Assembly (NCBI GenBank): GCA_022041995.1
Contig: CP074390.1
Location: 1,116,001 to 1,180,000, forward strand
Direction: 5' to 3'
DNA from: Cupriavidus necator
GTDB lineage: Bacteria; Pseudomonadota; Gammaproteobacteria; Burkholderiales; Burkholderiaceae
DNA: 64,000 nucleotides
The position numbers and the translations under genes are program-made. Below are positions 1 to 64,000 of the stretch, one piece after another (within the stretch, counting starts at the first letter, position 1; each line of letters begins with the position of its first letter). Below the pieces are notes generated by a model. The model saw only the letters and a list, made by a program, of their open reading frames with translations. It was not told where the DNA came from and made no database searches.

Positions 1-1
1 C

Positions 2-535
2 GTCGGGGCCATCGTCGCCATCGCTCCCTGGCGGCACATGATCACCCCCGGCGGCCTGAAGATGTCGGTGGCCATGACCAACTGCGGCACGGTCGGCTGG
101 GTCTCCGACGCGCGCGGCTATCGCTATGACCCCGTCGATCCGCTGCGCGCAAAGCCGTGGCCGGAGATGCCTGCGAGTTTCCGGCAGCTCGCCACCGCCG
201 CCGCAGCGCAAGCAGGCTTTGCCGGTTTCGAGCCGGATGCCTGCCTGATCAACCGCTATGAGCCGGGCACCCGGCTCTCGCTGCACCAGGACCGCGACGA
301 GCGCGATTTCAGCGCGCCCATCGTCTCGGTCTCGCTGGGGCTGCCCGCGGTGTTCCTGTTCGGCGGCATGCGCCGCGCGGACCGTCCGCAGCGGGTGCGG
401 CTGGCGCATGGCGACGTGGTGGTGTGGGGCGGGCCGTCGCGGCTGGCCTTCCACGGCGTGGCGCCGCTGGCCGATGGCGACCATCCGCTGCTGGGGCGGC
501 TGCGCATCAACCTGACGTTCCGCAAGGCGCTGTAG
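2..535 (+). CDS. alkB: AlkB, oxidative DNA/RNA demethylase (5' end outside window)
   Basis: This is the C-terminal 177 residues of an Fe(II)/2-oxoglutarate dioxygenase that removes methyl groups from 1-methyladenine and 3-methylcytosine in alkylated nucleic acid. The reading frame is open from base 2, and residues before the first ATG (VGAIVAIAPWRH) already match AlkB, so the true start lies upstream. Visible motifs are the substrate-loop segment SVAMTNCG, the metal ligands in SLHQDRDE (His and Asp), the distal His in AFHGV, and the 2-oxoglutarate-binding arginines in RLRINLTFR at the C-terminus. E. coli AlkB is 216 residues, so about 40 are missing at the window edge. No adaptation-response partner such as ada is visible here. 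Confidence 0.95.
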   Translation, partial: VGAIVAIAPWRHMITPGGLKMSVAMTNCGTVGWVSDARGYRYDPVDPLRAKPWPEMPASFRQLATAAAAQAGFAGFEPDACLINRYEPGTRLSLHQDRDERDFSAPIVSVSLGLPAVFLFGGMRRADRPQRVRLAHGDVVVWGGPSRLAFHGVAPLADGDHPLLGRLRINLTFRKAL

Positions 536-618
536 CCCTCAGCGCCGCCTTTGCACTTTGCCAGGGGTTTTCTACAGTCTATGGACTGCCCTTAACGCCA
601 TCGAGCAAAGGCCACACC

Positions 619-1107
619 ATGCATCTAGACGGCTCCTGCCATTGCGGCGCCATCCATTTCTCGCTTGAGTCCGATTCCCCCTGCCCTTATATGCATTGCC
701 ATTGCTCGATCTGCCGCAAGACGGCGGGGAGCGGCGGCTACGCGATCAACCTCGGCGGCGATGCGGCCACGCTACGCGTGCGCGGGCGCAAGTACCTTCG
801 CATCTATCATGCCGTGCTGCGCGAACCCGGCAAGCGCGCGCGGCGCTCGCCGGCGCAGCGGCATTTCTGCGTGAAATGCGGCAGCGCGCTGTGGCTTTGG
901 GACCCGCGCTGGCCGGAGCTGGTGCATCCGCATGCGTCGGCCATCGATACGCCGCTGCCGCGCCCGCCGGAGGTGGTGGAGGCGGCGCTGGAATCTGTCG
1001 CGCCCTGGGTCGACGTGCCCAAGGGCAAAGGCCATGTGCACTGCGGCACCTGGCCGGAAGAATCGCTGGCGGACTGGCACAAGCGGCACGGCCTGTCGTC
1101 GCGCTGA
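619..1107 (+). CDS. GFA/CENP-V domain zinc-binding protein
   Basis: A 162-residue protein of the GFA (glutathione-dependent formaldehyde-activating enzyme) superfamily. The cysteine pattern is complete: CHCGA near residue 8, CHCSICRK near residue 31 and CVKCGS near residue 88, which hold two zinc ions in this fold. Members include Gfa-like and CENP-V-like proteins, but most bacterial ones have no proven substrate. I chose the ATG at 619 because the frame open upstream reads through the alkB 3' end, whereas from 619 the protein begins directly with MHLDGSCHCGAIHF, the usual start of the domain. It lies 83 bp after alkB on the same strand, possibly co-transcribed. Function beyond zinc binding is not predictable. 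Confidence 0.85.
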   Translation: MHLDGSCHCGAIHFSLESDSPCPYMHCHCSICRKTAGSGGYAINLGGDAATLRVRGRKYLRIYHAVLREPGKRARRSPAQRHFCVKCGSALWLWDPRWPELVHPHASAIDTPLPRPPEVVEAALESVAPWVDVPKGKGHVHCGTWPEESLADWHKRHGLSSR

Positions 1108-1125
1108 AAGGCTGCCGTTCGCGAT

Positions 1126-1275
1126 ATGAACCGTGACCTGGTCTCGGCGCACTGGCTGCCCAATGCGGGCATCGGCTACCGCTTCGAGTTCAAGCCGCGT
1201 GTCAATGTGCGGCTTGATGCCGGCTTCGGGCGGCGCACGCGCGGGGTCTGCTTCCAGATCAACGAAGCGCTCTGA
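1126..1275 (+). pseudogene. C-terminal remnant of a BamA/TamA-like (D15 surface antigen) outer-membrane protein
   Basis: A 49-codon open frame, too short to be a full gene. Its product reads GIGYRFEFKPRVNVRLDAGF and then ends in INEAL. This resembles the last two beta-strands of Omp85/D15 surface-antigen barrels, which end in an R.D.G.G turn and a terminal aromatic or hydrophobic strand. No upstream barrel sequence is present; the GFA gene ends 18 bp before. I read it as the tail of a deleted outer-membrane protein gene. The homology is judged by eye and could be wrong, since 49 residues is little evidence. The stop overlaps the start of a strong hairpin. Confidence 0.5.
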
Positions 1276-1303
1276 GCGCCCGGGACGCAAGGCCCGGGCG
1301 CTC
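1274..1303. terminator. Strong intergenic hairpin
   Basis: Perfect 11-bp inverted repeat, arms GAGCGCCCGGG and CCCGGGCGCTC, with an 8-base loop. It lies between the + strand remnant and the converging cysK stop, so it can act as a two-way terminator. There is no U-tract, so rho-independent function is only inferred. Confidence 0.6.
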
Positions 1304-1311
1304 ATGCCTGC

Positions 1312-2229
1312 TCAGGCGGGCAGGAACCCTTCGACGGTCAGGTAGCGTTCGCCGGTGTCATAGTTGAAGCCCAGCACGCGCGCATTGGCCGGCAGCTCGG
1401 GCAGCTTCTGCGCGATCGCGGCCAGCGTGGCGCCGGACGAGATGCCGACCAGGATGCCTTCCTCGCGCGCGCAGCGGCGTGCCATCTCGCGCGCGGGCTC
1501 GGCGTCGACCTGGATCACGCCGTCGAGCAACGAGGTATCGAGGTTCTTCGGGATAAAGCCCGCGCCGATGCCCTGGATCGGGTGCGGCGCCGGCGCGCCG
1601 CCGGAGATCACGGGCGAGGCCACCGGCTCGACGCCAAAGACCTTGAGCTGCGGCCACTTGTCCTTCAGCACGCGGGCGCAGCCCGTCAGGTGGCCGCCGG
1701 TGCCGACGCCGGTGATCAGCACATCCAGCCCCTCGGGGAAGTCATTCAGGATTTCCTGCGCGGTGGTGCGCGCGTGCACGTCGACATTGGCCGGATTCTC
1801 GAACTGCTGCGGCATCCATGCGCCCGGCGTGGCGGCGACCAGTTCTTCGGCGCGCGCGATCGAGCCTTTCATGCCCTTCTCGCGCGGGGTCAGGTCGAAG
1901 GTGGCGCCATAAGCCAGCATCAGGCGGCGGCGTTCCACCGACATGCTGTCCGGCATCACCAGCACCAGCTTGTAGCCCTTGACCGCGGCCACCATGGCCA
2001 GGCCGATGCCGGTATTGCCCGAGGTCGGCTCGATGATGGTGCCGCCGGGCTTGAGCACGCCGCGGCGTTCGGCGTCTTCCACCATCGACAGCGCGATGCG
2101 GTCTTTGATCGAGGCGCCGGGATTGCTGCGCTCTGACTTGATCCAGACCTCATGGCCGTTGCCGAATAGCCGGTTGATGCGGATATGCGGGGTATTGCCG
2201 ATCGTCTGCAGGATATTCTGGACCTTCAT
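1312..2229 (-). CDS. cysK: Cysteine synthase A (O-acetylserine sulfhydrylase)
   Basis: A PLP enzyme of 305 residues that makes cysteine from O-acetylserine and sulfide in the cytoplasm. The PLP lysine is in [12 protein letters not shown] near residue 42. The substrate-binding loop [10 protein letters not shown] follows near residue 68, and the phosphate-binding loop [10 protein letters not shown] near residue 177. GIGAGFIP and GISSGAT match CysK rather than CysM. The start is [14 protein letters not shown] at 2229; the frame stays open 30 codons upstream, but that part has no similarity to the family. The length equals that of typical CysK. A DUF938 methyltransferase lies about 120 bp upstream on the same strand. 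No CysB site or other cys gene is obvious nearby. Confidence 0.95.
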
Positions 2230-2347
2230 CGTGTTCTCCGTGGCGGGCGCGGTGCGGCAAGCCTGGAAGGCTCCCGGCACCGCAGGATCGAATGACGGAA
2301 AGATTCTAGTGCAAGGCACCGGCCGCGGCTGAGGCGCCGGCTGCCGC

Positions 2348-2965
2348 TTACTTGCGGAACACCAGGCTGAAGTTGTTGGCCGGCATCGGCACCGGCTCGT
2401 CGCAGCGCATGCCCTGCGCCTCGCCCAGCGCGATCACGGCTTCCATGTCGCGCACGCCCCAGTCGGCATCGGTGGCACGCAGCTGCGCGTCGAAGGCCGC
2501 ATTGCTGGGCGCCGTATGCGCGCCGCCGCGGCGATAGGGGCCGTACAGGAACAGCACGCCGCCCGGGCCCAGCAGCTTGCCGGCGCCTGCGAAGAGCGCC
2601 TCTGCTGCGGCCCACGGGGCGATATGGATCATGTTGATGCAAACCACCGCATCCGCGGCGTCGATGCTCCACGGCTGGCGGCAGACATCCAGCGCCAGCG
2701 GCGCGCGCACATTGGCCAGGCCCGCATGCGCGGTCCACGCGGCGATCGACGCGCGCGCGGCGGCTTCCGGATCGCTTGGCTGCCAGGTCAGTCCCGGCAA
2801 CGCTGCGGCGAAATGCACGGCATGCTGGCCGGTGCCGCTGGCAATTTCCAGTACCGTGCCGCTGGCGGGCAGCACATTGCGCAGCACCGCAAGGATCGGT
2901 TCGCGGTTGCGCTCGGTGGCGGGCGCCATGCGGCGTGCGTCGGGGTCTTGGGTCGAGCCGGTCAT
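2348..2965 (-). CDS. DUF938 SAM-dependent methyltransferase
   Basis: A 205-residue protein of the DUF938 family, a class I S-adenosylmethionine methyltransferase fold. Motif I is [15 protein letters not shown] near residue 40, followed by QPSD (post-I acidic position) and the family's characteristic NMIHIAPW and [17 protein letters not shown] segments. The substrate of this family is not known to me. It ends about 120 bp before the start of cysK on the same strand and may share its transcript. The start [20 protein letters not shown] is typical for the family, in which [13 protein letters not shown] opens the domain. Cytoplasmic, no signal peptide. Confidence 0.88.
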
Positions 2966-3078
2966 GATGGCATGCTCAGCGGGGGAAAGGGCTTAGCGTA
3001 GCAGAATCGGCGCGCGGGAGGGACCGCGTGGCGGCCCCACCACCCCTCAACCAGACATACACGGGAACGCATGCAAAC

Positions 3079-3096
3079 GGCGGGCCGAAGCCCGCC
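3079..3096 (-). terminator. Terminator of the phoX gene, TTCG tetraloop
   Basis: Read on the minus strand, the arms GGCGGGC and GCCCGCC are closed by a TTCG tetraloop and followed by GTTTG. It starts 28 bp after the phoX stop, a normal position and shape for a transcription terminator. Confidence 0.7.
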
Positions 3097-3123
3097 GCCC
3101 TCATTCCCGCACTACCGTACGCT

Positions 3124-5109
3124 TCAAGCCTTGGCCAGCTTGACGCCGGTCGGGTCGCCCGTCAGGTACCCCACAGCGGCACCGAAGCGGTCCTTGTAGT
3201 TGGCCATCACCTTCGCTTCCAGCGCCGACCGGACCTTGTCGTGCAGCGGCGACTCCCAGTCGCCAACGTGCTGGAAGTTGCTCATCACGTAGGTCCAGCC
3301 GTTGATCTCGTCCACCGCATGCAGCCCCGTGGATTCCGCGCCGACCGGGCACGACAGCACGCGGCTGAGCACCTTGGTGTCGACGTTGTATGCCCACAGG
3401 AAGTTGTTGACGTGGGTGTTGCTGTCCTCGCCGACAAACAGCGTGCGCAGCTTTTCCGAGAACTTCAGGTTGTCGGGCGTGGCGACCTTGTCCGGGTTGG
3501 CAAAGTTGCCCAGCGCATCCTGCTGCTTCATCTTGCCGCCGCCCAGGTCTTCGCTGATCAGCGCCGGCACCGCCGCCATGTCGACCGGCACCCATTCGCT
3601 GCTGATGGCCGTGCCGGTCTTGTCGGCCTGGCCGCCCTTCAGGTTCAGCTCATAGACCGCGCCGGAGTACGGGCCTTCCACCTGGATGTCACCGGCGTTG
3701 GCGGCATTGCCCGCGAGCATGCTCGACTCGATGCGCGACATCGCCGAATAGGCCTTCTTGTCCTTGATGTTGACCGTGGTGCCTTCCATCTTGGTAAAGC
3801 CCAGGCTGCCGCCGACCAGCGCGGCGTAGCGGTGCGTTTCCAGGAACGCCGCGGCCTTTTCCATGCCCGGCATCAGCTTCACCCAGTTCTGCTTGCCGCT
3901 GTAGAGGATGCGGGTATAGCTGACATCAGCCGGATCGGCTGTCTTCACGTCCATGATGTCGGCCAGCTTGATGCCGCCGTCGACAAGGGTACGGATTTCG
4001 GCGCTGGTGGCGCTGCCCAGCTTGATCCACGACAGCGTGGCACTGCCGGGACCCGCGCCCGAGGTCTGGTGCCACTTGGCCACGTACAGCGTGCCGGACG
4101 ACAGGTCGCGGGCGCGGTCGGCGATAAACAGGAACAGGCCGCCGTTGGTGGCATCGTCGCCCATCAGCACGGTGCGCTCGTCGGGCATGACCTGCACCAG
4201 TTCGTGCGAGATGCGGCCCAGGCAGTAGTGCTTCTTGATGGTGCCGGTGCCGTCCGGGTTGACCGTGACTTCGGGCAGGTGGCCGTAGTTATAGGCATTG
4301 GCCTTGGCCGGGTCACCGTACAGGTTCTGGCTGTAGCCCTGCAGCTGCTTGACCGCGTTGGCGTCCATCTGGTCGGTCTCGTACTCTTCGCTCGACAGGT
4401 GGGTGTTCCAAGGCGACAGGCTGGCGCCGCAGGTGATCCACAGGCCGTTGACGCCGGAGGTGTCGACATTGTGGTACTTCACCGGGGTCAGCTTGCCGGT
4501 GGCCGGATCCTGGTCCAGCGTCACCACGGCAATGGGCGACGGCAGCAGGCCGTACATGCTGACATTGCCCTGGTTGCGCGTGGTGTACTCGAACTGCACC
4601 ACCGCAAACACGGTCTTGCCCTTGACGCCGGGCACGGTCGGGTTGGCCAGGGTCAGCAGCGAGCTGCCGTCCGGCGCATCAGAGAAGAACTGGCGTTCCT
4701 TGCCGGCCACGGAGGTGTCCATGATCGGCTTGTTGTTGATGTCGTAGTAGCCGCCGGCCAGGATGGTGCCACCCTTGCCGTCGGGCAGGGTGTCGCCGGT
4801 GATGAAGAACGGCTGGTAGGCCAGCTTGTAGGTCTGGCTGCTGCCGTCGCTGAACGACACCTTGAGGCTGGAGCCCACCGTGGTGGTCGCCATCGCGTCC
4901 GGCGTGGCCAGCGTCGGCGCGCTCATGCCAACGAACTCGGCAGTGGTGAACGTGGCGGCCTGGGCCGGCGGAAGGGGCGCGGCGACAGCGTCGTCGCCAC
5001 CGCCGCAACCTGCCAGCAGGCTGGTGGAGGCAAGGCCAAGCGGCAGCATCGGCGCGCCGGCCAGGAGCTTCAGGGCCTTGCGGCGGCCAGCATTGGGTTG
5101 TTCAAGCAT
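3124..5109 (-). CDS. phoX: PhoX-family (DUF839) phosphatase, Tat-exported lipoprotein
   Basis: A 661-residue secreted protein of the DUF839/PhoX alkaline phosphatase group, calcium/iron enzymes that release phosphate from organic phosphomonoesters. The N-terminus carries a twin-arginine-like signal (GRRKALKLLAGAP) immediately followed by a lipobox, SLLAGCGGGDD, so the mature protein is probably a lipid-anchored Tat substrate. Family landmarks include SLSPWNTHLSSEEYE, HELVQV near residue 365, LFLFIADRARDLSSGTLYVAKW, and GEDSNTHVNN near the C-terminus. The start is MLEQPNAGRRKAL at 5109; the frame is open further upstream but the extra residues are arginine-rich noise. No pho-regulon neighbours are seen, so phosphate control is an inference. 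Some DUF839 proteins have no proven activity. Confidence 0.85.
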   Translation of the reverse strand: MLEQPNAGRRKALKLLAGAPMLPLGLASTSLLAGCGGGDDAVAAPLPPAQAATFTTAEFVGMSAPTLATPDAMATTTVGSSLKVSFSDGSSQTYKLAYQPFFITGDTLPDGKGGTILAGGYYDINNKPIMDTSVAGKERQFFSDAPDGSSLLTLANPTVPGVKGKTVFAVVQFEYTTRNQGNVSMYGLLPSPIAVVTLDQDPATGKLTPVKYHNVDTSGVNGLWITCGASLSPWNTHLSSEEYETDQMDANAVKQLQGYSQNLYGDPAKANAYNYGHLPEVTVNPDGTGTIKKHYCLGRISHELVQVMPDERTVLMGDDATNGGLFLFIADRARDLSSGTLYVAKWHQTSGAGPGSATLSWIKLGSATSAEIRTLVDGGIKLADIMDVKTADPADVSYTRILYSGKQNWVKLMPGMEKAAAFLETHRYAALVGGSLGFTKMEGTTVNIKDKKAYSAMSRIESSMLAGNAANAGDIQVEGPYSGAVYELNLKGGQADKTGTAISSEWVPVDMAAVPALISEDLGGGKMKQQDALGNFANPDKVATPDNLKFSEKLRTLFVGEDSNTHVNNFLWAYNVDTKVLSRVLSCPVGAESTGLHAVDEINGWTYVMSNFQHVGDWESPLHDKVRSALEAKVMANYKDRFGAAVGYLTGDPTGVKLAKA

Positions 5110-5396
5110 GTTCTCGATCCGGGGAAGAGGAAGGGATATGTTGTTCACTGCGTATTTGCGCCGGTCCCGCGGGCGGGACCGGGCACCTGTTGGCACAGGC
5201 GGGCGGCATTGCGCATGGCCTGGGCGGATCGTAGGCGCCGTTTGTGACAGCAAGTTGACGATACGACGCAAAGGCGGTGCTTTCGGCCTGCTCCCGGATG
5301 CCGCTGCGGTACACTCGCCCTTTGCATCCGCGGCTCCACAGGCGCGGATCCGTTGAATGCCGGCAGCCTCCGTTTCTGCCCCTTCCGCCCTTCCGC

Positions 5397-6014
5397 TTGC
5401 CCACTTACACGCTAGCCAACCCCGTCCAGGCCGAGATCGAAATCCGCAAGAGCCGCTTCCTGGCGCTGGCGCTGCCCGTTGCCGACCGGGAAGCCGCCAT
5501 GGCGGCGCTGCAGGCGCTGCGCGCCGAGCACCCCACCGCCACCCACGTGTGCTGGGCATTGCTGGCCGGCGGCGCCTCGGGCATGTCCGACGATGGCGAG
5601 CCCTCCGGCACCGCCGGCCGGCCCATTCTGGAGGTGCTGCGCCACCATGACCTGGACGGCGTGCTGGCGGCGGTGGTGCGCTATTACGGTGGCGTCAAAC
5701 TGGGGGCGGGCGGGTTGGTGCGCGCTTACACCGATGCCATCGCGGCCGCGCTGAAAACGGCCGAGCGCGTGGAACGCATCGCCTACGGCACCCTGACGGT
5801 GTCCGTCGACTATGCCGACGAGCCGCGTGTGCGCCGCTGGCTCGACTACGAAGCGCAGCCGGGCTGCACGCTGGCCGGCACCGACTATGGCGCACTGGCC
5901 ACGCTGGTCCTGCGCATGCCCGCAACCCAGCTCAACGTGGCGCGCGATGCCCTGCGCGATGCAACCCACGGACGCGCCCAATTCCCGGAAGCGGAGGATG
6001 AGGCCCATGGCTGA
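5397..6014 (+). CDS. yigZ: YigZ/IMPACT family protein
   Basis: A member of the IMPACT/YigZ (UPF0029) family, about 205 residues from the chosen start against 204 in E. coli YigZ. The N-terminal domain has the family signature SGMSDDGEPSGTAGRPIL and the glycine-rich VRYYGGVKLGAGGLVRAY; the C-terminal part is the ferredoxin-like UPF0029 domain. The role is unclear; eukaryotic IMPACT modulates Gcn2, and bacterial members may bind nucleic acid. I placed the start at the TTG at 5397 (product L/MPTYTLANPVQAEIEIRKSRF) because that matches the family N-terminus; an in-frame ATG at 5298 would add 33 arginine- and proline-rich residues. No good ribosome site precedes either. The stop overlaps the ferredoxin start by 8 bp, so the two are translationally coupled. 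Confidence 0.85.
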   Translation: MPTYTLANPVQAEIEIRKSRFLALALPVADREAAMAALQALRAEHPTATHVCWALLAGGASGMSDDGEPSGTAGRPILEVLRHHDLDGVLAAVVRYYGGVKLGAGGLVRAYTDAIAAALKTAERVERIAYGTLTVSVDYADEPRVRRWLDYEAQPGCTLAGTDYGALATLVLRMPATQLNVARDALRDATHGRAQFPEAEDEAHG

Positions 6015-6321
6015 ACGCGAGCCGGTGGCGCCGGACGACCGCGCGGAATTCACCGCAAGCGTGCTGCCAGGCAATACCCGCTTTGCCGCGCCGGCGGGGC
6101 TGAGCCTGCTGGAAGCTGCATTGCTCGAAGGCGTGGCGCTGCCCAACTCCTGCCGCAACGGCACCTGCCGCGCCTGCGCCAGCCGGCTGCATGCGGGAAC
6201 GATCCGCTATCGGATCGAATGGCCGGGGTTGAGTCTGGATGAGAGGGAAGAGGGGCTGATCTTGCCGTGTGTGGCTTGTCCGGCCAGTGATGTGGTGATC
6301 GAGCCGGTAAGTCTCGGATAG
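6007..6321 (+). CDS. Small plant-type [2Fe-2S] ferredoxin
   Basis: A 104-residue ferredoxin of the plant/adrenodoxin-like fold. The cluster ligands are in NSCRNGTCRACASRL (Cys-x4-Cys-x2-Cys, residues about 49 to 57) with a fourth Cys in LPCVACP near residue 89. The segment TRFAAPAGLSLLEAALLEGV is the usual start of the domain. It is an electron carrier, but its reductase and acceptor are not encoded next to it. The gene begins inside the last codons of yigZ (8-bp overlap), so the pair is an operon. It converges with the PIN toxin gene, only 4 bp away. The ATG at 6007 is the first in the frame consistent with family length. Confidence 0.9.
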   Translation: MAEREPVAPDDRAEFTASVLPGNTRFAAPAGLSLLEAALLEGVALPNSCRNGTCRACASRLHAGTIRYRIEWPGLSLDEREEGLILPCVACPASDVVIEPVSLG

Positions 6322-6325
6322 GCGT

Positions 6326-6712
6326 TCAGATCAGGCGGACAGGCCCGGGGTACTGGGCAACGAGCTGGTCGGATGTCAGCAGCGTAATGCCCTCGACAGT
6401 GGCCTGGGCCACCAGGAGCCGGTCAAAGGGATCCTTGTGAATCGGAGGAAGGCAATTTATCGCCACCGCGTGTTCACTGCCGATCGGCAGCTCGCTGTAG
6501 CCGTTGTCGATCAAGCCTCTGCGCAACACTCGGGCATCGACATGAAAGTCCGCGCGGCCGAGCCCCTGCTTGATCGCGACCTCCCACAAACTGGCCGCGC
6601 TGAAATAAGGCTTTGTGTCCTCGTTACCCAGTATCGACTGTGCGACGGGCGACAGGCGCGCAGGCGTCAAGGCCGCCCATAGTAAGAGGTGGGTATCGAG
6701 CAAGACTTTCAT
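6326..6712 (-). CDS. PIN-domain ribonuclease toxin (VapC-like)
   Basis: A 128-residue PIN-domain protein, the toxin of a type II toxin-antitoxin pair. PIN acidic residues are visible: Asp in LLDTHLLLW at the N-terminus, Glu in SLWEVAIK, Asp in KDPFDRLLVAQA and Asp in LTSDQL, which together bind Mg/Mn and cut RNA. HKDPFDRLL is typical of the subgroup paired with Phd/YefM antitoxins. The start ATG overlaps the antitoxin stop by 4 bp (ATGA), indicating translational coupling with the antitoxin made first. All catalytic positions are present, so the toxin is probably functional. The RNA target is unknown. Confidence 0.92.
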   Translation of the reverse strand: MKVLLDTHLLLWAALTPARLSPVAQSILGNEDTKPYFSAASLWEVAIKQGLGRADFHVDARVLRRGLIDNGYSELPIGSEHAVAINCLPPIHKDPFDRLLVAQATVEGITLLTSDQLVAQYPGPVRLI

Positions 6713-6954
6713 GACTCGCCGCCAAACATGGCTTCAATCTCACGCTGGCCCATGCGATCAAAGTCATCGGGCACCTGACCCTGGCCGGCCATGAACCCCA
6801 GCCGCTTGACCTGGTTTGCTTCCGGCGCATTCAACGCAATGACCTTCACCAGTGGCTTGCCTGCCTTGGCAATCACAAATGGCTCGCCCTTGGCCGCCTG
6901 GTCAACCAGCCGGGAGAGATGCGTCTTCGCGTCGTGGATGTTGACGGTTTGCAT
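6709..6954 (-). CDS. Phd/YefM-family antitoxin
   Basis: An 81-residue antitoxin. Residues 1 to 50 form the Phd/YefM DNA-binding domain (MQTVNIHDAKTHLSRLVDQA, then GEPFVIAKAGKPLVKV). The C-terminal tail, rich in Gln, Asp and Glu (DDFDRMGQREIEAMFGGES), is the part that in this family masks the toxin. The ATG at 6954 is the start; the long open frame upstream is only the antisense of the esterase gene. It is the first gene of the pair, and the palindrome just upstream of its start is a likely autoregulatory site bound by the antitoxin or the complex. Confidence 0.92.
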   Translation of the reverse strand: MQTVNIHDAKTHLSRLVDQAAKGEPFVIAKAGKPLVKVIALNAPEANQVKRLGFMAGQGQVPDDFDRMGQREIEAMFGGES

Positions 6955-6964
6955 GGCATGGCTC

Positions 6965-6985
6965 ACTAAACTAAGTTTAGTTAGT
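6965..6985 (-). promoter_or_regulatory. Putative operator of the toxin-antitoxin operon
   Basis: The arms CTAAACT and AGTTTAG flank a single A (6966-6980), set in a longer AT-rich stretch with further TTAGT/CTAG half-sites. It lies 11 bp upstream of the antitoxin ATG, where autorepressed Phd/YefM operons usually carry their operator. The AT content stands out against the GC-rich surroundings. TAAACT on the minus strand could serve as the -10 box. Confidence 0.6.
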
Positions 6986-7022
6986 CTAGTCCTGCCATAG
7001 CTTCGAAGCAATAGCCGTTTTT

Positions 7023-8123
7023 CTAAACTCCGACCGCCAGAAAAAACCGCAACGCCAGCTTCAGCCCATCCGGCCCCGCCGGATCGGAGAATGCCTGGCC
7101 GCCTGCTCCGCCGCTCCAGGCGTGACCCAGGCCCTCGATCCGCACCAGGCGCAGGTAAGGCGACTTTCCCTCCATCCAGTCGGACACCTCCATGGCACGG
7201 CGCATGCCGCGCTGGATGCGCCGTGCCGGCACCGCGGACAGCGCGTGCGCATCCTCCGGCTGCAGGTGCATCCACAGGCCCGCCGCGGCAGTGGCGTTGC
7301 TGAAATCGACCACGTGGTCGGCATCGCCATGCAGCAATAGCAACGGCGGCGGGCGGCGCCCTGCCAGCCCGAACCGCAGCGCCTGCATGGCCCTGGTATC
7401 GGGCCCGCGCCCCCCGCGCATGGCGCGCGCTGCCTGGGCGGCATTGCTGGCGCTCCAGGGCACCGCGCCGGAGTGCGATCCCACTGCGGCAAAGCGTTCC
7501 GGGTAGCGCAGCCCCAGCATCAGCGCCATCGCGCCGCCCGCGGACAGCCCCAGCACGCTGATGCGGTCCGCGGCGACCGGATGGCGGCGGCAAGCCTGGT
7601 CGATCAGCGCCATCAGCAGCCCGGCTTCAACGCCGCCCTGCGCGGCGGGCCGGAACCAGTTCCAGCAGCGCTGCGCGTTGGCCTGCGAGGTCTGTTCAGG
7701 CAGCAACACCACCCAGCCGGCTTCACGCGCCACGGCGGCGGCGCGCGTGACCGCGGCAAAGCTGGCGGCGTCCTGGCCGCAGCCATGCAGCAGCACCCGC
7801 ATCGGGGCGCGCCGCGACGCCGTGACGCCAGCCGGCACGAAGATGCGGTAGCGGCGCGGTGCCAGTGGCGCGCCGCCCCATGCGCCTTCTTCCCAGCGTC
7901 CGCTGCCGCGGCTTTGCGGCGCCTGCACCGGCGATACCACGCCCGACAGTGCGCGCTGCGTGGCGGCCGTGACTGCAGCCGATTGCTTCACCGCGTTGCG
8001 CACGATGGCCTCGGTCATCGGCCTGGTCAGGTTCTGGTTGACGGCGCGCTGCATGCGGCGCGCATTGCGGGCCGCGGCCTTGTTCAGCGTGGACCAGAGT
8101 TTTGCACCGGATGAGCGGGGCAT
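7023..8123 (-). CDS. PHB-depolymerase-family (LpqC-like) esterase
   Basis: A 366-residue alpha/beta hydrolase of the esterase PHB depolymerase family. The catalytic domain begins near residue 90 (YRIFVPAG, then LLHGCGQDAASFA). The nucleophile serine is in VLGLSAGGAMALML near residue 195, the acid in LLHGDADHVVDF, and the histidine in GLGHAWSGG near the end. The first 85 residues are basic and Ala/Asn/Arg-rich without a clear signal peptide, so a cytoplasmic location, perhaps at PHB granules, is possible. Many family members act on short esters or feruloyl esters, so PHB is not certain. It lies upstream of the toxin-antitoxin pair on the same strand. Confidence 0.85.
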   Translation of the reverse strand: MPRSSGAKLWSTLNKAAARNARRMQRAVNQNLTRPMTEAIVRNAVKQSAAVTAATQRALSGVVSPVQAPQSRGSGRWEEGAWGGAPLAPRRYRIFVPAGVTASRRAPMRVLLHGCGQDAASFAAVTRAAAVAREAGWVVLLPEQTSQANAQRCWNWFRPAAQGGVEAGLLMALIDQACRRHPVAADRISVLGLSAGGAMALMLGLRYPERFAAVGSHSGAVPWSASNAAQAARAMRGGRGPDTRAMQALRFGLAGRRPPPLLLLHGDADHVVDFSNATAAAGLWMHLQPEDAHALSAVPARRIQRGMRRAMEVSDWMEGKSPYLRLVRIEGLGHAWSGGAGGQAFSDPAGPDGLKLALRFFLAVGV

Positions 8124-8254
8124 GCGCGTCCTGTCGGCTTGGGTAACCCGTACATCATATGCGCTGGCTCAGGCCACCTTGCATGCAACGCGTGCCGGAT
8201 GACTGCCTACAATGCAAGGGCCGTGTCATCCCGAGACATGGACAGGAGGCAAGC

Positions 8255-8455
8255 ATGAGCGATGTGACAAGCGAGTTCAGGCCCCTGGATCCGGGCCGCA
8301 TCAACCTGATGGATCCGCTTGAAGTGCAGTACTGGTGCCGGGAGCTGGGCTGCAGCACCAGCGACCTGGAGAACGCCGTCGATGCCGCGGGCGACCATAT
8401 CTCCGCGGTGCGCGCGCAACTGGAGTCGAACCAGGCCGGCGCGCGGCCTGGCTGA
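8255..8455 (+). CDS. Small DUF3606-like protein
   Basis: A 66-residue acidic protein. The core DPGRINLMDPLEVQYWCRELGCSTSDL resembles the DUF3606 family, in which a short helical domain includes a WC.elg.s..eL segment. An AGGAGG-type ribosome site lies 5-8 bp before the ATG at 8255, which decides the start over in-frame codons farther upstream. There are no membrane segments. The function of the family is unknown. It is a single-gene unit followed by a strong hairpin. Confidence 0.75.
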   Translation: MSDVTSEFRPLDPGRINLMDPLEVQYWCRELGCSTSDLENAVDAAGDHISAVRAQLESNQAGARPG

Positions 8456-8479
8456 AATCCCGAGACAAACGGTGGCAGG

Positions 8480-8510
8480 CAGGCATTCCCGGCTGAGCCG
8501 GGAATGCCTG
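8480..8510 (+). terminator. Hairpin after the DUF3606-like gene
   Basis: Perfect 15-bp inverted repeat: CAGGCATTCCCGGCT, one G, then AGCCGGGAATGCCTG, starting 24 bp after the stop. In RNA the loop would open to a few bases. No U-run follows, so termination is inferred. Confidence 0.6.
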
Positions 8511-8787
8511 TGGCGCCCTGCGCCTTCAGCGTGCCACGTGAGATGTCGGCGGGCGCTGTGTCCGTTCCATGACGGCATGCGCGGCACGCATCAATCGCAT
8601 GCGTGCATGCAGTCCATACCCTTGTTAAACGCAGTGCAGACCGGAATTCAGTAATGCCTTATTCGCTGGACGACCGTTTTGCTGCATGATTTTCCGGCCC
8701 GGGCAAAGACCCGGCACTCAAGACTGGGACAGCCTGATAACACCACGTCGGAAAACAAGGGGTTTCCAACACAAGGACGCATCGACA
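8511..8787 (+). other. Leader region of the carbonic anhydrase gene
   Basis: No gene is supported here. The stretch holds the promoter and leader of the alpha carbonic anhydrase. AT-rich segments near 8620-8690 are candidate promoter sequence, but I see no clear sigma-70 pair or operator. Confidence 0.4.
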
Positions 8788-9537
8788 ATGAACGCCAAGC
8801 TGCCGATTATCACGGTTTGCACCGCCTTGCTTGCACCTGCCGCGTGGGCCGGCAATGACCCGCACTGGAGCTATACCGGACCGACCGGCACCAGCCACTG
8901 GGCCAGGCTCGACCAGGACTACAAGACCTGTGCGCTGGGCAAGCACCAGTCGCCCATCGATATCCGCACCGGCAAGGCCCAACCCGCAGACCTGAAGCCG
9001 ATCGGCTTTGGCTACGCCGCCGCGCCCGCCACCGTGGTCAACAACGGCCACACCGTACAGGTCAACCTGCCCGCCGCGGGGCAGATCGAACTCGACGGTG
9101 TGCCCTACAAGCTGCTGCAGTTCCACTTCCATACGCCCAGCGAAGAGAAGATCAACGGCAAGACCTATCCGCTGGTCGCGCACCTGGTGCACCAGAATGC
9201 AGAAGGCAAGCTGGCGGTGGTGGCGGTGCTGTTCAAGTCCGGGCGGGAGAATGCGGCGCTGAAGCCCGTCTTCGCGAGCCTGCCGGCCAGGGCCGGAGAG
9301 TCGCGCGAGCTGACGGCGCCGCTGGATGTGGCGGCGTTGCTGCCGGCCCGGCAGTCGTACTGGGCCTTCACCGGCTCGCTGACCACGCCGCCGTGCAGCG
9401 AGGACGTGCGCTGGCAGGTGCTGAAGACCCCGGTGGAAGTGTCGCCGGCGCAGTTGGCGGCATTCCGCCGGCTTTATCCGATGAACGCCCGCCCGGTACA
9501 GCCGCTGAACGGCCGCACGGTGCAGGCCAGCCGCTGA
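8788..9537 (+). CDS. Periplasmic alpha-class carbonic anhydrase
   Basis: A 249-residue zinc enzyme that interconverts CO2 and bicarbonate. Residues 1 to 21 are a Sec signal peptide ending LAPAAWA. The alpha-class landmarks are WSYTGPTG, HQSPIDI near residue 53, and the zinc histidines in FHFHTPSE (two) and AHLVHQN (one). TGSLTTPPCSEDVRW forms the C-terminal active-site wall. Length and motifs match bacterial periplasmic alpha-CAs such as those of Ralstonia and Neisseria. It probably supplies bicarbonate or buffers the periplasm. It stands alone, converging with the TauE gene. The ATG at 8788 is set by the signal peptide. Confidence 0.95.
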   Translation: MNAKLPIITVCTALLAPAAWAGNDPHWSYTGPTGTSHWARLDQDYKTCALGKHQSPIDIRTGKAQPADLKPIGFGYAAAPATVVNNGHTVQVNLPAAGQIELDGVPYKLLQFHFHTPSEEKINGKTYPLVAHLVHQNAEGKLAVVAVLFKSGRENAALKPVFASLPARAGESRELTAPLDVAALLPARQSYWAFTGSLTTPPCSEDVRWQVLKTPVEVSPAQLAAFRRLYPMNARPVQPLNGRTVQASR

Positions 9538-9592
9538 AGGACGGCGCTCCGGTAGAAGTTCCAATCGGGCGTCAATGTCCGACTGTGTGCTT

Positions 9593-9614
9593 CCTCTTCC
9601 GCGCGCGGGAGAGG
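9593..9614. terminator. CTCTTCCGC-type hairpin between converging genes
   Basis: Arms CCTCTTCCGC and GCGGGAGAGG with a GC centre pair, one G.U wobble in RNA. It lies between the converging carbonic anhydrase and TauE genes and resembles the hairpins at 26068 and 44566. Confidence 0.5.
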
Positions 9615-9633
9615 GAGCAAGCCAGCGCCAGGG

Positions 9634-10389
9634 TCAGGACAGCCCGCGCAGCGCCAGTTCGCCGCCCAGCACCAGCAGCCCGCAGAAGAACAGCTTGCGG
9701 AAGCGCCCGGCGCTGATCCGGTGGCGCAGCCACTGGCCCAGGAACATGCCGCCGAGCGCCGGCGCCAGCGCCAGAGCCGAGGCGCTCAACACCGGCAAAT
9801 GCAGCAGCGACCCGCCCATGGCCAGGCTCACCGCCAGCGCGATGGTCGATACCGTGAACGACAGCCCGAGCGCCTGCACCAGGCGTTCCTGGTCCAGCCC
9901 GAGTCCCTGCAGGTAAGGCACGGCGGGAATCACGAACACACCAGTCACCGCCGTAATGCCGCCCGTGACCAGCCCGATCAACGGCCCCAGCCACCGCTGC
10001 GCCCCTGCCGGCACCACCAGCCTCACCGCTGCCAGCCCGGCCACCGCGTACAGCACCAGCGCCAGACCCAAGGCCGAGGTCGCGTGCGTCATCATGCCGG
10101 CCGGCACCCATGCCGCGCACAGCCAGGTGCCGGCGCAGATCGCCACCAGCATCGGCCACAGCCGCTGCATCAGTTGCCCGAAGCGCGGGCCGCTGAACAG
10201 CTGCACCACGTTGGTCACCATCGACGGCGCCACCAGCAGCGCCGCCGCCTGCGCGGGCGGCATCACCAGCCCCAGCATGCCCACCGCAACCGTGGGCAAG
10301 CCCAGGCCCACCACCCCTTTGACGAAACCTGCCAGCAAGAACGTCAGGCCGATAAAGGCGGCCTGGGTGCCGATCGCGTCCATGGTCAT
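9634..10389 (-). CDS. TauE/SafE-family membrane anion exporter
   Basis: A 251-residue inner-membrane protein of the TauE/SafE (DUF81) family with about eight predicted hydrophobic helices. The N-terminal FIGLTFLLAGFVKGVVGLGLPTV and the internal GLVTGGITAVTGVFVIPAVPYLQ are the two related family repeats. Family members export sulfite, sulfoacetate or other small organic anions, but the substrate cannot be read from sequence. It is the last gene of a three-gene minus-strand operon after the ABM protein (11-bp gap) and the P450, so it may export a product or by-product of that oxidation. Confidence 0.88.
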   Translation of the reverse strand: MTMDAIGTQAAFIGLTFLLAGFVKGVVGLGLPTVAVGMLGLVMPPAQAAALLVAPSMVTNVVQLFSGPRFGQLMQRLWPMLVAICAGTWLCAAWVPAGMMTHATSALGLALVLYAVAGLAAVRLVVPAGAQRWLGPLIGLVTGGITAVTGVFVIPAVPYLQGLGLDQERLVQALGLSFTVSTIALAVSLAMGGSLLHLPVLSASALALAPALGGMFLGQWLRHRISAGRFRKLFFCGLLVLGGELALRGLS

Positions 10390-10400
10390 CGCTGCCCCCT

Positions 10401-10757
10401 TCAGCCCGCCTTTTGGTCATGCACCGCGCGGCTGTCCGCCGGCGCCTGGTCGCGCTCATTCAGCCCGTAGTCGCGCAGCACCTGCGCCACGCGCAGCCGG
10501 TAGCCGGCAAACACGCCGCCACGACCGGCCGCCTGCGCCTGGCGATGCGCCAGCGTATTGCGCCAGGCGATTACCGCGGCCTCGTCGCGGAAGAACGACA
10601 GCGACAACAGCTTGTTGGGGTTGGTCAGGCTCTGGAAGCGCTCCACCGAGATAAAGCCGTCGATGGCCTCAAGCTGCGAGCGCAGGTGCGCGGCGATGTC
10701 GAGGTAGTTGTCCTGCCGGCCCGGCGCGGGCTCGACTTCGAAGATGACTGCGATCAT
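10401..10757 (-). CDS. ABM-domain (antibiotic biosynthesis monooxygenase-like) protein
   Basis: A 118-residue protein of the dimeric alpha/beta-barrel ABM superfamily. The opening MIAVIFEVEP, the segment YLDIAAHLRSQLEAIDGFISVERFQSL and the SFFRDEAAVIAWR helix are characteristic. Members are cofactor-free monooxygenases or small ligand-binding or degrading proteins. The gene lies 25 bp after the P450 stop and 11 bp before the TauE start, so it should be co-expressed with both. The tail beyond residue 100 (ERDQAPADSRAVHDQKAG) is probably disordered. Confidence 0.82.
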   Translation of the reverse strand: MIAVIFEVEPAPGRQDNYLDIAAHLRSQLEAIDGFISVERFQSLTNPNKLLSLSFFRDEAAVIAWRNTLAHRQAQAAGRGGVFAGYRLRVAQVLRDYGLNERDQAPADSRAVHDQKAG

Positions 10758-10782
10758 GTTGTCTCCTGGGGCAATGGCGGGA

Positions 10783-11913
10783 TCAAAGGAAATGCGGAAT
10801 GCGCGCGTTCAGCGACGGACGATAGCGGAATGCCTGCGCCAGCGCGGCCGGATCGGCACCACGCGCACGCAGCGCCGCCACCGTGGCAGCAGCCAGCGCC
10901 TGCGCCAGGCGGTCGCCGGGACAGGCATGGCGGCCGTGGCCGAAGGTCCATGGCCGCTCGCCGGCTGCGGCACCACTGCACGACGCCGCGGCCAGCAGCA
11001 CCAGCACCGCATCGCCGGCCTTGACGGCGTGGCCGCATAGTTGCGCATCGGCGGCCAGGAAGCGGCGCGTATTCTGCACCGGCGGATCCTCGCGGGCGAC
11101 CCGCGCCACCACCGCATCGAGCGGCAGCCCTGACTGCGGCGTGTCGCGGCCCAGCCGCAGCAGCGTATTCCCGGCCAGCGCCGCGGTGGCTTCGCAGGCC
11201 TGCACCAGCAGGCCGATGATGTTGGCGGCGACAGCCCGCGCGTCGATGCCGGCGGCGCGAGCGGCCTGCCGCAGCGCCGACAGCCGATCGTCGGCGGGTG
11301 CCGCATCGGCAAGCCAGGCGCCCAGCCATTGCGCGGCCTGCGCGCCTGCGTCCACGGCTTGCGCACTGGCCAGCGGCGACTGCGCGGCGGCGAACGCCGC
11401 GACATATTGCGCAACCTGCGCCGCCCTGCCCCCATCGCCGGCGACGGGCAGCCCGAGCAGATCGGCAACCGTCACCACGGGCAGCGCGAAGAGCCAGCGG
11501 TTGACGCATTCGCCGCACAGGGCGGCTCGAGATGCCGCACCGGCATCGAACACCTTCGCCATCGCGGCAACATGCTGCGCCGCCGTGGCCGGAGCGATGT
11601 CCGCGAGCATCGGGATCAGCAGCGCCTTGAGCGGTACGTGCGCGGCGCCGTCGTTCATGCGGATCAGCCGGCCGAACAGGTCGCCGGCGGCGGTGCCGGC
11701 CAGCGCGGGCGGCACTGGCTGCGCGGGCGGACGCACGCGGCAGTCGGGGTGGGCCAGCACGGCCGCCACTTCACGCTGCCCGGCGGCAACCCACAGGCCC
11801 AGGCGCTCATCCCGGAAGAATGGCCGGCTGGTGGCCAGTTCCCGGTAGTAGGGGTAGGGGTCGGGATGGGTGACGGCGCTGAGCGGGTCGATCCCGGTAT
11901 TGGTATGGGGCAT
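10783..11913 (-). CDS. Cytochrome P450-like protein lacking the ExxR glutamate
   Basis: A 376-residue protein with clear P450 features. The heme loop FGHGRHACPG with its cysteine lies near residue 330, and the I-helix segment LLVQACEATAAL keeps Glu and the second Thr of the oxygen-activation motif. The N-terminal DPYPYYRELATSRPFFRDERLGLW matches soluble bacterial P450s. In the K-helix the family has ExxR before DPPVQ; here it reads RVAREDPPVQ, with Arg (codon at 11101-11103) where Glu is expected. ExxR is nearly universal, though a few natural P450s lack it. The gene is slightly short (usual length about 400). It leads a P450-ABM-TauE operon. No redox partner is adjacent; the ferredoxin at 6007 is not linked. 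Activity is uncertain. Confidence 0.85.
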   Translation of the reverse strand: MPHTNTGIDPLSAVTHPDPYPYYRELATSRPFFRDERLGLWVAAGQREVAAVLAHPDCRVRPPAQPVPPALAGTAAGDLFGRLIRMNDGAAHVPLKALLIPMLADIAPATAAQHVAAMAKVFDAGAASRAALCGECVNRWLFALPVVTVADLLGLPVAGDGGRAAQVAQYVAAFAAAQSPLASAQAVDAGAQAAQWLGAWLADAAPADDRLSALRQAARAAGIDARAVAANIIGLLVQACEATAALAGNTLLRLGRDTPQSGLPLDAVVARVAREDPPVQNTRRFLAADAQLCGHAVKAGDAVLVLLAAASCSGAAAGERPWTFGHGRHACPGDRLAQALAAATVAALRARGADPAALAQAFRYRPSLNARIPHFL

Positions 11914-12032
11914 GGCAGCACATGGAGATGCGGAACATGCTGCCAGTTTGCCGCGTACGCGAAGCCGGACGCTTCACGGCAAGGTGAAGGATGGAATGCG
12001 CTCTGCCGTCCACCTTCCGCCCGGCCCAGCCC

Positions 12033-15000
12033 TCACGCATCCATCCGCACGAACTCTCCTTCATCCTGCACCGCTTCAGCCACCGGCTCATCCCTCCTGT
12101 GCGCGAGCCGATACAGCACCGGCAACACCAGCAGCGTCAACGCCGTCGACGACAAGATGCCACCAATCACCACCGTCGCCAGCGGCCGCTGTACCTCGGC
12201 ACCCGTGCCAGTGGCCAGCGCCATCGGCACGAAGCCGAGCGAGGCTACCAGCGCGGTCATCAGCACCGGGCGCAGGCGCGTCAGTGCGCCGTTGCGAATG
12301 GCGTCATCCAGGCCGTGGCCATCCTCGCGCAGCGAGCGGATGAACGACAGCATCACCAGCCCGTTGAGCACCGCCACGCCGCACAGCGCGATAAAGCCCA
12401 CCGCCGCCGAGATCGACAGCGGAATACCGCGCAGCCACAGCGCCAGGATGCCGCCGGTCAGCGCGAACGGGATGCCGGTGAAGACCAGCAGCCCGTCCTT
12501 GACGTTGCCGAACATGGCGAACAGCAGCACGAACACCAGCCCCAGCGCCAGCGGCACCACCACGCGCAGCCGCGCGGTGGCCGACTGCAGCTGCTCGAAG
12601 GTGCCGCCCCAGCTGGTCCAGTAGCCCGCCGGGATCTGCACGCGCGCGCGGATCGCGGCCTCGGCCTCGGGCACGAAACTGCCGATATCGCGCCCGCGCA
12701 CATTGGCGCTGACCACGATGCGGCGCTTGCCGTTCTCGCGCGAGACCTGGTTGGGGCCCGGCGCGATCTCCACGCTGGCGACTTCGCTCAGGGGGATATA
12801 GCTGGTGCGCGCCGCGGCCTCCTTCGGCAGCGGCACCGGCAGGCGCCGCAGCGCCTCCACGTCCTCGCGCACGGCATCCGGCAGGCGCACCACGATATCG
12901 AAGCGCCGGTCGCCGCTGAAGAAGGTGCCAGACACCTTGCCACCGATGCCGATCGCCACCGCATCCTGGATATCGCTCAGGTTCAGGCCATAGCGCGCCG
13001 CCTTGTTGCGGTCGATCTGGACCGTCAGCATCGGCAGGCCGGTGGTCTGTTCGACCTTCACCTCGGTCGCGCCGGGGATGCCCTGCAGCACCGCCGCGAC
13101 GCGACTGGCGGTCTGCTCCAGCACGGCGTTGTCGTCGCCGAACACCTTGACCGCCACATCGGAGCGCACGCCCGAGATCAGCTCGTTAAAGCGCAGCTGG
13201 ATCGGTTGCGAGAACTCATAGTTGTTGCCCGGCAGCTTGCCCACCTCATCGCGTATCGCGGCGATCAGCTCGTCGCGCGTGCGGCGGGGCTCGGGCCATT
13301 GGGACACGGGCTTGAGCATGATGTAGCCGTCGGAGATATTCGGCGGCATCGGGTCGGAGGCGATCTCCGCGGTGCCGGTGCGCGCAAAGATGCGCTCGAT
13401 CTCCGGGAGCCTGGCCTTCAGCGCGGTTTCCACCTGCTGCTGCATCGCCACGGATTGCGTCAGGCTGGTGCCGGGGATGCGCAATGCCTGGATCGCCAGG
13501 TCACCCTCGTTCAGGCTGGGCACGAACTCACTGCCCAGCCGCGTGGCAATGGCCAGGCACAATGCCACCGCCACGCCGGCGAACGTCAGCACCACCGGCG
13601 TCGCGGCCAGCGAGCGCTCCAGCAGCACCGCGTAGCGGCGGCGCGCCCAGGCCATCAGCCGGTTCTCGCGCTCGGCCACGCGGTTGCCGATGAACAGCGC
13701 CACCGCCGCCGGCACGAAGCTCACCGACAGCACCATCGCGCCCAGCAGCGCCAGCACCACGGTGAAAGCCATCGGGTGGAACATCTTGCCCTCCACCCCG
13801 GTCAGCGCAAAGATCGGCAGGTACACCACCATGATGATCAGTTGCCCGTACAGCAGCGGCCGGCGTGCCTCGCGCGCCGCGGCAAAGACTTCATGCAGGC
13901 GTTCGCTGGGCGTGAGGGGCCGGCCGTGGCGCTCCTGCGCATGCGCCAGCCGGCGCACGCAGTTCTCGACGATCACCACCGCGCCGTCGACGATGATGCC
14001 AAAGTCCAGCGCCCCCAGGCTCATCAGGTTGGCACTGACGCGGTAATGCACCATGCCCGTGAAGGTAAACAGCATTGACAGCGGGATCACCAGCGCGGTG
14101 ATCAGCGCCGCGCGCAAATTACCCAGGAACAGGAACAGGATGGCGATCACCAGCACCGCGCCTTCCAGCAGGTTCTTCTTGACCGTGGCAATGGCCTTGT
14201 CGACCAGCGTGGTACGGTCGTACACCGTGACGGCCTTCACGCCCTTCGGCAGGGTGCGGTTGATCTCGACCATCTTGCGGTCCACCGCCTGCGAAACCGT
14301 GCGGCTGTTCTCGCCGATCAGCATGAACACGGTGCCCAGCACCACCTCGCGGCCGTTCTCGGTGGCGGCGCCGGTGCGCAGCTCGCCGCCGCTCTGCACG
14401 GTGGCCACGTCGCGCACGCGGATCGGCTGGCCCTGCGCGGTGCCGACGATCACGTCGCGGATATCGTCGAGCGAGCGCACCTGCCCCGGCACGCGCACCA
14501 GGTACTGCTCGCCGCGGCGCTCGATATAGCCGGCGCCGACGTTGTCGTTGTTCTTTTCAAGCGCGCTCGCCACGTCGGCCAGCGACAACCCGTACGACGC
14601 CATGCGCTCCAGGCTGGGCGCAACCACATAAGCGCGCGCATGGCCGCCGATGGCATTGACCTCGGTCACGCCAGGCACGTTGCGCAGCTGCGGGCGGATC
14701 ACCCAGTCCTGGATCTCGCGCAGGTCCGACAGCGTATAGAGCGTGCCGTCCGGCTTGCGCGCGCCCGGGTCGGCCTCAACCGTCCACAGGTAGATCTCGC
14801 CCAGCCCGGTCGAGATCGGGCCCATCGCGGGCGTGATGCCGGCGGGCAGCTGGTCGCGCGCTTCCTGGATGCGCTGGTTGACCAGCTGGCGGGCAAAATG
14901 GATATCGGTGCCGTCGCGGAAGATCACCGTCACCTGCGACAGCCCGTAGCGCGACAGCGAGCGGGTCTGCTCCAGCCCGGGCAGGCCCGCCATCACGGTC

Positions 15001-15209
15001 TCGACCGGCCAGGTGATGCGCTGCTCGGTCTCCAGCGGCGAATAGCCCGGCGCGGCGGTGTTGATCTGCACCTGCACGTTGGTGATATCGGGCACCGCGT
15101 CGATCGGCAGCCGGGTGTAGCTGTACAGGCCCAGCGCGGCCATGCCCAGCACCGCCAGCAGGACCAGCCAGCGTTGCTCGATGGCAAAGCGGATCATGCG
15201 TTCAAACAT
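12033..15209 (-). CDS. czcA: CzcA-family heavy-metal RND efflux pump
   Basis: A 1058-residue inner-membrane proton antiporter of the HME-RND type, which drives cations such as Co, Zn and Cd across the envelope. TM4 carries DFGIIVDGAVVIVEN near residue 400, the signature of divalent-cation pumps; Cu/Ag pumps differ here. Twelve helices and two large periplasmic loops are evident, with TM1 (WLVLLAVLGMAALGLYSYTRLPIDAVPDI) and the GGTFEQLQSATARL segment typical. I start at MFERMIRFAIEQRW (15209), 8 codons inside the open frame, because CzcA proteins begin this way. It is the last gene of czcICBA, 13 bp after czcB. The exact metal range cannot be fixed from sequence. No czcRS or czcD is present in the window. 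Confidence 0.93.
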   Translation of the reverse strand: MFERMIRFAIEQRWLVLLAVLGMAALGLYSYTRLPIDAVPDITNVQVQINTAAPGYSPLETEQRITWPVETVMAGLPGLEQTRSLSRYGLSQVTVIFRDGTDIHFARQLVNQRIQEARDQLPAGITPAMGPISTGLGEIYLWTVEADPGARKPDGTLYTLSDLREIQDWVIRPQLRNVPGVTEVNAIGGHARAYVVAPSLERMASYGLSLADVASALEKNNDNVGAGYIERRGEQYLVRVPGQVRSLDDIRDVIVGTAQGQPIRVRDVATVQSGGELRTGAATENGREVVLGTVFMLIGENSRTVSQAVDRKMVEINRTLPKGVKAVTVYDRTTLVDKAIATVKKNLLEGAVLVIAILFLFLGNLRAALITALVIPLSMLFTFTGMVHYRVSANLMSLGALDFGIIVDGAVVIVENCVRRLAHAQERHGRPLTPSERLHEVFAAAREARRPLLYGQLIIMVVYLPIFALTGVEGKMFHPMAFTVVLALLGAMVLSVSFVPAAVALFIGNRVAERENRLMAWARRRYAVLLERSLAATPVVLTFAGVAVALCLAIATRLGSEFVPSLNEGDLAIQALRIPGTSLTQSVAMQQQVETALKARLPEIERIFARTGTAEIASDPMPPNISDGYIMLKPVSQWPEPRRTRDELIAAIRDEVGKLPGNNYEFSQPIQLRFNELISGVRSDVAVKVFGDDNAVLEQTASRVAAVLQGIPGATEVKVEQTTGLPMLTVQIDRNKAARYGLNLSDIQDAVAIGIGGKVSGTFFSGDRRFDIVVRLPDAVREDVEALRRLPVPLPKEAAARTSYIPLSEVASVEIAPGPNQVSRENGKRRIVVSANVRGRDIGSFVPEAEAAIRARVQIPAGYWTSWGGTFEQLQSATARLRVVVPLALGLVFVLLFAMFGNVKDGLLVFTGIPFALTGGILALWLRGIPLSISAAVGFIALCGVAVLNGLVMLSFIRSLREDGHGLDDAIRNGALTRLRPVLMTALVASLGFVPMALATGTGAEVQRPLATVVIGGILSSTALTLLVLPVLYRLAHRRDEPVAEAVQDEGEFVRMDA

Positions 15210-15222
15210 GCGTGCCTCCTGC

Positions 15223-16491
15223 TCAGTGCTCATGCCCGGCGCTGGCTTTGCCCAGCTCGGACTTGAGGATGAAGCTGTTGGCCGCGGCGTAGCGCGCGCC
15301 GGCCTGCAGGCCCTCGGTCACCTCCACCAGCCTGCCGCCGGCGCGCCCGGTCTTGACCGGCTGCACGGCAAACCCGCCCGGCACGGCAATGAACACCACG
15401 CTCTGGCCGTCGACCTGCTGCACCGCGTCGGCCGCCACCGTCACCGGCACCTGCGCCGGCGCGCCCAGCACGCTGACCGTGACGAACAACCCCGGGCGCC
15501 ACGCCATGCCGGGATTGGCCAGCGTCACGCGCGCCTTGGCGGTGCGCGTCTGCTCGCCCAGCAGCGCGCCGACGTAAGACACCTTGCCCTCGGCCTGCGT
15601 GTCCGAGACGCTCGAGCGCACCGTGACCGCTGCGCCCACGCGCACCTGGTCCAGGTCGCGCGCGGACACCACGAACTCCGCCCACACCGAACTCAGGTCG
15701 GAGACAGTGAAGACACTGGTGGCTTCCTGGACCGCTTCGCCCAGCGCCAGGTGCTTCTCGACCACGATGCCATCGAACGGGGCACGCAGCGCAAACTGGT
15801 TCAGGCTGCCGCCCTTGCCCGCGCTGTTCTCCGTGGCGCCAATCGCGGTCAGCTTCTGGCGCGCGTTCTGCACCGCGATCTGCGCTTCCTCCAGCGCCGT
15901 GCGGGCCTGCTGGTAATCCTGCTCGGCGGAGATCTTCTCCTGCCACAGCGTCTTCTCGCGCGCATAGGTGGCACGCGCCAGCGCCTCGCGCTTCTGCGCC
16001 GCCAGCAGCTCGCTGCGCTGCTCGGCCAGCGTCGTGCTGGCGAGCAGCGCCAGCACTTCGCCCTTGCGCACCTGCTGGCCAAGGTTGGCCGGCACCGCCT
16101 GCGCCACGCCCGCCACGCGTGGCACCACGTGGGCGGTGCGGTCTTCATTGAAGCGGATCTCGCCGGGGAAATCGACGCTGCTGCGCAGCGGCGCCGCGGC
16201 GGCGGCGGCGATGCCGATGCCGGCCTGCCGGATCTGCGCGGGCGTCAGCGCGATCAGGTGCGGCTTGCTTTCGGCTTCCGGTTTCGCCGCGGGGGCGCTG
16301 GCGTCGGCGTGCGCGGCCGCCTTGTCGCCTTCCTTGCCATGTGCGTGCTCGTCGCCAGGCTCGGCATGCCTGTGCCCGGCCTCGCCGGTGGCGCTACCGC
16401 CCTTGCCGGTGAACAGGATCGCCGCGCCGCCCAGCATCCCCGCGACCAGGATGGCCACCACGGCGGCCCGTTGTTGTTTGCTCATTGCCAT
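15223..16491 (-). CDS. czcB: CzcB-like periplasmic adaptor of the RND pump
   Basis: A 422-residue membrane-fusion protein linking CzcA to the CzcC outer-membrane channel. Residues about 10 to 30 form an N-terminal membrane anchor (AAVVAILVAGMLGGAAILF). A His/Asp/Glu-rich stretch follows (GHRHAEPGDEHAHG, residues about 40 to 55) and can bind metal; the C-terminus ends GHEH. The lipoyl/beta-barrel halves enclose a coiled-coil hairpin rich in Ala, Glu and Gln (residues about 140 to 220). The ATG at 16491 has GGAAG eight bases upstream; a second ATG two codons later is possible. It lies 16 bp after czcC and 13 bp before czcA. Confidence 0.92.
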   Translation of the reverse strand: MAMSKQQRAAVVAILVAGMLGGAAILFTGKGGSATGEAGHRHAEPGDEHAHGKEGDKAAAHADASAPAAKPEAESKPHLIALTPAQIRQAGIGIAAAAAAPLRSSVDFPGEIRFNEDRTAHVVPRVAGVAQAVPANLGQQVRKGEVLALLASTTLAEQRSELLAAQKREALARATYAREKTLWQEKISAEQDYQQARTALEEAQIAVQNARQKLTAIGATENSAGKGGSLNQFALRAPFDGIVVEKHLALGEAVQEATSVFTVSDLSSVWAEFVVSARDLDQVRVGAAVTVRSSVSDTQAEGKVSYVGALLGEQTRTAKARVTLANPGMAWRPGLFVTVSVLGAPAQVPVTVAADAVQQVDGQSVVFIAVPGGFAVQPVKTGRAGGRLVEVTEGLQAGARYAAANSFILKSELGKASAGHEH

Positions 16492-16507
16492 GTCTGCAGC
16501 TTCCGTA

Positions 16508-17779
16508 TCAGTGTCCGAGGATGCGGTCGATGCTGGCCGCGGCGTCATAGGTGCGGGCCAGCACGTCCAGGTAGCGGATGCGCGCCTGGAACAGCGTGCG
16601 CTGGGCATCCAGCACATCGAGGAAATTGAATTTGCCGGCCTCGAACCCGCGCGAGGCGGCGGCATAGGCCTGCTCCGCCGCGGGCAGCACCGAGGCCCGC
16701 AGCGTCTGCGCCGCGGCGCGCGATACCGACAGCTGCGTCGACGCCTGCCGCAGCTCACCCACCAGGCGGATGCGCGTGGCCGCGTGCGTGTCCTGCGCCT
16801 TGTCGGCCCGGCGCAATGCGGCGTAGAGGTTGCCCTGGTTGCGGTCAAAGAGCGGCAGCGGGATCGCCACGCCCAGCACGGCCATATTGCGGTTGGCCTC
16901 GTTGTCGCGCTTGGCGCCCAGGCTCACGGTCACGTCGGGGTACTGGCGGCTGCGCGCCACGGCGACTTCGGCGCGGCTGCGCTCGGCCAGGAGACGGCTT
17001 GCCGCCAGCTGCGGCGAGTCTTCCAGCGCTGCTTGCAGCGCTGCCGGCGCGGGGCGCGAGGGCAGCGCGTCAAGGTCACCCTGCGCCTGCGCAAAGTGCG
17101 GCACGGCATTGCCCCACAGCGCGGCCAGCGACTGCCGTGCGGATTGCAGCGCGCCGGTGGCCTCGGCCAGTTCGAGCTCGGCATTGGCCTGTTCGACCCT
17201 GGCGCGCGTTGCTTCCAGCGGCGCGACCTTGCCGGCGGCCACGCGCCGCCCGGCCGCCGCGGCCGCCTTGCTGGCGATACCGACCGAGCCTTCGGCCAGC
17301 TTGACGCGCTCCTGCGCCACCAGCACGCTAAAGAAGCGTGCGATCAGCGCGGCGCGCAGCTCGGCGCGTGCGCCGCCCAGCTCGGCCTGCGCCAGCTCGC
17401 GCCCGCGCTCGGCCACGCCGATGCGCGCGGCGCGCTTGCCGCCGAGTTCGATCGGCAGGTTGATCTGGCCGGTGGTGGAGCGCGTGGCCTTGCGCGTGTC
17501 TTCCATCGACACGGCCAGTTCGGGATTGGGCAGCAGGCGCGCCTGCGTGACATCGCCCTCGGTGGCGTCAAGCTCCTTGCCCGCCGCGGACAGCGTGAAG
17601 CTGCCGGCTTCGGCCAGCGCCAGCGCGGCGTCGAGCGTCAGCGTGCCGGCAGGCTCTTGCCCCAGGGCCGGCGAGGATGCCGATGGCTGCGCCATGGCAG
17701 GGGGCGGCGTCTGCGCGACGCCATGGATCGGGCTGGATAGGACGGCCGCCAGCCCAAGCGGCAGCAAAAGTCTTCGCAT
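16508..17779 (-). CDS. czcC: CzcC-like outer-membrane efflux protein
   Basis: A 423-residue TolC-superfamily channel with a signal peptide (MRRLLLPLGLAAVLSSPIHGVAQ). Two outer-membrane-factor repeats are visible: LTLDAALALAEAGSFTL with ARLLPNPELAVSMED in the first half, and ALQAALEDSPQLAASRLLAERSRAEVAVARS with GVAIPLPLFDRNQGN in the second. GFEAGKFNFLDVLDAQRTLFQARIRYLD at the C-terminus is diagnostic of CzcC/CnrC proteins. There is no lipobox cysteine. It is the second gene of the efflux operon, 96 bp after czcI, giving the complete outer-membrane exit for CzcBA. Confidence 0.93.
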   Translation of the reverse strand: MRRLLLPLGLAAVLSSPIHGVAQTPPPAMAQPSASSPALGQEPAGTLTLDAALALAEAGSFTLSAAGKELDATEGDVTQARLLPNPELAVSMEDTRKATRSTTGQINLPIELGGKRAARIGVAERGRELAQAELGGARAELRAALIARFFSVLVAQERVKLAEGSVGIASKAAAAAGRRVAAGKVAPLEATRARVEQANAELELAEATGALQSARQSLAALWGNAVPHFAQAQGDLDALPSRPAPAALQAALEDSPQLAASRLLAERSRAEVAVARSRQYPDVTVSLGAKRDNEANRNMAVLGVAIPLPLFDRNQGNLYAALRRADKAQDTHAATRIRLVGELRQASTQLSVSRAAAQTLRASVLPAAEQAYAAASRGFEAGKFNFLDVLDAQRTLFQARIRYLDVLARTYDAAASIDRILGH

Positions 17780-17875
17780 CGAATTGCACCAGGAAAGAAA
17801 CCGGGAGAATTCGGCGAGACGCGCCTGACCTCAGGAACTCAGGGAAATCAGGAAATGGAAGTGTCGTCTCGCCGG

Positions 17876-18250
17876 CTAAGCGAGACGCGGCCACTGCGGA
17901 CGGTCGGGCGCCCGCGCAGTGTGCGAAGAGAAGCTGGGCTGCGGCGCCGGTGGCGCCAGTTCCACCCGGCGCATGGCGTGTACGTCGGGCGCGTCGGCCC
18001 GCGCAAATGGCAGCGAAGCGATATGGCAGACGCCGCAGTCGGGATCGGGCAGGCCGAGCTTGGCCTTGTCCTGCGCCTTCTGCGCGGGCTGGTCCTGCTT
18101 GCCGCTATCGGCCTTGTGCTGGTGCTCGTGGTGCCCGAAATGGGCCTTGGCCGAAGCCGCCACCTCATGCCGGCAATACGCGGCGGCTCCCGCCCAGGCG
18201 AACTGGAGCGGCAGGACGAGCGCAAGAAGGATGAGGATGAGCCGTTGCAT
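17876..18250 (-). CDS. czcI: CzcI-like small periplasmic His-rich protein
   Basis: A 124-residue protein with a Sec signal peptide (MQRLILILLALVLPLQFAWA). The mature part starts AAAYCRHEVAASAKAHFGHHEHQH, then a charged linker and a Cys/His segment, DPDCGVCHI. This layout (YC.HE, HFGHHEHQH, C..CH) matches CzcI, the first gene of czc operons in Cupriavidus, thought to affect regulation or periplasmic metal sensing. Histidines and cysteines suit zinc or cobalt binding. It is the promoter-proximal gene of the operon, so transcription probably starts in the 286-bp gap shared with the divergent gene at 18537. Confidence 0.82.
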   Translation of the reverse strand: MQRLILILLALVLPLQFAWAGAAAYCRHEVAASAKAHFGHHEHQHKADSGKQDQPAQKAQDKAKLGLPDPDCGVCHIASLPFARADAPDVHAMRRVELAPPAPQPSFSSHTARAPDRPQWPRLA

Positions 18251-18536
18251 AAGGGAAGTGGCGGCTGCGCTGGCCGCCTGGCATCAGGCGACGGGGGGAC
18301 CGCAGCGAGCCGCAAGTTTAACTGAGCCGCGCCGGCCATTCCTGCGACGGGGTCATTACATTTACGTCATGCCAAGGGTCGTCTCCGCCCTTGCGCGCAA
18401 ATTCAATATTTTTGAATAACTTGTCCGGCAACTAGCCTGTTTCGGTGTCGATGGCGCTCCTATAGTTCTGTACATGAACGGCACGCACTCAACGCAAAGC
18501 CTTCTGACAAATTCAACGAGCCCAAGGAGAACCATC

Positions 18537-18881
18537 ATGACCAAGACCACCCGCCTCGCTACCGCCCTGCTCCTGTCGCTGGCCGCCCTGGGCGCCGCGC
18601 AAGCCGCCACCGCCGCCGAACAAGTGCCCGGCGACAAGTACGGCTACAGCTTCCGCAGCACCGTGCCCGGCGACAAGTATGGTTATGAGTTCCGCAGCCA
18701 TGATGTGTTCACGGAAGGCGCCCGCGTCGGCAAGGCCGATCCGTTTGTCGACGGCGCCCGCACGGTGGCCGGGCTGGAGCGCAGCGGCGTGTCGGCATCG
18801 CCGTCGCGCAGCTTCGACACCTTTACCGAAGGCAGCCGCGCTGGCGGCTTCGACCCCTACGGCGAAGGCGCGCGCGCCTGA
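18537..18881 (+). CDS. Small secreted repeat protein, function unknown
   Basis: A 114-residue protein I do not recognise. Residues 1 to 26 are a clear Sec signal (MTKTTRLATALLLSLAALG, then AAQAATA). The mature part is built of repeats: VPGDKYGYSFRST is followed at once by VPGDKYGYEFRSH, and DVFTEGARVGKADPFVDGAR recurs later as DTFTEGSRAGGFDPYGEGAR. It is small, periplasmic or exported, rich in Gly, Asp, Tyr and Phe, and has no cysteine. The ATG at 18537 has AAGGAGAACC just upstream. A TATAGT hexamer at 18461 could be its -10 box. It is divergent from czcI, so a metal link is possible but only inferred from position. Confidence 0.7.
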   Translation: MTKTTRLATALLLSLAALGAAQAATAAEQVPGDKYGYSFRSTVPGDKYGYEFRSHDVFTEGARVGKADPFVDGARTVAGLERSGVSASPSRSFDTFTEGSRAGGFDPYGEGARA

Positions 18882-18935
18882 GCGCTACCGCCACCCCGTC
18901 ACTCTGCCAGCCAAAAGGCCAGCAGAAGCCAAGCC

Positions 18936-19204
18936 TTACGGCGCAACGCCTGCGGCGAACCGCTGCAGGCGTTGACCCTCGGCCAGCAACTGATCCCAAT
19001 CGTCCGGGGGATGGCCGTTTTCCCCTTGTGGAACACCCGGTAGGCGTCGTCGCTGCTCTCATAAGCACGCCTGGTGTCCTCGTCGTTGACCCACGCGAAC
19101 ACGATCACCTTGCTCGGCGCGTGGTAGCGGAAGAACAGCCGGTACTGCTGGAAGAACTCTCCAGGGAGTGGCTTACTTGTGCGGTCATAGTCACTATCCA
19201 CCAA
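18936..19204 (-). pseudogene. Decayed YhaV-type toxin gene fragment
   Basis: The product segment EFFQQYRLFFRYHAPSKVIV, continuing FAWVNDEDTRRAYESSDDAYRVFHKG, closely resembles the C-terminal half of YhaV RNase toxins. The frame is then lost in the run AAGGGGAAAACGG near 19017; the third frame continues NGHPPDDWDQLLAEGQ to a TAA at 18936, as an intact YhaV would. The N-terminal half is also missing: sequence before EFFQQYR is unrelated (MVDSDYDRTSKPLPG). No PrlF antitoxin gene is nearby. I call it a dead fragment with a 5' deletion and one indel; a sequencing error could explain the indel but not the truncation. Confidence 0.75.
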
Positions 19205-19242
19205 CGCTGGTTAGCGGATAACGCACCAGCGCTGGCCTTTCG

Positions 19243-19449
19243 TCATTCGTCGCGCCCCAGCCTGCGCATGGCCTCGCGCAGGGTCCGCATCTGGGCGCTG
19301 AAGCTGGTGCAGGCGTCGCAGATCGCCAGGTGGCCGCGCATGCGCAGCCGCTCGCCCCATGACAGCGGCCGGTCCAGGCCCTTCATGGTGAGGTGGTGGA
19401 CCTCTTCGCAGTTCGGCAGCAGGCGGCGGGACGGGCGAGAATCTGGCAT
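19243..19449 (-). CDS. Putative zinc-finger anti-sigma factor
   Basis: A 68-residue protein with a zf-HC2/ZAS-like zinc motif: NCEEVHHLTMKGLDRPLSWGE, then HLAICDACTSF, giving Cys and His residues plus a His-x3-Cys-x2-Cys group. It lies 41 bp downstream of an ECF sigma gene on the same strand, the standard arrangement for a sigma/anti-sigma pair, so it probably holds the sigma factor inactive in the cytoplasm. There is no membrane segment, unlike RseA; it resembles small soluble anti-sigmas that respond to oxidants or metals. The ATG at 19449 gives the complete motif. Confidence 0.8.
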   Translation of the reverse strand: MPDSRPSRRLLPNCEEVHHLTMKGLDRPLSWGERLRMRGHLAICDACTSFSAQMRTLREAMRRLGRDE

Positions 19450-19490
19450 GTTGCTCAGTGACTTATCCGTAGCATGGGCGGGGGACCGGC

Positions 19491-20084
19491 TCAAACGGCC
19501 TTGCCGGGCCGGCCGCGCTGGCCGAACCAGTGCAGCTCCAGGCACTCGCGCAGGCGCATGCGGGCGCGATACAGCATGGCCCAGGCATTGGTCGCGCTGA
19601 TCTGCAAATGCTGACAGATTTCTTCGGTGTCCAGCTCCAGCCACTCGCGCATCATGAAGATCCGGCCGGTGCGCTCCGGCAGGCGGTCCACGCAAAGCTG
19701 CAGGATTTCAAAGAACTCGCGGCGCTCAAAGGCGCGTTCCGGATCGCCCCAGTCGGACGGCGGATGCTGATAGTGGCCGTTGCGCGTGAACAGCGCGTCA
19801 AAGGCATCGTCGTCGGACTGCGGCTGGCCCTCGCTGTCCGACGACGATGCCAGCCTGACTTCGCGCCTGCCGCTGCGCAAGCTGTCGATGATCTTGTGCT
19901 TGAGGATCCCGACCAGGTAGGTGCGCAGCGCGGACTGGCCGGCAAAGCGCTCCGGGTGCTCCAGCGCAGCCAGCAGCGTCTCGGAGACGGCATCCTCGGC
20001 CACGGCCTCGTCGCGCAGCTGCAGGCGCGCAAAGCGCAGCAGGTAGGGGCGTATGGCCTGGAGTTCGGCGGGGTCGAGGCTCAT
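19491..20084 (-). CDS. ECF-type RNA polymerase sigma factor
   Basis: A 197-residue group IV sigma factor. Region 2 runs from about residue 10 to 75 (RPYLLRFARLQLRDEAVAED, SALRTYLVGILKHKIIDSLR), and region 4 from about 130 to 185 (LPERTGRIFMMREWLELDTE, EICQHLQISATNAWAMLYRARMRLRECL). The linker between them is long and acidic (SSSDSEGQPQSDDDAFD). I chose the ATG at 20084 (MSLDPAELQAIRPYLLRF); an in-frame ATG at 20123 would add 13 residues. It is paired with the zinc-finger protein downstream. The regulon cannot be told; it may include its own promoter. Confidence 0.9.
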   Translation of the reverse strand: MSLDPAELQAIRPYLLRFARLQLRDEAVAEDAVSETLLAALEHPERFAGQSALRTYLVGILKHKIIDSLRSGRREVRLASSSDSEGQPQSDDDAFDALFTRNGHYQHPPSDWGDPERAFERREFFEILQLCVDRLPERTGRIFMMREWLELDTEEICQHLQISATNAWAMLYRARMRLRECLELHWFGQRGRPGKAV

Positions 20085-20252
20085 CGGGAAATCGGGGCAC
20101 AATTGCCTGGACGGATGCCCCATGATACCTGCCCGGGTCAGGAGGTGGTTGCGCCACCAGCTATGCGCATCGGTTGCCCGTTGGGATCCCTCAGGAATTC
20201 GTTCGCGGTGTAGCGGTGCTCCTGTTTCCTCCGCCTGTTCCTTCGATGTCAG

Positions 20253-20639
20253 ATGATGTGTGCGCCCCGGCGTCGCTCCCACAGCTCCAGGGTGATCGCA
20301 CGGGCTTGTCGTCCGTCAGCAACAACAGCGGCACTGCTGGCAGGCCCGCAAGCCCGTCGTCAAGAAAGCGTATGCCTACGGGGCGCGCTGCGCGGCGGCA
20401 CGCCGATCGATCCGTCCATTGCCAAGCGGCTACTCCCGGCATTGGTGCCCAAGGCCGCGCCCGCCGAGATGAAGCTTGCACCGACGGGAAGCGCAAAGCC
20501 GCTGCTCAGCGCACGCGAGGCGCTGTCGCTGTCGCGGCTGACCATCGAGTCGCACGTCAAGAACATCTACAAGAAGCTGGCGGTCAAGACGCGCACGCAG
20601 GCCATCTTTGAAGCACGCGCATATGGCGTGCTGAACTGA
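20253..20639 (+). pseudogene. Broken LuxR-family response-regulator gene
   Basis: The C-terminal part LTIESHVKNIYKKLAVKTRT, followed by QAIFEARAYGVLN, is the recognition helix and end of a NarL/LuxR-type HTH. Before it, LRGALRGGTPIDPSIAKRLL is the linker that follows a receiver domain in such regulators. The HTH opening LLSARE jumps directly to ALSLSRLTIESH, so about 18 residues of the first HTH helices are gone. No receiver domain is encoded upstream; the first 30 codons are unrelated. This appears to be a remnant with a 5' loss and an in-frame internal deletion, not a functional regulator. Confidence 0.7.
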
Positions 20640-20806
20640 GGCGCGCCCCCTTGCGCTAGCGGCTTGCAGCCCATCCGGCGCACACAACGTCCCGGACAGT
20701 CACGTCGACGTCCCGGCGTGTCAATCTGAATGCAGACCGCCTGCCTAGAATGGTCACTGTTCGACCCGGGCACGCTGCAGTGCCCTCAAACGAGAACTGG
20801 GGGACT

Positions 20807-21784
20807 ATGGCTGGCTCTGAACGATTTCTGGTAACTGGGGCACTGGGCTGTATCGGTGCGTGGACGGTGCGCCGGCTGGTGCACGAAGGCGTACCGGTGG
20901 TCGCCTTCGATGCAGACGCTGACGTGCGGCGCCTGCGCCTGCTGATGGACGAGGCGCAACTGTCGCGCGTGGACATCGTTCGCGGCGACATCACGAACCT
21001 GAGCCTGCTCGAGGAAACACTGGATGCCCATCGCATCACGCACGTCATTCACCTTGCTGCCTTGCTCCATCCGCGCTTCAGGAGCGATCCTCCGCTTGGC
21101 GCCCGTGTCAACGTGCTGGGCGGCGTGAACCTGTTCGAGGCGGTGGCCCGCCGCGCGCAACGGATCCCGCGCATCGTGTATGCGTCATCGATCGCGGTGT
21201 ACGACAAGTCCGACGCGGCGGATGACGTAGCCATCATGCACCATAGCCCCGCGCATCCAACGACCCTCTATGGTGTGTTCAAGCAGGCCGAAGAGGCCAT
21301 GGCGCGGGTGTATTTCCAGGACAGGGGAGTCTCCAGCATCGGGCTTCGCCCGGCTACCGTATTTGGCGCGGGGAGAGACTATGGCCTTACGGCGGCGCCC
21401 ACCCAGGCGGTCCTGGCCGCGGCGCTCGGGCGCCCGTTCCATATTCCTTATAGTGGCCGCAGCCATGTTCACTACGCCGACGACCTCGCTCGCATCTTCA
21501 TCGCTTGCGCGCGTTCCGGCTATCGTGGCGCAGAGGTCTTCAATATGCGCGGGGTCGTCGCGGATATGCGCGATGTCGTGGAGACCATCGAGTCCGTGGT
21601 GCCGCGAGCGCGTGGGTCGATAACCTGCGCCGGCCCGTCGCTGGAACTTCCGGACGATTACGACGCGGCCGCGCTGGAGCAAGTGATTGGTCCCTTGCCG
21701 CGCACGCCACTGCGTGAAGCCGTGACGGAAACTCTCGCGCTCTTTCGCAGCAAGATCGCCAGCGGCGAGATCCGCGAAACCTGA
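20807..21784 (+). CDS. NAD-dependent epimerase/dehydratase (extended SDR)
   Basis: A 325-residue extended short-chain dehydrogenase. The nucleotide-binding loop is LVTGALGCIGAW near the N-terminus; HLAALLHP marks strand 4. The catalytic serine is in YASSIAVYD and the YxxxK pair in YGVFKQAEE near residue 165. LRPATVFGAGRD and the later HYADDLARIFI segment are typical of nucleotide-sugar or hydroxysteroid-type epimerases. The ATG at 20807 follows an AACTGGGGGACT ribosome site. It stands alone between the broken regulator and a 350-bp gap. The substrate is not predictable; the family also reduces aldehydes and ketones. Confidence 0.88.
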   Translation: MAGSERFLVTGALGCIGAWTVRRLVHEGVPVVAFDADADVRRLRLLMDEAQLSRVDIVRGDITNLSLLEETLDAHRITHVIHLAALLHPRFRSDPPLGARVNVLGGVNLFEAVARRAQRIPRIVYASSIAVYDKSDAADDVAIMHHSPAHPTTLYGVFKQAEEAMARVYFQDRGVSSIGLRPATVFGAGRDYGLTAAPTQAVLAAALGRPFHIPYSGRSHVHYADDLARIFIACARSGYRGAEVFNMRGVVADMRDVVETIESVVPRARGSITCAGPSLELPDDYDAAALEQVIGPLPRTPLREAVTETLALFRSKIASGEIRET

Positions 21785-22134
21785 GGCATGCGCTGAGGTG
21801 CTGCAGCGCGCCGCTGGCTGGCGCGCAAGGCGGCCGGCCAGCGTCCGTGCAAGCATGCTGGTCGGCCGCATGCCTGTTGGCATGCCTCTTTCCAACGCCC
21901 CTCTCGTTTTCCCGCACTGTCCCTAAATGCAACCAAATTGTCCCGCATGGTCAAGTCTTGCGGCTATCGACCCCGGATACTCAGACGTGCACGGATGGGG
22001 TTGCAAAGCACCGTGTACCAGACAGTCTGCCGGTCGTTCAGCGCATCCGCCTTGTTCAATCGTTGCGCAACCGGGCTTGATGCCTGGACGACTCGGCCAC
22101 AGCCTGATCTCCTGATCGACAACATGAGATTCCG
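21785..22134. other. 350-bp gap, no gene supported
   Basis: The only open frames here are short and lack family features. The stretch around 21930-21990 has lower GC and probably carries the promoter of the hydrolase/porin unit. No hairpin or operator is convincing. Confidence 0.4.
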
Positions 22135-22704
22135 ATGAGCCTTCCCCCCGACACCACCGTCCTGATGGTTCCCGGCCTGCGCGATCATATGGCCGAACAC
22201 TGGCAGACCCTGCTGCAGGCCCAGTTGCCGAACGCCCGGTCCGTGCCGCCGCTGGAGCACGACAAGCTGAGCTGTGCCGCACGCGTTGCCGCGCTGGATG
22301 CCGCGCTCGCGGACATCGACGGGCCGGTGGTGCTCGTGGCGCATAGCGCCGGCGTGATGATCACCGTCCACTGGGCCGCGCAGCACCACGGAAAGATCCG
22401 CGGCGCACTGCTGGCCGCGCCGGTCGACCTTGAAACCCCGCTGCCGGCCGGGTCTCCGGACCCGGCAACCCTGGAGGAGCACGGTTGGCTGCCCATCCCC
22501 AGGGCACCGCTGCTTTTTCCCAGCATCGTCGCCGCCAGCCGCAATGATCCCCTGGCCAGGTACGAGCGCGTCGCGCAAATGGCCAGCGACTGGGGCAGCC
22601 GGCTAGTCGACCTGGGCGAGGTCGGCCACCTCAATCCCGCGGCCGGCTATGGCCCCTGGCCACGCGCCACGGCACTGTTGGAGGAACTGCTGCGCACCGG
22701 CTGA
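22135..22704 (+). CDS. RBBP9/YdeN-type alpha/beta hydrolase
   Basis: A 189-residue serine hydrolase of the RBBP9/YdeN family. The N-terminal VLMVPGLRDHMAEHWQTLLQ is the family start (vPG....hW...w). The nucleophile serine is in LVAHSAGVMITV near residue 70, the acid in ASRNDPLARYE and the histidine in GEVGHLNPAAGYGPWP, so the triad is complete. The role is usually unknown. It precedes the porin by 64 bp on the same strand and may be co-transcribed with it, so a link between uptake and ester hydrolysis is possible. Cytoplasmic, no signal. Confidence 0.9.
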   Translation: MSLPPDTTVLMVPGLRDHMAEHWQTLLQAQLPNARSVPPLEHDKLSCAARVAALDAALADIDGPVVLVAHSAGVMITVHWAAQHHGKIRGALLAAPVDLETPLPAGSPDPATLEEHGWLPIPRAPLLFPSIVAASRNDPLARYERVAQMASDWGSRLVDLGEVGHLNPAAGYGPWPRATALLEELLRTG

Positions 22705-22768
22705 CGTGCGATCCATTTCGACGGGAATACCCGCAATACAAAGCAAAGAAGAAGGAGGAGATTTGTCT

Positions 22769-23932
22769 ATGAATGTAAAGAACCTGGCCATGGCGGCATG
22801 GCTCGCCTGTTCGGGCAGCGCCTTCGCGCAGTCGAGCGTCACGCTCTATGGCGTGCTTGACGTCAACCTGGAGTACGTCAATCATCTCGGCGTGGTCCCG
22901 GCGGCTTCGAACCAGTTCAACCGCGGCCCGTCCAACGACGTCTACCGCATGAGTTCGGGCGGCTTCTCCGGCTCCCGCTGGGGTATCCGCGGCACGGAAG
23001 ACCTGGGCAGCGGCCTGAAGGCTATATTCGTACTCGAAAACGGATTCAATGTCGACACCGGCACGCTTCAGCAAGGCGGCCGCATGTTCGGCCGCCAGGC
23101 ATTCGTGGGCGTGCAGAAGGCCGGCATCGGCCAGCTCAGTCTGGGCCGCCAGTATGCCTCCATGTTCGAGGCGCTGGCCAATTTCGCGCCCGCTGCTTAC
23201 GCCACGCAGTATGAACCGACCGTGCTGCTGACCGGCCCGAACTTCCGCGAGGACAACACCGTCAAGTACACCGGCCAGTTCGGCCCCGTGACGGCGCTAG
23301 CGCATTATTCCTTCGGCGTGGGCCTGGCCCTGCCGCAGACGGTGGGCATCGCCACACCGGTCGGCGGCAACGGCGAAATTCCCGGCCGGGCACGCCGCGA
23401 CAGCGCCTACGGCGCGGCCGTCGCCTACCAGGGCGGCCCGGTTGGTCTCACCGTCGGCTACGACCAGTGGAACCCAACCATCGGCACCGGCAGCGGCACG
23501 GCCAAGAAGGCCGTGGTGGGCGCAAGCTACACCTATGGCCCGGCCAAGCTCATGGGTGGCTACCGCTGGGGCCAGAACAAGAACGCGGCCGACGTGCTGA
23601 TCCAGCGTGATGACTTCTACTGGATCGGTGCCAACTATCAGGTCACCCCTGCCGTCGGCCTGACGCTGGAATACAACTACGACAACGTCAAAAGCCTGTT
23701 CGGCGATACCCATGTCGCCAATCCCTGGCAGATTGCGTTCATTGCCAACTACGCCTTCTCCAAGCGCACTGACCTCTATCTTTCCACCGCATATGCCAAG
23801 AACGCCGGCCTGATGATGGAGTCGCTGGCAACGGTATTCGCGAACAGCCTGTCGTTGGGCAACAGCTATACGCTGGCCAACGGGCAGAGCAATATGTTCG
23901 GCGTGGCGCTGGGGATCCGTCACAAGTTCTGA
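22769..23932 (+). CDS. Gram-negative porin, OmpC-like
   Basis: A 387-residue trimeric general porin of the betaproteobacterial type. The signal peptide is MNVKNLAMAAWLACSGSAFA, cut before QSSVTLYGVLD, the standard first strand. SRWGIRGTEDLGSGLKAIFVLENGF is the conserved second-third strand region, and the protein ends GVALGIRHKF with the terminal Phe needed for outer-membrane insertion. A GAAGGAGGAG ribosome site lies 9 bp before the ATG at 22769. It follows a small hydrolase. In this family porins often sit beside catabolic gene clusters, as here before the TTT receptor. Substrate preference is unknown. Confidence 0.93.
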   Translation: MNVKNLAMAAWLACSGSAFAQSSVTLYGVLDVNLEYVNHLGVVPAASNQFNRGPSNDVYRMSSGGFSGSRWGIRGTEDLGSGLKAIFVLENGFNVDTGTLQQGGRMFGRQAFVGVQKAGIGQLSLGRQYASMFEALANFAPAAYATQYEPTVLLTGPNFREDNTVKYTGQFGPVTALAHYSFGVGLALPQTVGIATPVGGNGEIPGRARRDSAYGAAVAYQGGPVGLTVGYDQWNPTIGTGSGTAKKAVVGASYTYGPAKLMGGYRWGQNKNAADVLIQRDDFYWIGANYQVTPAVGLTLEYNYDNVKSLFGDTHVANPWQIAFIANYAFSKRTDLYLSTAYAKNAGLMMESLATVFANSLSLGNSYTLANGQSNMFGVALGIRHKF

Positions 23933-23948
23933 CGAACCTGCGGGCCCG

Positions 23949-23969
23949 ACGGCGGCTTGCTGCCGCCGT
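23949..23969 (+). terminator. Hairpin after the porin gene
   Basis: Arms ACGGCGGC and GCCGCCGT around a TTGCT loop, beginning 17 bp after the porin stop. A further GC-rich element ending in GTTTTTT lies about 60 bp on, so termination here is likely. Confidence 0.65.
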
Positions 23970-24039
23970 GACCACATTTCTCATGCTCGTTTCGGCCGCG
24001 CACGGGCCTCTGTGACGGCCGTTTTTTGGATTGGCGGGG

Positions 24040-24432
24040 GATGGATTTTGGGCTTTGGGACTGCGGTTGGGTGGCGGGCGTGGCGGGCGTGGGCCGTTTC
24101 GCCGGCGTAGCCGGCGAGTCACTTTCTGTCCGAGCGACAGAAAGTAACCAAAGAACGCGTCGCCTATGCGGCTGGCAATCCATTACACGGCGTTGGCCGT
24201 TCCCGCGGCGGTGATTTCCGTTTTTGCTTGGGTGCCCGTTCGCCCCTGCTACGCCATGTGAGTCAGGGATAGTGCCTGCGTTAACCCACTATTGAACGAT
24301 CCCCATGCAGGGCGTAGGCCGCCTGCTGCCAGCCGCATCGCGGGGACGCCTACGGCTGCTGCGCCGGCTCAAAATGCGCTGACGGTCATTGGACGCTTGC
24401 GCGGAGCGCAGCCGAAGGCGTTGATGCGATAG
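24040..24432 (+). repeat. Dispersed repeat, copy 1 (left and right modules)
   Basis: Intergenic repeat seen three times in the window. The left module (to about 24298) contains a perfect 10-bp hairpin at 24121-24145, arms ACTTTCTGTC and GACAGAAAGT with loop CGAGC, followed by AACGCGTCGCC and ending TTGAACGATCCCCAT. The right module (about 24298-24432) has its own pairing between GGCGTAGGC near 24311 and GCCTACG near 24348. It faces the inverted copy 2 about 30 bp away. Open frames through it are short, low-complexity and differ between copies, so I do not call a protein. The region 23933-25033 holds no gene apart from these repeats and the next promoter. Confidence 0.8.
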
Positions 24433-24461
24433 CGCTGGAGAGCGCGGGCCGCCGCCCGACT

Positions 24462-24730
24462 TGGGGATCGTTCAAAAGCCGGTTATCGCAGGCACTACCC
24501 CTGACTCACATGGCGTAGCAGGGTCGAACGGGCAACCACATCCAAACGGCAAGCACCGCCGCCCATATGACCAACGCCGCGTAATGGATTGCCAGCCGCA
24601 TAGGCGACGCGTTTCTTGGTTACTTCTTGTCGCTCGGACAAGAAGTGACTCGCCGGCTGCGCCGGCGAAACAGCCCACGCCCGCCACGCCCGCCACCCAA
24701 CCGCAGTGCCAAAACCCAAAAACCCCATGC
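24462..24730 (-). repeat. Dispersed repeat, copy 2 (left module only, inverted)
   Basis: Read on the minus strand this matches the left module of copy 1 from the GGTTGGGTGGCGGGCG start to the GATCCCCAA end. Its hairpin (24621-24645) has arms ACTTCTTGTC and GACAAGAAGT around the same CGAGC loop: two paired changes relative to copy 1, both of which keep the stem. It is inverted to copy 1, so the two could form a long cruciform or RNA duplex. The right module is absent. Confidence 0.8.
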
Positions 24731-24774
24731 CCGCAAATCGACGAAGACCCTTTTTTTACTCCCGAGCCGGGGCG

Positions 24775-24824
24775 GTCCGGATCATGTGCCGCCGAATACA
24801 TCGGAGCGCCCGTCCGGAGCATGT
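24775..24824 (+). promoter_or_regulatory. Direct repeats upstream of the TTT receptor
   Basis: GTCCGGATCATGT (24775) and GTCCGGAGCATGT (24812) differ at one base and are 37 bp apart. They lie about 220 bp before the receptor start, in a 300-bp stretch with no gene. A regulator-binding role is only a guess. Confidence 0.35.
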
Positions 24825-25033
24825 ATCCCGACCCCGAACAGGAACACGGCATCGTGCTTTCCCTAGCTGTCCCGAAACGTCAAAAAGATGCCCCCGATGG
24901 TGAAGGGCCTGCACGCCATTGGCCGATACTTTCACTCAGGTACAAGCCTTCGGGGAGGCATGACCACCGACGAAGAATCCAGATCCGATCCCACGGGCTT
25001 TCCACATCCAACACCCAAAATGGGGAGACACAC

Positions 25034-26011
25034 ATGCCAATCCGCCCTACCCTCTTGCGCGCGCGCCGCGCCGCCGTCTGCGCTGTTCTGACCCTGGCCA
25101 TGCCCGTGGCCATGGCATGGACCAACAAACCCGTCCGGGTGCTGATTCCCGCGCCCGCTGGCGGCACCATGGACGTCTTGGCGCGCTTGCTGTCCGAACA
25201 GCTCACGGCAGAACTGGGCCAGCCCGTAGTGGTCGACAACAAGCCGGGCGCCGGCGGCTCTATCGCGATCAACACCATGCTGGCGGCACCGCCCGACGGC
25301 CAGACCATCCTGCTGTCGACCACCAATGTGCTCACGGAGATCCCGCATGTGATGAAGGTCTCCTTTGATCCAATGAAGGATGTGAAGCCCGTGGCCGCCG
25401 TGGCCAAGTCGACCCTGCTGCTGGTCGGCTCGACGAGCCTGCCGGCCAAGGACCTGCCGGCCCTGGTGGGCTATGTGAAGGCCCATCCGGGCCAGCTGAG
25501 CTTTGCTTCCTACAGCGCAGGCACGGTGGCCCAATATGCCGGCCTGATCATGAACCAGAAGGCCGGCATGGACCTGCAGCACGTGCCGTTTGCCGGCTCG
25601 CCGCCGGCGCTGACCCAGGTGATGGGCGGACAGATCACTGTGATGTACGACGGCATGGTGACCTCGCTGCCGATGATCAAGGCCGGCAAGCTGCAGGCCT
25701 ATGCCCTGGCAGCAAAGCAGCGCTCGCCGATGCTGCCGCAGGTGCCGACCTTTGCCGAGATGGGCTATCCGGACATTGACTTCAACAACTGGGCCGGCGT
25801 CTTCGTGTCGGCCCAGGTGCCCGCAGACGTGGTCCAGAAGATCCAGGCGGCTGTGTACAAGGCAGCGGCCACACCCAAGGTGCAGGAAAGGATTATCGGG
25901 CTCGGCTTCGAGACGGTGCCTGCCCAGTCCCCCGCCCAGCTGGGCCAGGCTCTGCGTACCGAATTCGATCGCAACGCCGGCATCGTCAAGACCTACCACA
26001 TCCAGCCCTGA
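25034..26011 (+). CDS. TTT (Bug) family periplasmic solute receptor
   Basis: A 325-residue substrate-binding protein of the tripartite tricarboxylate transporter family. The signal peptide (basic N-terminus, then AVCAVLTLAMPVAMA) is followed by WTNKPVRVLIPAPAGGTMDV, the usual mature start. The ligand-loop motifs LGQPVVVDNKPGAGG and AAPPDGQTILL are intact, as is SFASYSAGT. No TctA/TctB membrane genes are in the window, so it is an orphan receptor, as is common in Cupriavidus and Bordetella. It is strikingly similar along its whole length to the receptor at 40731, so the two are recent paralogues bounding the same catabolic region. The ATG at 25034 follows GGGGAGACACAC. Confidence 0.93.
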   Translation: MPIRPTLLRARRAAVCAVLTLAMPVAMAWTNKPVRVLIPAPAGGTMDVLARLLSEQLTAELGQPVVVDNKPGAGGSIAINTMLAAPPDGQTILLSTTNVLTEIPHVMKVSFDPMKDVKPVAAVAKSTLLLVGSTSLPAKDLPALVGYVKAHPGQLSFASYSAGTVAQYAGLIMNQKAGMDLQHVPFAGSPPALTQVMGGQITVMYDGMVTSLPMIKAGKLQAYALAAKQRSPMLPQVPTFAEMGYPDIDFNNWAGVFVSAQVPADVVQKIQAAVYKAAATPKVQERIIGLGFETVPAQSPAQLGQALRTEFDRNAGIVKTYHIQP

Positions 26012-26067
26012 GGTCGCAGCCCGGGCTGTGCTGGTTCGCCAGACCAAACGGGCTTGCTGTTTGCTCC

Positions 26068-26090
26068 GCTCTCCCGCATCGCGGGAGAGC
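26068..26090. terminator. CTCTCCCGC-type hairpin after the TTT receptor
   Basis: Perfect 10-bp stem, GCTCTCCCGC and GCGGGAGAGC, with an ATC loop, 56 bp after the stop. No U-tract. It is one of three related hairpins in the window. Confidence 0.55.
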
Positions 26091-26257
26091 AAGCGCAATC
26101 TCGCGCAACGCACGTGCAGTGTCCCCGATGGTCACGGCAAAGACCCCGAGCATCATCCGCCAGACCGCCCCGCTACCTAGAATCGGCACACATACCTCGC
26201 GGCACAGCACGCCGCGCCGATACCTCGATACCTGCCCCCCGCGCGGTCCGTCGAAAC

Positions 26258-27522
26258 ATGAAGGAGCCTGCATTGCCTCTCAAGACCTGCCCCCTGGACC
26301 GTGCCGATACCCCCGAAGAGGCAGGACTTTCCGCGCGGCGGCTGCAGGCCATCTCGTCGGTGCTCAATGCCGATGTCGATCGGCGCAAGATCCCGGGGCT
26401 GTCGTGCTGGTCGCGCGTAAAGGCCGAATCGCATGGTTCGAGGCATTTGGCTTCGAACATGCGGATGCACCGACGCGTCCGATGCAACGCCATTCCGTCT
26501 TTCGCATTGCTGCAATGACCCGGCCAGTCGTCGGCGTCGCGGCGCTGATATTGATGGAAGAAGGCCGCCTGGCACTGAACGACCCGGTCGCACATTACAT
26601 CCCCGAGTTCGCCCGCGTGCAGGTCGGCGTCGAGACGGTCGACGCGAACACCGGCGGGCGCCGCCTTGCGCTCGAGCCGGTGCGGCGCGCCATGACCGTT
26701 CACGACCTGTTCCGGCACACATCCGGCCTGACTTACGGGCAGTTCGGTGATTCGCTGGTGCAGCGCCAGTATCGCGAAAACGGCCTGATGGATCCTAGGC
26801 AGAGCAATGCCGAGATGGTCGCGAAGCTGGCGGCCCTCCCGCTGCAATGCCAGCCGGGCGAGGTCTTCGAGTACGGCATGTCCACCGACGTGCTTGGCCG
26901 CATCATCGAAATCGTCTCCGGCATGGACCTCGACCGCTTCGTCGCCGAGCGCGTGACGCAACCGCTGGGCATGCATGCAACCGGCTTCCGCTTGATCAGG
27001 CAGGACGGTGCAGGCCTGGCCTTGCCGTTTCGCGATTCCGCCATGTCCAGCGCGCTGTTCGCCTATGACGAAGACAATCCGCCCCGGTGGCATTCCGGCG
27101 GCGCCGGCCTGCTGTCCACGGCCGGCGACTACGCGCGCTTCTGCCAGATGCTGCTCAATGGCGGCGTGCTCGATCGCGTGCGCGTGCTTTCGAGAAAGAG
27201 CGTCGACCTGATGCTTGGCAACCATCTGCCGCCGGGTGCGGACTACGGTGGTTCGACACGAGGACTTGGCATCAACGCACCGTTGCCTGACCTGGGACAG
27301 GGGCACGGCCTTGCCGTGGGTGTGCGCACCGAGCGGGGCCTGTGCCCGGTGCCAGGTTCCGTCGGCGATTTTTACTGGGGCGGTGCACTCGGGACCTATT
27401 TCTGGGCAGACCCGCAGGAGCAACTGCTCGCCATCCTGATGCTGCAGGAGAACGACCTGGCGACCCGCACCGGGTACCGGTCACTGCTGCGCAACATCGT
27501 ATACGGCGCGCTGGAAGACTGA
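26258..27522 (+). pseudogene. Beta-lactamase-fold serine hydrolase, frameshifted and with the SxxK site lost
   Basis: The N-terminus (CPLDRADTPEEAGLSARRLQ to RRKIPG) is in one frame and the rest (AVVLVARKGRIAWFEAFGFE to the end) is one base out, joined at the GGGG run 26395-26398, where a fifth G would restore the frame. The protein would be a class C beta-lactamase/esterase-type enzyme: DLFRHTSGLTYG, YGMSTDVLGRI and WHSGGAGLLSTAGDYARF are all family segments. The nucleophile motif SxxK reads AMTR here (Ser to Ala, codon 26512; Lys to Arg, codon 26521). Two independent lesions suggest a decaying gene. The start may be the ATG at 26258 or the TTG at 26273, which has AAGGAG just upstream. It precedes the MDR gene by 31 bp. 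Confidence 0.75.
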
Positions 27523-27553
27523 GCCGCCGGCCGCAAACCCTGGAGAAGCACCC

Positions 27554-28573
27554 ATGAAGAAAATGAACCGGCGCTGGATCCTCAGGCAGCGCCCCGTCGG
27601 CGATGTCTGCGACGACGACCTGCAGCTCGTTGAAACACCGCTGCCAAAGCCGGAAGACGGCGAGATCCTGGTGCGCAACATCTACCTCATGGTCGCGCCG
27701 ACCAATCGCGTGTGGATGAGCCAGATCGACCAGTACATGGCACCGGTGGCCCTTGGCGAGGTGATGCGCGGCGTCACCATGGGCGTGGTCATCGAGTCCA
27801 GGCATCCGGACTTCAAGCCTGGCGACATCGTCGAAGGCGGCATGGCCTGGGAAGAGTACTCGGTGACAAGGACCGCCAGGCGCGTCCCGGTGGAGTACGA
27901 CCTGCCTCTGCACGCATTCGCGAGCGTACTGGGCAACTCCGGCATGACCGCCTACTTCGGCATGCTCGACATTGCCAGGCCGAAGGCCGGCGACACCATA
28001 GTCGTGTCGGCCGCCGCGGGCGGCGTCGGCTCGATCGCCGGGCAGATCGGCAAGATACTCGGTTGCCGGGTGGTCGGCGTCGCGGGCGGCGAGAGCAAAT
28101 GCCGGCTCGTCAAGGAGGAGTACGGCCTGGATGCCTGTGTCGACTACAAGGGCGGCAACCTGCTTGCCGATCTTCGCGCCGCCTGCCCGGACGGCATCGA
28201 CGTCGATTTCGAGAACGTGGGCGGGGACACCATGGATGCCGTGCTGGCGCTCATCAACCCGGGCGCCCGCATCGCGCTTTGCGGGATGATCTCGACCTAC
28301 AACGCAAGCGGTGACTGGTGGAGCCCGAAGATGTTCCGCAACGTCATCATGAAACGCGCGCGCATCGAAGGTTTCCTCATTGCCGACTACCGTTCGAGAT
28401 TTCCGGAAGCCGTGGAAGTCCTGGCGAAATGGGTCAGGGACGGCCAGCTCAAGTACCAGGTCGACATGGTCGACGGCATCGAGCAGGCGCCTGCCGCGCT
28501 GAACCGGTTGTTCACCGGCAAGAATATCGGCAAGCAGCTTGTGCGCCTGTCGCCGGAACCCACGCTTGGCTGA
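27554..28573 (+). CDS. MDR-family NADPH-dependent oxidoreductase (CurA/PTGR-like)
   Basis: A 339-residue zinc-independent medium-chain reductase of the leukotriene B4 dehydrogenase/CurA group. The N-terminal NRRWILRQRPVGDV matches this group, the Rossmann loop is AAAGGVGSIAGQIGKILGC near residue 155, and FENVGGDTMDAVL and ALCGMISTYN are diagnostic. Such enzymes reduce the C=C bond of alpha,beta-unsaturated ketones or aldehydes with NADPH. No zinc ligands are seen. It is followed by an SDR (19-bp gap) and the EthD gene in one operon, so the three probably process one substrate. The ATG at 27554 is preceded by a GGAGAAGC site. Confidence 0.92.
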   Translation: MKKMNRRWILRQRPVGDVCDDDLQLVETPLPKPEDGEILVRNIYLMVAPTNRVWMSQIDQYMAPVALGEVMRGVTMGVVIESRHPDFKPGDIVEGGMAWEEYSVTRTARRVPVEYDLPLHAFASVLGNSGMTAYFGMLDIARPKAGDTIVVSAAAGGVGSIAGQIGKILGCRVVGVAGGESKCRLVKEEYGLDACVDYKGGNLLADLRAACPDGIDVDFENVGGDTMDAVLALINPGARIALCGMISTYNASGDWWSPKMFRNVIMKRARIEGFLIADYRSRFPEAVEVLAKWVRDGQLKYQVDMVDGIEQAPAALNRLFTGKNIGKQLVRLSPEPTLG

Positions 28574-28592
28574 GCCGCAGCCCTTCACGCCA

Positions 28593-29480
28593 ATGTCCAT
28601 GATCCATCCAGATATCACCAGCAACGACGCGCCGGAGACAACCGGCACGGCCGATCCCGGCGCCCGCCCCCGCCTTCACGATTTCCAGGGCAAGGCCGCA
28701 ATCATTACCGGCGCCGCGTCCGGCATCGGCCTGGCCCTGGCAGAGGCACTGGCGGCTCAAGGTGCCGACCTTGCGCTTGCCGACATCGACGCACGCGGGC
28801 TCGACGCGGCGCGCGCCCGGCTCGCATCGACCGGCAGGCGCATCTGCACACGCGTACTCGACGTTTCGTCGGAAGCGGACGTGCGCGATGCCGCAGCGGA
28901 ATTCGAGGCACAGCTGGGCCGCGTGCATCTGGTCTTCAATAATGCCGGTATCGATATGAGCGGCGAACTGGCTTCGCTATCCCAGCAGGACTGGACCCGC
29001 GCTTTCGGTATCAACGTGTTCGGCGTGATTCACGGCATCCGTCATTTCCTGCCGCTGCTGCACCGGCACGGCGAGCCGGCCCATTTTGTCAACACGGCGT
29101 CCGGCGCGGGCTTCTGGGTGAACGGCGATTTTCCAATGGGTGCCTACGCGGCAACAAAATACAGCGTGGTGGCCCTCTCCGAGTCGCTTGAACAGGAACT
29201 CCGCGGCACCGGCATTGGTGTCTCGGTGCTTTGCCCCGGCCCGGTGAAGACCCCCATCGCGGAACGCTCAAGCCATGCAAGCGAACCGTTCAAGGCCAGT
29301 GTTGCCGCCGGCACGGCCCCGGAACTGGTGGCCAGCCAGGCGCTGGACGCAATTCGCGCGGGCGAGTTCTATATCTTCACGCCGACACGCATGCGGCCGC
29401 GCCTGGAGGCGCGTTTCGCGCGCATTCTCGATGCCCTGGAACGTACCCCCGCCACAACCAACGGAGGCTGCGCCACATGA
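28593..29480 (+). CDS. Classical SDR oxidoreductase
   Basis: A 295-residue short-chain dehydrogenase. After about 30 variable residues, the cofactor loop AIITGAASGIGLALAEAL appears, then NNAGIDMSG. The catalytic serine is in NTASGAGF and the YxxxK pair in YAATKYSVVALSESL near residue 190. LADIDARG suggests NAD preference, since Asp follows strand 2. CPGPVKTPI is the usual post-catalytic segment. The start is the ATG at 28593, with another two codons later; the in-frame region upstream is the end of the MDR gene read in another frame. The stop overlaps the EthD start (ATGA), so the genes are coupled. Confidence 0.9.
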   Translation: MSMIHPDITSNDAPETTGTADPGARPRLHDFQGKAAIITGAASGIGLALAEALAAQGADLALADIDARGLDAARARLASTGRRICTRVLDVSSEADVRDAAAEFEAQLGRVHLVFNNAGIDMSGELASLSQQDWTRAFGINVFGVIHGIRHFLPLLHRHGEPAHFVNTASGAGFWVNGDFPMGAYAATKYSVVALSESLEQELRGTGIGVSVLCPGPVKTPIAERSSHASEPFKASVAAGTAPELVASQALDAIRAGEFYIFTPTRMRPRLEARFARILDALERTPATTNGGCAT

Positions 29481-30160
29481 TTCATCTCATTTTCCTGTGC
29501 AAGCGGCGCGCCGATGCGGACCGCAGCGAATTCCTGCGCTACTGGCGCGATGTGCACGCACCGCTGGTCGCAGGCCTGCCAGGTGTGCGCCGCTATGTCC
29601 AGAACACTGTGCAGCCTGTCCCGGGCCACGCCGAGCCGTACTGCAGCGTGGACGAGATCTGGGTCGAGGATGCGGCCGCTGTCGACAGCCTCATGCGCAG
29701 CGCGGGATACGGCAGATCGGCACTGGCGGGGGCGGGCAACCTGGTCGATCCCGTGCATGGCGTGCGCCTGCAGACCATCGATCACGTCATGCTTGCCGGC
29801 CGCCCGATCAGCGCGGATGAATCGTTGCCAAAGAGAATTACCTTCTTCAAGCGCATGCAAAGCCTGAGCCAGGAAGCCATGTTGCGCTACTGGCGTGGCA
29901 CACATGGGCCACTGGCCGCATCGGTACCGCGCCTGCGCCGCTATGTGCAGAGTGCCATGCAGCCGACCACCGTCGAGCCGCGCTTCGACGGCGCGGCGCA
30001 GATCTGGTTCGAGGATGCCGCCGCGCTGCAGGCCGCGATACGCTCGCCGTTCTTCCGCGAATCGGTCAAACCGGACGAAGCGAACTTTATCGCCACTGAC
30101 ACCGCCCTGACACTGTCGATCGAAGAAGAACACCGCATTGTCTGGCCGCGGGCGGCTTGA
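29477..30160 (+). CDS. Tandem EthD-domain protein
   Basis: A 227-residue protein made of two EthD-type dimeric alpha/beta-barrel domains (about 1-100 and 115-222). Each has the family pattern: FLRYWRDVHAPLVAGLPGVRRYVQN in the first, MLRYWRGTHGPLAASVPRLRRYVQS in the second, with the conserved H.P/H.PL turn. EthD proteins are small, cofactor-free and often found with P450 or degradation genes; single-domain forms dimerise, so this fusion would make the dimer from one chain. It starts inside the SDR stop codon (4-bp overlap). Its 3' end overlaps the converging AraC gene by 74 bp. Confidence 0.85.
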   Translation: MIHLIFLCKRRADADRSEFLRYWRDVHAPLVAGLPGVRRYVQNTVQPVPGHAEPYCSVDEIWVEDAAAVDSLMRSAGYGRSALAGAGNLVDPVHGVRLQTIDHVMLAGRPISADESLPKRITFFKRMQSLSQEAMLRYWRGTHGPLAASVPRLRRYVQSAMQPTTVEPRFDGAAQIWFEDAAALQAAIRSPFFRESVKPDEANFIATDTALTLSIEEEHRIVWPRAA

Positions 30161-31229
30161 GCATTGCCGCGCTACACCCGCTGCTCCGGGCTCGCCAGCA
30201 ACATCGGCCGGGCAGAACGGGCCCGGCCGGCGGCGCGCCTCCGGCGCGCCACGCGCTCGGACTGCAGCCAAAATGACCGCGGAACCAGCGGGAAAATGCG
30301 CTCTGCATCGAGAACCCGAGCAACACGGCGACGTAGCTGACCGAACGCTCCGGATGGCCGAGATACTGGACCGCAAGCGTGACCCGGACTTCGTCAAGGA
30401 TGTCGCTGAAGGTCGCGTCTTCCTGCAACAGCTTGCGGTGGAGCGTGCGCCGGTCGATGCCGAGCTGGCCGGCAACCCGTTCAACGCTGCAGTTTCCCGT
30501 AGGGAGCAAGGACAGCACCATGCGCCTGACTTTTTCGGTCATGGACGGGGACGCATGCGCGGTCAGCGAGTCCAGGTACGCATGCGCATACCGCGCGAGC
30601 TCCGGGCGCGCGGCGGGCGGCACTGCCTCCATGTCTTTCAACGCGCAGACAATGCCGTTGAAGTCGCAACCGAAGTCCACCGCCCCGCCGAACACACGCA
30701 GGTAGGATGACAGGTTCCTTGGGGTACGGTGCGAAAGGCAGATGCGGCGCGCGCGCCAGCCTGGGCCGATCAGTTCCCTGAGCATCCGATAGAGCGAGCC
30801 CAGCACCATTTCGTCGGCCTGACGCGTCGAACCGGCGTACTCGGCCATCAGCGACATGCCTATGACAAAGGCGCCGTCTCTTTCTTCCACGCCAAGGACC
30901 AGAGCCTCGCTGTGCAGAGCGATGTAGCGCACCATCGCACTGAGCGCGTCGCGCAAGGTCGGAGAATCCCGCACAGCCATGCCGAGCGGCCCAAGGACCG
31001 ACAACTGACGGCTCTCGCCCATGCGCAGGCCGAAGTCTTCGGCGCCGGATGCTGCCGCGGACACCTCGAGCAGCCGGCAGACGGCGCTGGCGGAGATCAG
31101 GTTGTCTTCGGCGTCCAGGCAGCTTCGGGGCAGCCCGACTTCGGCCAGCATCTCTAGTGGATCCAGTCCCACCGAGCGGGCAACCTCGGCATAACGAGAC
31201 AGCGTAGCGCTGCGGACTAAGCGGCTCAT
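30087..31229 (-). CDS. AraC-family transcriptional regulator (PF12625-type N-terminus)
   Basis: A 380-residue regulator with an Arabinose_bd-type N-terminal sensor (residues about 20-210, opening YAEVARSVGLDPLEMLAEVG) and a C-terminal AraC HTH (VERVAGQLGIDRRTLHRKLL, then AVLLGFSMQSAFSRWFRGHFGCSPSAWR). Related proteins usually end within a few residues of the SPSAWR motif; this one runs about 45 residues further in an Arg/Cys/Pro-rich tail that lies over the 3' end of the EthD gene, so the tail may have arisen by stop loss. It is a paralogue of the regulator at 33079. It is the last gene of a TauD-SDR-AraC minus-strand group and may control that group and the converging MDR operon. Confidence 0.88.
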   Translation of the reverse strand: MSRLVRSATLSRYAEVARSVGLDPLEMLAEVGLPRSCLDAEDNLISASAVCRLLEVSAAASGAEDFGLRMGESRQLSVLGPLGMAVRDSPTLRDALSAMVRYIALHSEALVLGVEERDGAFVIGMSLMAEYAGSTRQADEMVLGSLYRMLRELIGPGWRARRICLSHRTPRNLSSYLRVFGGAVDFGCDFNGIVCALKDMEAVPPAARPELARYAHAYLDSLTAHASPSMTEKVRRMVLSLLPTGNCSVERVAGQLGIDRRTLHRKLLQEDATFSDILDEVRVTLAVQYLGHPERSVSYVAVLLGFSMQSAFSRWFRGHFGCSPSAWRAGGAPPAGPVLPGRCCWRARSSGCSAAMLKPPAARQCGVLLRSTVSGRCQWR

Positions 31230-31310
31230 AGGCCTCCTTGCATGGGCAGCGGCTGCATAGCCATGCAGCCTGCGGTTGTCGCTGGAGCGGAATGCATGCC
31301 CGGTCTGGCT

Positions 31311-32045
31311 TCAGGCGCGGCGCATCAGGCTGTAGCTCTGGGCGCTTGGGCCGACATCGGGCATGCTGGCCAGGAACAGCGCGAGCGGGATGACATCCCC
31401 CGGCTCCTTGAACCATTCGCCGGGCGGCACTGCGACATCGCGCGTCATGTCCGTCCTGACCGGCCCCGGAATCAGCTCATTGACGCTGATGTTGTCCTCC
31501 TGCAGTTCCGTCGCCAGGGACTGGGTCAGCATCCACAGACCGGCCTTGGAGCATGAATAGGCGGAGAAGCCCGCATTGGGCCGCCTGCCCTGGCCGGAGC
31601 CGATCATGATGATCTTGCCCGCCCCGCGGCGGCGCAGGTGGGGAATGGCGGCATGGGCGGTATGGTAAGCACCGGTCAGGTTGATATCGATGGTCTTGCG
31701 CCAGAGCGCAGGGTCGCCGTCTGCGATCCTGCGCTGTTCGAGCGCGACGCCGGCATTGGCGACCACGATATCGACACCGCCGAATGCATCGCCGGCGCGC
31801 TGGAACAGGGCCGCCACCGTCGCGTAGTCCGCCACGTCGGCAGCATGCGCAATGGCCTGGCCACCGGCTTCGCGGATCAGCGCGGCCGTCTGTGCGATGT
31901 CGGCCTCGTTGCGGGCGCTGCATACGACCGCGGCTCCGGCGCTGGCGTAGGCAAGCGCAATGGTGCGCCCGATGCCACGGCCGGCGCCCGTGATGACGGC
32001 GACCTTGCCCTTGAGCAATTCAGGATCAGTATGGCTCATTGTCAT
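31311..32045 (-). CDS. Classical SDR oxidoreductase
   Basis: A 244-residue short-chain dehydrogenase/reductase. The cofactor loop is VITGAGRGIGRTIALAYASA, followed by CSARNEAD, which may favour NADP. VANAGVALEQ is the NAG motif, the serine is in IMIGSGQG, and the YxxxK pair is in AYSCSKAGLWMLTQSLA. ELIPGPVRTDM is the normal post-catalytic loop. Two in-frame start codons lie two residues apart (32045 and 32039); I use the first. It lies between the TauD-type gene (71-bp gap) and the AraC gene (81-bp gap), so a dioxygenase product that becomes an alcohol or ketone is a plausible substrate. Confidence 0.9.
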   Translation of the reverse strand: MTMSHTDPELLKGKVAVITGAGRGIGRTIALAYASAGAAVVCSARNEADIAQTAALIREAGGQAIAHAADVADYATVAALFQRAGDAFGGVDIVVANAGVALEQRRIADGDPALWRKTIDINLTGAYHTAHAAIPHLRRRGAGKIIMIGSGQGRRPNAGFSAYSCSKAGLWMLTQSLATELQEDNISVNELIPGPVRTDMTRDVAVPPGEWFKEPGDVIPLALFLASMPDVGPSAQSYSLMRRA

Positions 32046-32116
32046 TCTCGATGGGTGTTGCAACGGGTTGTTGCAATGGGTTGAAGGGGTCCAGGTACCA
32101 CGCTGCAGCCTGTTGC

Positions 32117-32965
32117 TCAGAATGGGCGGTCCCCGATCACGGTGGCACGGTCCATCCTGCGATGGCACGGCGGGTAGTCCATGACCGCGTAGTGCTGGGT
32201 GGATCGGTTGTCCCAGATCGCCACGCTGTTCGTGGTCCAGCGCCAGCGCACCTGATGCTCCGGAATGTAGGCCTGGGTGATCAGGTAGCGCAGCAGGTCA
32301 GAGGCCCCCAGGCTGAAGTCCTGCCCGAAGCGGACGCGCTCAGGTGTATGGAAGTTCGTGAAGTGGGTGGTAAAGCCGTTCACGAACAACACCTTCTCGC
32401 CGGTCTCGGGATGCGTCCGGACGACGGGATGCTCGGCGTCCGGAAACTGTTCCTTCAGCGCAAGGCGCTTTTCGATCGGCATGGCCGCGCCGAAAGTTGC
32501 CTCGATACTGTGGCGTGCACGCAGGTCAGCAATCTCCGCCTTGACGTGTTGCGGCAGGTTCTCATAGGCCAGGACCATATTGGCCCACATGGTGTCGCCA
32601 CCAACTGGCGGGCATTCCCGGCAACGCAGGATGCTGGCAAGCGGCGGCGCCTCGCGCCAGGTGGCATCCGTGTGCCAGGAATTCTCGTAACGCGGGGTGG
32701 GCTGCTCGGGGCTTTTGTAGATGCGCACCAGCCCGGGATGCTCGGGATCGCTCCCCGCCACCGGATGATCCTCAAGTTCGCCAAAGCGGCGTGCAAAGGC
32801 TACGTGCTCGCCGGCCGTTATGTCCTGGTCACGCAGGAACAGTACACGGTGCCTGAGCAGCGCCTCCCGGATGCCGGCGAATATGCCGTCATCGTGAATG
32901 GCATCGACGAGGCTGACGCCGACCAGTTCGGCGCCAATGGCACAGGTAAGTTGCTCGACTCGCAT
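32117..32965 (-). CDS. TauD/TfdA-family Fe(II)/2-oxoglutarate dioxygenase
   Basis: A 282-residue alpha-ketoglutarate-dependent dioxygenase. The metal triad is visible as WHTDATW (His and Asp, near residue 105) and a distal His in STQHYAVMDY, with the 2-oxoglutarate arginine in CHRRMDRATV near the C-terminus. The N-terminal IGAELVGVSLVDAI and ALLRHRVLFLRDQDIT are family standards. Members hydroxylate taurine, sulfonates, phenoxy acids or alkyl sulfates; I cannot choose among them. The ATG at 32965 is set by the family start MRVEQLTCAIGAEL. It is the first gene of the minus-strand TauD-SDR-AraC group and is divergent from the second AraC gene across 113 bp. Confidence 0.92.
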   Translation of the reverse strand: MRVEQLTCAIGAELVGVSLVDAIHDDGIFAGIREALLRHRVLFLRDQDITAGEHVAFARRFGELEDHPVAGSDPEHPGLVRIYKSPEQPTPRYENSWHTDATWREAPPLASILRCRECPPVGGDTMWANMVLAYENLPQHVKAEIADLRARHSIEATFGAAMPIEKRLALKEQFPDAEHPVVRTHPETGEKVLFVNGFTTHFTNFHTPERVRFGQDFSLGASDLLRYLITQAYIPEHQVRWRWTTNSVAIWDNRSTQHYAVMDYPPCHRRMDRATVIGDRPF

Positions 32966-33078
32966 GGCGACTCCGTCAAATGGTGAAGTTCGAAGCAGAG
33001 TATTGAAGAAGTGGCGCGCGATGCGTTGACATTCCGGGGCAGGCACTTTACATTTTGGGGCACCCTGGGGGAACTCCT

Positions 33079-34095
33079 ATGTCGACGCCGCTGCAACACG
33101 TGAACCTGACGGAATTTGTCGACGTGGCCCGCCAGGTCGGCCTGGATCCCTACCGGCAATTGCGGCAGGCAGGGATCAGCCCGACGGCCCTGGTGGACCC
33201 GGATATCCGGGTCCCGGCAAAGTCGGTCATGCAATTGCTCGAGGATTCGGCGCAGTTCGCGGGCGTCGAGGACCTTGGACTGCGCGTAGCGGAAGCCCGC
33301 CAGCTGACCAGCCTGGGACCGCTATGGATGGTGATGCGCGAGGGCGCCACCCTGCGCAACGCCCTGGAAGCGATGGCGCGCTATCTGCATTTGCTGAATG
33401 AAGCGCTGGACTTGCGCATCGAGGAAGTCGGGGACATCGCGGTCGTCAAGCCTGAATTCCTGGTAAGTGTGCAGGGCTCCATGCGGCAATCGACGGAGTT
33501 CATCATTTGCCTCTGGTTCCGGCTGTTCAAGCTGCTGTCGGGGACGACCTGGAAGCCGCGCAGCATCTGTTTCACCCACGCCGCACCGGCCAGCCTTGCC
33601 ACACATCGGCGCCTGTTCGGCATACCGGTCCGGTTCCGCCAGGATTTCAATGGCATTTTGCTGTCCGCTGCAGACCTCGACGTAGCCGGTCCGGCCTACG
33701 ATGCGGCGCTGGCCCGTCATGCACGCGAATTCCTGGATACCAAACTGGCGCAGTCCGATTCGACCATGCCTGACAAGGTCCGCAAGCTGGTGTTCGCCCT
33801 GTTGCCGACAGGCGAGTGCGGGGCCGAGCAGGTGGCCCGCCAGCTTGGCATTGACCGCAAGACGATGCATCGCCATCTGGCTGGCTATGGCGAGAACTAT
33901 CTGTCCGTCGTCGATGCGGTCAGGGCCGATCTTGTATCGCGATACGTCGCGAATAGCGAACGGCCCTTGTCGGATGTTGCGACCTTGCTGGGCTTCTCTT
34001 CGCTCAGTGCCTTCTCAAGGTGGTTTGCCACACGCTTCGGCTGCAGCGTAACGGCATGGCGCCGTCAGCAATCGGCGCCAGAACGTGTGCGCTAG
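33079..34095 (+). CDS. AraC-family transcriptional regulator (paralogue of 30087)
   Basis: A 338-residue regulator with the same architecture as the one at 30087: N-terminal Arabinose_bd-type domain (FVDVARQVGLDPYRQLRQAG, then EARQLTSLGPLWMVMREG) and C-terminal HTH (AEQVARQLGIDRKTMHRHLA, then VATLLGFSSLSAFSRWFATRFGCSVTAWR). Here the protein ends 10 residues after the HTH, as usual. It is divergent from the TauD-type gene and probably controls it. Its stop overlaps the stop of the converging hydroxy-acid dehydrogenase by 4 bp. The start is the ATG at 33079, preceded by GGGGAACTCCT. Confidence 0.9.
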   Translation: MSTPLQHVNLTEFVDVARQVGLDPYRQLRQAGISPTALVDPDIRVPAKSVMQLLEDSAQFAGVEDLGLRVAEARQLTSLGPLWMVMREGATLRNALEAMARYLHLLNEALDLRIEEVGDIAVVKPEFLVSVQGSMRQSTEFIICLWFRLFKLLSGTTWKPRSICFTHAAPASLATHRRLFGIPVRFRQDFNGILLSAADLDVAGPAYDAALARHAREFLDTKLAQSDSTMPDKVRKLVFALLPTGECGAEQVARQLGIDRKTMHRHLAGYGENYLSVVDAVRADLVSRYVANSERPLSDVATLLGFSSLSAFSRWFATRFGCSVTAWRRQQSAPERVR

Positions 34096-35285
34096 GCGCT
34101 GCGCGTCACGCCTGGCATGCTGACCCAGTCCGCAGCCAGATCCGTCAGCGCTGGGCAGCCCAGCAAGCCGAGCGTGCGGTCGATCTCGGCACGCAGTATC
34201 GCCAGCGCGTGCGCGACGCCCGCCTTGCCGCCAGCCGCCAGGCCATACAGCGTGGCGCGGCCTGACATTGCCGCATCCGCTCCCAGCGCGCGTGCCTTGA
34301 CGAAATCGCTGCCGCGCCGCAGGCCGCTGTCGACGATCAACGTCATCCCGGGGCCGACCGCGGCACGGATCGCGGGAAGCACCTCGATGGGCGCGACGCA
34401 GCTGTCGAGCTGGCGACCGCCGTGGTTGGTGATGACCAGGGCATCGACGCCCAACGCCCGGGCCCGCAGCGCATCGTCGGGCCGCATGATGCCCTTGAGG
34501 ATGAGCTTGCGCGGCCACAGGTCGCGCAACCACTGCACGTCCTGCCAGCTCAGCGAGGGGTCCATCTGCTTCGACAGGAAGGTTGCCGCGTTGCGGGCGT
34601 CGTCCCGGCCGGGTGGAAGGACGTCGCCTAGATTCCGGAAGCGCGGCATGCCATGCGGCACCAGAACGTCCCACCACCAGGCGGGCCGCATGGCGACGTT
34701 GACCAGGTTGGCAAAATCAAGCTTCATCGGCGCCCGATAGTTGCGCCGGTCCCATTCCCGGTTGCCAAGCACGGGAACGTCCGTGGTCACCACAATGGCT
34801 TCGGAGCCGGCCGCTTCGGCACGCCTGACAATGCCCGCCAGGTTCGCGCGATCCTTGAATGGATAGATCTGCATCCAGTGCCGTACGCCGGTCTCGGCAA
34901 CCCGCTCGAGCGCGACCGTCGACACCATGCTCTGGCACATGGGAATGCCTGCATCGCGCGCGGCGTGTGCAAGTGCCAGGTCGCCCTCATGCGCCAGCAG
35001 TCCGTTGAAGCCGGTCGGCGCAACGACCGCGGGCATGGCGATGCGCTCGCCGAACAGCAGGCAGCCGGAATCGCGCACTGAAACATCGACCAGCGTGCGC
35101 GGCGCGAAGGCGATCGCGTCATAGCTGGCGCGATTACGGCTCAGGCTCAGTTCGTCGTCCGCGCCGCCCTCCAGGTATTCAAGGCAGAAGTTGGGCAGGC
35201 GCGCGGCCGCCATCGCGCGCAGCTCGGCAATGTTCTGGGCGCGCCGCACGTCGCGGCCGCGATAGAGACTGCGTTTCATTGTCAT
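34092..35285 (-). CDS. FMN-dependent alpha-hydroxy-acid dehydrogenase (LldD/MdlB-like)
   Basis: A 397-residue FMN enzyme that oxidises an L-2-hydroxy acid such as lactate or mandelate to the 2-oxo acid, passing electrons to the quinone pool or oxygen. APTGFNGLLAHEGDLALAHAA and QIYPFKDR are family segments. The active-site signature is ITNHGGRQLDSC near residue 275, and DSGLRRGSDFVKARALGADA with GRATLYGLAAGG binds FMN phosphate. There are three candidate starts, at 35300, 35285 and 35279; I use 35285. A possible regulator site lies 62 bp upstream. The gene follows the LuxR-type regulator on the same strand after a 133-bp gap. Confidence 0.9.
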   Translation of the reverse strand: MTMKRSLYRGRDVRRAQNIAELRAMAAARLPNFCLEYLEGGADDELSLSRNRASYDAIAFAPRTLVDVSVRDSGCLLFGERIAMPAVVAPTGFNGLLAHEGDLALAHAARDAGIPMCQSMVSTVALERVAETGVRHWMQIYPFKDRANLAGIVRRAEAAGSEAIVVTTDVPVLGNREWDRRNYRAPMKLDFANLVNVAMRPAWWWDVLVPHGMPRFRNLGDVLPPGRDDARNAATFLSKQMDPSLSWQDVQWLRDLWPRKLILKGIMRPDDALRARALGVDALVITNHGGRQLDSCVAPIEVLPAIRAAVGPGMTLIVDSGLRRGSDFVKARALGADAAMSGRATLYGLAAGGKAGVAHALAILRAEIDRTLGLLGCPALTDLAADWVSMPGVTRSA

Positions 35286-35346
35286 GAGGACCGGTTCCAT
35301 TTGATCGCCGCTGCAGGGCTCCGATTATCCGGAGACTGAGAGCGAT

Positions 35347-35372
35347 CGCGCCCCCTGCGCGGAGGAGGGGCG
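35347..35372 (-). promoter_or_regulatory. GC-rich motif upstream of the hydroxy-acid dehydrogenase (site A)
   Basis: On the minus strand the site reads CGCCCCTCCTCCGCG followed by CAGGGGGCGCG. It strongly resembles the motif at 38311, in the same orientation relative to its downstream gene. Both sites flank the LuxR-type gene, and neither lies inside a coding region. This is a candidate regulator-binding site. Confidence 0.55.
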
Positions 35373-35418
35373 AGCCGTGCGGCCCGCCGGCAAGCGCGAG
35401 GGCCGCGGCAGGGCGAAG

Positions 35419-38127
35419 TTACTCGAGACCTTCCAGCAGCCCCAGCAGCTGGGCGCGCCGCACGGCGTGCTTGCGCGTGCCGGCGCTGAGTTTGCCGAAC
35501 AGGTTCTTCACATGCCACTTGGCGGTGACCTCGCCCACCCCGATGGCCTGCGCGATTTCCTTGTTGGAGAGATTGCGCGCGAGCAGTTCAAGGACTTCGC
35601 GTTCCTTGGGCGTCAACACCGTGCTGGCAACGGCGCGCGGCTGCGTCGCAGGGCGTTCCGCGCGGCGCGGTATGCGTGCAACCGGCGCCATCTGGCCAGC
35701 GTCCGCTTTCCCGGCCTTCCCGGCGTCCTCGTCTGCGACACGCCTGGCCCAATCGGCCAGCGCCGGGTGCGCATCGACGAATATGCGGGCAAAGCCGTAG
35801 GTCTGTGCCAGGTTCATCGCTTCCTGCAGCAGCGCCCGGCTGTCTTCGCCGTTGCGATGACGCACGAACGCCTTCAGTGCCATGATCTCGATGCGCCGGC
35901 GCCCGAGTTTCATGGCCTCGGCCAAAGGCGCGGCACGGTCCAGGGCGTCGGCAGCGGCTGGCCAGTCCTGAGCGGCTATCGCCGCGTTGGCATGCGCCAT
36001 GACTTGCAACAGCGACACATCCCGGCGCCACAGCGGGCCATGGTCTGCTTCGACTTGCGCAACGAGTTCGTCAATGCGGGTGATCAGGGCGCGGCACGTC
36101 TCGGCACGGAAGCGCCCCGCATGCATGCGCACCTGATCCGCGAGGCTCGCGATGCAAAGCCGCGGCGTCCGGCGCGCGATGCCCACCGCGTGCAAGGCTT
36201 CGAGCAGGTCGAGTGCACGGTGCTCGACGCCTTGCGCGGCCGCCACGCGCGCAGCGCTCAGGTACGCCAGCAACGACGTTTCCGACGTGCCGGACCGCTC
36301 CAGCACGTCGAGCCGGTTGGCAAGCAGCGCGCCCGCTTCGTCGACCCGGTCGCGCTCATAGACCGCCGCGGCCAGCAGCGACGCCAGCATGCAGGCGAGA
36401 GGATGGCGGCGGCCGAGATCCGCTTCCGCGCTTGCGAGGGCGGGCCGCAGGACCTCTTCGCTTAACATCACCTGCCCTTCACGCAGGTAGCTCAGTCCGA
36501 CCACGAACTCGCCCCAGCGCGCCGCGTAGCGATGACCCTCGCCGAGGTCGCCGCGCGGCGCGAGCTGCAGATGGCGTCGCGCATTCCCTGTTTGCCCTTG
36601 CAGGATCGCCGCCATCGCCAGGCGGTTGGCATGCATCTGGGCCAGCCGCGGGTCGTGCAGAGCGGGGGGCTGGAGCCACGGTTCCAGCAGCGCGAGGCAA
36701 CGGTCTGGCTGGTCTGCGTAGTAGGCCGCTACGCTCAGTATCAGTGCGCATTCGTAGCGCAAGGCGGTATCGGCGCCTGCCCCTTCGAGCAGGCGCGCCA
36801 CCAGCGACTCGGCCTCCGCATGCCGCTCGCCAAGCGCCAGCACCCAGGCGGCGGCCATACGCAGGCCAGGATGCCGGTCCAGTTCCGCATCGGGGAGACG
36901 ATCGAGCCATTCGAGAACGGTCGTGAGTCGCCCCTGCATCACGGCGTCGTAAAGCGAGCGTCCCGCCAGCTCGAAGGCCAGCTCGTGCTGGCCTGCCGCG
37001 TGCGCGTGGCGCCCGGCTTCCTCGGCCATACCGTGCGCGGCCAGCCAGTGCGTCGCGCGGACATGCAGCTCGGTCAGCGCCTCGCCAGGCAGCTCGGCCA
37101 GGCGCACCTGCAGGGCGCTGCGCGCCAGCGTGTGCAGCCGACACCAGTCGCTGTCGTCGCCGGACACAAAGATGGGTGTCTCGCGGACCAGCCGCGCCAG
37201 CTGTCCGGACGCCTGCTCGCTGCCTGTCAGCGCAACGCACAGGTCGGGGTGAAGGTGATCCACGACGGCGATGCGGGTGAGGAAGGCGACGTCGTCGGGC
37301 GCAAGCCTGGCAATCAGGCCGCCGACCAGGTGCTCGCCCTCATCGGCCGGGCGGGCCGACATGGTATCGATGACGCTGCGCGGATCGGCGCCGCGCTCCA
37401 TGGCCGCCAGCACGAGTTGCAGGCCGAGCGGCCATCCATCGGTCATCTCGTGCAGCCGCGCGCAGCTGTCCGCATCCACCCGGTCGCCGAAGCGACTGCG
37501 CACGAGGGCCATGGTTTCGTCGAAACGGAAACGCAGCGCTTCGGGCCCGATGCAGGCGCATTGACCATACGCCGTCAGGTCGAAGACGGCCGTATCGAAT
37601 CCGCTGCGCGCCGCGACCACGATGCGCAGATTGGGCGGCGCGTTGTGCAGCAAGTAAAGCAATGCCGGAAACCCATCTTGCGAGAGACGATCGGCTTCAT
37701 CGACGATCAGCATGAGGTCCAGCGACGTCTGGGCCACCTCGGCAAGCCAGGCCGTCAGCCCCTCGGTGCCGCCCGGCGCCGCGGCTGCGCCTTCGAGCAG
37801 CGTGCGGCCGAAACCCGGCCGTGCGCAACCCGCGCGCACGGCAAGCACGAGGCACTGCAGGAAATGCAGGGGATCGTCATGGGCCTCCGCGGAAACCCAG
37901 GCGACGGGGGCACCGCGCGCCAGGTACTCTCGGCGCCATTGCGCAAGCAGCAGCGTCTTGCCGAAGCCCGGCGGCGCCTGCACGACAACCACCTGCCGGT
38001 CGCGCAGCGCATCGCTGTCGAGATTGAGGCGCGCCCGCGCAAGCAGGTGCCGCGGCGCGCGCGGCGGCATGGTCTTGAGCGCAAGCTCGGAAAACGCGGC
38101 ACCCGCGCCGCGGTTCACTGAGGTCAT
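35419..38127 (-). CDS. MalT/AlkS-type LuxR-family ATP-dependent regulator
   Basis: A large transcription activator of 902 residues from the chosen start. An N-terminal STAND ATPase carries a Walker A loop (VVVQAPPGFGKTLLLAQWRR, about residue 50) and a Walker B-like LDLMLIVDEADRL. A long helical TPR-like sensor follows (about residues 330-800), and a C-terminal LuxR HTH (LTPKEREVLELLARNLSNKE, then IAQAIGVGEVTAKWHVKNLF). This is the layout of MalT and AlkS, which respond to a small inducer plus ATP. The frame is open 59 codons further upstream, without conserved sequence; I use the ATG at 38127. It sits between the hydroxy-acid dehydrogenase and the divergent UspA-hemerythrin gene, both preceded by the shared GC-rich motif. 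Confidence 0.88.
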   Translation of the reverse strand: MTSVNRGAGAAFSELALKTMPPRAPRHLLARARLNLDSDALRDRQVVVVQAPPGFGKTLLLAQWRREYLARGAPVAWVSAEAHDDPLHFLQCLVLAVRAGCARPGFGRTLLEGAAAAPGGTEGLTAWLAEVAQTSLDLMLIVDEADRLSQDGFPALLYLLHNAPPNLRIVVAARSGFDTAVFDLTAYGQCACIGPEALRFRFDETMALVRSRFGDRVDADSCARLHEMTDGWPLGLQLVLAAMERGADPRSVIDTMSARPADEGEHLVGGLIARLAPDDVAFLTRIAVVDHLHPDLCVALTGSEQASGQLARLVRETPIFVSGDDSDWCRLHTLARSALQVRLAELPGEALTELHVRATHWLAAHGMAEEAGRHAHAAGQHELAFELAGRSLYDAVMQGRLTTVLEWLDRLPDAELDRHPGLRMAAAWVLALGERHAEAESLVARLLEGAGADTALRYECALILSVAAYYADQPDRCLALLEPWLQPPALHDPRLAQMHANRLAMAAILQGQTGNARRHLQLAPRGDLGEGHRYAARWGEFVVGLSYLREGQVMLSEEVLRPALASAEADLGRRHPLACMLASLLAAAVYERDRVDEAGALLANRLDVLERSGTSETSLLAYLSAARVAAAQGVEHRALDLLEALHAVGIARRTPRLCIASLADQVRMHAGRFRAETCRALITRIDELVAQVEADHGPLWRRDVSLLQVMAHANAAIAAQDWPAAADALDRAAPLAEAMKLGRRRIEIMALKAFVRHRNGEDSRALLQEAMNLAQTYGFARIFVDAHPALADWARRVADEDAGKAGKADAGQMAPVARIPRRAERPATQPRAVASTVLTPKEREVLELLARNLSNKEIAQAIGVGEVTAKWHVKNLFGKLSAGTRKHAVRRAQLLGLLEGLE

Positions 38128-38310
38128 CTGGCAGGTACCGGTTAGCTTGGATGCGGCGCTCCCCGGGGCGTGCATGCCGGACTGCCTGCGGGGCAATGCA
38201 TCGTCCGCATCGTCCACATAGTCCGTTACTGCGCCCTGCCGTTTGGGGCGGCGTGCCTGGCTCGAAATTGGGTGCCTCATTATAGGCACACGACAACGCC
38301 GCATGGCAAT

Positions 38311-38337
38311 CGCCCCCCTCCTCCGCGGAGGGGGCGC
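38311..38337 (+). promoter_or_regulatory. GC-rich motif upstream of the UspA-hemerythrin gene (site B)
   Basis: Reads CGCCCCCCTC then CTCCGCGGAG then GGGGCGC, with a perfect CTCCGCGGAG palindrome at its centre. It lies 110 bp before the fusion gene and about 180 bp before the divergent LuxR-type start. The 319-bp gap 38128-38446 contains no gene; it carries this site and presumably both promoters. Confidence 0.55.
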
Positions 38338-38446
38338 ACGATGCGGCCGCGGCCTAGTATGCGTCCAGGTCGAAACTGAACGCGAGGCATGGGATGCAAT
38401 TCACGGACGTGAGCGCGTTGGGGCGTGTGCTGGTCGGGGCGCTGGC

Positions 38447-39508
38447 ATGAGCCAGCCTTGCCCCGGTGCCGACGCCATCACGTGCCGCCACCTGCTGGTC
38501 CCCGTCGATGAAACGGGCGAAGCCATGGCTACCGTCATCGGGGCCATCGAGCTGGCGCGCATTGCGGACGCACGCATTACGTTTGTCCATGCACCGCACC
38601 TGGCCGTCGCAACGCCGTACGGCCGGGTGAACCGCGGCCGCGAGCTGCTCGGCAAGGCCGAGTCAGTCGCGCGCGCACACGGGGTGCCATGTGCGTCGGC
38701 TGGCACCATTGGCGCCAACCCGCAAGCCGCTATCCTCGCGGCGGCCCGTGAGGCCGGCTGCGACCTGGTTTTCATCGGCGCCCACGGACACGGCGGCAAT
38801 TCCGGCGCGATGCCAGGATCGCTGCTCCCGGCCGTGCTTGCGGCCGGTATTCCGGTGTTCGTCATGCCGAATTCCCCGTCTGCGAAGCTAGTGCCGGCAA
38901 TCCAGTGCATCCGCGACGAGCACCGCGCTCTCAGTGCCGTATTGCGCGCCTGGCTGGACATGCTCATGGCCGCGAACGACCATGGCACCGCCGCGGACGT
39001 GGAGGTGATGCGAAGCATGATCCGGTTTATCCAGGCCTTCCCGGTCGCGCGACACCATGCGCGCAAGCAGGCCTGCCTCTTTGGCCGCCTGCGCCGGCGC
39101 ACGGCCAGGGCCGACGCCGAACTCGACGAGCTGGAGCGCCAGCACGAACGCGATGCGCAATGGGCAGAAGCACTGGCCGAAGCCGTCGAGAAGTTCGCGG
39201 CAGGCGGCCCGCTGGCCGAGCTGCTGAGCAAGGTAGATCACTACGCGCAGTTCGCCTGGGCGCTCATGGGGCGTGAGGAAGGCGTCATCCTCCCGGCGGC
39301 GCGGCGCCATCTGACCGACGCGGACTGGGACAAGATCAACGCCCCTTACTGCGCCGCGAACACCAGCACAGCGCCCGGCAAGCGCGCTGGTCGGCATGAG
39401 GATCGCCCCTTCGACCTGCTGCTTGCCTACCGTGCCGGCCTTCCGGATGCCGATTGCGTGGCCCGCATCTGCTCGCAAGTGGAAGACGGGTCAACGACGT
39501 TCAAGTGA
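38447..39508 (+). CDS. UspA-hemerythrin-like fusion protein
   Basis: A 353-residue protein with two domains. Residues 10 to about 142 are a universal stress protein domain (HLLVPVDETGEAMATVIGAI, then GCDLVFIGAHGHGGNSGAMP with the ATP-binding G-x2-G pattern, GAHGHGG...PGSLL). Residues about 150 to 310 are a hemerythrin-like helical bundle (IRDEHRALSAVL, RHHARKQACLFGRL, ERQHERDAQW, ALMGREEGVILP). Two expected iron ligands look lost: the acidic residues after HHxxK read KQA, and the His of HMxxEE reads LM. The domain may therefore bind one metal or none. It starts 110 bp after site B and precedes the BKACE gene. The start MSQPCPGADAITCRH is chosen by domain position. Confidence 0.75.
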   Translation: MSQPCPGADAITCRHLLVPVDETGEAMATVIGAIELARIADARITFVHAPHLAVATPYGRVNRGRELLGKAESVARAHGVPCASAGTIGANPQAAILAAAREAGCDLVFIGAHGHGGNSGAMPGSLLPAVLAAGIPVFVMPNSPSAKLVPAIQCIRDEHRALSAVLRAWLDMLMAANDHGTAADVEVMRSMIRFIQAFPVARHHARKQACLFGRLRRRTARADAELDELERQHERDAQWAEALAEAVEKFAAGGPLAELLSKVDHYAQFAWALMGREEGVILPAARRHLTDADWDKINAPYCAANTSTAPGKRAGRHEDRPFDLLLAYRAGLPDADCVARICSQVEDGSTTFK

Positions 39509-39599
39509 AAGCGCGGCCATGCGCGTCAAATCGTGGCCATTGGATCAACACCGCCAAACTGGCGCGTCGGAACGCGCCACTCACAATCAGGAGGAGACC

Positions 39600-40655
39600 A
39601 TGCAATTTCTCGACGATTCCCTGCATCCGGAGAACCAGGACAAAGTGGTCATCACGGCGGCCCCGTATGGCCCGGAGTGGATGCCGCAGGACTTCCCGGA
39701 AGACATCCCGGTGACCATGGAAGAACAGGTGCAGAAGGCCGTGGATTGCTACAACGCAGGCGCCACCGTGCTGCACCTGCACGTGCGCGAACTCGACGGC
39801 AAGGGCTCCAAGCGCCTGTCCAAATTCAACGAGCTGATCGCCGGCGTGCGCGCCGCGGTGCCGGACATGATCATCCAGGTCGGCGGTTCGATCTCGTTTG
39901 CCCCCGAAGACGAAGGTGAGGCCGCCAAGTGGCTGTCCGATGACACCCGCCACATGCTCGCGGAACTCACCCCGAAACCCGACCAGGTGACGGTGGCGAT
40001 CAACACCACCCAGATGAACATCATGGAACTCCTCTATCCGGAGTACCTGAAGGGCACCTCGCTGGAGCAGCCGGCCTACCAGGCCGCCTACCGTGAAATG
40101 ACCGTGCCGGCCGGCCCCGGCTGGGTGGAAGAGCACCTGCGCCGCCTGCAGGCTTCACGCATCCAGCCGCACTTCCAGCTCACTGGCATCCACGCACTCG
40201 AAACGCTCGAGCGCCTGGTGCGCAGCGGCGCCTACACCGGCCCGCTGAACCTGACCTGGATCGGCATCGGCGGCGGCTTCGACGGCCCCAACCCGTTCAA
40301 CTTCTTCAACTTCGTGCACCGCGCGCCGGACGGCTGCACGCTGACCGCCGAGTCGCTGCTGAAGAACGTGCTGCCGTTCAACATGATGGCCATGGCGATG
40401 GGCCTGCATCCGCGCTGCGGCATCGAGGACACCATCATCGACCAGCACGGCAAGCGCATGACCTCGGTGCAGCAGATCGAGCAGTGCGTGCGCGTGGCAG
40501 AGGAACTGGGCCGCGAGATCGCCTCGGGCAAGGAAGCGCGCGAGATCTACCGCATCGGCACCTGGTACGACAGCGCCGACGAGACGCTGGCCGCCCACGG
40601 CATGGCACCCAATCGGCAGGCCGGCGTCAGGAACCTGCCGCTGCGCGCGGCCTGA
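39600..40655 (+). CDS. BKACE-family beta-keto acid cleavage enzyme (DUF849)
   Basis: A 351-residue zinc enzyme of the DUF849 family, whose founding member Kce cleaves 3-keto-5-aminohexanoate with acetyl-CoA to acetoacetate and an acyl-CoA product. The barrel opens VVITAAPYGPEW, the zinc pair is in TVLHLHVRELDG near residue 60, and IQVGGSISFAP, PHFQLTGIHALETLERL and GLHPRCGIEDTI are typical. CAGGAGGAGACC immediately precedes the ATG at 39600. The family uses many beta-keto acids, so the substrate is open. It is followed by a strong 19-bp hairpin and the TTT receptor, suggesting uptake and thiolytic cleavage of one compound. Confidence 0.92.
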   Translation: MQFLDDSLHPENQDKVVITAAPYGPEWMPQDFPEDIPVTMEEQVQKAVDCYNAGATVLHLHVRELDGKGSKRLSKFNELIAGVRAAVPDMIIQVGGSISFAPEDEGEAAKWLSDDTRHMLAELTPKPDQVTVAINTTQMNIMELLYPEYLKGTSLEQPAYQAAYREMTVPAGPGWVEEHLRRLQASRIQPHFQLTGIHALETLERLVRSGAYTGPLNLTWIGIGGGFDGPNPFNFFNFVHRAPDGCTLTAESLLKNVLPFNMMAMAMGLHPRCGIEDTIIDQHGKRMTSVQQIEQCVRVAEELGREIASGKEAREIYRIGTWYDSADETLAAHGMAPNRQAGVRNLPLRAA

Positions 40656-40660
40656 TGCAA

Positions 40661-40704
40661 CCTGCCGCCCCGGCCGCGGGCATCGCCGCGGCCGGGGCGG
40701 CAGG
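40661..40704 (+). terminator. 19-bp perfect hairpin between BKACE and the TTT receptor
   Basis: Arms of 19 bp (40661-40679 and 40686-40704, starting CCTGCCGCCCC and ending GGGGCGGCAGG) around a GCATCG loop, 6 bp after the BKACE stop. CTTCCCTGTCCTT follows. It could be a full or partial terminator that lowers receptor expression relative to BKACE, or could protect the upstream mRNA end. Confidence 0.7.
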
Positions 40705-40730
40705 CTTCCCTGTCCTTAATCGAGACCAAC

Positions 40731-41708
40731 ATGTCCAATCGTCCTGCGCTCTTCGCATTCCGCAAGGTTGCCGTTGCCGTCATGCTGGCCGCAGCGATGC
40801 CCGCGGCCATGGCCTGGACCAGCAAGCCCGTGCGCATGCTGGTGCCTGCCCCCGCCGGCGGGACCATGGACGTCATCGCCCGCGTGCTGGCCGAGCAGCT
40901 TTCGGCGGACCTCGGGCAGCCCGTGGTGGTCGACAACAAGCCGGGCGCCAGTGGTGGCATCGCGATCAATACCCTGCTGGCGGCGCCGCCTGACGGCCAG
41001 ACCATCCTGGTCACGCTCACCAATGTCTTCACCGAAGTTCCGCATGTGATGAAGGTCTCCTTTGATCCGGTGAAGGACGTGAGGCCCGTTGCCGCCGTGA
41101 GCAAGGTGACCATGGTGCTGGTCGCATCGACTGACCTGCCGGCCAGGGATCTGCCGGGCCTGATCCGCTATGTGAAGGCCAACCCCGGCAAGCTGAGCTT
41201 TGCTTCGCCCAGTGCGGGCACGGTCGGCCACTATGCCGGCATGATCATGAACCAGAAGGCCGGCATGGATCTGCAGCACGTGCCGTTTCCCGGCTCACCG
41301 CCGGGACTGACACAAGTAATGGGCGGGCAGATCACTGTGATGTACGACAACATGGTGACTTCGCTGCCACTGATCAAGGCCGGCAAGCTGAGGCCCTATG
41401 CGCTGGCGGCAAAGCAGCGTTCGCCGCTGCTGCCGCAGGTTCCGACTTTCGCCGAGCTCGGCTATCCGGACATCGATTTCAGCAACTGGGGTGGTGTTTT
41501 CGTATCCGCCAAGGTGCCGGCAGACCTCAGCCAGAAGATCCAGGCGGCGGTCTACAAGGCGGCGTCGAAACCCCGTGTGCAGGAACGGTTCATGGCACTC
41601 GGCATGGAGCCAGCGCCCGCGCAGGGGCTGCCGGAACTCAGCCAGGCACTGCGCACGGAGTTCGATCGCAATGCCGGCATCGTGAAGGCATTCCATATTC
41701 AGCCATGA
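40731..41708 (+). CDS. TTT (Bug) family periplasmic solute receptor (paralogue of 25034)
   Basis: A 325-residue receptor, the same length as that at 25034 and very similar throughout (both have MAWT, KPVR, PAPAGGTMDV, AAPPDGQTIL, ALAAKQRSP and end in HIQP). The signal peptide is FRKVAVAVMLAAAMPAAMA. The ligand-loop residues are conserved in both, but several differ (for example FASPSAGT against FASYSAGT), so they may bind related but distinct carboxylates. There are no membrane components in the window. It is followed 56 bp later by the quinone oxidoreductase. The start is the ATG at 40731. Confidence 0.93.
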   Translation: MSNRPALFAFRKVAVAVMLAAAMPAAMAWTSKPVRMLVPAPAGGTMDVIARVLAEQLSADLGQPVVVDNKPGASGGIAINTLLAAPPDGQTILVTLTNVFTEVPHVMKVSFDPVKDVRPVAAVSKVTMVLVASTDLPARDLPGLIRYVKANPGKLSFASPSAGTVGHYAGMIMNQKAGMDLQHVPFPGSPPGLTQVMGGQITVMYDNMVTSLPLIKAGKLRPYALAAKQRSPLLPQVPTFAELGYPDIDFSNWGGVFVSAKVPADLSQKIQAAVYKAASKPRVQERFMALGMEPAPAQGLPELSQALRTEFDRNAGIVKAFHIQP

Positions 41709-41764
41709 CTTGCGCCGCCCCCGCGGCCGGCAGTCAGGCATAGACTTTCTACCAGGAGACCTTT

Positions 41765-42736
41765 ATGGCAAAAGCTATTCGCTTCTACGAGACCGGCAGC
41801 GCCGACGTCCTCAAGCTCGAAACAGTCGAGGTCGGCGATCCCGGCCCGGGCCAGGCGCGCGTTCGCCACACCTATATCGCGGTCAATTTCATCGACATCT
41901 ACTTCCGCACCGGCCACTATCCGCTTCAGCTGCCCAACGGCCTGGGCTCGGATGCGGTTGGCGTGGTCGAGGCCGTCGGCCCGGGCGTGACCGACATCCG
42001 TGTCGGCGACCGCGTCGGCTATCTGCTCGGGCCCCAGGGCGCTTACTCGGACGTGCGCGTGATGCCTGCGGAAGTCCTGATCCCGTTGCCCGATGGCGTC
42101 TCCGACCGTACTGCCTCGACGCTCATCATGAAGGGCATGACTGCCCAATACCTGTTCCGCCAGGTCTACCCGCTCAAGGGTGGCGAAACCATCCTCTATC
42201 ACGCCGCGGCTGGCGGCGTCGGCCTGATCGCGTGTCAGTGGGCACGCGCGCTTGGCGTGACCATGATCGGCACGGTCAGCTCGGATGAAAAGGCCGAGAT
42301 CGCCAGGGCCAATGGCTGCGCGCACACCATCGTCACTTCGCGCGAAGACATCGTCGAGCGCGTGATGGAAATCACCGACGGCAAGAAGGTCCCGGTCGTG
42401 TTCGACTCGGTCGGCAAATCGACACTGGATGCATCGCTGTCCTGCCTGCAGGTGCGGGGCACCCTGGTCAGCAACGGCACGACTTCCGGGCCGGTGGAAA
42501 TCGACAGCCGCACACTCGCGGCCAAGGGTTCGCTGTGGGTCACGCGTCCGGCCATGGTGCACTACGCCACGCCGCGTTCGCACATGCTGGACATGGCCAG
42601 GGAGTTATTCGACATGGTGCTGGCCGGCAAGATCACGAGCGAGCCCAAGCAGAGCTTCGCGCTGGCCGATGCCGCCGAGGCCCACCGCGCGCTCGAATCC
42701 AGGAAGACCAGCGGCGCTACCGTCCTGGTACCGTAA
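41765..42736 (+). CDS. Quinone oxidoreductase-like MDR protein
   Basis: A 323-residue zinc-free medium-chain reductase of the QorA type. The start MAKAIRFYETGSADVL is classical, as are HTYIAVNFIDIYFRTGHYPLQLP and the glycine-rich AAAGGVGLIACQWARALGV near residue 148. YGPAVVDS-like elements appear as FDSVGKSTLDASL. It reduces quinones or enones with NADPH in related proteins. It lies downstream of the TTT receptor and upstream of an SDR, so it may be the second reductive step in the cluster. The ATG at 41765 follows an AGGAGACCTTT site. Confidence 0.92.
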   Translation: MAKAIRFYETGSADVLKLETVEVGDPGPGQARVRHTYIAVNFIDIYFRTGHYPLQLPNGLGSDAVGVVEAVGPGVTDIRVGDRVGYLLGPQGAYSDVRVMPAEVLIPLPDGVSDRTASTLIMKGMTAQYLFRQVYPLKGGETILYHAAAGGVGLIACQWARALGVTMIGTVSSDEKAEIARANGCAHTIVTSREDIVERVMEITDGKKVPVVFDSVGKSTLDASLSCLQVRGTLVSNGTTSGPVEIDSRTLAAKGSLWVTRPAMVHYATPRSHMLDMARELFDMVLAGKITSEPKQSFALADAAEAHRALESRKTSGATVLVP

Positions 42737-42793
42737 CGCTTGCAGCCTGGCGCGCGGACCTCATCGCCTGTGCGCCTGGACCAAGAAACGATC

Positions 42794-42827
42794 GCGGGGC
42801 GACGTGTTCATGGCACGTTCGCCCCGC
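42794..42827 (+). terminator. Hairpin between the quinone oxidoreductase and SDR genes
   Basis: Arms GCGGGGCGACGTG and CACGTTCGCCCCGC (one unpaired T) around TTCATGG, 58 bp after the oxidoreductase stop, followed by TCCTTT. A likely terminator or attenuator before the SDR. Confidence 0.6.
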
Positions 42828-42852
42828 TCCTTTGCATGAAATCGGAGACATC

Positions 42853-43653
42853 ATGGACCTGGGGTTAAAAGGCAAGCGCGCAATCGTGACAGGCGGCAGC
42901 GGCGGCATCGGCAAGGCCATTGCACTGCAGCTCGCACAGGAGGGGGTCGACGTGGTGCTCGCAGCGCGCGGGCAAGACGCCCTGGCCGAGACAGCCGCGG
43001 AACTTGCGGCACTGACCGGCCGGCGCATCGTGCCGCTGACGGTCAACACCGCCGACAAGGCTTCCGTTGATGCCATGGTGAAGCAGGCTATCGAGGCCCT
43101 CGGTGGCATCGATATCCTGGTCAACGCCGCAGCCTTGCCGGGCGGCATCTCGCCAGCCACGCGGCTCGATGAGATCGTCGATGCACAAGCGCTCGAAGAC
43201 ATCGACATCAAGGTTATCGGCTACCTTCGCACCGCGAGGGCGCTGGCACCGCACCTGGCCGCAAACGGCTGGGGCCGCATCATCAATATCGGCGGGTTGG
43301 CGATCTACCACACGGGCCGGCCCATTGCCACGCTGCGCAATGTCGGTGTGGCGGCAATCACCAAGAACCTCGCTGATGAACTTGGCCCGAAGGGCATCAA
43401 TGTCACGGCGGTCCATCCCGGACCCACGCGCACCGAGAAGACCGACGCCGCAACCGAGGCGTGGGCGGCGACCAAGAGCACCCTTGGTCGCATGGTCGAT
43501 GCCAGCGAGGTCGCCAGCGTGGTGACCTTCCTCGCGTCACCGCTGAGCGTGGCAATCAATGGTGAAGCCATCCCCGTGGGCGGGGGAGCCCCGGCATCAT
43601 CCACTACTAAGCTCACCGTGAACCACCGCCGGCAGCTTCGCCCCTGCTTCTGA
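42853..43653 (+). CDS. SDR-fold protein without the canonical YxxxK pair
   Basis: A 266-residue SDR-fold protein. The cofactor loop AIVTGGSGGIGKAIALQLAQ and the NAA motif ILVNAAALPGG are normal. The catalytic strand is not: where SDRs have S...YxxxK, this reads NIGGLAIYHTGRPIATLRNV, with no Ser-Tyr-Lys arrangement in register with the following GVAAITKNLADELGPKGINV. Some SDR groups with an RNvgvaalTK segment share this pattern, so it may be a family trait rather than a defect. The protein could bind NAD(P) without classical catalysis or use other residues. It follows the quinone oxidoreductase and converges with another SDR after 25 bp. Confidence 0.8.
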   Translation: MDLGLKGKRAIVTGGSGGIGKAIALQLAQEGVDVVLAARGQDALAETAAELAALTGRRIVPLTVNTADKASVDAMVKQAIEALGGIDILVNAAALPGGISPATRLDEIVDAQALEDIDIKVIGYLRTARALAPHLAANGWGRIINIGGLAIYHTGRPIATLRNVGVAAITKNLADELGPKGINVTAVHPGPTRTEKTDAATEAWAATKSTLGRMVDASEVASVVTFLASPLSVAINGEAIPVGGGAPASSTTKLTVNHRRQLRPCF

Positions 43654-43678
43654 CGAGGCGCTGCCGGCAGCGCTGCTG

Positions 43679-44491
43679 TCAATGGCTCCCTTCTTCCTGA
43701 AGCCGCTGCCGCAATACCGCGCGCAGGTCTTCCCCGTAACCGGTGAGGGTGCCGCCGTCCACCGCCAGCATCTGGCCCGTGATCATGTCCGCACGCTCGC
43801 TGGCGAGGAAAGATACCGCTTCGCCGATCTCCGTGGGCTTGCAGAACCTGCCCAGCGGCACCGTCCGCCGGATCAGGGCTTCGCGCTTTTCCGGGCTTGC
43901 ATAGGCTTCAATCGCAGGTGTCAGGATGCCGCCAGGGCATACCGCATTGACGTTGATGCGCTGGTCCGCCAGCTCCCATGCGAGATGCTGCGTCAGTCCC
44001 GTGACCGCATGCTTTGATGCCGTGTAATCCACGCTGCTGAAGTAAGCCATGCGGATGCCGGCAATCGAGTCGATATTGACGATCTTGCCCTTTCCCTGTG
44101 CGCTCATGGCGGGGATGACGGCCTGGCAGCAGAACAGGATGCCCTTTGCATTCACCCCCATCACGCGGTCCCAGTTCTCCTCGGTGACGTCGCACACCAG
44201 CGCGGACGCGCCGCCGACGCCGGCGTTGTTGACCAGAATGTCGATCGCGCCGAAGGCCTCAAGGGTCTGGCTGGCCATGGCTTGCGCGTCTGCCTTCTTG
44301 CTGACGTCGGCGCGGATGGCAATCGCACGCTTGCCGTCCGGGTCGATGCTGGAAGCGACGCGCCGGGCGGCGTCAAGATTCAGGTCCACCACAGCGATCT
44401 TCGCGCCTTCACGCGCCAGCACGCGTGCGATGCCTTCGCCGCCGCCTTGGCCGGCGCCAGTGATGATTGCAACCTTGTCCTTCAGCTCCAT
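43679..44491 (-). CDS. Classical SDR oxidoreductase
   Basis: A 270-residue short-chain dehydrogenase of the 3-oxoacyl-ACP reductase/glucose dehydrogenase type. Visible motifs are IITGAGQGGGEGIARVLARE, VVDLNLD (NAD-type acidic residue), NNAGVGGAS, the serine in NIDSIAGI, and YTASKHAVTGLTQHLA with the catalytic pair. The C-terminal SERADMITGQMLAVDGG is the standard ending. The cofactor loop has Gly-Gly-Gly-Glu in place of the usual Gly-Ile-Gly. It converges with the SDR at 42853. Upstream (44492-45066) lie repeats but no gene, so it is probably monocistronic. Confidence 0.92.
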   Translation of the reverse strand: MELKDKVAIITGAGQGGGEGIARVLAREGAKIAVVDLNLDAARRVASSIDPDGKRAIAIRADVSKKADAQAMASQTLEAFGAIDILVNNAGVGGASALVCDVTEENWDRVMGVNAKGILFCCQAVIPAMSAQGKGKIVNIDSIAGIRMAYFSSVDYTASKHAVTGLTQHLAWELADQRINVNAVCPGGILTPAIEAYASPEKREALIRRTVPLGRFCKPTEIGEAVSFLASERADMITGQMLAVDGGTLTGYGEDLRAVLRQRLQEEGSH

Positions 44492-44565
44492 GGTCTTCTC
44501 CTTGCAAACCTGCGCCGGATGTCAAAGTCCGCGCGCGCCTGGTGAGATTGGCGAGCGGTTTTCTC

Positions 44566-44592
44566 CCCCTCTCCCGCCGGGCGGGAGAGGGG
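44566..44592. repeat. CTCTCCCGC-type palindrome
   Basis: CCCCTCTCCCGCC, one G, then GGCGGGAGAGGGG: a perfect 13-bp inverted repeat flanked by TTTTC and AAAAC. It lies upstream of the minus-strand SDR start, so it is not that gene's terminator. Related hairpins are at 9593 and 26068. Confidence 0.65.
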
Positions 44593-44756
44593 AAAACACC
44601 GTCGCCCCTGAGTGTGTTTGTGTTTGTCAGCGAAGCTGGGCCGCAACGCCATGGCTCGATGGCCGCGCGATGAGTGCGTCAGCCATCGGCCACTCGCCGA
44701 ACCCGGAGGCCGCGGCATTCGAACCCAACAAGTATCCAGCAACGATGCGAAGCGCT

Positions 44757-44798
44757 TTGACAATCTGGGGCGCCCAATTGACAGTTCGGGGCAGTTAG
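44757..44798. repeat. 21-bp direct repeat, TTGACA-N4-GGGGC
   Basis: TTGACAATCTGGGGC (44757) and TTGACAGTTCGGGGC (44778) are spaced exactly 21 bp. They sit about 120 bp before the GGACAT repeats and may belong to the same element, possibly an insertion-sequence end. The stretch 44492-45066 holds no gene. Confidence 0.5.
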
Positions 44799-44918
44799 GG
44801 AAAGCACGAAGCCGGATACTGTCGCCCATTGCCCACGAGGCGAAATCGACAGTGAAAGAACCTATCTGCCTGTCCGAAATTACTTGACCACCACAACGGG
44901 AAGCTACCGCACAGAACG

Positions 44919-45005
44919 GGACATTTCACAAGGACACTGATGTCTACGGAAAGGACATCAATGTTTAGAACGGGACTTTAATGTCTTGCAAGGGCTTTAA
45001 TGTCC
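44919..45005. repeat. Periodic GGACA..AATGTC repeat cluster
   Basis: GGACACTGATGTC, GGACATCAATGTT, GGACTTTAATGTC and GGGCTTTAATGTCC follow each other at 19- to 21-bp spacing (starts 44932, 44953, 44973, 44992), with another GGACAT at 44919. The common core approaches the palindrome GGACATTAATGTCC. About two helical turns separate the units, so one face of the DNA would carry all of them. It could be an operator array for the ArsR-like gene 62 bp downstream, or the multi-repeat terminus of an IS21-like element whose body is gone. Sequence alone does not decide. Confidence 0.55.
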
Positions 45006-45066
45006 GAGGTCAACGACCGGCCCATCACCTATACTCCGCATGCCACCCTTCATCCGGAGCCAAACC

Positions 45067-45756
45067 ATGGATTACACGCCGGGCATCAGCCACCTCGCCG
45101 GCCTGCTCGCCGATCCCGGCCGCGCGGCCATGCTGTGGGCGCTGATGGATGGCAGCGCCCGGCCCGCCGGCGAACTGGCGCTGATTGCCGGGCTGTCGGC
45201 CTCTTCCACCAGCGGCCACCTGGCCCGGCTGGCCGAAGGCGGGCTGCTGGTGGCCGAGACGCGCGGGCGCAACCGCTACTACCGCCTGGCCACGCCGGAG
45301 ATCGGCGTGGCGATCGAGGCGCTGGCGTCGGCGTCGCTGGCCAGCCGGCCGCCGCGGCTGCGCGACGTGCCGGTATCGCGCACCGCTCCACCGGCGCTGC
45401 GCCAGGCGCGCACCTGCTACGATCACCTGGCGGGCGAGCTGGCCGTGGGCCTGTTCGAGCGGATGACGCATTCAGGCTGGCTGATGCTGGACGGACAGCG
45501 CGTAGACCTGAGCGGCGACGGCGCGCAGGCGCTGGCGGGGCTGGGCGTCGACGTCGAGGCGGCGCGGCGCAAGCGGCGCCAGTTTGCCTGCACCTGCCCG
45601 GACTGGAGCGAGCGCAAGCCGCACCTGGGCGGCGCCCTGGGCGCGGCGCTCTTGGGCAGCCTGCTGGCGCGCGGCTGGGTCGAGCCTACGCGCACCTCGC
45701 GCGCGTTGCGCGTGACACCGGCTGGCCAACGCGAGATCATGCGCATCGCGGCCTAG
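45067..45756 (+). CDS. ArsR-like winged-helix regulator
   Basis: A 229-residue protein with an ArsR-type winged helix in its first 90 residues (GISHLAGLLADPGRAAMLWA, then LALIAGLSASSTSGHLARLA with the recognition helix, and ETRGRNRYYRLA as the wing). The remaining 140 residues form a C-terminal domain with Cys-x-Cys (FACTCPDWSERKPHL) that could bind metal or an effector. This longer two-domain form is common in Burkholderiaceae. It lies 62 bp after the GGACAT repeat cluster and 24 bp before the acidic protein gene, with which it probably forms an operon. The effector is unknown. Confidence 0.85.
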   Translation: MDYTPGISHLAGLLADPGRAAMLWALMDGSARPAGELALIAGLSASSTSGHLARLAEGGLLVAETRGRNRYYRLATPEIGVAIEALASASLASRPPRLRDVPVSRTAPPALRQARTCYDHLAGELAVGLFERMTHSGWLMLDGQRVDLSGDGAQALAGLGVDVEAARRKRRQFACTCPDWSERKPHLGGALGAALLGSLLARGWVEPTRTSRALRVTPAGQREIMRIAA

Positions 45757-45780
45757 ACCGCAGCAACAGGAGAAATCAAG

Positions 45781-46287
45781 ATGGCCACACCACTGGACGA
45801 CGACACGCAGGACGCGATTGCGCGTTTCTTCGCCCTGATCAACCTTGGCGACAGCGCACAGACCTCGGCGCAGCTGTCGATGTTTGAAGACGCCTTGCTC
45901 GATGCCGAGGACGATGACACCGATGGCCAGGAACTGCTGTGGGTGATCCGCGAGGTCATCGACTGGCAGTCCGGGTTCTTTGTCGACTGGAAGGATGCCC
46001 AGTCCTTTATCGGCTGCCTGAACCAGCTGTGCGAACGGATGGACCTGGAGATCGACTGGGGCAGCGACGACCCCGAGGACGAGGCCTTCCTGGAAAGCAC
46101 CAGCGTGCCGGAACTGATGGAACTGGTGCACAACCAGTTGCGCGTGGCCGGCTATACGCTGTGGAACTGGGATACGGGCGGCGATGCCTACGGCGGCTGG
46201 ATCACGCGCAGCGAGGACGATGAGGAGATGCTGGATCTTGCCGAAGTCCTGCACTTTGACGTGCGGCCGGCCGGGCAGCCTTACTGA
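45781..46287 (+). CDS. Conserved acidic hypothetical protein
   Basis: A 168-residue protein, strongly acidic (runs such as DAEDDDTDG and DWGSDDPEDEAF), with no signal peptide or membrane segment. The N-terminal DAIARFFALINLGDSAQTSA and the Trp-rich LLWVIREVIDWQSGFFVDWK look like a folded helical domain, perhaps of the DUF6630 type, but I cannot confirm this. It lies 24 bp after the ArsR-like gene with AACAGGAGAAATCAAG before the ATG, so it is certainly translated. Its function is unknown; co-expression with a regulator is the only clue. Confidence 0.75.
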   Translation: MATPLDDDTQDAIARFFALINLGDSAQTSAQLSMFEDALLDAEDDDTDGQELLWVIREVIDWQSGFFVDWKDAQSFIGCLNQLCERMDLEIDWGSDDPEDEAFLESTSVPELMELVHNQLRVAGYTLWNWDTGGDAYGGWITRSEDDEEMLDLAEVLHFDVRPAGQPY

Positions 46288-46316
46288 CCGATGCCTGAGG
46301 GCGCAGGCCCCGGCAG

Positions 46317-47249
46317 CTAAGCGTTCTCCCGCCGCTTGCCGGCCGGGCGCCGCGTCTCCGGCACGCCCAGCGTCTGCTCCAGCACGTCCAGCAGCAGCCG
46401 CACGCTGGCCGGCATCAGCTTGCGCGCCGGCATCAGCACGTAGACCTTCAGCGGCGATGAGGCATAGCCCGGCAGCACGCGCACCAGTTGCCCCTGCCCG
46501 ACCGCATCCTGCACGAAGCGCGGCGACAGCCGCGTCACGCCCAGGCCGTCGAGCGCCGCCTTGAGCCGCAGCTCGGCGTTATGGGTGCAGATGCGCGGCT
46601 CGACATCCAGGCGTGCAATCTCCACGCCGTCGCGCAGGAACTCCCAGTGCCGGTCGTCAGCGTTGCCCAGCGTGGGCCACCCCTGCAAGTCCTGCGGCGT
46701 GCGCGGCAGCCCGCGCGCCTTGATCAGTGCCGGCGCGGCATAGAAAGCGCGTTCAATCAGGACCACGCGCTTGCTGGCGAACGAGGTGTCGTGCAGCGCG
46801 GTGTCGGTCATCACGAACGCGAGGTCGTAGCCGTGACGGATCAGGTCGGGCTGGTCCCAGCTGACATCGACCTGCACGCGCAGGCCGGGGTGGGCGCGCA
46901 GCACGCGCGTCAGGCTTTCGGACAGATGCTGGGAGCCGACTTCATAGGGGGTGGAGATACGCAGCAGGCCGCTGACCTCGGCGCTGTCCGAGGCGGCCTC
47001 GGCGCTGATTTCATGGAGTTCGGCGAACAGCGGCGCCACGCGCTCATACAGGCGCTGGCCGCGTTCGGTCACGCGCACGCGGCGCGTGGTGCGCTCGAAC
47101 AGGCGGATGCCAAGCTGGCTTTCCAGCCGCGCCACCGCGGCGCTGGCGGAAGATTTGGGTACTTCTGCCAGCTCGGCCCCCTGGGTGAAGCCGCCGCCTT
47201 CCACCACGCGGCAAAAAATCTCCCAGTCCTTCCATTCGATTGTCTTCAT
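46317..47249 (-). CDS. LysR-family transcriptional regulator
   Basis: A 310-residue LysR protein. The N-terminal HTH is DWEIFCRVVEGGGFTQGAEL, then PKSSASAAVARLESQLGIRLFERTTRRVRVTERG. The effector domain follows from about residue 90 (GLLRISTPYEVGSQHLSESL). The start MKTIEWKDWEIF at 47249 is the usual one; 13 further codons are open upstream. It lies downstream of the alcohol dehydrogenase gene, both on the minus strand with a 71-bp gap, so it may control that gene, but it is not divergent from it as is classical for LysR targets. Confidence 0.9.
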   Translation of the reverse strand: MKTIEWKDWEIFCRVVEGGGFTQGAELAEVPKSSASAAVARLESQLGIRLFERTTRRVRVTERGQRLYERVAPLFAELHEISAEAASDSAEVSGLLRISTPYEVGSQHLSESLTRVLRAHPGLRVQVDVSWDQPDLIRHGYDLAFVMTDTALHDTSFASKRVVLIERAFYAAPALIKARGLPRTPQDLQGWPTLGNADDRHWEFLRDGVEIARLDVEPRICTHNAELRLKAALDGLGVTRLSPRFVQDAVGQGQLVRVLPGYASSPLKVYVLMPARKLMPASVRLLLDVLEQTLGVPETRRPAGKRRENA

Positions 47250-47320
47250 GCGGCGCCTCGTCATTGCGGTGCGCCGCGATTGTCCCACAGCGCGAACAAT
47301 GGCGCTGGGGGCGGCGGCCC

Positions 47321-48415
47321 TTAATCGAACAGGATCACCGAGCGCGCCAGCTCGCCGCGGCGCAGTTCGTCGAAGGCATCGTTGATGCGCTCCAGCGGCA
47401 GGCGCTGCGCAATCAGTTCGTCCAGGTGCAGGCGGCCGGCCATGTAGAAGTCCACCATGCGCGGCATGTCCACCGGAAAGCGGTTGGATCCCATCAGTGA
47501 ACCCTGGATGCGCTTCTCGGCAAGGAAGTCGCTGCCCTTCAGTTCGATCTTGACGCCCGGCGCGATCATGCCGATGACCGTGGCGGTGCCGCCCCGGCGC
47601 AGCATGGCAAAGGCCTGCTCGGTGGTCTGCTTCAGGCCGATGGCCTCAAAGGCATGGTGCACGCCGCCGCCGGTGAGGGTGCGTACGGCGTCCAGCACGT
47701 CAGCTGGGGTGGCATTAGCGGCGTCGATCACGTCGGTCGCGCCGAACCTGCGCGCCAGTTCCAGCTTGGCCGGCACGCGGTCGATGGCGATGATGCGCCC
47801 GGCGCCGGCAATGGCGGCGCTGTTGACCGTGGCCAGCCCGATGCCGCCGCAGCCGATCACGGCAACGGTCTCGCCCGGCTGCACCTTCGCGGTATGGATC
47901 ACCGCGCCCATGCCGGTGGTGACCGCGCAGCCGATCAGCGCGGCGCGGTCCAGCGGCATGTCGCGGCGGATTGCCACCAGCGCGTGCTCATGGATCAGCA
48001 TCTGCTCGGCAAACGCCGACAGGTTCAGGAACTGGTTCATCGGCCCGCCCTGGCGGGCCATCAGGCGCGGCTCTTCGTCTTCGCGGCGGCGGGTATCGGG
48101 CTCGGTGCACAGCGACAGGTGGCCGGTCAGGCAGTGCTCGCAATGGCCGCAGTATGCCGACAGGCAGGTGATCACATGGTCGCCGGGCTTGACCGTGCGC
48201 ACTTCGGCGCCGACCTGCTCGACCACTCCCGCGGCCTCGTGGCCCAGGATCGCCGGCATCGGGTGCGGGTAGGCACCGTCCAGGAAATGCAGGTCCGAGT
48301 GGCACACGCCCACGGCGGCGGTGCGCACCAGCACCTCGCGCGGGCCGGGCTTGCCGATGGCAACGTCTTCGATCACCAGCGGGGTCTTGGGTTGATGCAG
48401 GACAGCGGCTTTCAT
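47321..48415 (-). CDS. Zinc-dependent alcohol dehydrogenase (class III-like)
   Basis: A 364-residue zinc MDR dehydrogenase. Catalytic zinc ligands are in VGVCHSDLHF (Cys) and LGHEAAGVV (His/Glu), and the structural zinc site is CGHCEHCLTGHLSLC. The NAD loop is VAVIGCGGIGLATVNSAAIAG with the acidic IAIDRVPAKLELARRFGATD. The domain order and GSLMGSNRFPVDMP match the class III/aryl-alcohol-like family, which can act on alcohols, hydroxymethylglutathione or related thiol adducts. No frmR or esterase gene adjoins it, so formaldehyde use is not implied. It precedes the LysR gene and is followed upstream by the phospholipase D gene (88-bp gap). Confidence 0.9.
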   Translation of the reverse strand: MKAAVLHQPKTPLVIEDVAIGKPGPREVLVRTAAVGVCHSDLHFLDGAYPHPMPAILGHEAAGVVEQVGAEVRTVKPGDHVITCLSAYCGHCEHCLTGHLSLCTEPDTRRREDEEPRLMARQGGPMNQFLNLSAFAEQMLIHEHALVAIRRDMPLDRAALIGCAVTTGMGAVIHTAKVQPGETVAVIGCGGIGLATVNSAAIAGAGRIIAIDRVPAKLELARRFGATDVIDAANATPADVLDAVRTLTGGGVHHAFEAIGLKQTTEQAFAMLRRGGTATVIGMIAPGVKIELKGSDFLAEKRIQGSLMGSNRFPVDMPRMVDFYMAGRLHLDELIAQRLPLERINDAFDELRRGELARSVILFD

Positions 48416-48503
48416 GAAGCTCCTTTGCGAAAGGCAACGAAGCGGAAAACCATACGCCCAAACCCAGGTTCAGGAAAGGCGCGGTGCAGCACCGAGGCCA
48501 GGC

Positions 48504-50174
48504 TTACAGCTCTTCCTTGATCGGGAGCACGCGCAGCACACCGATGCCCAGATGCTGCAGCGGACCCATGCCGGGTTCGCTGTCGTAGACCATGAGCTGC
48601 CCCTTCTCGCGCGTGGTCCAGGTCAGGCGCCGGTTGCCGCCGTCGCCATCGGCCTGCATCCCGACACGGTAGGCCATGTCGAGCAGCCCGTTCTCGGTGG
48701 ACTTGATCATGCGCTCGGCCAGCGCCGGGCTGTCCAGCACGATGCCCATCTCGGTATTGAGCTTGGCCGAGCGCGGGTCCATGTTGAGCGAGCCGATGAA
48801 TACCAGGCGCCGGTCGACGATGTAGTTCTTGGCATGCAGGCTGGCGCGGCTGGACGATAGCCATGAGCGCGAACCGCGCGCGGCCTTGCCGCTGCTTGCC
48901 AGTTCGGCATAGGCGCTGGGCTTGAGCTCATACAGCTCGACGCCCGCGGCCACCAGCGCCAGCCGGTGCGGCGCATAGCCGGCATGCACCGGGCTGACAT
49001 CGGTGGCGGCAAACGAGTTGGTCAGGATGCGCACGCGGATGCCGCGCTTTGCCAGGGCGATCAGCCAGGCCTCGCCGTCGTCGTCCGGCACGAAGTACGG
49101 CGAGGTCAGCAGCACTTCCTTCTGCGCGCCGTTGATCATTTTCTCGAGACGGGCGGTGGCGTGCCCGGGATCGTCGTCGGTCTGGTGCGTGATCTTGGCG
49201 GCCTTGTCGGAGACCACGACAGCCTTGCCGCTGTAAGCAGGCATATGGCCGCTCTCGATGCTCTTGGCCAGGCCCGACTCCAGCAATTCCTTCACGTAGG
49301 GGCTGGCGACCGCCTGGTCGCCGCGAGCTTCCAGACCCTTGCGCAGGCTGCGCATCTCAACCGGCGCTTCCTTGCCTGCGGGGATCAGCGCCACCACCGG
49401 ATATGAGGACGGGTCGTTCCAGTATTCGTCGAATACGGCCGACACCTGCGGCACCGCCGGTCCGGCAATCAGCACATCGAGGTCGCTGAAGTCCATGTCG
49501 GTGCGCGCGGAGAAGTAGGCATCGCCAACATTGCGCCCGCCCACCAGGGACATCTGGTTGTCCACCGTCATCGACTTGTTGTGCATGCGCCGGTCCAGCC
49601 GCTTGAAGCCGGCCAGCATTTCCAGCCAGCGCACGCTGCGGTTGGCAAAGGGATTGAACAGGCGCACCTCGATATTGGGATGCGAATCGATGGCCGACAG
49701 AATCTGGTCCATGCCGCCGGTATGCAGGTCGTCGAGCAGCATGCGCACGCGCACGCCGCGGTCGGCCGCGTTGATGATGTCGCCCAGCACGGCGGCGCCG
49801 GTGCCGGTGGTTTCGAAGATATAGGTCTGCAGGTCAAGGCTGCGCTGCGCCGCACGCGCCATCGCCAGCCGCGCAGCGAGCGCGTCGGGCCCGGATGACA
49901 GCGGATAGAACAGCGACTCGCCGGGGCGCTGCGCCAGGCGCGGCGCCAGCACCTTGCCCAGCGGGGTATCGGTGGTACTGGCCGGGGCGTTAGAGGGGGT
50001 GCGCTGCGCCGAGGCCGGCAGGCTGGCGCACCCTGCCAGCACCCCGGCCGCCAGCACGGAGCCCAGCATCACCGCCGTCAGCCGGCGCAGGCCCCGGCGG
50101 CGGCTGGCGCCCGCATGCCCCGCGGCACCGCGTGGCCGGGTAGCGAACGGGACATGGCAGAGCGTCTGGAACAT
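48504..50174 (-). CDS. Phospholipase D/cardiolipin synthase-like lipoprotein
   Basis: A 556-residue phospholipase D superfamily protein with two HKD active-site motifs: HNKSMTVDNQMSLVGGRN near residue 200 and HAKNYIVDRRLVFIGSLN near 445. The N-terminus carries a basic stretch, a hydrophobic segment and a lipobox (GVLAGCASLP), so it is probably a membrane-anchored lipoprotein; the signal starts late (about residue 30), and an internal start nearer VMLGSVLAAG is possible. Such proteins may make cardiolipin or hydrolyse phospholipids; the true reaction is not clear. It is a single gene with a 616-bp upstream gap before the TonB receptor. Confidence 0.88.
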   Translation of the reverse strand: MFQTLCHVPFATRPRGAAGHAGASRRRGLRRLTAVMLGSVLAAGVLAGCASLPASAQRTPSNAPASTTDTPLGKVLAPRLAQRPGESLFYPLSSGPDALAARLAMARAAQRSLDLQTYIFETTGTGAAVLGDIINAADRGVRVRMLLDDLHTGGMDQILSAIDSHPNIEVRLFNPFANRSVRWLEMLAGFKRLDRRMHNKSMTVDNQMSLVGGRNVGDAYFSARTDMDFSDLDVLIAGPAVPQVSAVFDEYWNDPSSYPVVALIPAGKEAPVEMRSLRKGLEARGDQAVASPYVKELLESGLAKSIESGHMPAYSGKAVVVSDKAAKITHQTDDDPGHATARLEKMINGAQKEVLLTSPYFVPDDDGEAWLIALAKRGIRVRILTNSFAATDVSPVHAGYAPHRLALVAAGVELYELKPSAYAELASSGKAARGSRSWLSSSRASLHAKNYIVDRRLVFIGSLNMDPRSAKLNTEMGIVLDSPALAERMIKSTENGLLDMAYRVGMQADGDGGNRRLTWTTREKGQLMVYDSEPGMGPLQHLGIGVLRVLPIKEEL

Positions 50175-50722
50175 CCGTGAGGTCCCCCTGCGGCGGGATG
50201 GGATAGGGCTGGCTCCGCGCGCCGGCCGGCGTGCAGCGCCTGCTACCTCGCACGATATACCGCGCGCCGTGGCCGCGGCAGCGGTGCCCTTCCTGTTCCG
50301 CGCCGGGTGTTTGTCCTACACCTCACACAAAGGCAGCGCGCCACGCGCCTGATACGGCACATCTAGCGGCGCACGGCCCCGCGCAGCGGCTTTCCCTGCA
50401 CAGCGATTTCTCTTATGTTGCCGCCCAATATATCGGCCGGTAGAACCGGGAGGAGGCCAGGTGAACTGGAAGCTGGGTCGCTTCCAGACCGCGGCCGAGC
50501 TGGACGCGGCGGTGTCGGACCGCCCGGTGCAGCAGCCTCCTCCTTGGTTCGCAGGTCAATCCGGACACGAATGTTCGACATGGCCATGGCAGGCTCCAGC
50601 AATCGATAGGGGAGTCAGGGAGGCGCGAACCGGCTACGCCAGCCAACGTTGTTTCCACCGCAACACCCCCTCCCCCCCACCTTGACCCCCGCAACGAGCG
50701 TAGGCATCATTCAGTCTTTTCT
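50175..50722. other. Long gap between the PLD gene and the Fur-controlled receptor
   Basis: Only short open frames without family features lie here (for example one starting at 50461), and I do not support any as a gene. The stretch holds the divergent PLD promoter on its left. Base composition turns AT-rich only near 50700, at the receptor promoter. Confidence 0.4.
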
Positions 50723-50745
50723 CAAATGCGAATTATTCGCATTTG
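50723..50745 (+). promoter_or_regulatory. Fur box upstream of the TonB receptor
   Basis: Arms CAAATGCGAA and TTCGCATTTG separated by TTA, a perfect inverted repeat matching the AATGCGAATxATTCGCATT form of Fur sites seen before iron-uptake genes. It ends 45 bp before the receptor start, so iron-bound Fur would block the promoter. Confidence 0.8.
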
Positions 50746-50790
50746 TATTTACATTCAAATACAGGCCCGCCTGTCTCCTGCTGTCGCCTT

Positions 50791-52953
50791 ATGAACCGCC
50801 AAGTCATTCGCGCCGCGCGCCTGCGCGCACCCCAAACTCGCCATTTCGCCGTGCTGGCGCGACTGGCCGTCCTGGCTGGCTTTCCGACAACCGCCGCGCT
50901 GGCGCAGCAAGCCGCGGCGCCGGCGGATGCGCAGCCGCTGCCCGCGGTGACCGTCAGCGCCTCGGCAGTCGACGATTCCGGCCTGCAGCTTGAGAAAAAG
51001 GCCAGCACCGGCGCGCTGGGCGCGCGCGCGCAGCTCGACACCCCGTACTCGACCACCATCGTCACCGCCGAAGACCTGGCCGACCGCCAGGTGGCCAAGC
51101 TGGGCGATGTGTTTGCGATGGATGCGTCGGTCAGCGACAACGGCAACGGCTACAACAGCTGGTCCAGCTACCTGAGCGTGCGCGGCCTGCAGATCGACTG
51201 GCAGAACGGCTTCAAGATCAACGGGCTGCCGTTCATCGCCTACGGCATCACGCTGCCGTACGAGCACATGGAGCAGGTGGAACTGCTCAAGGGCCTGCCG
51301 GGCTTCATGTACGGCTTCGCCACCCCGGGTGGCATCGTCAACTACGTCACCAAGAAGCCGACCGACACCTTCACCGCCTCGTTCGAACTGGGTTACCGCG
51401 CCGCCAATGTCTGGAGCGAGCACGTCGACCTGGGCGGGCGCGCCGGCCCGGACAACATGTTCGGCTACCGCCTGAACGTGACGCATGAGGAAGGCACGCC
51501 CTACAACGCGCGCAGTATCAAGCGCGACAGCGTCTCGCTGGGCCTGGATGCGCACCTGACCAAGGACCTGATCTGGACCTTCGACTCGCTCTACCAGGAC
51601 CGCCGCGCCACTGGCCAGATGCCGTCGTTCAGCCTGTGGAGCTACGGCGACACGGCCCTGCCGGCCGCGGTGTCCGGCCGCATCCGCAACTTCGCCGGTG
51701 CCGACCAGCACCTGAACACCAACCTGCAGCTGTACAGCACCGGCCTGCGCTACCAGATCAATCCCGACTGGGCGGTCAGCACCAGCTACAGCTTCACCAA
51801 GGTCAACCGCGACCGCAACGAAAGCACCTACAACCTGCTGAACCAGGCCGGCGACTACAGCGACCAGCGCTACGACACCGCGCAGAACCAGCAGGTGGGG
51901 CAATGGCAGGCGATGCTGGAAGGCAAGTTCCGCACCGGGCCGTTCGGGCACCAGCTGGTGGCCGGCCTGTCATGGCAGAAGCAGATCGACCGCTATGACA
52001 ACAACGGCTTCGGCGCCGTCATCGGCACCGGCAACATCTTCGAGCCCAACACCAACACGTACTACAGCTCGACCGCCTTCAACAAGGTGCGCAATAGCGA
52101 CATTACGCAGAAGTCGGTGTTCGCCAGCGACACCGTGCAGCTGAGCGAGCGCTGGTCGGCGCTGGCCGGCCTGCGCGTGACCAACTTCGAGCAGAACGGT
52201 TACGTGCCGGTGACCTCCAGCTACAGCAAGAACGGCGTGGTCACGCCCACGCTGGCGCTGATGTTCAAGCCGGTGCCCACGGCCACGGTCTACGCCAGCT
52301 ACGTGGAAGCGCTGGAGCCTGGCTCGATCGTGCCGGATGGCTACACCAACGCACGCCAGCTGCTCAGCCCGATCCGCAGCAAGCAGTATGAAATCGGCGT
52401 CAAGGCCGACCAGGCCGCCTGGAGCGCCACTGCCGCCGCCTTCCGCATCGAGCGCGGCGCCGAGTACGACAGCATCAACGGCGGCGTGCCGACGCGCCAG
52501 CAGGACGGCACCTCGATCTACCAGGGGCTGGAGCTGGCCGGCGTGTACCGGCTGGGCACGCAGTGGGAATTCGGCGCGAGCGCGATGTACCTGGACTCGT
52601 ACTACGACAAGGGCATGGCCAACAACGGCAAGCGCGTCGCCGGTGCGCCGGACCTGGTGCTGGCGGGACGCATCAGCTACCGCATGCCGTTCGTGCCGGG
52701 TCTGCGCCTTGGTGTCGATGGCAAGTACACCGGCAATACCAAGCTGAACGCGGGCAATACGCTGGAGGCCGGCGGCTACACGGTGTTCAATCTCGGCGCG
52801 AGCTACAACACCCGCGTCGCCGGCAAGGACCTGACGCTGCGCGCCGCGCTGAACAACGTGACCAACAAGCGCTACTGGGGCTTCCAGTATGAGAACTACA
52901 TCCAGCCTGCGGATCCGCGCAGCGTGAGCCTGACGGCGAGGATTGCATATTGA
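50791..52953 (+). CDS. TonB-dependent siderophore receptor
   Basis: A 720-residue outer-membrane ferric-siderophore receptor of the FhuE/FoxA type. A signal peptide (LARLAVLAGFPTTAALAQ region) is followed by a plug domain with a TonB-box-like LPAVTVSASA, then STTIVTAEDLADRQVAKLGD, SVRGLQIDWQNGFKINGLPF and VELLKGLPGFMYGFATPGGI. The 22-strand barrel ends VSLTARIAY with terminal aromatic Tyr. The open frame begins in the Fur box; the ATG at 50791 is the sensible start. Expression should be iron-repressed through the adjacent Fur site. No siderophore biosynthesis or FecIR genes lie nearby, so it probably takes up a foreign siderophore. Confidence 0.93.
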   Translation: MNRQVIRAARLRAPQTRHFAVLARLAVLAGFPTTAALAQQAAAPADAQPLPAVTVSASAVDDSGLQLEKKASTGALGARAQLDTPYSTTIVTAEDLADRQVAKLGDVFAMDASVSDNGNGYNSWSSYLSVRGLQIDWQNGFKINGLPFIAYGITLPYEHMEQVELLKGLPGFMYGFATPGGIVNYVTKKPTDTFTASFELGYRAANVWSEHVDLGGRAGPDNMFGYRLNVTHEEGTPYNARSIKRDSVSLGLDAHLTKDLIWTFDSLYQDRRATGQMPSFSLWSYGDTALPAAVSGRIRNFAGADQHLNTNLQLYSTGLRYQINPDWAVSTSYSFTKVNRDRNESTYNLLNQAGDYSDQRYDTAQNQQVGQWQAMLEGKFRTGPFGHQLVAGLSWQKQIDRYDNNGFGAVIGTGNIFEPNTNTYYSSTAFNKVRNSDITQKSVFASDTVQLSERWSALAGLRVTNFEQNGYVPVTSSYSKNGVVTPTLALMFKPVPTATVYASYVEALEPGSIVPDGYTNARQLLSPIRSKQYEIGVKADQAAWSATAAAFRIERGAEYDSINGGVPTRQQDGTSIYQGLELAGVYRLGTQWEFGASAMYLDSYYDKGMANNGKRVAGAPDLVLAGRISYRMPFVPGLRLGVDGKYTGNTKLNAGNTLEAGGYTVFNLGASYNTRVAGKDLTLRAALNNVTNKRYWGFQYENYIQPADPRSVSLTARIAY

Positions 52954-53031
52954 GATCCCGTCGGCGGCGGGGTCGTGGCAAAGAACTGCGCTCTTGGGAG
53001 TGGGGTTCTTTTGATTCTGTGCTGATTTGGT

Positions 53032-53440
53032 GGGGGTGGTTGTGGTACTGGGGGCATTGGCAATGCGGTGGGGTGTCGTGCTTGACTAGCGTGGGCTGTT
53101 TCGCCGGCGCAGCCGGCGAGTCACTTCTTGGCCGAGCGACAAGAAGTAACCAAGAAACGCGTCGCCTGTGCGGCTGGCAATCAATTCCTCGGCGTTGGTG
53201 GTTCCCACGGTGGTGCTTGCCGTTCGATGTGGTTGCCCGTTCGACCCTGCTAACGCCATGTGAGTCAGGGATAGTGCCTGCGCTAACCCACTATTGAACG
53301 ATCCCCATGGAGGGCGTAGGCCGCCTGCTGCCAGCCGCATCGCGGGGACGCCTACGGCTGCTGCGCCGGCTCAAAGTGCCCTGTTGGTTTTTTCTGCGCT
53401 TGCGCGGGGCGCAGCCGAAGGCGTTGATGCGATAAGAGCG
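53032..53440 (+). repeat. Dispersed repeat, copy 3 (left and right modules)
   Basis: Matches copy 1 and copy 2 over the left module and copy 1 over the right module. The hairpin (53120-53144) has arms ACTTCTTGGC and GACAAGAAGT around CGAGC, one mismatch near the loop. It begins about 80 bp after the receptor stop and ends where a GntR fragment starts, so it may have replaced that gene's 5' end. Confidence 0.8.
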
Positions 53441-53453
53441 CGGGTACCGCTCG

Positions 53454-53700
53454 CGTAGATGCGGCAATGCCATCCTCGAAAAACTGATCCGCGAGATGGT
53501 GTCGCTGACCTGCCTGATCATCACGCTGTACGACCGCCCCGGCGCGCCGGCCTGCGCCGAGCATGAGCACCGCCAGCTGATCGACGCCATCGAGCAGCGC
53601 GATGATGGCGCAACACCTGGAACACATCGAAGGCTCGCTCGACCTGAGCGTGCCCGACAGCGGCGCGCCGGACTTCTACAGCATCTTCAGCAAGGGCTGA
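53454..53700 (+). pseudogene. C-terminal remnant of a GntR (FCD) regulator
   Basis: Frame one reads GNAILEKLIREMVSLTCLII, then TLYDRPGAPACAEHEHRQLIDAIEQRDD, the last helices of an FCD-type GntR effector domain. The frame is then lost near 53605; in another frame AMMAQHLEHIEGSLDLSVPD and FYSIFSKG continue to a TGA at 53698, as in the intact family. The DNA-binding domain and most of the effector domain are missing. It starts right after repeat copy 3. This is a dead fragment with both a truncation and an indel. Confidence 0.7.
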
Positions 53701-53804
53701 TGCCCTGCCCTCGCACGTTCCAGGCAGGCATTGCACTCCGCGCCCGGCAGCCTAGACTGGCTGCATAACAATGCCGCGCGCAATGCGCCGCAGGGAGGTG
53801 CGCC

Positions 53805-54224
53805 ATGGCTGCCACTGCCGAACCCGTCACAAGTGCGCGTGCGCCGCTGGCCTTTGAGCGGCTTTACGCGGATGCCGCCGGCGAGTCCCACTTTGCCCCG
53901 CTTTCCGTTGCCATCACGGAGCGCCTGTTCGCGCCGCCGGCGCGCGCCTTCTGGGTGTCGCCGCTGGACGAAGCCGCGCGGCAGGGCTTCCTGCTGGTGC
54001 CGGCCGGCTGGGCGGGCGCACTGCACCCGTCGCCGCTGCGCATGTGGATCTTCGTTCTGGCCGGTGCGATGGAGTTCGAAGCCAGCGACGGCGAACGCCG
54101 GCCGCTATCGGCAGGCAGTGCGCTGCTGCTGGAAGACACCACGGGCAAAGGGCACCTGAGCAAGGTCGTCGGGCCAGCCGATGCCACGCTGGCCGTGGTG
54201 CAATTGCCGGCCCGCGGCGGCTGA
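53805..54224 (+). CDS. Cupin-like small protein
   Basis: A 139-residue protein. The middle region (LRMWIFVLAGAMEFEASDGE, then RRPLSAGSALLLEDTTGKGH) has the beta-barrel rhythm of cupins, including a G.l.f....G and an L.aGs..l.e segment, but the metal histidines are mostly absent, so it is a degenerate cupin at best. It is preceded by a CAGGGAGGTGCGCC ribosome site, supporting the ATG at 53805. No signal or membrane segment. The function is unknown. It stands between the GntR remnant and the frameshifted membrane-protein gene. Confidence 0.65.
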   Translation: MAATAEPVTSARAPLAFERLYADAAGESHFAPLSVAITERLFAPPARAFWVSPLDEAARQGFLLVPAGWAGALHPSPLRMWIFVLAGAMEFEASDGERRPLSAGSALLLEDTTGKGHLSKVVGPADATLAVVQLPARGG

Positions 54225-54278
54225 ATCCGCGGCCCGCCTGGCAACACTGCGGCGACGCAACGCCACACTGGAGACGCC

Positions 54279-54480
54279 CTGAACGCTTCCGATCCAGCGG
54301 CTTCACCCGAGCCAGCGCCGCAAGTGGTGCTCAACGGCTATCGGCAAGGCATCATCACCGCGATCATGGTGCTGCTGGGTTTCGCTGGCGTTCTGGCGCT
54401 TCTGGGGCTTCGAAAGCCCTGGCCACTGGAACCCGCGCGCGCTGGTTCCTTGGTTGGTTCCTTTGCTGGTGCCGCCGCCA
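54279..54480 (+). pseudogene. Frameshifted small membrane protein gene with altered start
   Basis: Translation from a CTG at 54279 (after GGAGACGCC) gives NASDPAASPEPAPQVVLNGY, then RQGIITAIMVLLGF, a cytoplasmic tail and first helix. The frame is lost near 54381, and the -1 frame continues SLAFWRFWGFESPGHWNPRA, which completes the aromatic motif. Downstream the frame runs into the converging DUF427 gene without the expected further helices. So it has a one-base loss, a missing 3' end and perhaps an ATG-to-CTG start. I judge the family by eye. Confidence 0.55.
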
Positions 54481-54501
54481 TGCCGCGCGGCGCGCGATCC
54501 C

Positions 54502-54882
54502 TCAGTTGCCGAGGATCTCGATGCTGCCGACGCGCTCCGGATAGAAGGCCAGGTACGAGCCAATGGCGGCGACCGCGGCGTAAGGCGCTTCATAGCTCCA
54601 CACCGCATTGCGCGAACGCTCGCCGCCTGCGGGAATGGAGAAGTAGCTGCAGTCGCCCTTGTACGGACAGTATGTAGCGTGCGCGGTACGCTCCAGCTGC
54701 GCCATGTCGACATGCGCGCGCGGGATGTACTGCACCGGCGGGTAGGCCGCCTCTTTCAGCGTGAGCGCAGCGTCGCTGTCGGCAATGGTGACGCCGGCCA
54801 CCTTGACCACGACCCTGCCGGCGGTCGGCGTGATGGTGATCGGGTGGTCGGGGCCGGGGATCTTGACGGGCTTGTCGGACAT
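54502..54882 (-). CDS. DUF427 protein
   Basis: A 126-residue protein of the DUF427 family, a compact beta-rich fold. The signature is visible: HPITITPTAGRVVVKVAGVTIADSD, EAAYPPVQYIPRAHVDMAQL, and the highly conserved TYCPYKGDCSYFSI and WSYEAPYAAVAAIGSYLAFYPERV. The family is of unknown function; Cys, Tyr and Lys in CPYKG are its most constant residues. The ATG at 54882 is followed by MSDKPVKIPGPDHP, the usual start. It converges with the frameshifted membrane-protein gene and follows the gamma carbonic anhydrase on the same strand after an 86-bp gap. Confidence 0.92.
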   Translation of the reverse strand: MSDKPVKIPGPDHPITITPTAGRVVVKVAGVTIADSDAALTLKEAAYPPVQYIPRAHVDMAQLERTAHATYCPYKGDCSYFSIPAGGERSRNAVWSYEAPYAAVAAIGSYLAFYPERVGSIEILGN

Positions 54883-54968
54883 GGTCGTCCTCCTGGGGGC
54901 ATCGCCACGGTGGCTGCTGGCATTCTAGGCGCTTGGCGCGCATCCTGCAGGCCACCGTGCCCAGTCAC

Positions 54969-55493
54969 TTAGCCGATCTTTTCCAGCGCTGTCCGGTAAT
55001 ACGCGGCACGCCGGACGTAGTCCTCGGCATTCACGCGCAGGTGCGTCACTTCCTCATCCGTCAGTTCGCGCACAGCCTTGGCGGGCGATCCCAGGATCAG
55101 CGAGCGCGGCGGGAACTGCTTGCCCTCGGTCACCAGCGCGCCGGCGGCCACCAGCGACTCGGCGCCGATCGACGCGTTGTTCAGGACCACGGCCTGGATG
55201 CCGACCAACGCGCCATCGCCCACGGTGCAGCCATGCAGCATGGCCTGGTGCCCCACGGTCACGCCGGCCCCGATCGCCAGCGGACAGCCCGGGTCGGTAT
55301 GCAGCACCGCGCCTTCCTGCACATTGCTGCCGGCGCCAATGGTCACCGGCTCGTTGTCGGCGCGGATCACCGCGCCGGGCCAGACCGAGACGTGTTCGGC
55401 CAGTTCCGCGCGGCCGATGATGGTGGCTTGCGCCGCGACAAAGGCGGTACCGGCGATGGCGGGCGCGAGGTCGCCAAGTTTGTAGAGGGTCAT
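54969..55493 (-). CDS. Gamma carbonic anhydrase-like protein (PaaY/YrdA type)
   Basis: A 174-residue left-handed beta-helix protein. The hexapeptide repeats run from about residue 20 to 125 (AQATIIGRAELAEHVSVWPG, VIRADNEPVTIGAGSNVQEG, VTVGHQAMLHGCTVGDGALV, VLNNASIGAESLVAAGALVT), and the metal histidines are in LHTDPG and VGHQAMLHGC. Related proteins bind zinc or iron; some hydrate CO2, others hydrolyse acyl-CoA (PaaY). It lies upstream of DUF427 and downstream of the TTT receptor, all on the minus strand (52-bp gap), and may share their transcript. The start MTLYKLGDLAPAI is standard. Confidence 0.92.
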   Translation of the reverse strand: MTLYKLGDLAPAIAGTAFVAAQATIIGRAELAEHVSVWPGAVIRADNEPVTIGAGSNVQEGAVLHTDPGCPLAIGAGVTVGHQAMLHGCTVGDGALVGIQAVVLNNASIGAESLVAAGALVTEGKQFPPRSLILGSPAKAVRELTDEEVTHLRVNAEDYVRRAAYYRTALEKIG

Positions 55494-55544
55494 GAATGAG
55501 AGCGTGAGGATGGATCAGGTGTGGTGCCGCAGCGAAGTGGGGCG

Positions 55545-56537
55545 CTATTCGATCTTGACGTTGGCTTTCTTCACCAGCGCGGCGTAGCGTGTGGCCTCGC
55601 TGCGGAAGAAGCTCGCGGCGGCTTCGGGTGTGCCGGGCTCGATCACGGTGGCTTGCTTCTTCATCGCTTCCAGCACTTCAGGCGAGGTGAAGGCCCTGGC
55701 GAATGCGTCATGCACGCGCTTCACCTCTGCCGGCGGCATGCCGGCAGGGCCAACCACGGCAAACCAGCCGGCGACGTTGTAATGGGGCAAGCCTTGTTCG
55801 GCGATGGTGGGGATGTCCGGCGCGGCCGCCGAGCGCTTGTCGCCGCACACGCCGATCGCGCGCAGCGTGCCGGCCTTCAGGTGCGGCGTCACCGCGTTGA
55901 GTGCGACCACGCCCAGCTCAACCTGGCCGGCGATCAGGTCATTCATCATCGGCCCGGTGCCCTTGTACGGCACATGGCGCGCACTCACGCCGGCCTCGTC
56001 CAGGAACATCTCCCCAGCCAGGTGGATGATGGTGCCATTGCCGGACGACCCGTAGTTGTAGCCGTCGGGCCTGGCCTTGAGCAGCGCCACCAGTTCCTTC
56101 ACGTTCCTAGCCGGCACCCTGGGATTCACTACGAGCACCAGCGGCGTGGTGCCGATCACGCTGATCGGGGTGATGTCCTTGATGGCATCGAACGGCATTG
56201 TGCGGAACACGCTCGGGTTGATGACATGGTTGTTCGAGACCAGCCCGAGCGTGCTGCCGTCCGGCTGCGCCTTGACCACGGCCGCGGCCCCGGTGATGCC
56301 GCCGGCGCCGGGCAGGTTCTCGATCACCACCGGCTGGCCGAAGGCCTTGCCCAGCGCGGGTCCGGCCGCGCGCGCGATGGTGTCCACGCCGGAGCCGGCG
56401 CTGATTGGCAGGATCAGTCGCACCGGCTTGCCGGTGCCGCCCTGCGCGAGCGCGCCGATACCCGGCGCCGCCAGCACGGTGGCAACGGTGGCGGCCAGTG
56501 CCAGCCCTGACTTGAGAAGGATGCGACGGGGGTGCAT
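55545..56537 (-). CDS. TTT (Bug) family solute receptor
   Basis: A 330-residue orphan TTT receptor, distinct from the 25034/40731 pair. A signal peptide (SGLALAATVATVLAAPGIGALA) precedes GKPVRLILPISAGSGVDTIA. The ligand loop FGQPVVIENLPGAGG and the later NYGSSGNGTIIHLAGEMF are conserved. It lies 76 bp downstream of the CaiB gene in a lyase-CoA transferase-receptor set, so it probably binds the carboxylate that the CoA transferase activates. The start MHPRRILLKSGLALA is unambiguous. Confidence 0.92.
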   Translation of the reverse strand: MHPRRILLKSGLALAATVATVLAAPGIGALAQGGTGKPVRLILPISAGSGVDTIARAAGPALGKAFGQPVVIENLPGAGGITGAAAVVKAQPDGSTLGLVSNNHVINPSVFRTMPFDAIKDITPISVIGTTPLVLVVNPRVPARNVKELVALLKARPDGYNYGSSGNGTIIHLAGEMFLDEAGVSARHVPYKGTGPMMNDLIAGQVELGVVALNAVTPHLKAGTLRAIGVCGDKRSAAAPDIPTIAEQGLPHYNVAGWFAVVGPAGMPPAEVKRVHDAFARAFTSPEVLEAMKKQATVIEPGTPEAAASFFRSEATRYAALVKKANVKIE

Positions 56538-56613
56538 GGGGTTGTCTCCGTATCGTTATCGTAGGATCTTTGCGGACTGCCGCTGTGCCGCGGCATGCAC
56601 GCTGCGTTGCGGC

Positions 56614-57771
56614 TCAGCCGGTGCGGCCCGTGCCCAGCTGCGACAGGATTTCTTCGTTGTGCTCGCCAGCCCGGGGCAGCGGCCGGCGCACGCCCGGGCG
56701 GCGCCCGCCCATCAGCAGCGGCAGCAGCACCGTGGGCGTGGTCGAGCCGTCGTCGGCCTGCATCGGCACCAATCCGCCGCTGGCGAGCAGGTGCGGATCG
56801 TCGAGCAACTGGTCCGGGCGCACGATCGGCGCATAGGGGATGCCGGCGGCTTCGAGTTTGGGCGCGAGTTCTGCGCTGCGGTGGTGGCGCAGGATCGCGC
56901 CCAGTTCGTCGAGCAGTTGCGGACGCACTGCCACGCGCGAGGTATTGCTGGCGTACTCAGGCTTGTCGAGAAGCTCCGGATGTCCCAGCACCTGGCACAG
57001 CATGACGAACTGCTTGTCACTGACCGCGCCAATGAAGAGCTGCTCGTCGCCGGCCAGCGTGAAGACGTCGTACACGCTCCACGCCGACACGCGCGACGGC
57101 ATCGGCGGCGGCGCCTCGCCGGTCATCGCAAACTGCTGCATATGCTGCGAGGCCAGGAATACGCAGTTCTCGAACAGCGCGCTCTGGATCTCCTGGCCGC
57201 GCCCGGTGCGGTCGCGCTCGCGCAGCGCGGCCAGCACGCCGATGGCGCCGAACATGCCGCCCATAATGTCGTTGACCGAGGTGCCGGCACGCAGCGGCCG
57301 CCCGCTTGGCCCGGTCATGTAAGACAGCCCGCCCATCATCTGCACCACTTCGTCCAGCGCCAGCCGGTTCTCGTAGGGGCCGGGCAGGAAGCCCTTGTGC
57401 GAAACGTAGATCAGGTGCGGGTAGTCGCGCGACAGCGTGGCGTAGTCCAGCCCCAGCTTCTGCATCAGGCCGGGCCGGAAGTTCTCCAGCAGCACGTCGC
57501 TCTGGCCCGCCAGCTCGGCGGCGGCGGCACGCCCTTCCTCGGTGGTGATGTCCAGCACCACGCTCTTCTTGTTGCGGTTGAAGGCGCGGAAGAAGCCGAT
57601 GCCCAGGCCCGGCAGGTTGCGCGTCTTGTCGCCGCCGGGCGGCTCCACCTTGATCACCTCGGCGCCCAGGTCGGCCAGGATCATGCCGCAGGTGGGGCCC
57701 ATCACCATATGCGTGAATTCGACCACGCGGATGCCGGCCAGCGGCAGGGAGTTGCTTTTGTCTTGGATCAT
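56614..57771 (-). CDS. CaiB/BaiF-type (class III) CoA-transferase
   Basis: A 385-residue class III CoA-transferase. The N-terminal GIRVVEFTHMVMGPTCGMIL and ADLGAEVIKVEPPGGDKTR contain the conserved start and the Rossmann-like first half. The catalytic aspartate expected in this family is in AGTSVNDIMGGMFGAIGVLA near residue 169. It moves CoA between carboxylic acids with no net ATP use. The start MIQDKSNSLPLAG (57771) is chosen because the upstream open frame is unrelated. It lies 8 bp after the lyase gene, so the pair is coupled, giving activation and then C-C cleavage of a hydroxy dicarboxylate. Confidence 0.9.
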   Translation of the reverse strand: MIQDKSNSLPLAGIRVVEFTHMVMGPTCGMILADLGAEVIKVEPPGGDKTRNLPGLGIGFFRAFNRNKKSVVLDITTEEGRAAAAELAGQSDVLLENFRPGLMQKLGLDYATLSRDYPHLIYVSHKGFLPGPYENRLALDEVVQMMGGLSYMTGPSGRPLRAGTSVNDIMGGMFGAIGVLAALRERDRTGRGQEIQSALFENCVFLASQHMQQFAMTGEAPPPMPSRVSAWSVYDVFTLAGDEQLFIGAVSDKQFVMLCQVLGHPELLDKPEYASNTSRVAVRPQLLDELGAILRHHRSAELAPKLEAAGIPYAPIVRPDQLLDDPHLLASGGLVPMQADDGSTTPTVLLPLLMGGRRPGVRRPLPRAGEHNEEILSQLGTGRTG

Positions 57772-57779
57772 CTTGTGTC

Positions 57780-58727
57780 TCAGGCAGCGGCGCCAGCGGA
57801 CTGGGCCGGGAAGGTCTTGGGCAGGCCGGCGCGCCACAGCGTGCCGTGCAGGGTTTCGTCCTTGAGCCAGCCAGCCACGTCTTCACGCAGCGCGAGCAGG
57901 CGGCCGATATCGATGCCGTTGTCGATGCCCATGCTGCCGAGCATGTAGGCCAGGTCTTCGGTCGTGACATTGCCGCTGGCGCCAGGCGCGTGCGGGCAGC
58001 CGCCGATGCCGGCCAGGCAGGCGTCAAAGCGGGTCACGCCGGTTTCCAGCGCCGCGTGGACGTTGGCCAGGCCAAGCCCGCGGGTATCGTGGAAATGGCC
58101 GCACCAGAAGCGATCGCCGGCTATATCGAGCGCACGCGCAAACAGCTCGCGCACCATGCGCGGGTCGGCATAGCCGACGGTATCGGCCAGGCTGACGCGG
58201 TCGGCGCCGGCATCGAGCAGCGCCTGCATCAGGCGCAGCACTTCGTCCGGATCGACATGGCCCTGCAGCGTGCAGCCGAAGGCGGTGCCGACACCGCCTT
58301 CGATCAGCGTCTTCGCACCGCTGGCATCGCGCGCGGCACGGATGCGCGCCACTTCGGCCACCACCTCGTCCGGCGTCTTGCGCAGGTTGGCCAGGCTGTG
58401 CGCGTGGCTGGCCGACAGCGGCACGATCATCAGGTCAGCGCCGCTGGCCAGCGCATCCTGCGCGCCGCGCAGGTTGGGCACCAGCACCGAGACGAACAAG
58501 TCCGCCAGCGTGCGCGCGAATGCGACCAGCTGCGCGGTATCTGCCAGTTGCGGCAGCAGGTGCGCCGGCACGAACGAGCCCACCTGCAGCTCACGCAGGC
58601 CGGCTGCATGGGCGCCGCGGATCCAGGCCTCCTTGCTTGCCGTGGGCAGGATGGTGCGGATGCTTTGCAGGCCGTCGCGCAATCCGACTTCGCGGATGAC
58701 GGCGTGGCGGGGAAAGGGAACAGACAT
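57780..58727 (-). CDS. HMG-CoA lyase-type enzyme
   Basis: A 315-residue TIM-barrel lyase of the HMG-CoA lyase/isopropylmalate synthase family. The catalytic start IREVGLRDGLQSI, the metal-binding GHFHDTRGLGLANV near residue 220 and the active-site cysteine loop GIGGCPHAPGASGNV near residue 255 are all present. It cleaves a 3-hydroxy-3-methyl dicarboxyl-CoA (HMG-CoA, or related citramalyl- or itaconate-pathway intermediates) into acetyl-CoA plus a keto product. Followed by the CaiB gene (8 bp) and TTT receptor, it forms a dicarboxylate-use operon, divergent from the LysR gene at 58948, which probably regulates it. Confidence 0.93.
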   Translation of the reverse strand: MSVPFPRHAVIREVGLRDGLQSIRTILPTASKEAWIRGAHAAGLRELQVGSFVPAHLLPQLADTAQLVAFARTLADLFVSVLVPNLRGAQDALASGADLMIVPLSASHAHSLANLRKTPDEVVAEVARIRAARDASGAKTLIEGGVGTAFGCTLQGHVDPDEVLRLMQALLDAGADRVSLADTVGYADPRMVRELFARALDIAGDRFWCGHFHDTRGLGLANVHAALETGVTRFDACLAGIGGCPHAPGASGNVTTEDLAYMLGSMGIDNGIDIGRLLALREDVAGWLKDETLHGTLWRAGLPKTFPAQSAGAAA

Positions 58728-58825
58728 GATTCAGCGGCTTCCGGTTTGCGCCCTGAGGCGGGAGCGATGGAAGAACTTTATGAGTTTCTGCCAAAGAGCT
58801 GAAGCGGTGATTTACGCACGATAAA

Positions 58826-58840
58826 ATTCCGAATCGGAAT
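58826..58840. promoter_or_regulatory. LysR-type operator between the lyase operon and its LysR gene
   Basis: ATTCCGAATCGGAAT is a 7-bp inverted repeat with one central base and fits the T-N11-A rule of LysR sites. A second ATTCCGGAA element lies near 58917. The 220-bp divergent gap is the expected location of both promoters. Confidence 0.65.
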
Positions 58841-58947
58841 GTCTTCTTGGCGCCGCACAGAAAATTCAAGGAGTTCCCGGATGAATGATTACCGCCACCC
58901 AAATAGGCTTACCATTCCATTCCGGAAATTCGCAGTCCCTCACAGCC

Positions 58948-59910
58948 ATGCGAGACCTCGACCTCACCACCCTGCGCCTGTTCGTCGCCGTCTGCGAAAC
59001 CCGCAATATGGCGCGCGCGGGCGAGCAGGAGCACATCGTGGCATCCGCCATCAGCAAGCGGCTCGCGCAACTGGAAGAGACCGTAGGCGCGACCCTGCTG
59101 GAGCGGCGCCGCCGCGGCGTGATCCCGACGCCCGCGGGCGAGATGGTGCTGGCGCATGCGCGCGCCATGCTGGCGGCGGCGGACCGGGTCGCGCGCGACA
59201 TGGCCGACTACGGCGCGGGCATCCGCGGGCAGGTACGGCTGCTGGCCACGGTGTCCTCAATGGCGGAATCGCTGCCGGACGATATCGCCGCCTTCCTGCA
59301 GCAGCCGGCCAACCGCGACGTGCGCGTGACCATCGAGGAAAGCCTGAGCAGCGACGTGGTGCGCGCGCTGCGCGAGGGCTCGGCGCCGCTGGGGATCTGC
59401 TGGGACGCGGCCGACCTGGAAGGCTTCCAGACCCGGCCCTACCGCACCGATCACCTGGCGGCGGTGGTGCATGCTTCGCATCCGCTGGCGCAGGCCGCCG
59501 ACTGCCGCTTCGAGGACACGCTGGATTACGACCATATCGGCATGCCCGCCCAGACCGCGGTGCAGACCATGCTGACGCGCTATGCGGCCATCCTCGGGCG
59601 CGGCATCGCCTACCGCGCGGTGGTCTCGACTTTCGACGCTGCGCTGCGCTGTGTGCGTGCCAACCTGGGCATCACCATCATCCCGGCTGAGATCGCCGCG
59701 CCGATCGCGCCCACCTTCAGCCTGCGCGTGATCCCGCTGCGCAACGACTGGGCGCGGCGGCGCTTTGCGATCTGCTTCCGCGACCTGGAACTGCTGTCGC
59801 CGGCGGCGCGGCTGTTGGTGGGGTTCCTTGAGCAGACCGCGGCAGCGGAAGCGGCGGCCGCCCCCGCGGACACCGCGCCAGCGCGCAAGCCACGGCGCAA
59901 TCGGCAATGA
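58948..59910 (+). CDS. LysR-family regulator of the divergent lyase operon
   Basis: A 320-residue LysR protein. The HTH lies in the first 65 residues (LDLTTLRLFVAVCETRNMAR, then EHIVASAISKRLAQLEETVG), with ATLLERRRRGVIPTPAGE in the linker. The effector domain starts near residue 95 and contains SVTS-like elements (ATVSSMAESLPDDIAAFLQQ). It is divergent from the HMG-CoA lyase/CaiB/TTT operon with the palindrome between, the classical layout for a LysR activator of its neighbour. The Ala/Pro-rich tail (ETAAAEAAAAPADTAPARK region) is probably disordered. The ATG at 58948 opens the HTH correctly. Confidence 0.9.
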   Translation: MRDLDLTTLRLFVAVCETRNMARAGEQEHIVASAISKRLAQLEETVGATLLERRRRGVIPTPAGEMVLAHARAMLAAADRVARDMADYGAGIRGQVRLLATVSSMAESLPDDIAAFLQQPANRDVRVTIEESLSSDVVRALREGSAPLGICWDAADLEGFQTRPYRTDHLAAVVHASHPLAQAADCRFEDTLDYDHIGMPAQTAVQTMLTRYAAILGRGIAYRAVVSTFDAALRCVRANLGITIIPAEIAAPIAPTFSLRVIPLRNDWARRRFAICFRDLELLSPAARLLVGFLEQTAAAEAAAAPADTAPARKPRRNRQ

Positions 59911-60094
59911 CGCCGGCCCGCCGCGCAACTTCCTGTGCCGTTCAAGGGTTAGCCCGAGGCAATTTCGCAAGCAAATGTTGGGGGGCGGTGCGTAGACTGG
60001 CTTGCGTTTTTCGCCCCGGCCCACGAGGTAAAAGCCGGCCCCGGGCGATGGCTGACCCCGACCATGTGCGCCACGACGGCGCAGGAGCACGCAA

Positions 60095-60787
60095 ATGAAC
60101 TTCAACGGCAAGAACGTATTGATCACCGGCGCACGCGGCAACCTGGGCCGCGCCGTGGCGCAGGCCTTTGCGCAGGCAGGCGCGCGCGTGGTGCTGCTGG
60201 ACCGGCATGTGGCGCCGCTGCCCGAAGCGGGCACCGGCCACCTGGCCCTGCAGGCGGACCTGCTCGATGCCGGTCAGCTCGGCGAGGCCGTCACGCAGGC
60301 CATCCAGGCATGCGGACGCATCGACGTGGTGTGCAACCTGGCCGGCGGCTTTTCAATGGGCCCGAACGTGCATGAAACCAGCGCCGATACCTGGAACCAC
60401 CTGTTCGACATGAATGTGGGTACCGTGCTGAACATGGCGCGCGCGGTGGTGCCGCACATGCTTGCCGCGGGCGGCGGCGCCATCGTCAACGTGGGCGCCA
60501 ACTCGGCCGCGCGCGGACTGGCGCAGATGAGCGCTTATTGCGCCTCGAAGGACGCGCTGGCGCGCGTGACCGAATCGATGTCGGCAGAGCTGCGCGACCA
60601 GGGCATCCGCATCAACGCGGTGCTGCCCAGCGTGCTGGATACGCCCGAGAACCACCAGGCCATGCCTGACGCCGATGCCACGCGCTGGGTCAGCCTGGAT
60701 GCGCTGGCCGACGTGATCCTGTTCCTGGCCTCGGATGCGGCACGCGCCGTGCAGGGCGCGCTGGTTCCGGTGGTCAACCGCGCCTGA
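60095..60787 (+). CDS. Classical SDR oxidoreductase
   Basis: A 230-residue short-chain dehydrogenase, slightly shorter than most. VLITGARGNLGRAVAQAFAQ is the cofactor loop, with Asn at the usual Gly-Ile position. LDRHVAP has an acidic residue after strand 2. NLAGGFSMGP is the NAG motif, and NVGANSAARGLAQMSAYCASK holds the serine region and YxxxK. A GCAGGAGCACGCAA site precedes the ATG. Its 3' end overlaps the converging LysR gene by 14 bp. The role is unknown; it is not clearly part of an operon. Confidence 0.9.
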   Translation: MNFNGKNVLITGARGNLGRAVAQAFAQAGARVVLLDRHVAPLPEAGTGHLALQADLLDAGQLGEAVTQAIQACGRIDVVCNLAGGFSMGPNVHETSADTWNHLFDMNVGTVLNMARAVVPHMLAAGGGAIVNVGANSAARGLAQMSAYCASKDALARVTESMSAELRDQGIRINAVLPSVLDTPENHQAMPDADATRWVSLDALADVILFLASDAARAVQGALVPVVNRA

Positions 60788-61730
60788 CGCGGGGCTTGCG
60801 CGCGGCCGGTCCGGCCGCGCTGATGGCGCTGGCCACCTCCTGGATCTGCTGGCGCAACCAGCGCCGCAGCCGGTCGGCATCGGTGCGCGCGTGCCAGATC
60901 TGCATCATGTCGACCTGGGGCAGCGTGAAGGGAACCGGTAGCAGCACCAGGTCAGAGTCGCGCGCCACGGCCTCTTCCGCGACCGAGCGCAGGCAGGTCA
61001 GCAGCAGTTCCGTGCCGCGCACCAGCCGGCTCGGGGCAAGGAAGCTCGACAAACCCGCCACCACTGTGCGCTTGTGCCCCTGCCGGGCCAGCGCGCGGTC
61101 GACCACACCGTTGAGGTCGCCGGTCAGCGTGGTCAGCAGGTGTTCGCACGCCAGGAAGGCGTCGAGATCCAGGCCATCGGCAATCCGTGGATTGGCGCGC
61201 GAAGCCAGCACCACGAAGTCCTCGCTGCATAGCCGCTGCTGGTGGAAGGTGTCGGGCAGGTTCTCATAGAAGCCCGCGATCGCCAGGTCGCAGGTGCCCT
61301 TCTCCAGTTCCTCGCGCGGCAGCTCGCCGCGCGTGTTGTGCGTGACCAGCACCACGCCCGGCGCCTGGCTGCGCAGCCGCGGCAGCAGGGCGGGCAGCAG
61401 CAACTGCTCCATGTAGTCGGTGGTATAGATATGCAGGTGCTCGCTGCGCGCCAGGTAATCGTGGCCGGCACAGGCGTCATAGAACGCGTCGAGGTCCCCG
61501 ACCAGCCGCTGCACCTGCGGCGCCAGCGCATGCGCACGCGGCGTTGGCGTCAGTCCGCGCGGCGCGCGCACGAACAACGGATCGCCCAGCTCATCGCGCA
61601 GGCGGTTGAGCTTGTGGCTCAGCGCCGGCTGGCTCAGCGCCATGCGCGCGGCCGCGCGCGAGGCATTGCCTTCCTGGTACAGCACGTGAAACACGTACAG
61701 CAGGTTGAGGTCCTTGCTGCCGATATTCAT
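60774..61730 (-). CDS. LysR-family transcriptional regulator
   Basis: A 318-residue LysR protein: HTH in residues 8 to 65 (LLYVFHVLYQEGNASRAAAR, SQPALSHKLNRLRDELGDPL, FVRAPRGLTPTPRA) and an effector domain from about residue 95 (ARSEHLHIYTTDYMEQLLLP). The pattern resembles NahR/NodD-like LysR proteins. It is divergent from the DJ-1-like gene across 116 bp, where two 11-bp direct repeats are candidate binding sites. Its 3' end overlaps the SDR gene by 14 bp. The N-terminal MNIGSKDLNLLYVF is a standard LysR start. Confidence 0.9.
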   Translation of the reverse strand: MNIGSKDLNLLYVFHVLYQEGNASRAAARMALSQPALSHKLNRLRDELGDPLFVRAPRGLTPTPRAHALAPQVQRLVGDLDAFYDACAGHDYLARSEHLHIYTTDYMEQLLLPALLPRLRSQAPGVVLVTHNTRGELPREELEKGTCDLAIAGFYENLPDTFHQQRLCSEDFVVLASRANPRIADGLDLDAFLACEHLLTTLTGDLNGVVDRALARQGHKRTVVAGLSSFLAPSRLVRGTELLLTCLRSVAEEAVARDSDLVLLPVPFTLPQVDMMQIWHARTDADRLRRWLRQQIQEVASAISAAGPAARKPRVRRG

Positions 61731-61747
61731 TTTTTGGATAGCAGAGA

Positions 61748-61775
61748 TCGAATAATAGAAGTTTTCGAATCATAG
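61748..61775 (+). promoter_or_regulatory. Direct repeats between the LysR and DJ-1-like genes
   Basis: TCGAATAATAG (61748) and TCGAATCATAG (61765) differ at one base and are 17 bp apart, in an AT-rich patch 18 bp upstream of the LysR start. They are candidate operators or promoter elements for this divergent pair. Confidence 0.5.
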
Positions 61776-61846
61776 TCCGCTGCCTAGGATGTTGCCAGTG
61801 CCGCGGCATTTCAGCCCGGCTGCCTGTGAACCAATGGAGCGGAACA

Positions 61847-62524
61847 ATGAAAATCCTGATGGTGCTGACCTCCCACGACAAGCTGGGCAATACCGGCCAC
61901 AAGACCGGCTTCTGGCTGGAGGAGTTCGCCGCGCCCTACTACGTCTTCAGGGACGCTGGCGCCGACATCACGCTGGCCTCGCCCAAGGGCGGCCAGCCGC
62001 CGATCGACCCGAAAAGCGACGACCCCGGCGCCCAGACCGACGCCACCCGGCGCTTCCAGGGTGACCCGGCCGCCAAGGCCGCACTCGCCAGCACGCTGAC
62101 CCTGGATCAGGTGAAGGCGGAAGACTTTGACGCCGTCTTCTATCCGGGCGGCCACGGCCCGCTGTGGGACCTGGCCGAAGACCAGCGCTCGGTCGCCCTG
62201 ATCGAGCAGTTCGACCGCGCCGGCAAGCCGGTGGGAGCGGTATGCCACGCCCCCGCAGTGTTCCGCCATACCAAGGGCGCGGACGGGAAACCGCTGGTCA
62301 GCGGCAAGGAAGTGACCGGCTTCACCAACAGCGAGGAAGACGCGGTGCAGCTGACCACGGTGGTGCCGTTCCTGGTGGAGGACATGCTCAAGGCCAATGG
62401 CGGGCGCTTTACGCGTGGCGAGGACTGGGCCAGTCATGTCGTGGTGGCAGGCCGGCTGGTGACGGGGCAGAATCCCGCGTCGTCCGATGCGGCGGCGGCG
62501 GCTTTGTTGAAGATGTTGAAGTAA
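61847..62524 (+). CDS. DJ-1/PfpI-superfamily protein (Hsp31-like)
   Basis: A 225-residue class I glutamine amidotransferase-like protein of the DJ-1/Hsp31 group. The nucleophile cysteine is in GAVCHAPAVF near residue 133 and the conserved glutamate in FWLEEFAAPYYVF near residue 30. VFYPGGHGPLWDLAED and the C-terminal GQNPASSDAAAAALLK are typical of the Hsp31/YDR533C-like subgroup (glyoxalase III or stress proteins). It starts 116 bp from the divergent LysR gene, which probably regulates it. The start MKILMVLTSHDKLGNTG is classical. Cytoplasmic. Confidence 0.93.
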   Translation: MKILMVLTSHDKLGNTGHKTGFWLEEFAAPYYVFRDAGADITLASPKGGQPPIDPKSDDPGAQTDATRRFQGDPAAKAALASTLTLDQVKAEDFDAVFYPGGHGPLWDLAEDQRSVALIEQFDRAGKPVGAVCHAPAVFRHTKGADGKPLVSGKEVTGFTNSEEDAVQLTTVVPFLVEDMLKANGGRFTRGEDWASHVVVAGRLVTGQNPASSDAAAAALLKMLK

Positions 62525-62548
62525 GGCTTTCCCGATGGCGCGCCGCCC

Positions 62549-64000
62549 CTACCTGCGCTGGGGCGGGGCGGCAGGCACCGGGGCTTGCGGCTCGCGGGCG
62601 GCAAAAATCCGGCCAGGCAACACAAAGCCCCGCAGCGCGAGCATCTCCAACGGCCCCTGGCCGATCTCTGTGCGCATCTGGTAGCGGATGGGATAGATCA
62701 TGTCCCCTGCAGCCGCCAGCTTCGCGGCGCGTGCCGTCAGGCTGTCCGGGTCCGTTTCGCCCGGGTCGGCTATCGGCGCCAACGTGTCCGGGACGGCCTG
62801 CCAGGTCAGTTGATAGGTCGCACTGCTCAGCGGCTCGATGTGCGCGCGCTCCAGCATCCGCACCAGTCCCCAGCGGCCACCGAACTCATAGCTCTTGTTG
62901 AGCCCGGCTTTCTCGGTCCGCCATTGCAGGTGCGTCCCCAGGTCTTGCGGGCTATTGCCCGGCCAGGTCATCGCCTGCCAGATCTCGCGCTGGTTGTAGT
63001 AGTGCAGCTTCTGTCCGTCGACAGTCAGGAGCGTATCAGTCAGGCCCGGAGTCGGAACCGGCTGGAACTCGAAGCGGTACCCGGGCTGTCCTTGCGCCAG
63101 CAGATGCGCGGCGATGCGCTGCAGGGTGTTGACCGCCCTCAGGAAGGCGGGATCGAAAGCCATTGCCTGACCACTGGTGGCGGCTGGCACCCATTGGTCC
63201 CCACGCAATTCCAGCACGCCGGCCAGTTGTGTGCCAAGGAACGCGCCAATCAGCCCGCTCTGCGGCCGCAGGAAGCGCGCCAGCTCGGGCAGCGAGGCAT
63301 CCTCAGTGCTGTCCGCGAACGGATAGCGTCCGGCGAATGCCCGGCCCCACGTCATCGCGATGCTTTGCCGCCACGAGTCGTTCAGGCTCGCTTGCGCGGG
63401 CTGCAGCACGGTCTGCGTCGCTTGCGCAATCGGGCGCACGAACAGCGTCTCGCCCATGCCCGCCCACTGGCTGCCAAGGCTGGCGGCCATCAACTGCGCG
63501 TAGGCTTGCGTGTCAGCCAACTCCGAGCCTTTTCCCTGGAATAGCGCCTGCGCCATCTGGCGAGACTGTGCATCGGCATCGGCGCTGTTGCTGACCTGCT
63601 GCAAGCGCAGGCGCAGTGCCGTCGCCCGGTCAAGGAAACGTTGCAAGCTCATGTCACCGTTGGCGCCGGGATTGGCGGATTGGCCCTGCCCCATCAGGCG
63701 CAGTACCGGTGCGAAGGCAGTGCCAAGCGGCCCCGCCGGATCCGGCTTGATCGCACCGGGTTCGGCCGGTTTGCCCAGCAGGTTCTGCGCCTTCTCGACC
63801 AAGGTATCGGAAAGCGATTCCTTGCGGGCCCCGGCGCCGCCCTGGTATTCCAATGCCTTCATCAATGCCATAACCGGCGACTGGCGCGCGTCCGCCATCA
63901 GCTTGAGCTGGTCGATCGCGGTCGGCAGCGTCGGCGCGGGCTCCCATTGCAGGCTGTTCATAAAACCCTGCCAGCGGTCCGCGTAGTCGGAGAAATACTG
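62549..64000 (-). CDS. tssM: Type VI secretion protein TssM/IcmF (C-terminal part; gene continues past the window)
   Basis: The C-terminal 483 residues of an IcmF/TssM protein, the inner-membrane ring component of the type VI secretion system that joins TssL and TssJ. The frame is open to the window edge and the edge residues (YFSDYADRWQGFMNSLQW region) continue the family without a break, so the real start is upstream. Visible segments are the helical stretch LPTAIDQLKLMADARQSPVM, the RPIAQATQTVLQPAQASLND region and the late periplasmic domain (LTWPGNS-type, WQAMTWPGNSPQDLGTHLQW). An ATG at 63961 is internal and not the start. It lies 24 bp from the converging DJ-1-like gene. Confidence 0.9.
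   Translation of the reverse strand, partial: QYFSDYADRWQGFMNSLQWEPAPTLPTAIDQLKLMADARQSPVMALMKALEYQGGAGARKESLSDTLVEKAQNLLGKPAEPGAIKPDPAGPLGTAFAPVLRLMGQGQSANPGANGDMSLQRFLDRATALRLRLQQVSNSADADAQSRQMAQALFQGKGSELADTQAYAQLMAASLGSQWAGMGETLFVRPIAQATQTVLQPAQASLNDSWRQSIAMTWGRAFAGRYPFADSTEDASLPELARFLRPQSGLIGAFLGTQLAGVLELRGDQWVPAATSGQAMAFDPAFLRAVNTLQRIAAHLLAQGQPGYRFEFQPVPTPGLTDTLLTVDGQKLHYYNQREIWQAMTWPGNSPQDLGTHLQWRTEKAGLNKSYEFGGRWGLVRMLERAHIEPLSSATYQLTWQAVPDTLAPIADPGETDPDSLTARAAKLAAAGDMIYPIRYQMRTEIGQGPLEMLALRGFVLPGRIFAAREPQAPVPAAPPQRR

Follow-up and report, generated by a model that had tools for sequence, protein, structure and literature searches.

Two closely matched GC-rich sites lie on either side of the gene for a MalT-type (LAL/STAND) regulator in Cupriavidus necator, and the locus raises the question of whether these sites, here called A and B, are where this regulator acts on the neighbouring genes. 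We examined the question in a window of 64,000 nucleotides, the whole stretch of DNA that was analysed, together with the rest of the genome and the homologous loci of relatives. The features of the window are listed in Table 1. With a probability of about 0.87, we conclude that sites A and B are operators of the MalT-type regulator encoded between them, which would activate the flanking genes and have a small regulon. The case for operators is built on the rarity of the sites, their co-occurrence with the regulator, their conservation, the fixed spacing to the -10 hexamer, the recurrence of the same kinds of target gene, the domains of the protein, and a parallel in Actinoplanes.

Table 1. 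Features of the locus, in positions of the window.
Feature	Position	Strand	Remarks
FMN-dependent 2-hydroxy-acid dehydrogenase, (S)-mandelate-dehydrogenase-like	34092..35300	minus	downstream of regulator, same strand
Predicted -10 GATAAT, FMN-dehydrogenase promoter	35324..35329	minus	32 bp from centre base of site A dyad
Site A	35348..35372	minus	proposed operator, FMN-dehydrogenase promoter; dyad 35351-35371 = GCCCCTCC-TCCGC-GCAGGGGG
MalT-type (LAL/STAND) regulator, 902 aa	35419..38127	minus	NTPase, MalT-like TPR, C-terminal LuxR/GerE HTH
Predicted -10 TATAAT, regulator's own promoter	38279..38284	minus	ATTATA invariant in 9/9 aligned sequences
Site B	38311..38337	plus	proposed operator, Usp-hemerythrin/BKACE promoter; dyad 38314-38334 = CCCCCTCC-TCCGC-GGAGGGGG
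Predicted -10 TAGTAT, site-B promoter	38355..38360	plus	31 bp from centre base of site B dyad
18-codon ORF MQFTDVSALGRVLVGALA	38394..38450	plus	overlaps usp start
Usp-hemerythrin gene	38447..39508	plus	first full gene 3' of site B; divergent to regulator
BKACE (beta-keto acid cleavage enzyme) gene	39600..40655	plus	likely in site-B unit; directly after site B in G006
Periplasmic binding protein gene	40731..41708	plus	possible downstream member of site-B unit
NADPH:quinone reductase family gene	41765..42736	plus	possible downstream member of site-B unit

The regulator has the domains of a MalT-type protein

Pfam searches of the translated regulator identified an N-terminal P-loop NTPase (AAA_22, 38.7 bits against a cut-off of 27, residues 43-177), a MalT-like TPR region (TPR_MalT, 49.7 bits against 45) and a C-terminal LuxR-type helix-turn-helix (GerE, 47.3 bits against 23.5, residues 837-892), and a GFGKT motif was present in the translation. 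By these predicted domains, NTPase, MalT-TPR and GerE HTH, the protein is assigned to the LAL/MalT-type STAND regulators. Its score against the MalT equivalog NF003420 was 220.2 bits, below the cut-off of 537. The regulator shares its domain layout with E. coli MalT, in which an NTPase and a MalT-like TPR region are followed by a GerE HTH at the C terminus. Quorum-sensing LuxR, which acts through the lux box, belongs to the same HTH family and has its activator site near -42. The regulator differs from quorum-sensing LuxR in its 902 aa, which include an NTPase domain, and in the lack of an autoinducer-binding domain among its Pfam matches.

Two matched sites flank the regulator gene and are rare

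Site A is directed at the FMN-dehydrogenase gene and site B at the Usp-hemerythrin gene (ATG at 38447). Within the window, the pattern CGCCCCN{0,2}TCCTCCGCGSAGGGGGCGC had two exact matches, sites A and B, against a mean of 0.00 expected from 100 shuffles. The first-pass annotation had described matched GC-rich sites on both sides of the regulator gene, each facing its own gene, and these matches bear that description out. The pattern that it gave was upheld and its form is refined here to a dyad common to both sites, CCCCCTCC-N5-G(G/C)AGGGGG (GSAGGGGG), in which the left arm of site A is one C short compared with that of site B.

The 17-base core CCTCCGCGSAGGGGGCG was found with at most one mismatch at three places in the 9.6-Mb genome, two of which are sites A and B, and a control pattern read backward had no match in the genome. 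A genome-wide motif search had been proposed from the outset, and at this high stringency the motif did not occur frequently at random. With up to two mismatches, an 18-mer core was found in at least 68 of 100 relatives, so only stringent matches are informative. A different palindrome, CCCTCTCCCGCCGGGCGGGAGAGGG, is present elsewhere in the window at 44567-44591.

Both dyads lie at a predicted activator position

When the predicted -10 hexamers are set at -12 to -7, the dyad centres overlie the -35 region, at about -43. A position of about -43 is the usual seat of class II activators. A scan of positions 35250-38500 for sigma-70 consensus -10/-35 pairs found none (0.3 in shuffles), which agrees with activator-dependent promoters without proving them. 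The dehydrogenase ORF begins at 35300, and the start conserved in relatives lies near 35285 in an alignment read by eye.

Site B sits between divergent genes and is therefore also upstream of the regulator gene. As the centre of its dyad is 40 bp upstream of the regulator's predicted -10, it is possible that the regulator controls its own expression through site B.

Few other places in the genome resemble the sites

At up to three mismatches, the dyad had 40 places in its own genome and the backward control had 31. With little or no excess over the control, candidates for further regulon members in this genome were rejected. As only sites A and B stand out, the regulon appears to consist of the two flanking transcription units. 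The sole place outside the locus that matched the dyad with two mismatches, C1:1250699, sits between two ORFs, and no TAnnnT was seen there by eye at the expected spacing. A core-like match at C1:1908423 (L068) and an extra exact match in G025 (C3:910584, L067) were both without the dyad/-10 combination.

A relative of the dyad between two ORFs is what might be expected if sites A and B were dispersed intergenic GC-rich palindromes, such as REP-like hairpins or terminators, rather than operators; the dyads are GC-rich, folding of the RNA is possible, and the second palindrome of the window points the same way. We nevertheless regard this explanation as very improbable. Besides the locus, the core with at most one mismatch occurs only once in the genome, at a place without the dyad/-10 combination, and the dyads stand at a fixed spacing upstream of a -10 hexamer. 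In the genomes of 21 relatives, the strict dyad (at most one mismatch) was found at 24 places in 14 genomes, with zero to five per genome, and so is rare rather than a dispersed repeat; by coordinate arithmetic, 12 of these places are the locus sites of 12 genomes and 12 lie elsewhere. As to terminators, site B is situated between divergent genes, and no terminator-like sites were detected in 35250-38500 (1.3 in shuffles). In 21 CCCCCTCC-type sites, selected by hand with longer C/G-tract variants excluded, the left arm was constant at positions 2-6 and 8 and the right arm at positions 14 and 16-19. The arms of these sites contain no G-T pair, which is a weak point against hairpins, as some of the excluded longer-tract variants place T opposite G.

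Sites and regulator are conserved together in Cupriavidus

Sixty Cupriavidus genomes, its own included, were compared by protein search with an orthologue threshold of E <= 1e-150. Close orthologues of the regulator (83-100% identity) were present in nine genomes, its own included; one of them, G076, has the gene in two contig copies, both with a broken reading frame. The dyad was found at the locus in all nine, and site B is kept in every one of them. The relaxed pattern CCCCYNC-N5-GNRGGGGGCG was present in 13 of the 60 genomes, and the other four (G028, G063, G079 and G081) are without an orthologue at the threshold.

This distribution bears on whether sites A and B might be operators of another factor, for example the AraC-type regulator encoded nearby at 33055-34095 or a regulator encoded elsewhere. 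An AraC-family gene is close at hand, and the assignment of the operators to the LAL regulator is drawn from sequence. However, the relaxed dyad accompanies the LAL locus in nine of nine orthologue genomes and has a match in only four of the 51 others, and for many relatives a homologue of the AraC gene is unlisted on the locus. Together with the evidence from diverged regulators given below, this makes a different factor unlikely.

An alignment of nine site B sequences showed invariant arms and a variable stretch between the arms and the -10, in which the bases T, A, A and T are again invariant. The site-A -10 was GATAAT in seven of eight aligned sequences and GATGAT in G026.

The dehydrogenase gene is kept in five of the nine genomes (the window genome, G067, G017, G076 and G006). 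In all of these except the window, where it is one C short, site A is intact. No match to the gene was found in G003, G019, G025 and G026, with short remnants readable in some, and site A is intact in none of these four: it is gone in G019, its left half is changed in G003, it is split by an 11-bp repeat in G025, and its left arm and -10 are changed in G026. In this small sample of five against four genomes, the decay of site A where the dehydrogenase gene is missing argues for a loss of constraint, and such natural losses of target genes suggest a route by which operators decay. The Usp-hemerythrin gene is likewise without a match in G006, where BKACE is directly behind site B.

As inverted copies on either side of the regulator gene, the sites could also be taken for the repeats at the two ends of a mobile cassette that carries it. 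Gene order is largely kept across the compared Cupriavidus loci, however, and site B persists alone in G019, where site A has been lost. Outside Cupriavidus the site is found ahead of the target operon and does not mark a boundary of the regulator gene. The conserved placement before target genes led us to reject mobile-element ends, an origin to which we give almost no credence.

The dyad and its spacing recur outside Cupriavidus

A homologue search of named genomes returned 54 loci. In most Paraburkholderia loci the dyad is in front of a QOR-TauD-BKACE unit, and in Variovorax and others it separates the regulator gene from TauD or BKACE. We scanned 46 non-Cupriavidus loci mechanically (L085-L131 minus L126; 632,103 bp) for a relaxed dyad matching at least 14 of 16 positions and then for TAnnnT. 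The scan identified 45 sites with TAnnnT at 30-32 bp in these 46 loci, which are mutually related and not independent; the relaxed pattern was composed after these flanks had been read, and the set is thus not a held-out one. Six other 3-bp distance classes yielded 0, 0, 1, 3, 1 and 2 sites, and each of five shuffles yielded no dyad/-10 combination. The -10 spacing had been noted beforehand. The constancy of the distance and the outcome of the shuffles carry more weight in this result than the dyad matches themselves.

Thirty-four of the 45 sites were located within 420 bp upstream of the start of a TauD, BKACE, QOR or Usp-hemerythrin gene, across 33 loci. The remaining 11 fell outside this count: the site in L105, because the estimated TauD start was within 20 bp, and ten at other or unknown genes. 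The dyad/-10 combination was absent from eight of the 46 loci (L090, L096, L114, L115, L116, L123, L125 and L131). In L101, L111 and L124 the site precedes a target gene that is apart from the regulator, and the same holds in L121, where the site is near a Usp-hemerythrin gene.

Comparison with known MalT-type activators

MalT-type (LAL) activators are common, and to our knowledge few of their operators are known beyond those of E. coli MalT and actinomycete regulators. Judged by title and the start of the abstract, no open-access paper among the matches listed was recognised as describing this regulator-operator pair, and a paper on MalT of Actinoplanes was the sole useful parallel among them. 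MalT of Actinoplanes sp. SE50/110 (ACSP50_3915) is a MalT-like LuxR-family protein with the assigned palindromic motif TCATCC-N5-GGATGA, the 3' end of which is 34.4 +/- 1.0 bases from the mapped transcription start and overlaps the -35 region; it activates the region around its own gene and leaves maltose-metabolism genes unaffected (PMC7567727). By our own arithmetic from these values, the motif is centred at about -43.

The Actinoplanes motif and sites A and B are alike in the 5-nt spacer, the inner TCC/GGA and the promoter position, which for sites A and B is reckoned from the predicted -10 hexamers. The outer half-site here is a G tract (GGAGGGGG), whereas that of Actinoplanes MalT is GGATGA. 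The predicted regulon also differs, with TauD, BKACE, QOR, Usp-hemerythrin and FMN-dehydrogenase genes in Proteobacteria, unlike the region described for Actinoplanes MalT. The E. coli MalT box is quoted in the same source as GGGGA(T/G)GAGG (PMC7567727). It shares with the present sites a half-site of the GGA(T/G)G type close to -35, but its GGA(T/G)GA core is not reproduced, as the half-sites of site B are GGAGGG, which agrees at five of six bases and differs at the last. Sites A and B also differ from the E. coli MalT boxes in that each consists of a single inverted pair.

The first-pass annotation had suggested an operator of the LuxR-type regulator and a regulon containing both flanking genes, and this suggestion is supported by the co-occurrence in nine of nine genomes, the fixed -10 spacing, the association with target genes and the likeness to Actinoplanes. 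By the same comparisons, the regulator, its putative operator and its small predicted regulon are a further case of the known MalT-type kind of activator.

Diverged regulators are accompanied by changed dyads

Diverged orthologues with 55-57% identity were found in G023, G024, G071 and G080, and a homologue with 39% identity in G014. The recognition helix of the G023 and G024 regulators reads IGQETVKWHLKNLSAKL, compared with VGEVTAKWHVKNLFGKL. In G023, G071 and both G080 loci, TAnnnT follows a changed dyad, CCCCCCCGCTGCTGGGGGG or alike, at a distance of about 29-30.5 bp; in G024 no dyad/-10 combination was scored. The presence of regulators of about 57% identity, with an altered helix read in two of them, beside an altered C/G dyad in three genomes argues against operators of another factor, as does the agreement of spacer and promoter position with the MalT-type motif.

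Three of 20 further LAL homologue loci had a dyad with a score of 13-14 and TAnnnT at 31-32 bp: in L012 and L029 (38-39% identity) the dyads are of the CCACCC type and 31 bp away, and in L025 a weaker dyad is 32 bp away. A general test of the same 20 loci for any 6-N5-6 inverted repeat before TAnnnT showed no enrichment at 30-32 bp, where one repeat was counted if it had to be perfect and four if one mispair was allowed, compared with 0-1 and 0-5 at other distances. The dyad/-10 geometry is not established for LAL proteins generally.

Proposed mechanism and target genes

In the mechanism that we propose, the regulator would oligomerise on ATP and inducer, and its C-terminal LuxR-type HTH would bind the inverted half-sites (GGAGGGGG-like). 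From a dyad whose centre is at about -43, the bound protein would touch RNA polymerase at target promoters that are predicted to have a recognisable -10 and no consensus -35. It would thus turn on the FMN hydroxy-acid dehydrogenase and the divergent Usp-hemerythrin/BKACE unit, as part of a presumed aerobic catabolic pathway. The sequences themselves show the sites and their conservation, the constant distance to the -10, the recurrent position in front of similar genes, and the domains of the regulator. We infer binding, activation over repression, control by an inducer, the extent of the operons and the substrate from the sequence comparisons described above.

A broader proposal, which we hold only tentatively, is that the MalT-type activators of one widespread clade in Proteobacteria (recognition helix around KWHVKNLF) share the rule of a C-tract/G-tract dyad at about -43, and that in Beta- and Alphaproteobacteria they govern an unnamed aerobic pathway of TauD-type dioxygenase, BKACE and quinone oxidoreductase, with or without Usp-hemerythrin. 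If this is true, the geometry shared with Actinoplanes would imply that STAND activators can retain their promoter position across phyla while the letters of the half-sites drift with the recognition helix. A predicted operator at a fixed promoter position in 33 target-gene loci makes the regulon, the inducer and the substrate directly testable.

Among the genes that may belong to the site-B unit, the periplasmic binding protein, which we take to be of the Bug type, had no match in an NCBIfam search. The 18-codon ORF that runs into the start of usp resembles what is left of a Rieske ferredoxin gene, an intact copy of which is found at the same place in L070.

Proposed regulon membership

The window carries divergent TauD-type dioxygenase and AraC-type regulator genes, with starts about 30 bp apart. 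A combination of dyad and -10 hexamer was absent between them. Although TauD is the usual predicted target of the MalT-type (LAL) regulator in other genera, the TauD-type gene of the window does not seem to belong to the LAL regulon. Further dyad/-10 combinations, not scored at a recognised target start, occurred in six homologue loci (see table), and the genes at these sites are candidate additional regulon members.

Variation among Cupriavidus loci

No match to the FMN-dehydrogenase gene was found in the downstream flank of the regulator in four Cupriavidus genomes (loci L070, L071, L072 and L073), some of which retain short remnants of it. Such genomes offer natural test cases for operator decay. 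The regulator itself falls into several matches in two compared genomes, G024 (locus L076; separate pieces, residues 1-484 and 488-898) and G076 (L065 and L066, both contig copies), and therefore the gene may be broken there, or the assembly faulty.

Other features of the window

In L070, the position equivalent to the 18-codon ORF preceding the Usp-hemerythrin gene (usp) is occupied by a Rieske ferredoxin gene that is intact and scores 67.9 bits against Pfam Rieske, so this ORF seems to be a remnant of such a gene. The perfect, GC-rich palindrome is possibly a terminator or repeat element.

Positions of the features discussed
Feature	Location	Position	Sequence	Remark
TauD-type/AraC-type pair	window	32117-34095		
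18-codon ORF	window	38394-38450	MQFTDVSALGRVLVGALA	stop codon overlaps usp start
Palindrome	window	44567-44591	CCCTCTCCCGCCGGGCGGGAGAGGG	differs from operator
Rieske ferredoxin gene	L070	7959-8267		
Dyad/-10	L094	9718		
Dyad/-10	L109	9202, 10694		
Dyad/-10	L112	6929		
Dyad/-10	L113	16019		
Dyad/-10	L117	9660, 13993		
Dyad/-10	L127	1729
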